Shown: positions 1-17,457 of the stretch, in pieces
Numbering within the stretch: position 1 is the stretch's first letter
Layout: every line of letters begins with the position of its first letter
Source: Polyrhizophydium stewartii
Lineage: Eukaryota > Chytridiomycota > Chytridiomycetes > Rhizophydiales
Length of the DNA: 17,457 bases
Reading direction: 5' to 3'
Assembly: GCA_027604665.1 (NCBI GenBank)
Contig: JADGIZ010000140.1
Span: 5,800-23,256, forward strand
Position numbers and translations under genes: made by a program
The notes under the pieces: model-generated
Databases searched by the model: none
Told to the model about the DNA's origin: nothing
What the model saw: the letters and a program-made list of their open reading frames with translations, nothing else

Positions 1-295
1 GATAAGAATCCTCAAGAAAGGGAGATATTCAAGGAGTAATGCTCCAAGAATTGCGAGGCTTCAACGAGCCTGATTCTTTCAAAGAACTTGGCTTTAGCAG
101 CTTAGCTTATTTTGGATTAAGCTACTTGGCAAACATACTAAACTATCTCCAGAATTACCAAAGTAGCTAGTAGAGATCTGAGCAAGAAAGGATAGCAAGG
201 AAACAAATAGAAGGAGAAAGGTAGTATAAGGCTAGAGTTAAAATCTAACAAATTAGTGAATTCAATAAGCAGGGATAACTCAAATTCTCATACAA
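1..295. other. AT-rich spacer, no gene recognised
   Basis: I see only AT-rich sequence with stops in all frames here. There is no GC-rich element, rRNA motif or clear hairpin until the first GC element at 296. The string gggataac at 273-280 matches a fragment of the large-subunit rRNA peptidyl-transferase region, but the flanks do not match, so I treat it as chance. Confidence 0.6.
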
Positions 296-313
296 CCGCG
301 ACGGAGTCGCTCC
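296..313 (+). repeat. 18-bp GC-rich repeat, inverted copy at 8083-8100
   Basis: The 18 bases ccgcgacggagtcgctcc recur as an exact reverse complement at 8083-8100. Both copies are abrupt GC-rich islands in AT-rich sequence. The internal ggagtcgctcc is partly self-complementary. No coding role is visible, and it belongs to the dispersed GC-element population of this window. Confidence 0.8.
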
Positions 314-472
314 GGAAACTCTAAGTAGAAGATACTCGAAGTAACTGAATATTTCCTATTACGGTGAAGCCATAGGCTTTAAAGAATCCATAATAAGCGA
401 TCAGACTATCTACAATCTGTGGCGGCTCAACTATGATTTGATCAAATACGTATCAGGAGTTCTATTTGTTGG

Positions 473-508
473 TCGATCTAGTCGCGGGGCGAGCTACGCG
501 AAGATCGA
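473..508 (+). repeat. GC core framed by 7-bp inverted arms (tcgatct/agatcga)
   Basis: A 22-bp GC-rich core (480-501, beginning agtcgcgggg and ending gctacgcga) lies between perfect inverted arms tcgatct (473-479) and agatcga (502-508). Nearly the same core, one G longer, occurs at 6476-6498 between different perfect arms, tcgaacc and ggttcga. The arms tcgatct/agatcga also occur at 10165-10181 with only a tat loop. The core looks like a unit that can occupy the loop of a hairpin. Confidence 0.85.
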
Positions 509-633
509 TTAATACGAAGACTCACAAACTTGTTTTTATCAGGAAATCTACGTATCTTTTTGAGGAAATTTAATTAGACGAATTTATATGTAAAGGTCAT
601 TTCTAAACTCCTTAAAGTGTCTGCAAATTAATT

Positions 634-646
634 CGGAGGACCTCCG
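634..646. repeat. 13-bp perfect hairpin
   Basis: cggagg and cctccg flank a single A, giving a perfect 6+1+6 hairpin in AT-rich spacer. The following bases (ggtccg) extend the GC patch. It is a minimal member of the GC-hairpin population. Confidence 0.7.
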
Positions 647-837
647 GTCCGATTAGATACAGGGTTATTCTCGTGTATCAGCATAGTTTAGTGGGCCTAT
701 CTCTAGAGCAATAATCGTGAAGGGTGGGCGCGACGTCGACTCCCAAATCCTCTTGAATAGCAAAATGACTAGACTAATAGGTTGAACTAAGGTATATTGT
801 AGTCACAGGACCATCTGAAGTTGTAGAACGAAATAAG

Positions 838-852
838 ATCGACTTAGTCGAT
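838..852. repeat. 15-bp palindrome, inverted copy at 9655-9669, relative at 5437-5451
   Basis: atcgact-t-agtcgat is a perfect 7+1+7 palindrome. The exact reverse complement (centre a instead of t) is at 9655-9669, and a variant with one base changed (atcgactaggtcgat) is at 5437-5451. The surrounding sequences do not match, so only the hairpin itself is shared. Confidence 0.75.
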
Positions 853-902
853 TATAGATTCGATTCCAAATCGCTAGGACTCGAGGGTAGTGGCGATTCC
901 GG

Positions 903-1306
903 TCGGTACTTCTCAAATATAGAAATGTGGTGGATCTAATATCTCAAAGCAGTAAGCGTAGCTAGTCTTATTCCTAGAGTAGATTAAAGATCAGAGATAG
1001 ATCAAATAAACAGATCTTAATTAGTAGTGATATCACGTTAGTCAACCACCCTTCCTTTAGTGATTTTAGTTAGTTTTCTTAGGAACCTATTGCTGATGTT
1101 TAGAATTCATTAAAATGAATTTTTCCCTGCATATCATACTCCCATTTGTAAAGATCCTATTTGATTTAGAATTAGTTTCTACAAAAGATAGATTTTAGTA
1201 AGCAATGATCAACTACCCATTCTAATTGGTTCAAAGATCTCGTCAAATCAATAAGTCGTTAGATCCAAAGTATCTCAAGGTGTAGTACTTCTTTGAGCGG
1301 TCCGTC
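903..1306. other. AT-rich spacer with one AT hairpin
   Basis: No gene is recognised. The only structure seen is the perfect hairpin aattcat-taaa-atgaatt at 1104-1121 (7+4+7). Stops are frequent in all frames. Confidence 0.5.
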
Positions 1307-1360
1307 CCTATTGAAGCGGCCTAGGCCGCGGGAGGACCGCGGTAAAGCACCTTTGGTGCT
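1307..1360. repeat. Compound GC hairpin: outer stem, inner palindrome, adjacent hairpin
   Basis: gcggtcc (1307-1313) pairs with ggaccgc (1334-1340). Between them is the 14-bp perfect palindrome gcggcctaggccgc (1316-1329), preceded by gaa, a frequent context for gcggc in this window. Six bases downstream is a second hairpin, agcacc-ttt-ggtgct (1346-1360), with a three-base loop. The embedded ccgcggtaa recalls the small-subunit rRNA 530 loop, but the rest of that loop is absent, so I do not call rRNA. Confidence 0.8.
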
Positions 1361-1807
1361 AGTCTATAGGAGAAACCCTGGAAATAGCATATAAGTCTAT
1401 TATCCCTTGAGTAAATCGGATTGGAGGATCATCTAATAAAGCTTTATATTCCTCTTTCAGAGTTAGACTTGTCCTACATGGAGTAACAATCTTTGATTGT
1501 GGCAGGCCATTAACTTAAATCTAGTTATTCAAGAACATATAGAGCCAAACATAGTTGGGCTAATGTGTAGTATTAAGGATAAGACAGCTCAGGTAATATA
1601 CAAGTTCTATTTGGGATTGGACCACCTCCAAATACGTCAAGATACAACTATTTCGAATCCTCATTAGGTTCCTGTTGATCCGGTAGGGCTACTCGCTCCG
1701 AGGTGAATCATCGCAGGTCAACTTCGTAGTCCCATTTGATCTTACTGTTTATAAAGAAACGGGGAGGAAACTCTCTGCCTAGTCCTTACCATTTTCAATA
1801 ATCTAGA

Positions 1808-1820
1808 GCGGCTTCGCGAT
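1808..1820 (+). repeat. gcggctNcgcAT-type GC module
   Basis: gcggcttcgcgat recurs exactly at 16202-16214 and as its reverse complement at 15594-15606. Close variants are gcggctgcgcaat (6243-6255, 10589-10601), gcggctccgcaat (10608-10620) and the reverse complement attgcgaagccgc (11989-12001). At least seven copies of this 13-mer family lie in the window, mostly isolated in AT-rich sequence. Confidence 0.85.
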
Positions 1821-2748
1821 TAGTCATGAAAGCTACAGATAGGATTGGCTCTAATAGGCAGTTATATAGATGGTTAAGAATATGAAGACAGTGCTGTTTA
1901 CTAACAAGGGAGCTAATGACTCGACTTATTAAAAGTTATTAATGCTAGTAATGGAGTTAACCTGTATAAAGTCCTTGGCTATAAAGTTTTCATTGGTTCT
2001 TAAAGTTAAAACCCCTCTGGATCAAGCGTGAAGTCTAACCTAACCTTAACTGGACTCAATCCTAACTTGCATAACCTTAACTAACATAAACCTCTAGCTG
2101 AAAATTTATCCTGAAGTTATCCGTTTCCTCCACCTTACCTATATCACTCCCTTAACATCCATAATATCTCTCAAGTTCCTTAACATCCATAATATCTCAG
2201 GTTCCTTAGGAGCTTGCATAATAGCTTAGAGCTTAGACTAATACTTCTTTCTTATCCGTTGGCTAGAGAGATGTTCCACAGAGCCCGAGGAGTGGGAAAG
2301 CAGTAGATAAAGAAGTTTAGAACTTAACGGTAGTAATCTATTATTGAGTCTGTTTAAATGGTTTAATAGCTCATGCTGTAAGTAAGTTTGGTTTTATCCA
2401 ATATGCCGGTGTGAGACAATGTTTTGGGTATTAAAATGTGGGCGTTAGAACTGTCATAATAACGTTATCCTACCTAGTTTAAAACTCCCAAACTAGGAAA
2501 GTTTCCTGGACCATCAACATGCCTTCACCTAGGTTAATTCCCCCGGGTTGTGTATCTTTAATAACCTGAACATCTAATTAATAGTATCTGGGTTCTATAG
2601 ATTAATGATTAAATCCTGCTGGGGACTAAATGGAGGACAACGGTGTTTCAGATGAAGAACAACAGAAAAGGTTAAGGGGACTAGAGAAATACCGAAGAGG
2701 TTCTACTTAGCAGATATACCGTGCATGTACATGAATCGTTTTGCAGTC
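1821..2748. other. AT-rich spacer, no gene recognised
   Basis: No GC-rich element occurs over more than 900 bases. Around 2031-2095 the plus strand is rich in CTAACC/CCTTAAC words, with taaccttaact at 2041-2051 and again at 2072-2082. This is loosely telomere-like but irregular. A better direct repeat lies at 2150-2198. No coding frame or RNA gene is evident. Confidence 0.55.
2150..2198 (+). repeat. Direct repeat, 21-bp unit, period 28
   Basis: ccttaacatccataatatct plus one further c at 2150-2170 is repeated exactly at 2178-2198, with a 7-base spacer (tcaagtt). This is a simple partial tandem duplication in AT-rich spacer. Confidence 0.85.
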
Positions 2749-2780
2749 AGCCGAGGCTCGCCTCGGGTGCCCCCTCGGCT
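2749..2780. repeat. GC hairpin with alternative nested stem
   Basis: agccgagg (2749-2756) pairs with cctcggct (2773-2780). An alternative shorter hairpin, ccgagg-ctcg-cctcgg (2751-2766), uses the same left arm, so two mutually exclusive folds exist. The GC patch stands alone between AT-rich sequences. Confidence 0.75.
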
Positions 2781-2844
2781 CAGGAAACTAAAGAGCAACT
2801 TAGAAATTTCAGATTTCTCAAATGCTAACCTTCTTTATTACCAG

Positions 2845-2888
2845 ACAAACCGATCTTAGATAGGGTGGCTCATCTTCATGAGCTATCT
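2845..2888 (+). repeat. Arm of a dispersed inverted repeat (partner 6110-6148)
   Basis: This 44-bp segment matches the reverse complement of 6110-6148. Twenty-eight bases (2861-2888) match exactly, then 5 bases are absent from the partner (around 2856-2860), then about 11 more match. It contains the hairpin gctcat-cttc-atgagc. It is of ordinary base composition, unlike the GC elements, so it probably reflects ordinary duplication with inversion. Confidence 0.85.
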
Positions 2889-3064
2889 AACAATCAAACC
2901 TCAAATCTCTCCACCCTGAAAGATCACCTAGAACTAACCATTACCTCTAAACTAGTACTTTATCCAACCTTAAAAATAGAGCTACACAACCTATAAAACC
3001 TATGCAATACACTGCTATGTAGTTTGGCTCGAACGATCACCCTCACCGTATTACTGTCAAAATG

Positions 3065-3090
3065 GCCGGTCGCATCGCGACATCGCGGCT
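3065..3090. repeat. Isolated GC patch
   Basis: A GC-rich patch containing ggccggtcgcatcgcgac and catcgcggctt. The words gtcgc and gcggctt are shared with other elements, but no perfect stem longer than about 5 bp is seen. It is probably a decayed GC element. Confidence 0.5.
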
Positions 3091-3362
3091 TCTTCTAGTT
3101 GAGACACACCTCATTGATTCTAACCAAGAGTTTTCTACTAAACGCAGATATTAGATGTTTTTCAAGTCACCTTAGTATTTTATTCTTTATATCAGTGAGT
3201 AATACTTAGAAAACTTTCCTCAATAATACATCGTAGATAGCTGGTTCTACATCCAAATATGATAATTCAATATGTAGCTACTACAAAAGTCGGCTACCAC
3301 CTTTTAGAGAATAGCAACAAATATGATAAAGAGGCGAGTCGTGGCTGCAACATCGTTGAGCA

Positions 3363-3435
3363 CGGCGGAGCGCCGGTTCTCGCTTCGAAGCAATTCAGCC
3401 CATAGGGCGAATTGCGTCCTCAAGGACTGCAATTC
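3363..3435. repeat. Chain of overlapping hairpins sharing caattc/gaattg arms
   Basis: It starts with cggcg-gag-cgccg (3363-3375). caattc (3391-3396) then pairs with gaattg (3409-3414) around gccc-ata-gggc. The same gaattgc (3409-3415) can instead pair with gcaattc (3429-3435) around gtcc-tcaa-ggac (3416-3427). Two successive hairpins therefore share one arm and exclude each other. A related gccc-NNN-gggc plus aattc/gaatt arrangement lies at 5859-5891. Confidence 0.75.
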
Positions 3436-3926
3436 CTATTTTAATTAAGGTAACCTAAGTTTCTCTTGGATATGTTGAAGGGATAGGAGCTGAACTATTC
3501 ACGCCTTTATTGATTCTAACCGGAGATAATCTAGAATAATAATTAGGAAGTTCTAAAATAAACCATAAGAGAAGGGCAGAGTCTGATGTACTAAATACTA
3601 GGAATAAACCTGGCACCCCGAGGAGGGGGAATTGTAACCTGAGCCAAAGTCCTTGATGTCAGCATACCCTCATCGAAGCTACCGCCTTAGTCCTCAACTG
3701 AAGATCCAAAGGGGCCTTTTAATAGGTGATTTCCCTTCTTGGAGTCTCCCTTATTAAAGCTTTTGGTAGACCTTTCTCTGATGAATCATTCCCCATATCA
3801 TCGTGACCAACAAAACCAGGAGCAGTGATTCCTAATTGATTGATTCAGTAGATTCATCAGTTCTATTTATATTGATTCTTAACAGGTACTACTGTATTTA
3901 CCCCTAAGCATCTGTGGAGGTCAATT
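3436..3926. other. AT-rich spacer with one small GC hairpin
   Basis: The only GC structure is cccc-gagga-gggg at 3616-3628. The words attgattctaacc recur at about 3113 and 3510, a short dispersed direct repeat. No gene is recognised. The 81-codon minus-strand frame beginning near 4108 runs through a GC element and has no recognisable domain. Confidence 0.5.
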
Positions 3927-3970
3927 CGGAGCAGCTCCGCTGCGGTCGCTTGCGCGAGCTCCGCGTAGCT
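3927..3970 (+). repeat. 44-bp GC element, copy A (copy B at 11261-11304)
   Basis: Copies A and B share 42 of 44 positions, differing at cgctTgcg/cgctAgcg and agctCcgcg/agctAcgcg. It contains overlapping palindromes such as cggagcagctccg and the agct-centred cgcgagctccgcg. The right half recurs at 13709-13733, and 16 bp of it (gtcgcttgcgcgagct) at 7965-7980, showing that parts move independently. Confidence 0.9.
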
Positions 3971-4089
3971 AATGATAATTTGAGTATCTAGCAAAAAGCA
4001 AGGCTTATTAGCCATAATGGCGTTTGAATGTATTAGTGGAATGAGAGAATTTCTAATAAGTTCTCGAGTGAAACGGTTAAATAGGAAAC

Positions 4090-4380
4090 AACAAGTGACA
4101 CAACCCAACAGATCCGAAGGTCAGGATATGAATGAAAAGTTAAAAGAACTTTAAATAAGTGTCGATAAGTACTGATCGATAGGGATAAATAATAAAGAAC
4201 GTAGTGAGTGAGTGAAAGTTGCATAAAAACTGAGCTCAGGAACGGTTAAGAAGGTGTCAATAAAATGAAATGAAGAGTTGTAGCAACAAGCCTTGAGCGC
4301 AAAACTATGAATGAAATGACCTGATTAAGGGAAAATGTAGCGACCAACTTCGAGCGAAATGTTGATTAGATAACCCTACC
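4090..4380 (+). other. Purine-skewed stretch, no gene recognised
   Basis: The plus strand is markedly A+G-rich here, unlike its neighbours. It contains two loosely similar segments near 4277 and 4337 (ttgtagcaacaagccttgag and tgtagcgaccaacttcgag). Organelle rRNA fragments and pyrimidine-rich minus-strand coding can both look like this, but I match no known rRNA motif and no frame is long. Confidence 0.3.
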
Positions 4381-4520
4381 TTAGATTTAGCATCTTAAGA
4401 TGCTCAACTTGGAGTATCATGATGAAGGCAAATACTTAGGTTAAACCCTGAATTTGGGAGGGCGTAGAATTAGAATTAACTAAGAGTTTAAAAGGAACTC
4501 CACTCCAACTATTAATCGCG

Positions 4521-4596
4521 GACGTGACGTAGGAGCCTTTACAAGGCTCCGGTCACTCCGCGACCGGGCTTCGCCCTACGTCGCTCCAGCCGCTTC
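4521..4596 (-). repeat. Composite GC element, inverted relative of 13118-13206
   Basis: On the minus strand this reads as hairpin gggc-gaa-gccc, then cggtcgcggagtgaccgg, then hairpin ggagcctt-gta-aaggctcc, then tacgtcacgtcc. The same order occurs on the plus strand at 13118-13206, which carries an extra 28-bp repeat unit. The plus-strand right end is ccagccgcttc (4587-4596), matching the GCCGCT(C/T)C end of many elements. A shorter copy in the same orientation is at 7075-7114. Confidence 0.9.
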
Positions 4597-4978
4597 AACC
4601 TACAGTAATTAAGATCGTAGATTATGAATACTTATAATCATCAAAGGAACCAAGAAATAGGTCATAAATAATTAATTCACTACTAAAGTTATCACCAATC
4701 TATTATAACTTCTTCTACTTTATCCACCTCCTTAGGTTGCGAAACCTAGATGATCATGATAATACTTGGCAATCGCTAGCGACGCGATTTTATTGCCTTT
4801 TATTTACGAATTCAGCTCAACCAACTTACAGTTGGTGATTATTTGGACAATGAAACAATCTAGGATTGTTATCATCATGATTTAGTTGGTATATATCGTC
4901 GTAGACGTTATTCCAATTAGAACTAGACCTCTTTTAAGTGGAGCTAACTTAACGCTAATGTCAACTACTTATTAATTT
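4597..4978. other. AT-rich spacer with two small hairpins
   Basis: ccaac-ttaca-gttgg (4821-4835) and acaatc-tag-gattgt (4855-4869) are perfect short hairpins. A degenerate GC patch (gcaatcgctagcgacgcg) lies near 4771. No gene is recognised. Confidence 0.5.
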
Positions 4979-5001
4979 TAGATTGTGACAGGTAAACTAT
5001 G
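4979..5001 (+). repeat. Imperfect direct repeat, second copy 5151-5173
   Basis: tagattgt and taaactatg are conserved in both copies, with four differences in the six central bases (gacagg versus cccagt). The copies are 172 bases apart in AT-rich spacer. They are short enough that coincidence is not excluded. Confidence 0.5.
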
Positions 5002-5173
5002 TTGTGGGTTGATAGCGATTTGCACAATTTAAGGTAAATCACTCTGAGAATTGTCCATGTGGTTATCATTCTGCCCACTAATAAAATTGCATTTTGTAAT
5101 TAACCCCAAAGGCAGGACAGAGAACCAGACCATAACACTCATCATATTTGTAGATTGTCCCAGTTAAACTATG

Positions 5174-5825
5174 CAATCATCGGACCCTCAGCAACTGCAT
5201 ACACAAAAACTTAGATTGATTGAATTTCTAGATCAATTTGGAGTTTTGGTTTATTGGCAGACCAGAGTGTGCTTACGATTAACCGAGATTCTGCAGCTGT
5301 TATAAAGCTATTAAGAGAATCGCTCCACTCAAGTTCCAAATCAGTGGGACTAATAATATGGGCAATAGGGACAAATAAGGTCGATCTCGCGTCAGCCGCG
5401 CCTCCGCGCCAAGATTGCTAAGTTGTAACAAAGTACATCGACTAGGTCGATTGGCCTAAAATAAAAATGGTTAGAAGAAAATAGATAAACCGAATTACCA
5501 CAATAACAAGAAGGCAATTGTCAATTGCTAGTTTTTGTTGCTGCCCCTCTGTACCGATGGTCCAGAGGAGCCATCAGTCTCGTTTTAATATTTGATAAGT
5601 TATTTAATGGGAGAGATGGAATCGCGAGGTCATAGAATATTGAGCAATTTATTGCGGGCTTTATTAGTTGTTATATGATTAATCTTAGGGTTCTACATGA
5701 TTTATCATTCCCTCAGGGGACCGTCTCCCTATGATTCATCAATTGTCTCCTTGTATTTTACATGATTTGAGATGATCTTTAAGTCTTCGGTGGCTTCGCC
5801 AATGGAATATAGGGTATTTAATGGG
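5174..5825. other. AT-rich spacer with small palindromes
   Basis: This holds the atcgactaggtcgat near-palindrome (5437-5451, see 838-852), the perfect hairpin gcaattg-t-caattgc (5514-5528) and a degenerate GC patch near 5387-5410. No coding frame or RNA gene is recognised. Confidence 0.5.
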
Positions 5826-5891
5826 GCGATCTTTGATCGCTATACTATAAAGAATTTAGCCCAGAGGGCCAATTCCCCCTCCGGGCGAATT
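5826..5891. repeat. Three consecutive short hairpins
   Basis: gcgatc-ttt-gatcgc (5826-5840) has a three-base loop. gccc-aga-gggc (5859-5869) follows. aattc (5871-5875) and gaatt (5887-5891) then frame a pyrimidine-rich GC core. gcgatc/gatcgc arms recur at 16951-16965 with loop tgc, and gatc-ttt-gatc at 8415-8425. Confidence 0.7.
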
Positions 5892-6109
5892 GTAGCTATA
5901 TTATGATTGATGGTTAAAACTAAGAAAAGACAGGTCCGGAATGTCTCCAAATCGTACTCCACTTAAAGCGGAGCGAGGCCAATCTACTTAAAACTGAGCA
6001 ATTTCTAATTTGCATCTAAATCGATTATATCTAGCTTGCTATTCTCAATACAAATGAATGTATATTATACTGAAAGCTAATTACTAGTTGACTACCAAAG
6101 GTCTCCTCT

Positions 6110-6148
6110 AGATAGCTCATGAAGATGAGCCACCCTATATCGGTTTGT
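6110..6148 (-). repeat. Arm of dispersed inverted repeat (partner 2845-2888)
   Basis: This is the reverse complement of 2845-2888 with a 5-base deletion between ccaccctat and atcggtttgt. No coding content is visible in either copy. The pair, about 3.3 kb apart, could support inversion by recombination. Confidence 0.85.
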
Positions 6149-6242
6149 TATCTTATCAAACCAATTATGGCTCATCATGTTATAATAAATCCAGCTTTTC
6201 AAATTAAGTATGAGCATCAAAGACCGATTTAGAGATTCTGAA

Positions 6243-6255
6243 GCGGCTGCGCAAT
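6243..6255 (+). repeat. gcggctgcgcaat GC module
   Basis: This is identical to 10589-10601, and both are preceded by gaa. See 1808-1820 for the family. The flanks are unrelated AT-rich sequence, so the module is about 13-16 bp. Confidence 0.8.
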
Positions 6256-6468
6256 ATAATCCCGTGATCTAAAGAAAGTTCTTAGGAACCGCTTAAAGAG
6301 TGTTTCTTATAAAATGGTAAATATAAATAAATTACGTGCTCTAAATTAAGAAAGCACTGCTAGTTGTATAGAAAAGAATATTAAGTAGGACTTTCTAGAT
6401 CCTCAACCTACGATTGGTTTGTTAAATAGTTTGAGATGAATTGCTGATGCCTTGGTTTTCCTTTAAGC

Positions 6469-6505
6469 TCGAACCAGTCGCGGGGGCGAGCTACGCGAGG
6501 TTCGA
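6469..6505 (+). repeat. GC core framed by 7-bp inverted arms (tcgaacc/ggttcga)
   Basis: The 23-bp core (6476-6498) is the core of 480-501 plus one G. The arms tcgaacc (6469-6475) and ggttcga (6499-6505) are perfectly complementary to each other but differ in their inner three bases from the tcgatct/agatcga arms of the first copy. The outer tcga/tcga is shared. Arms differ while pairing is kept. Confidence 0.85.
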
Positions 6506-6859
6506 CAAATAAAGTAGGTCTTGTAATGTGCCGATCATTAATTATGGCTAACCCCTTTTGATAATAGTATAACTACCTTATGTCTAAATAACTTCTTAAA
6601 GTAGAATTGCAATTACACTATATCATGCTAGGTCACTTATTTAGCTATACCGCTTCTATGAAGCTCATCAACCTATAGATTCCAAGGGGCCTATGCGGAA
6701 TTGAACAGGCTAGTATATTATTCCAAACAGGGGCGGATCAGTCACTTGTTTACCACGTAGCGGACACAAGTTCCTTCCCTCACATCACCGCTCGGGCCGA
6801 TAAAAAAAGTTGAAAGAACAACTTGAGTAAAGAAATTTAAAGGAGAAAATTATAAACCA

Positions 6860-6874
6860 AGTTACTTCGTAACT
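6860..6874. repeat. Hairpin agttac-ttc-gtaact, inverted copy 15397-15411
   Basis: A perfect 6+3+6 hairpin. Its exact reverse complement (loop gaa) is at 15397-15411, 8.5 kb away with unrelated flanks. Confidence 0.7.
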
Positions 6875-7074
6875 CTTTTCTAGTTAATGGTCCAAACTAG
6901 GAATAGCTAAAGCGATGAGTTTCTAAAATAAATAAAAACTAAAGGTATGGTTACCCTTAATTGCTTACCTATATATTAACTTTGGATATAGCAAAAGGAT
7001 GTAGAACATTAATCATCACTATATGCCTGCTAACCAATCTTATGAGAATCTGAACCATTAATATAAAAATATCA

Positions 7075-7114
7075 CTCCGCGACCGGGCTTCGCCCTACGT
7101 CGCTCCAGCCGCTC
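7075..7114 (-). repeat. Short copy of the composite GC element
   Basis: About 39 bp (cactccgcgaccgggcttcg through ccagccgct) match 4555-4594 exactly and end in gccgctc. The adjoining ggagcc hairpin and tacgtcacgtcc modules of the longer copy are missing, so the boundary falls at cactccg. Neither this copy nor 4521-4596 carries the extra repeat unit seen at 13141-13168. Confidence 0.9.
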
Positions 7115-7473
7115 AGATCTCCTTCATTTAGCCGCTAGGAGTCCTCTAATAAATAGCTAATAAATAAAAACGACCGAATGAAGCGAGGGAGGGGTTCTAT
7201 CAGCAAAGTGATGCGTCAAATTAGGGCAAATCCAGATATAGCATTTGAGATTCAGACAGGGGTTCTATTAATTTGGTTTACTGATCAACTATTGCTTATT
7301 TGTATTGCCTAGTACTCAAAAAGATATGATGACTTATATAAGTCTGAAACGCTTCAATAAATTAGATTGGATAATCAAAAATCGGGTATCTATGGCATTT
7401 AAAATAATCAAACAGCACGTTGAAGTGATCGATGACTAAGTAGGAAGAGGGATGATGTGCTTTTTAAGTTGGT

Positions 7474-7656
7474 TTGACAAGATTCCGGAGCTTTCCTAAT
7501 TCGACACGTTGGATCCCAAGTAAAGAGAAATGGAAGAGTAAGGATAATGCAAAGTTAAGGAAAATGAAGGGTCGTAAATTGCTCCTACATTATTCTTACG
7601 CTGGTTCTGATCACAGTTTAATTCAGCTCCCATTTTGGTCGTGGTGGTTCGGCTGA
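7474..7656 (+). CDS. Weak 60-codon open frame, no recognised family
   Basis: The frame starts at ATG 7474 and has a basic middle (KEKWKSKDNAKLRKMKGRK) and a tryptophan-rich tail ending LPFWSWWFG. This stretch lacks GC hairpins and is less stop-rich than its surroundings, which is why it is listed. I recognise no domain, see no ribosome-binding or promoter evidence, and length alone is compatible with chance in this composition. Confidence 0.1.
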   Translation: MTRFRSFPNSTRWIPSKEKWKSKDNAKLRKMKGRKLLLHYSYAGSDHSLIQLPFWSWWFG

Positions 7657-7823
7657 TGGATGGTATTACGTTTTATCTACTGAGTTTTATCCTTTAGTTT
7701 TAATATGATTTTTTAAGGTTCAGTAGCCACCTATGGGGTGTCTAGTGGTAAAATAAACAGGTGCTTGACCAACTAAAGTTCTACTTTGCAGTTCCTAACT
7801 AATTCGTCCGTAGGCCCGCTAGC

Positions 7824-7848
7824 GGCAATTCTAATAAAAGTAATTGCC
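7824..7848. repeat. Hairpin ggcaatt/aattgcc with 11-base loop
   Basis: A perfect 7-bp stem surrounds an AT loop, immediately after the GC patch gcccgctagc (7813-7822). No run of T follows, so it is not a standard terminator. Confidence 0.6.
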
Positions 7849-7964
7849 AATAAATCTGCTACACATGTAAATGTTTGGTTTAAACGGGAAAACATAATCA
7901 GCAAGTCTACAACTGATAGGTTTACCACCACGTATGTCTAGGATGTTTGTCTACAAAATTACCT

Positions 7965-7980
7965 GTCGCTTGCGCGAGCT
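7965..7980 (+). repeat. 16-bp fragment of the 44-bp GC element
   Basis: gtcgcttgcgcgagct is identical to positions 3945-3960 of copy A. AT-rich sequence begins directly after it, so this is a truncated or partial copy. Confidence 0.75.
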
Positions 7981-8082
7981 ATTTTAATAAGTAGTACTTC
8001 AATCTCATATGAAACCTACCCATCTTCCTAAGTAATTTGTATTGATATATCCAACTTCACAAACGTAGTTTGTTATATCATT

Positions 8083-8100
8083 GGAGCGACTCCGTCGCGG
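8083..8100 (-). repeat. 18-bp GC repeat, inverted copy of 296-313
   Basis: Exact reverse complement of 296-313, alone in AT-rich sequence. Confidence 0.8.
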
Positions 8101-8344
8101 CATTCATTTAGTTTATCTTCATTCATTCGGAGTTCAGGATTAGTCAGGATGAAATAGTAGCACAGCACTGGTGCGATGTGAGTTGCCTTAAGTTTATCTC
8201 TTTATTCTCAATTTACAGCTTCATGATTGCTTAATATAATACATCTATAGAACCTACCAACTGAAAGTTAGGGCTATAATATATTGATAAACTAGGTCGT
8301 GGAGGGGCGACTCTCTGAGGAGCTACGGAACCTCGATCAAAGGA

Positions 8345-8425
8345 CGCAGCGGAGCTGCGGCCGTGACCGGAGCCTTGTAAAGGCTCCCCCGCCCCTTGAG
8401 GGGCGGTGGCCCCCGATCTTTGATC
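8345..8425. repeat. GC hairpin cluster
   Basis: Four perfect hairpins lie in a row: cgcagc-gga-gctgcg (8345-8359), ggagcctt-gta-aaggctcc (8369-8387, preceded by gtgacc exactly as at 13169-13174), ccgcccc-ttga-ggggcgg (8389-8406) and gatc-ttt-gatc (8415-8425). The ggagcc hairpin module also occurs at 4532-4550, 13175-13193 and 15491-15509, each time with different neighbours. Confidence 0.85.
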
Positions 8426-8481
8426 TACACCGTCATCTAAAGAAACTGTAATAATGCAGGGCTCAAACAGTTAATTATTCC

Positions 8482-8496
8482 TCGCACTATGTGCGA
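8482..8496. repeat. Hairpin tcgcac-tat-gtgcga
   Basis: A perfect 6+3+6 hairpin. A sister hairpin, tcgcacc-ata-ggtgcga, lies at 11336-11352. Confidence 0.65.
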
Positions 8497-8639
8497 CTTT
8501 AGTTTAATTAAATAGAGAGTTGATCAACGGGCCACAAGGTCTTGAGCCGCTTAGCATTTGTATTCCTAAAAGACTATCCGTAGGTGGGCGCACGCATGCT
8601 GACGCCATGGGAGTGGTTGTGGTTGTGATCCCGGCCGCG

Positions 8640-10050
8640 ATGCTTATAATATGCAAGCTTTCTCAATAAATCGCTCATTTGAACGACTTGTGTAGAATAA
8701 CTGAATCTGGTATTACTGAAACAGCTGAAAGATAACTTAACTAATACTATTATTGTAGCTATTAGAATTTCAACTATGACCTTTAACTATCATTACAAGT
8801 ATTTAGATTACATTTTGCTTGTCACATCTATTAGTGTTGTCGTATCATCCATGTTGTAAATCTTTTCATTTAGTATTTCTCTTCCTTACATGATTGATTG
8901 AAATAAGTTCTATGAACTTTCTTTTCAGAACCAACTTCTTCATTGTTCAAGTGTTTATGATTGGTTATCGGTTTATAGAATTTGGTTCCTATGATCATTG
9001 AAATAGAAAATGATATAAGGGAGTCTACTTTTAGATGATAAGATCAGCCTCAATCAAAATAACAGCATCTCCTTCAGGAAAAGATGATTTGCATAGGACA
9101 TGAATTTCTATGTTGTCTTAATGAATGACGTAAGTATTTAAGAAAAATCGTTTATGAAATTAGTTTTCTATTGGTTGTGAAATTACTCAGCTGCATAAAT
9201 AGTTGAGGAATTATTGTTGAAGTAATTGTAATACCTTCAAATCTATAAGATTTTGATAAGATTCTTGCTACATAGATTTTCCAACAGAGGTTAGAATTAA
9301 CATACCTTAGGCTTCTCTATAGTGGCAAACGATTATGTAGTGATTCAACTAGCAACTCAAATTCATTAATGAATTGTCAATAGGACTTGAGTTAGGTTAC
9401 CCCTCTCAATTTATCCTTGATCAGATAAACTAATCCATTTCTGATGTAATGAGAATTGAAAAGATTAAAAAGAATAAAATAACAAATAAAGCTAGATCAC
9501 AGTCACTAAATTAGATTAGGTATCACTTTACCTATTTGAAGGTTCTGAAGATTTGATCTACTATTCTAATTTCTGCACAAGAGTCCTTGTAAATAGCTAA
9601 CACCGGTTAGTAAGAGGTACAAATAATCTTTGACATTCTGATAATTCTATGCTGATCGACTAAGTCGATGAGTACTTGCTATTTTGCATACGCTCTTAAT
9701 GTTATCACAATTTCAACTATAATGACCATATCCCTCTTTGTTAATTCAATAGGAATATGAAAGACCAAAATAGGTTCTACTTAGACTAGAAACCCGAAAT
9801 AGTCATATACGGTTGTCTTTTAAATGAGAACATGGTTGTATCTAAATGACCGTCCACAGCTAATCACACCTTAATAGGCCATATTTATATCAATGTGTAG
9901 TAGTTCTTCTATTGATCTTATGTTGGGTGTAGACGACATTCGATTGAAGCTTTTCAAGCACCTACTACTAATTTGGATGTTGAGGAAGGCCTCGATAGTC
10001 TTGATGACCCGCAACTAGATAATCGGCTACTAAACCAATAGTCCGAAGTG
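8640..10050. other. 1.4-kb AT-rich stretch nearly free of GC elements
   Basis: Apart from the atcgactaagtcgat palindrome (9655-9669) and the 16-bp AT palindrome aattcattaatgaatt (9360-9375), no element of the usual kind occurs here. No rRNA or tRNA motif was seen. A 28-codon stop-free run on the minus strand around 9030-9115 reads like protein but is too short to call. It could be older or differently derived spacer. Confidence 0.4.
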
Positions 10051-10058
10051 TCAAAATA

Positions 10059-10072
10059 ATCACGCAGTCGCT
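10059..10072 (+). repeat. 14-bp repeat atcacgcagtcgct, three copies
   Basis: Exact copies occur at 10059-10072, 10837-10850 and 14851-14864. At 10837 the left part forms the arm of hairpin gcgtgat-ttg-atcacgc (10827-10843). The other two copies lack the left arm and so look like half-elements. Confidence 0.8.
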
Positions 10073-10164
10073 CACCCGTCAACTCCAAATACAGGTCTCC
10101 TCAAATGCGTAAAGATCACTGGTATTTTGCCTGCTGTCGATAAATCCTTTCAAGACGCAGATTG

Positions 10165-10181
10165 TCGATCTTATAGATCGA
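10165..10181. repeat. Hairpin tcgatct-tat-agatcga: possible empty form of 473-508
   Basis: A perfect 7+3+7 hairpin whose arms are identical to those that frame the 22-bp GC core at 473-508. Here the loop is only tat. It is consistent with a site where no core is present, or with loop replacement. Confidence 0.75.
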
Positions 10182-10265
10182 TAGATACGGTCAATTCCAA
10201 GTATCTAGTTGTAGTTACGAATCGAATAAACAAACAACAAAAGAAGCTTTGCATCGATGGATTCT

Positions 10266-10289
10266 GTAAGGACGACCCCCGTACGGGGG
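10266..10289. repeat. gtaaggacgaccccc module with hairpin
   Basis: gtaaggacgaccccc recurs at 17274-17288. Here it continues as ccccc-gtac-ggggg (10276-10289). At 17284 it continues as cccccc-ttaa-gggggg. The left flank is shared, and the loop and right side differ. Confidence 0.8.
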
Positions 10290-10476
10290 GAGCTAACGCG
10301 CCGTCCGATTCATGATTAGCTGCTTCCAAAGAGGGGCTGGTGCTAGTAGACACCATCCTGGAGTGCCTTCTTGGCTTATTTGGAGATTCGCAGTTTCTCA
10401 CCTTTTTCTAAAAGTCTGATTCGTGTTGCATTTCCTCACTTATTCTGGATTGGTTTATTTTCTTGCTTCCGAGGAA

Positions 10477-10620
10477 GCGGCTCTGCCGCGGTTTATTATC
10501 TAATAGTCAGGGACTGCTTCTTCTAGTATTTGCACATTATTTTTTATTCACGATCTTCGATCGTTCATTAGCTGTTCTCTATTTTGAAGCGGCTGCGCAA
10601 TTTTGATGCGGCTCCGCAAT
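10477..10620 (+). repeat. Run of three gcggct modules
   Basis: gcggctctgccgc (10477-10489), gcggctgcgcaat (10589-10601) and gcggctccgcaat (10608-10620) lie in direct orientation. The last two are only six bases apart and differ at one position. cgatc-ttc-gatcg (10551-10563) lies between. These are preceded by gaa, gaa and gat respectively. Confidence 0.8.
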
Positions 10621-10649
10621 TTTATAATAGTCAGCTAGCGGTGTGGCTA

Positions 10650-10850
10650 GCCTCAGAAGTTCTTATGAGGCCCGCCCCCTTGAGGGGCGGGGGCCCCGGA
10701 TGGGGCCGGCCACGGTCGTGACGTCGCCTCTCCTAGGTTACCGCCCTCCAAATGAGCAAGCGAAGTGCAAGCGAGGCTAGGAGGGGCACCGAAGGCGGTT
10801 ACCGAGGAATGCCCTAACACGGGCCGGCGTGATTTGATCACGCAGTCGCT
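10650..10850. repeat. Dense GC hairpin cluster
   Basis: Modules in order: gcctcagaag..cttatgaggc (10650-10671, one mismatch), cccgcccc..ggggcggg (10671-10691), ggcccc-ggat-ggggcc (10692-10707), a gacgtcgcctc word shared with 15442-15452, and gcgtgat-ttg-atcacgc (10827-10843), which carries the atcacgcagtcgct repeat. Open frames of about 70 codons through this cluster are by-products of its base composition. Confidence 0.8.
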
Positions 10851-11109
10851 CAGCCTAGCTGACATTCTCATACCCTGGATTTAATGAATATTTCATGAGC
10901 GATCGATCGTGACTACGTATAAGAGATAATCTATACCTCAACCCTATAAGTACATTCAGCTAAATACCAGTTAACTAGGAAGATACATAGGAAAATAGAC
11001 AAGGGTACCCTGAATTGGAAAAACTTATGAGAGATCAGCAACCAGTATAAGCAACTTTGTAGTGCTACACAGCTTAACTTGAAGAGTTAGGATTAGGCCC
11101 GTGAGGGGC

Positions 11110-11170
11110 AATCCCGATCTCGGCGCGGAAGCGCGGAGGGCCTCCGGCCCGGCTAACGCGGATCGGGATT
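11110..11170. repeat. Compound hairpin with 10-bp outer stem
   Basis: aatcccgatc (11110-11119) pairs perfectly with gatcgggatt (11161-11170). The 41-bp GC interior contains gcgc-ggaa-gcgc (11123-11134) and gggcc-tcc-ggccc (11138-11150). It has the same layout as 473-508 (AT-containing outer arms, GC core inside) but is larger. Confidence 0.85.
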
Positions 11171-11260
11171 TTGCTATCGCGGTTATTTGCTTTTCTATTT
11201 CTTCTCTTAGATAGTTGAAATTTACTGATTTGAGTTAATTAAATAATTGTTACATTCAGC

Positions 11261-11304
11261 CGGAGCAGCTCCGCTGCGGTCGCTAGCGCGAGCTACGCGT
11301 AGCT
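11261..11304 (+). repeat. 44-bp GC element, copy B
   Basis: This has two differences from copy A (3927-3970). Only the element is shared, and the flanks on both sides are unrelated, which places its boundaries at cggagcag and gtagct. Confidence 0.9.
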
Positions 11305-11335
11305 CAATAATTCTTGTTGAATGCTAGATGATTCA

Positions 11336-11352
11336 TCGCACCATAGGTGCGA
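11336..11352. repeat. Hairpin tcgcacc-ata-ggtgcga
   Basis: A perfect 7+3+7 hairpin, followed at once by gcttcgcgat, which is shared with the gcggcttcgcgat modules. Confidence 0.7.
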
Positions 11353-11421
11353 GCTTCGCGATCTATGAAGCTGTTCTCTATCTAAACTGGGGCTACGCAT
11401 ATGCGACTATCTCGTCCGCTA

Positions 11422-11629
11422 GGGCCCCCTGTAGGGGCCCCCCGCCCCTCAAGGGGGCGGGCCGGAGCGACGTCGCGGCCAAGATTGTGACTACACAATT
11501 TATTAAGAGATAACAATATAGTTGTGGAGTAAACCCGGCCCTGAGGGGCGGGTTCCCGCATCCGCGGCAACCCTACTGAATCAATCGAAAACCGACGCGA
11601 CGTCATGGTGCCGCCCCCGCCAGGGGCGG
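11422..11629. repeat. GC hairpin cluster with G/C-run stems
   Basis: It contains gggcccc..ggggccc (11422-11440), cccgcccc..gggcggg (11441-11461), gcgacgtcgcggcc (11467-11480, the reverse complement of 15437-15450), cccggccc-tga-ggggcggg with one mismatch (11534-11552) and ccgcccc-cgcca-ggggcgg (11611-11629). The C4-TTGA/TCAA-G4 type stems resemble 8389-8406 and 10671-10691. Confidence 0.8.
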
Positions 11630-11746
11630 TGACAAGGTACTCCACCAAATCAGGTCATTTTCTTTAACAAAACTCGGTTTATTTTTTACCTATTAGCTAA
11701 AGTACAAATTGGAAGTTGATTACTGGTTTCACCTAGAAATGCGTTT

Positions 11747-11771
11747 AGGGCATCGCTGACGCTAGCCCGAT
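11747..11771 (+). repeat. agggc...gcccgat element, 25-bp short form
   Basis: It begins agggcatcgct and ends gacgctagcccgat. The 36-bp copy at 13811-13846 is identical except for 11 extra bases (tggcgcgagct) between these parts. See also 13463-13500 and 15362-15386 on the other strand. Confidence 0.9.
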
Positions 11772-11842
11772 CTAATCAAAGAAGATACGGCCCATCTAAT
11801 GAGTTAAGAGGAGATAAATAAGGAGGATATTCCCAAACCCTC

Positions 11843-11862
11843 CACCTGGTCTAGACCAGGTG
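11843..11862. repeat. 20-bp perfect palindrome
   Basis: cacctggtctagaccaggtg is perfectly self-complementary with no loop. It is among the longest uninterrupted palindromes seen in the window, and its composition is balanced, unlike the GC modules. No copy elsewhere was noticed. Confidence 0.85.
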
Positions 11863-13104
11863 TAAAGACAGCTAGCCCATGTAAAACTGGCTCATGCACT
11901 TATTAGCGTAACACTCACATGCTTCTAACAACTAGTGACATAATCGGGGCCGATTCCACCCTTACTCTACTTCCAAAGACTAAAAATAATTGCGAAGCCG
12001 CTTCAACTTCTGATCTCAATTAATTAGTGGAAGGGAGGGATTTGAGATACCCCGAAAATTAAGAATTGAAGTATGGTTGCCCCCAAAAGGAGATGAAGTA
12101 GTTATTGATATCTTGAATTCTAAGGTAGCTACGGATTCTCCTTGGGGGTCTAAAATGGGTTAGGAGGTAATCTATTATTGCTATTTTATCAAGATCATTT
12201 CACCCTCCATTGATCGGTTCCTCAATTGATAAGGTGGATTATTTACCATAGTCTATATAGTTATAATAGCTCATTATGGAAATTAATAATAAAAAGCTGG
12301 ATAATAAAAAATGACCACCTTAGATAACTTATACAAATAACAGCCGCTCTAAAAATGGCCATCTATTAAATACAATCACTATGACCTAGTATCAACCCTT
12401 TCTTAAAAGGAGATAACTGATGACCTATAGATATTCTTTAAAAATAAACTACGGATTGTAGCATTCGCAAATAAATTAATTATATTTACTTATGTAGATT
12501 CGGGTAAACGAATCCCCGCCTAGCGGTGATTCTTTAAATAACAGCTCATTTATGTTTTATTTGAAGTTGACTAATGATTGTGTAAGTCTTATTGAATTAA
12601 AGCTAGATATAGAATTGATCAAATCGCAAAGTTGTCACTACAATGAGGATACTTAAAATAATAAACGGTAGTTACTTAAAATAGTTAATAGCCGATCTTA
12701 AGATGATCCTTTAAAATGGCTTTCTCCTATTCTTCACCAGGGCTCTACATCATAAAGAGATAGTTGAAACGGCTGGACCTGTTCTCAATTATTTCCTTAA
12801 AATCAGATATGAAACTCTCCGGTCATTATTCTTAACTTATTCAAGTATGCGTTTAATATGAATAGAGAGGAAACATAAAAATGAAAAAACTGTACAACGC
12901 AGGAACTCAACCCAAACCTCGAACCACCAACTAAAAATGGTCAAACTCGATTTAATCGAATGAATAGCTGATGTTAAATTTGTCATAGGTGTTTAATTAT
13001 ATAAGATTCCATAATAATCTGCATGCTATTCTTTAATTGTATTAGCTATTGATCCTAATTTCGTAAGGAAACCCTAAGGGTGGTCAATCACTTTTGAGGA
13101 AAAT
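11863..13104. other. AT-rich spacer with few elements
   Basis: No gene is recognised. Structures present: aatcgg-gg-ccgatt (11942-11955), attgcgaagccgc module (11989-12001), the long hairpin at 12080-12148, gaatcNccgcctagcggNgattc (12510-12532) and tcgat-tta-atcga (12947-12959). Confidence 0.5.
12080..12148. repeat. Long-range hairpin, 12-bp stem with 2-base bulge
   Basis: ccccca-a-aaggaga (12080-12093, two extra A) pairs with tctccttggggg (12137-12148) across a 43-base loop. Longer loop than the other hairpins in the window, so it could instead be part of a small structured RNA. There is no supporting copy. Confidence 0.55.
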
Positions 13105-13291
13105 CGCTAGGTCGCTAGTAGGGCGAAGCCCGGTCGCGGACGCTAGTAGACCGGAGGTCGGTCGCGGAGTGACCGGAGCCTTGTAAAGGCTCCTACGTCA
13201 CGTCCGTGACCGGGGCGCCTCAGGCGCCCCCCCGGTGCTTCAAGCACCGGGCCTCAGAAGAGCTTCTGAGGCTAGTCACGTCCGCCGCTCC
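13105..13291 (+). repeat. Largest composite GC element, at least six hairpins
   Basis: Two 28-bp units (13113-13140 and 13141-13168) share cgctagtag and cggtcgcgga but have different palindromic centres, ggc-gaa-gcc and acc-gga-ggt. Then follow ggagcctt-gta-aaggctcc (13175-13193), ggggcgcct-c-aggcgcccc (13212-13230), cccggtgct-tca-agcaccggg (13231-13251) and gcctcagaag-ag-cttctgaggc (13251-13272). The element ends at gccgctcc (13284-13291). Part of it is inverted at 4521-4596. Confidence 0.9.
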
Positions 13292-13462
13292 GAGTTGACG
13301 TAATGATAAAAGTAAATATTTAATAAGAGTTAAGCGTTCCTCTAGTAAATTGTAGTAGACAATTAAATATCTTTTTTAGTTAATGAAAAGGCTCAACCCT
13401 TATGTAATAAATGTCAACGGAATAGAAGTATGACACGGTGATTCTCTAAAGATAAATAAGTA

Positions 13463-13592
13463 ATCGGGGCGGCGCGTCAGCTCGCGCCTAGCGACGCCCC
13501 TCCGATACGCAGCGGAGCGGAGTGGCGGGGCCCCCCCTAAGGGGGGCCCCCCCGGGACTTCTAGTCCCGGGCCTCAGAAGAACTTCTGAGGC
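13463..13592. repeat. Composite GC element with G/C-block hairpin
   Basis: It starts with the reverse-orientation agggc-type element (13463-13500, full-length form). A cggagtggcg word (13517-13526) leads into ggggcccccc-ctaa-ggggggcccc (13527-13550), then cccgggact-tct-agtcccggg (13551-13571), then gcctcagaag-aa-cttctgaggc (13571-13592). The last two modules follow each other in the same order and phase as at 13231-13272. Confidence 0.9.
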
Positions 13593-13706
13593 GACGCCAC
13601 GGCTCCAATCAATAATTAATCTGATGAGCTACACGATATTCAATAAACCATTTCAACAGCTTTAATTAGGTGTGATACTTCAGAGGTTATAAAACATTTT
13701 AATCCA

Positions 13707-13769
13707 GCTCGCTAGCGCGAGCTCCGCGTAGCTCCGGGCGCGGCCGCCGCTGCGCAGCGCCGCCGCTCC
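13707..13769 (+). repeat. GC element: right half of 44-bp element joined to gctgcgcagc palindrome
   Basis: tcgctagcgcgagct and ccgcgtagct (13709-13733) combine the two variable positions of copies A and B of the 44-bp element. It is followed by the palindrome gctgcgcagc (13749-13758) and ends in gccgctcc (13762-13769). ccatct-a-agatgg follows at 13773-13785. Confidence 0.85.
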
Positions 13770-13810
13770 AAACCATCTAAGATGGCTTCATGCTATTTAC
13801 GTAGTTCGTT

Positions 13811-13846
13811 AGGGCATCGCTTGGCGCGAGCTGACGCTAGCCCGAT
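13811..13846 (+). repeat. agggc...gcccgat element, 36-bp full form
   Basis: It reads agggcatcgct, then tggcgcgagct, then gacgctagcccgat. The reverse complement of 13463-13500 matches it closely, including gcgcgagctgacgc. Two 25-bp forms (11747-11771, and 15362-15386 on the minus strand) lack different internal segments. Confidence 0.9.
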
Positions 13847-14850
13847 TTATAGCTAATGACTCTTGGGTATTAATTGACGTAGCTGTATTTCAGATAAATC
13901 ACTACCATTCTATGATTCAGGCTTTGTACAACCAATATAAAATGAACTAGAGTTGAAAATAGAAAGTTAATTAATTGTATATCATTGGTGTATCCGACTA
14001 GGCTAATTGATAGATAGCAAAAGCGATTAATGATTGCCCAAAATGGTTAAACCTATAAAACCATCCCGCTAGGAGTCGCTCCAAGAATGAGATTGCTCAA
14101 TTTGAGCTCAGGACTTCCAGGTGTCGTAGGCAGGCTATGGTTAAGCACGTTTCAACCCAACCTTTGATAGAGGGAATCCAAATATGGTGATAGAACATTC
14201 GAGGTTACTCTTAATCTACTAAAACTAGAGCTTTATCGCGAAGCTTGACAAGATCTGGGATCTGCAACCTCTAGGGGGCTTCTGTCAATTTGGATACACG
14301 GAATATAACATTACTCCAATAAAGAGCACTCCTGTTAAGATAGGGGCTCCTCCATTACATGACGTTCGCGTCTACTATATATACATTCCCTCATATTGAT
14401 CATCTTAATTGTTATAGTAAGTAGGTCTTTAACTAGACCAATACAGGACCTATTATCAATATTAGACATAAGGCCCAATGGTAAGCTAACCGTTGTGCAC
14501 CATAGAAACTTCAAATGACATTTTTCTAAACCTTTTAATAAAGGGGAAGTCATTATTCATAAACTACTAAGTAAGTTAATGCAGCTACTTTTAATCTTTC
14601 CTCTCTTGTGTTATAATTATGTCAGTTTAGATTGATAAACTCTTAGAAGTCAAACAATGTTTGTAAGTAATTATCTTTTATATTGTAAATCTGGTTCAAA
14701 TCTTAAGATAGCTTATTTGATACCTAAATCCTCTCTTTGGTATTTATACTAACCTTATTAATTTAACAACCTCTCATGATTTGCTAATTAGAAACCAGTG
14801 TTTTATTTAGAATCCGGCAGTTGTAGATAAGAATTGGATTATGATGTAGA
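13847..14850. other. AT-rich spacer, no gene recognised
   Basis: About 1 kb has almost no GC elements. A 72-codon minus-strand frame at 14335-14553 has no recognisable family and is not called. Small hairpin ggtct-ttaact-agacc lies at about 14425-14440. A TTC-loop-like word (ggttcaaatc near 14692) lacks paired flanks, so no tRNA is called. Confidence 0.5.
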
Positions 14851-14911
14851 ATCACGCAGTCGCTTAAGAAAAGGAAGATGAGTCGTCAACATCAAATTAG
14901 GGCTACCAACC

Positions 14912-14928
14912 ATCGATTGTAAATCGAT
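14912..14928. repeat. Hairpin atcgatt-gta-aatcgat
   Basis: A perfect 7+3+7 AT-rich hairpin, one of the many trinucleotide-loop hairpins in the window. Confidence 0.65.
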
Positions 14929-14989
14929 TCATAATAGTAAAAGGAAAATAGATAATCCAATTAGTGGACTACCAATATGTGTCACCAAA

Positions 14990-15271
14990 TTAAGGATGAG
15001 GATTATAACCAGCAATATAACGAATGGAACCATCCAAAGCAGTAATAAGAATAATAAATAGCATAAGTCTATTATTAATTATAGCACCCAAAAAGGAATA
15101 AAAGATCGACTCACCCAAACTAGCCAGAAGAGGTATCCTAAAAGCTTGAAGATAAACAAAGAATCCAATTAATGATATACCAATTACCAATAGCAGCCAA
15201 AGGAGTAATATTAGCATCCAAAACTTGTAGATAAACAGAATACAATCATTAATACTTTTAATATCAACCAC
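14990..15271 (-). CDS. Hydrophobic 93-codon frame, unidentified; possible decayed membrane-protein fragment
   Basis: The frame (start MVDIKSINDC, end YIAGYNPHP) has two strongly hydrophobic spans, about residues 12-41 and 53-77, which could be membrane helices. The same strand stays open in a second frame over 15142-15237 (VYLQVLDANITPLAAIGNWY at its start) and a third just beyond the stop (LVTHIGSPLIGLSIFLLLL). This may be decay by frameshifts, or simply T-rich sequence. I find no match to cytochrome b, oxidase subunits or other organelle proteins I know. The plus strand holds imperfect internal repeats (15135-15158 and 15216-15237), which weakens the case. Confidence 0.2.
   Translation of the reverse strand: MVDIKSINDCILFIYKFWMLILLLWLLLVIGISLIGFFVYLQAFRIPLLASLGESIFYSFLGAIINNRLMLFIILITALDGSIRYIAGYNPHP
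15135..15237 (+). repeat. Imperfect direct repeats inside the hydrophobic frame
   Basis: atcctaaaagcttgaagataaaca (in parts: atcct, aaaagcttg, aagataaaca; 15135-15158) resembles 15216-15237 (atcca, aaacttg, tagataaaca). ccaaagcagtaata (15034-15047) likewise resembles ccaaaggagtaata (15197-15210). Old short duplications explain part of this region. Confidence 0.5.
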
Positions 15272-15361
15272 CTACTAAAGTTAATGCAGGATTCATCCGA
15301 ATATTATGTAGAAGATAACGATTAATAAGATTGCGAAGCATCACAATCAATAAATTGACTA

Positions 15362-15386
15362 ATCGGGCGGCGCCAAGCGACGCCCT
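15362..15386 (-). repeat. agggc...gcccgat element, second 25-bp short form
   Basis: On the minus strand it reads agggcgtcgcttggcgc then cgcccgat. Compared with the full form it lacks the segment containing gagctgacgc, bounded in the long copy by gcgc repeats. This differs from the segment missing at 11747-11771. The hairpin agttac-gaa-gtaact (15397-15411) follows. Confidence 0.85.
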
Positions 15387-15430
15387 AACCGAAAAGAGTT
15401 ACGAAGTAACTGCAGTTTAAATACTACCAG

Positions 15431-15554
15431 AATCGCGGCCGCGACGTCGCCTCAGAAGCTCTTCTGAGGCCCGGATCTGAAGGATCCGGGGGAGCCTAGT
15501 AAAGGCTCCGGTCGCGGAGTGGCCGGCCTTCGCCTACGCCACACCCGCCGCTTC
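15431..15554. repeat. Composite GC element
   Basis: Modules in order: ggccgcgacgtcgc (15437-15450; inverted at 11467-11480), gcctcagaag-ct-cttctgaggc (15449-15470), cccggatct-gaa-ggatccggg (15470-15490), ggagcct-agtaa-aggctcc (15491-15509), then ggtcgcggagtggccgg. It ends in gccgcttc (15547-15554). The first two hairpins occur in the opposite order to 13231-13272, showing shuffling. Confidence 0.9.
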
Positions 15555-15593
15555 TCCATCTAGGTTACTAGAGGTGGCCTCCTACAAAGCTCA

Positions 15594-15609
15594 ATCGCGA
15601 AGCCGCTCC
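15594..15609 (-). repeat. gcggcttcgcgat module, inverted
   Basis: atcgcgaagccgc is the exact reverse complement of 1808-1820 and 16202-16214, and is extended by the gccgctcc end motif (15602-15609). Confidence 0.8.
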
Positions 15610-16201
15610 ATTGTACTACTATTTCCTTTTTCATTGGTATTATTCCTAAACCTCCAATAGGAAATCTTGCTTCAGGGTAGAGCCTCAACTACCCGCTAGC
15701 GTATCCTTCATCACTAATCTTTAGTGTGATTGCTTTTGCTTCTCTATTCAGTTAGATCCCCCCTTCTAATTGAAAGTAAAAATATTATTCTGTATTTTTT
15801 TCGAGAATGTAGCTAGCTCTCCTACTGTCCTTGCATTTCTTCTCAGAGTCTAGGCGTGGTGAGGATAGTTTACATATTGGTTCAGCTCCTTTCTAGATAG
15901 ATGATCGATTATTCATCGGCCCCCCCGATTCACATCTATTAATCGCGGCGCGACTGCGTGCTACGGGTGTATTTGCAATTAGATGGTGTTTATAAGGGTA
16001 AACACCTTAATACCTCGATAATAAGAATGACGAGCAAAATACGAGAGCTCTATTCAAGACTTTAGTTGAGAGAACGAGCAAACAGAAATGGTCGCGGCTT
16101 CACCTCGATCAATAATTAGAGGCCCTACGGCCTCACAGAGATGATAATCCATTTATTGCTAGGAGCGGTGAGCTCAGGCGCTTATTTCTTTATTTACTTA
16201 A
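15610..16201. other. AT-rich spacer with two small hairpins
   Basis: atcgg-ccccc-ccgat (15915-15929) and gaggcc-ctac-ggcctc (16119-16134) are the only clear structures. cgcgactgcgtg (15949-15960) partly matches the inverted atcacgcagtcgct repeat. No gene is recognised. Confidence 0.5.
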
Positions 16202-16268
16202 GCGGCTTCGCGATTTCGGGTCAGGAGGACCCTCTGCTTTTATCCTGACCCTCTTTAGGTTAGAGGGT
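16202..16268. repeat. gcggcttcgcgat module followed by two overlapping hairpins
   Basis: After the 13-bp module (16202-16214), gggtcagga (16218-16226) pairs with tcctgaccc (16243-16251). accctct (16248-16254) pairs with agagggt (16262-16268). The two stems overlap by four bases and cannot both form fully. A second accctct (about 16229-16235) in the first loop could also pair with agagggt. No T-run follows, so a terminator is not supported. Confidence 0.7.
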
Positions 16269-16358
16269 AAATTCATAAACCACCTAATATCAATATCACC
16301 TATTGGCTATCTGAGATTGCGACACGGAGCCATTTCATATGGAATTTCTGATCACCCC

Positions 16359-16502
16359 CCGCCAACCCAGGGTTGTCGGCCCCCTCAAGGGGTCCTTTTG
16401 ACATCCTGTCTGTTCAATCATCTATCAAAAAGCAATTTGTAGCCCTAAAGGGCCGGCCCTTTTGGTAGGGGCGGGCCGGAAGAGAGCGGCGGATGCCGCT
16501 CC
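16359..16502. repeat. GC hairpin cluster ending in a minimal element
   Basis: caaccc-a-gggttg (16363-16375), cccc-tcaa-gggg (16381-16392) and gccct-aa-agggc (16442-16453) precede a GC patch. The cluster ends with gagcggc-ggat-gccgctc (16484-16501). The last is a perfect hairpin made of the shared end motif and its inverse, so it may be the smallest complete element. Confidence 0.8.
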
Positions 16503-16532
16503 AAGAAAAAGAATAAACTAACTTATTTCATC

Positions 16533-16563
16533 GAGGTGGACGTGCCCGCGGTGCGTTCACCTC
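16533..16563. repeat. Hairpin gaggtggacg/cgttcacctc
   Basis: A 10-bp stem with one G-T pair encloses tgcccgcggtg. No second copy was noticed, but the ccacctccacgac words near 16817-16829 resemble its right arm (cacctccacgat). Confidence 0.7.
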
Positions 16564-16751
16564 CACGATTGATTATTTACTGTTTATTCGTGATTCTTAC
16601 TTATTAATCTCTTTTACTCTATCTCATCTTGATTCTGACTAATTCAACCATCTCATTTATTACCGCTTCAATGAAGCTCGACACCACACGAATGGAATGG
16701 TTGAATTGTCAATTGACCTATGTGATTATACTTTATTACTTATACATTATT

Positions 16752-16819
16752 GAGGTTCCGGTCCCCGGCTCTTCGAGCCCGGTCGCGGCGTAGGCCCCTT
16801 ACTAGGGGCCGGCCGCTCC
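16752..16819. repeat. Composite GC element
   Basis: ggctc-ttc-gagcc (16767-16779), cggtcgcgg (16780-16788, also the shared word of the 28-bp units at 13131 and 13159), ggcccct-tact-aggggcc (16793-16810), then the end gccgctcc (16812-16819). Confidence 0.85.
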
Positions 16820-17140
16820 ACCTCCACGACTACTACTACTCATGGCTACAAGGAGTTTAGGTTTGTTAATAAATTGGATCAAGGGGGTGGGCGGTGGATA
16901 TAGAATGCTATGTAAGCAATGTAGACTACAATAAACTAAATAAGGAAGAGGCGATCTGCGATCGCGGCCATACAGATTATTGAGAATATATAATAAAGAA
17001 TCCGAACTAATGAATAATAGCAGCGAAGCTGGTATGTAAAATAGAAGTAGTAGATTAGTTAGAGTAGGTATTATTAAACATATAAACGAGTATGGACTAT
17101 TTATAAGCCCTTGAAAGACTATACTTCGCAAGTTCAACAA
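16802..17140 (-). CDS. Longest open frame (112 codons), unidentified, probably not a gene
   Basis: Starts MLNLRSIVFQ, with a hydrophobic stretch at about residues 18-55 rich in leucine from CTA/TTA codons. It then reads through the GC hairpin gcgatc-tgc-gatcgc (16951-16965) as GRDRR and ends in the GC element at 16793-16819 (SSSSRGGGAAGP). Reading through two non-coding repeat elements and having no recognisable domain argue against a real gene. Confidence 0.12.
   Translation of the reverse strand: MLNLRSIVFQGLINSPYSFICLIIPTLTNLLLLFYIPASLLLFISSDSLLYILNNLYGRDRRSPLPYLVYCSLHCLHSILYPPPTPLIQFINKPKLLVAMSSSSRGGGAAGP
16951..16965. repeat. Hairpin gcgatc-tgc-gatcgc
   Basis: Same arms as 5826-5840 (loop ttt there, tgc here), with different flanks. 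Stem conserved, loop changed. Confidence 0.7.
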
Positions 17141-17273
17141 GATATAACAATCAAGAGTATACCGTAATAAATAACTTCTAAGCAGTTATCTCTAGGGCAT
17201 AGCTTATCCTCCCCTATATTCATTCATTTAATATGAGAGATTAATAATAGGTATAATACTTAAGATCTAATTC

Positions 17274-17382
17274 GTAAGGACGACCCCCCTTAAGGGGGGG
17301 CGGAGTGGCGGGGGCCCCCCTTAGGGGGGCCCCCCCCGATCCTTCAGATCCGGGCCGGGGGCGAGCCCCGCACGCGCCGGCC
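17274..17382. repeat. Terminal composite GC element
   Basis: gtaaggacgaccccc (as at 10266-10280) leads into cccccc-ttaa-gggggg (17284-17299), then cggagtggcg and a large G/C-block hairpin (17301-17336) closely matching 13517-13552, then ccccgat..atccggg (17334-17354), which is the inverted form of the 15470-15490 hairpin with one changed base. gggg-gcga-gcccc follows. The order partly repeats the 13517-13571 element, with the last hairpin in the other orientation. Confidence 0.85.
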
Positions 17383-17457
17383 GATGATTTATAATACACT
17401 CAACCAATAAGTTGGTTTTTGGTTATGTAACTTCAAAATTTGATTTTTTCTGTTTTA

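Follow-up and report, generated by a model that had tools for sequence, protein, structure and literature searches.

Two adjacent 28-bp units in the DNA of Polyrhizophydium stewartii raise the question of how a repeat can keep its flanks and change its centre while that centre goes on pairing with itself. Units 13113-13140 and 13141-13168 read CGCTAGTAG-GGCGAAGCC-CGGTCGCGGA and CGCTAGTAG-ACCGGAGGT-CGGTCGCGGA, so that the 9-bp left and 10-bp right flanks are identical and the centres differ. Each centre is a perfect 3+3+3 hairpin, as a sequence-only reading of this DNA had described. Random mutation after duplication, that reading argued, would break the pairing, and either replacement of the hairpin as a whole or selection on structure was needed. 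The units lie in a stretch of 17,457 nucleotides, here called the window, which corresponds to bases 5800-23256 of contig C140; genome-wide searches covered 690 contigs (12.86 Mb). Labels of C plus a number denote contigs of the assembly, and labels of L plus three digits (for example L023) denote sampled loci.

We consider that the units most probably belong to mobile elements made of inverted arms, whose slots hold hairpins that are exchanged as wholes, with one element probably nested in another at 13113-13291 (Table 1). We give this reading a probability of roughly 0.64.

Table 1. Features of the 13104-13291 cluster, its relatives in the window and sites of a second hairpin family; positions are those of the window unless a locus is named.
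Feature	Position	Strand	Remarks
Left end context TCGCTAGGT	13104..13112	+	common to single elements elsewhere (L023, L025)
Unit L1, outer left arm: hairpin GGCGAAGCC between both joints	13113..13140	+	
Unit L2, inner left arm: hairpin ACCGGAGGT, identical joints	13141..13168	+	
Unit R1, inner right arm: GTGACCG-GAGCCTTGTAAAGGCTC-CTACGTCACGTCC	13169..13205	+	core matches the ACGTAG..CGGTCAC cassette type in reverse complement
TCCGTGACCG, outer-stem partner of CGGTCGCGGA at 13131-13140	13203..13212	+	overlaps the final three bases of R1
Unit R2, outer right arm: GTGACCG and hairpin GGGCGCCTCAGGCGCCC	13206..13229	+	loop is TGA in the C29 and C242 copies
Further hairpin CCCGGTGCTTCAAGCACCGGG	13231..13251	+	C242 copy has a different hairpin, GGGACTTCTAGTCCC; absent from the C29 copy
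Frequent hairpin module GCCTCAGAAGAGCTTCTGAGGC	13251..13272	+	missing from the C29 copy
Right end CTAGTCACGTCCGCCGCTCC of the composite cluster	13272..13291	+	shared with C550; ends of C285 and C242 differ
Single un-nested element, one left and one right arm	4521..4596	-	same family
Truncated copy, left arm only	7072..7113	-	identical to 4553-4594 over 42 bp
GCGGTCCG..GGACCGC family sites	1297-1340; L010:897; L010:2884; L018:1707; L018:4081; L021:5612; L027:680		

A hairpin slot between fixed joints

Collecting every CGCTAGTAG-N9-CGGTCGCGGA site in the genome, the check that the sequence-only reading had proposed, gave 10 exact sites, and the N9 is self-complementary in all 10 (6 GGCGAAGCC, 3 ACCGGAGGT and 1 CCCGTAGGG). 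The same search with up to three mismatches returned 17 matches against 22 for the reversed control, and only exact sites were counted. As a background rate, a 3-bp terminal stem closes 759 of the 20168 9-mers (3.8%) found in GC islands within the sampled DNA; these islands number 384 and total 16582 of 205475 sampled bases.

The pattern extends beyond centres of 9 nt. Genome-wide, CGCTAGTAG-X-CGGTCGC (gap 3-33) occurs at 19 sites, against 1 match for the reversed control, and X is a perfect hairpin in 19/19. X comes in 9 kinds with lengths of 9, 15 or 17 nt, two of the kinds being one hairpin in both orientations. Viral contigs, serving as a chance control, gave 87 matches to the same pattern, and none of the 80 examined had a 3-bp terminal stem. 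A sister scaffold, ACGTAG-X-CGGTCRC, matched 142 times; the 100 matches listed hold 22 different centres, and 90 are perfect hairpins under a strict rule (stem of at least 3, loop of at most 8). Of the ten failing rows, five carry one mismatch each (four GGGCC..GGCTC and one GGTGAAGCC), four fall outside the rule as long or short forms, and the last, on C81, is no hairpin and likely a chance match; the single-mismatch hairpins among these listed rows indicate that point mutation also acts. The two scaffolds draw on common hairpin kinds, with 8 of the 9 kinds of CGCTAGTAG-X-CGGTCGC recurring among the listed rows of ACGTAG-X-CGGTCRC.

For the looser pattern GTAG-X-CGGTCGCGGA, 38 of 48 rows are hairpins by the strict rule. 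Of the remaining ten, GTAG forms the CCCGTAGGG loop in three, and C628:452 overlaps a row already counted. Two more are long forms (C2, C18), C29:4372 has a single mismatch and C61:30897 is shifted; the last two, on C272 and C468, are not hairpins, and no other cassette was seen on either contig. Reversed controls say little for such loose patterns (30 matches against 48 for GTAG-X-CGGTCGCGGA, 135 against 142 for ACGTAG-X-CGGTCRC), and the test is instead the hairpin state of the centres. Searches for empty slots gave no clear case. CTAGTAG-N0-4-CGGTCNC matched once (reversed control, 6), on C18, where the gap reads TCTT and the right word differs; ACGTAG-N0-4-CGGTCRC matched four times (C5, C136, C183, C360; reversed control, 31), with no cassette seen there. 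An unbiased search for 8-mer flank pairs with unlike middles gave 776 groups, in which 92 of 1881 middles scored as hairpins; the groups listed were mostly shifted repeats, so this search is not used as evidence.

The right halves follow the same plan. GTGACCG-X-ACGTCACGTCC has 33 matches (reversed control, 0); X is GAGCCTTGTAAAGGCTC in 31 and a GGCGCC hairpin in 2. Read on the opposite strand, the 31 are of the ACGTAG..CGGTCAC type, so that the element amounts to an inverted pair of arms around GGA. Hairpins can also be flipped within a scaffold: GAGCCTTTACAAGGCTC, the GAGCC hairpin, occurs in both orientations in ACGTAG..CGGTCGC (9 and 4, listed rows) and in CGCTAGTAG..CGGTCGC (3 and 1), and in a single orientation in all 21 perfect examples among the listed matches of the CGGTCAC scaffold.

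A second hairpin family, GCGGTCCG-N-GGACCGC, combines a constant outer stem with differing inner stems and has 18 rows genome-wide against 9 for its reversed control. Two rows are one C97 stretch read on both strands, which has no inner hairpin of at least 6 pairs; a perfect inner stem of at least 6 pairs is present in 13 of the other 16 and absent from three (C3 twice, C39). Some inner stems of this family differ by a single compensated pair, and gradual change therefore also happens.

Proposed exchange of hairpins between copies

Copies of the cluster occur at many sites, as a cluster-wide query of 195 bp gave 56 whole and partial matches. Five composite copies (C140, C550, C285, C242 and C29) have mostly the same sequence in different flanks: of 20 flank comparisons, two beat the best of 20 shuffles (30 vs 23 and 27 vs 25) and 18 did not. 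Between C140 and C242, 18 of 169 aligned columns differ, and all of these lie inside four hairpins. Two of the hairpins are replaced (ACCGGAGGT vs GCCCCCCTTAAGGGGGC, and GGTGCTTCAAGCACC vs GGGACTTCTAGTCCC), and the remaining two differ by one loop base each (C/G and G/A). Other pairs of copies differ outside hairpins too, in the left joint, which is GACGTAG in C550 and C285 where C140 has CTAGTAG, and in the right ends; C29 lacks two of the hairpins. Joints that hold hairpins differing in length, stem and loop, together with a pair of copies that differ inside hairpins only, support the earlier view that whole-hairpin replacement or structural constraint is at work.

Could the hairpins instead have diverged in place, by compensated point changes with pairing kept by selection or by quasi-palindrome correction, in which one arm is copied onto the other in replication? 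Four 9-nt kinds can be aligned so that 12 of 12 cells are paired and two of three pairs are changed on both sides, and both the single-mismatch forms and the tips of the GCGGTCCG family that differ by one compensated pair are what such a process would leave. Yet the same joints hold 9-, 15- and 17-nt hairpins, single-mismatch forms make up just 5 of the 100 listed ACGTAG-X-CGGTCRC rows, identical hairpin kinds recur in two scaffolds, and C140 and C242 are free of any difference outside hairpins over their 169 columns. We regard divergence in place as unlikely to be the main process. Covariation of the stems in the four 9-nt kinds, like the strong folds predicted, would also suit cassettes that encode a structured RNA with tips free to vary as only RNA shape matters. 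That cassettes have such a role is very improbable, given that the window holds no Rfam family at gathering score, that one hairpin stands in both orientations within fixed scaffolds and that copies are dispersed, truncated, probably nested and set in different flanks.

Whole-hairpin exchange is the reading we prefer. Each arm has a slot between short fixed joints, holding a hairpin in nearly every listed case, and hairpins would be drawn from a shared set and exchanged whole, sometimes flipped. The slot rule, the hairpin kinds common to the scaffolds, the dispersal of copies among different flanks and the hairpin-only differences between C140 and C242 are shown by the sequences themselves. 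For the swapping we infer recombination between copies, or a polymerase that switches template from one copy to another, in either case at the short joints and most likely on a DNA strand that is single-stranded and folded at the time.

The loops of the short hairpins give a hint in this direction. Among the 9-nt centres of both scaffolds (listed rows), a cGNAg triloop lies on the same strand in 45/51 and in the opposite orientation in 0/51; the other six are five CCCAGAGGG and one with a mismatched closing pair. In the sample, 139 of 350 triloop hairpins with a stem of at least 5, or 63 of their 215 distinct kinds, have GNA/TNC loops, where shuffles give 11.4%; at stem 3 the count is 291 of 1497, against 11.1%. 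Copies and nested kinds are not independent in these counts. The strand rule is confined to short stems, as the GAGCC hairpin mostly shows GTA on the opposite strand. GNA mini-hairpins with at least two G-C pairs are described as exceptionally stable as DNA, with a Tm of 78 °C for GCGAAGC, in the part of PMC4686876 that treats them. The strand-fixed cGNAg triloops thus hint at folded single-stranded DNA, as a fit rather than a proof. More speculatively, hairpins might act as exchange units through folded single-stranded DNA, with strand exchange or template switching at the fixed joints; the unit would then be a DNA fold and not a gene, and cGNAg triloops would be its signature.

Probable nesting and possible tandem duplication of double units

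Single elements (L023, L025 and window 4521-4596) have one left arm and one right arm each. An element would comprise an arm GTAG-hairpin-CGGTCRC, a loop GGA and a reverse-complement arm GYGACCG-hairpin-CTAC. At 13113-13291, one element would lie in the loop of another, presumably by insertion into that loop, which would place the left arms side by side with different hairpins and the right arms next.

Several features of the cluster and its relatives bear on this arrangement. First, the units stand in the order L1, L2, R1, R2, with right-hand partners at 13169-13229. Second, at 7 of the 9 sampled double-unit loci, defined as sampled loci where CGGTCGCGGA directly precedes CGCTAGTAG, the outer CGGTCGCGGA is closed by TCCGTGACCG at the end of the inner element (at one locus with one mismatch), and the predicted folds of C140 and C285 contain this outer CGGTCGCGGA/TCCGTGACCG stem. 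The closure is missing at L013 and L038. Third, double left arms show a modest association with double right arms (Fisher P 0.023) over 22 loci classified by eye, those with no recognisable right arm being left out and related copies being counted uncorrected. Fourth, a bracket-order test for nesting was positive to a moderate degree only, with 9 of 17 even clusters balanced against 3.5 expected and 37 of 61 clusters consisting of a lone token. Outer closure in 7/9 loci is what a whole element in the loop of another should give, so that the second unit at 13113-13168 was most likely gained through nested insertion. We take nesting to be probable at 13113-13291 and not general.

In an alternative history, the 28-bp left unit was simply duplicated in tandem and one of the two hairpins later exchanged, with the right-hand duplication a separate event. 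It would account for the double left arms that have no outer closure at L013 and L038, for L045, where a double right arm accompanies a single left arm, and for C10:14578-14627, where two ACGTAG-GGCGAAGCC-CGGTCGC units 28 bp apart (14578, 14606) carry the same hairpin, unlike the nine sampled doubles. It is, however, at odds with the 10-bp closure found where the inner element ends in most of the sampled double-left loci and with the presence of two different hairpins in every one of the nine, and we hold it to be rather improbable as the origin of the double unit in the window. Plain tandem duplication is, on the strength of the outer closure, not the best picture at 13113-13168. The sequence-only reading had left the second unit as a gain here or a loss in two related copies: a gain through nested insertion is the likeliest, and the two loci with no closure together with the same-hairpin pair on C10 indicate that tandem gain or loss probably occurs as well. 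As for the related copies, the one at 4521-4596 is indeed a single element, on the minus strand, and the other, placed at 7075-7114, runs from about 7072 to 7113 and is a truncated left arm.

Repeats are hard to assemble, and a double unit could in principle be an assembly error. The L1-L2 hairpin pair is nonetheless found in three contigs (C140, C285 and C550) whose flanks differ, and six more sampled loci, on other contigs and in unrelated flanks, have double units with other hairpins, so that we consider an error of this kind extremely unlikely.

Many small elements among the sampled loci (for example L024, L022 and L010) end in CCGCTAGGAGTCGCTCCAA, CCGCGACGGAGTCGCTCCAA or CCGCGGCGGATGCCGCTCCAA, combining one right end with different inner parts; they are possibly the smallest members of the same system. 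We considered a tRNA-like geometry for the single element and rejected it, as ARAGORN found nothing and the predicted fold prefers another pairing.

Mitochondrial setting and known systems

The window has a GC content of 0.399 and contains only short open reading frames, none of them convincing under table 11, table 4 or TAG=Leu, and ARAGORN with the bacterial code found no tRNA in it. It looks like non-coding, chytrid-like mitochondrial DNA rich in mobile GC clusters, an assignment that follows from the genes on contigs with cassettes. The same cassettes stand on sister contigs that have cox1 exons (in-frame TAG in most of them), a group I intron (L022:2810-3078, on C285), and nad4, for which the best organism-labelled relative is 'Hompol1' (65% identity over 91%), which we take to be Homolaphlyctis polyrhiza, a chytrid. 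C116, itself carrying cassettes, has cox3 with six in-frame TAG. Reading of TAG as leucine is known from chytrid mitochondria. As in GC clusters, GC-rich palindromes here stand in AT-richer non-coding mtDNA, and units merge and shuffle.

Some further observations concern the genome at large. The 19 cluster-bearing contigs of known length total ~0.61 Mb (hand sum), and at least 11 more contigs carry clusters, so that the mitochondrial DNA could be close to 1 Mb in size if the assembly does not mix two genomes. There are two clearly different cox1 first exons, at L028 (C29) and L030 (C4), and a second, partial cox3 on C4, and the assembly may hold two mitochondrial genomes that share cassettes. 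The cassette family may help to explain the growth of so large a fungal mitochondrial genome. On C31, a contig bearing cassettes, positions 34091-34414 encode a fragment of a reverse transcriptase domain with two in-frame TAG, and on its account an RNA route for the spread of the clusters is kept as a possibility. In L034 (C98), an open frame under table 4 is LAGLIDADG-like, judged by eye from its motif, and has a long stretch repeated twice in tandem.

How do these cassettes compare with mobile hairpins already described? At L016 and L026 the minimal 28-bp form has a single hairpin, and full single elements have the arm hairpins and possibly a central one, as predicted by folding. Double-hairpin elements of Allomyces mtDNA (Paquin et al. 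2000) reportedly have two adjacent hairpins per 26-79 bp element; by that description, the elements here differ in being an inverted arm pair, each arm with its own hairpin, and in that they may nest. In the passages of PMC2800124 on hairpin elements, those of fungal (Allomyces) mtDNA are thought to be mobile, with no flanking duplication, and those of sponge mtDNA are dispersed like the ones here, tandem insertion giving apparent double hairpins. The sponge hairpins keep their stems and vary their loops (PMC2800124), whereas stems here differ completely within fixed joints. Volvox organelle palindromes resemble the present elements in often being inserted within one another (PMC2670323); the mitochondrial ones are, by contrast, AT-rich with TAAA/TTTA loops, and the PMC2670323 passages on them mention no fixed-joint slots.

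The closest likeness is to the GC clusters of yeast mtDNA (GC42 family), which are GC-rich, palindromic and dispersed, and for which merging and shuffling into new clusters are published; 403 of them share one 13-nt end with different neighbours (PMC4478555). Target-site duplication is reported for yeast GC clusters in the same source, whereas the element flanks here, read by eye, have no clear one. Here, moreover, a slot has fixed joints on both sides, and what fills it is a complete hairpin out of a set common to several scaffolds, a rule absent from the parts of PMC4478555 on merger and from its Discussion. A fixed-joint hairpin slot is likewise not described in the titles and abstract openings of the literature searched. 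The origin and evolution of mitochondrial GC clusters are still called poorly understood in PMC4478555, and fixed joints, a limited set of hairpins, and flipped and probably nested forms make that evolution testable. Each cassette could then be read as the trace of one exchange, and the cGNAg strand rule makes a prediction as to which DNA strand was single at the time. The kind of element is known, that of mitochondrial GC clusters, for which merging, shuffling and nesting are published; what is newer here is the fixed-joint hairpin slot and the strand-fixed cGNAg triloops.
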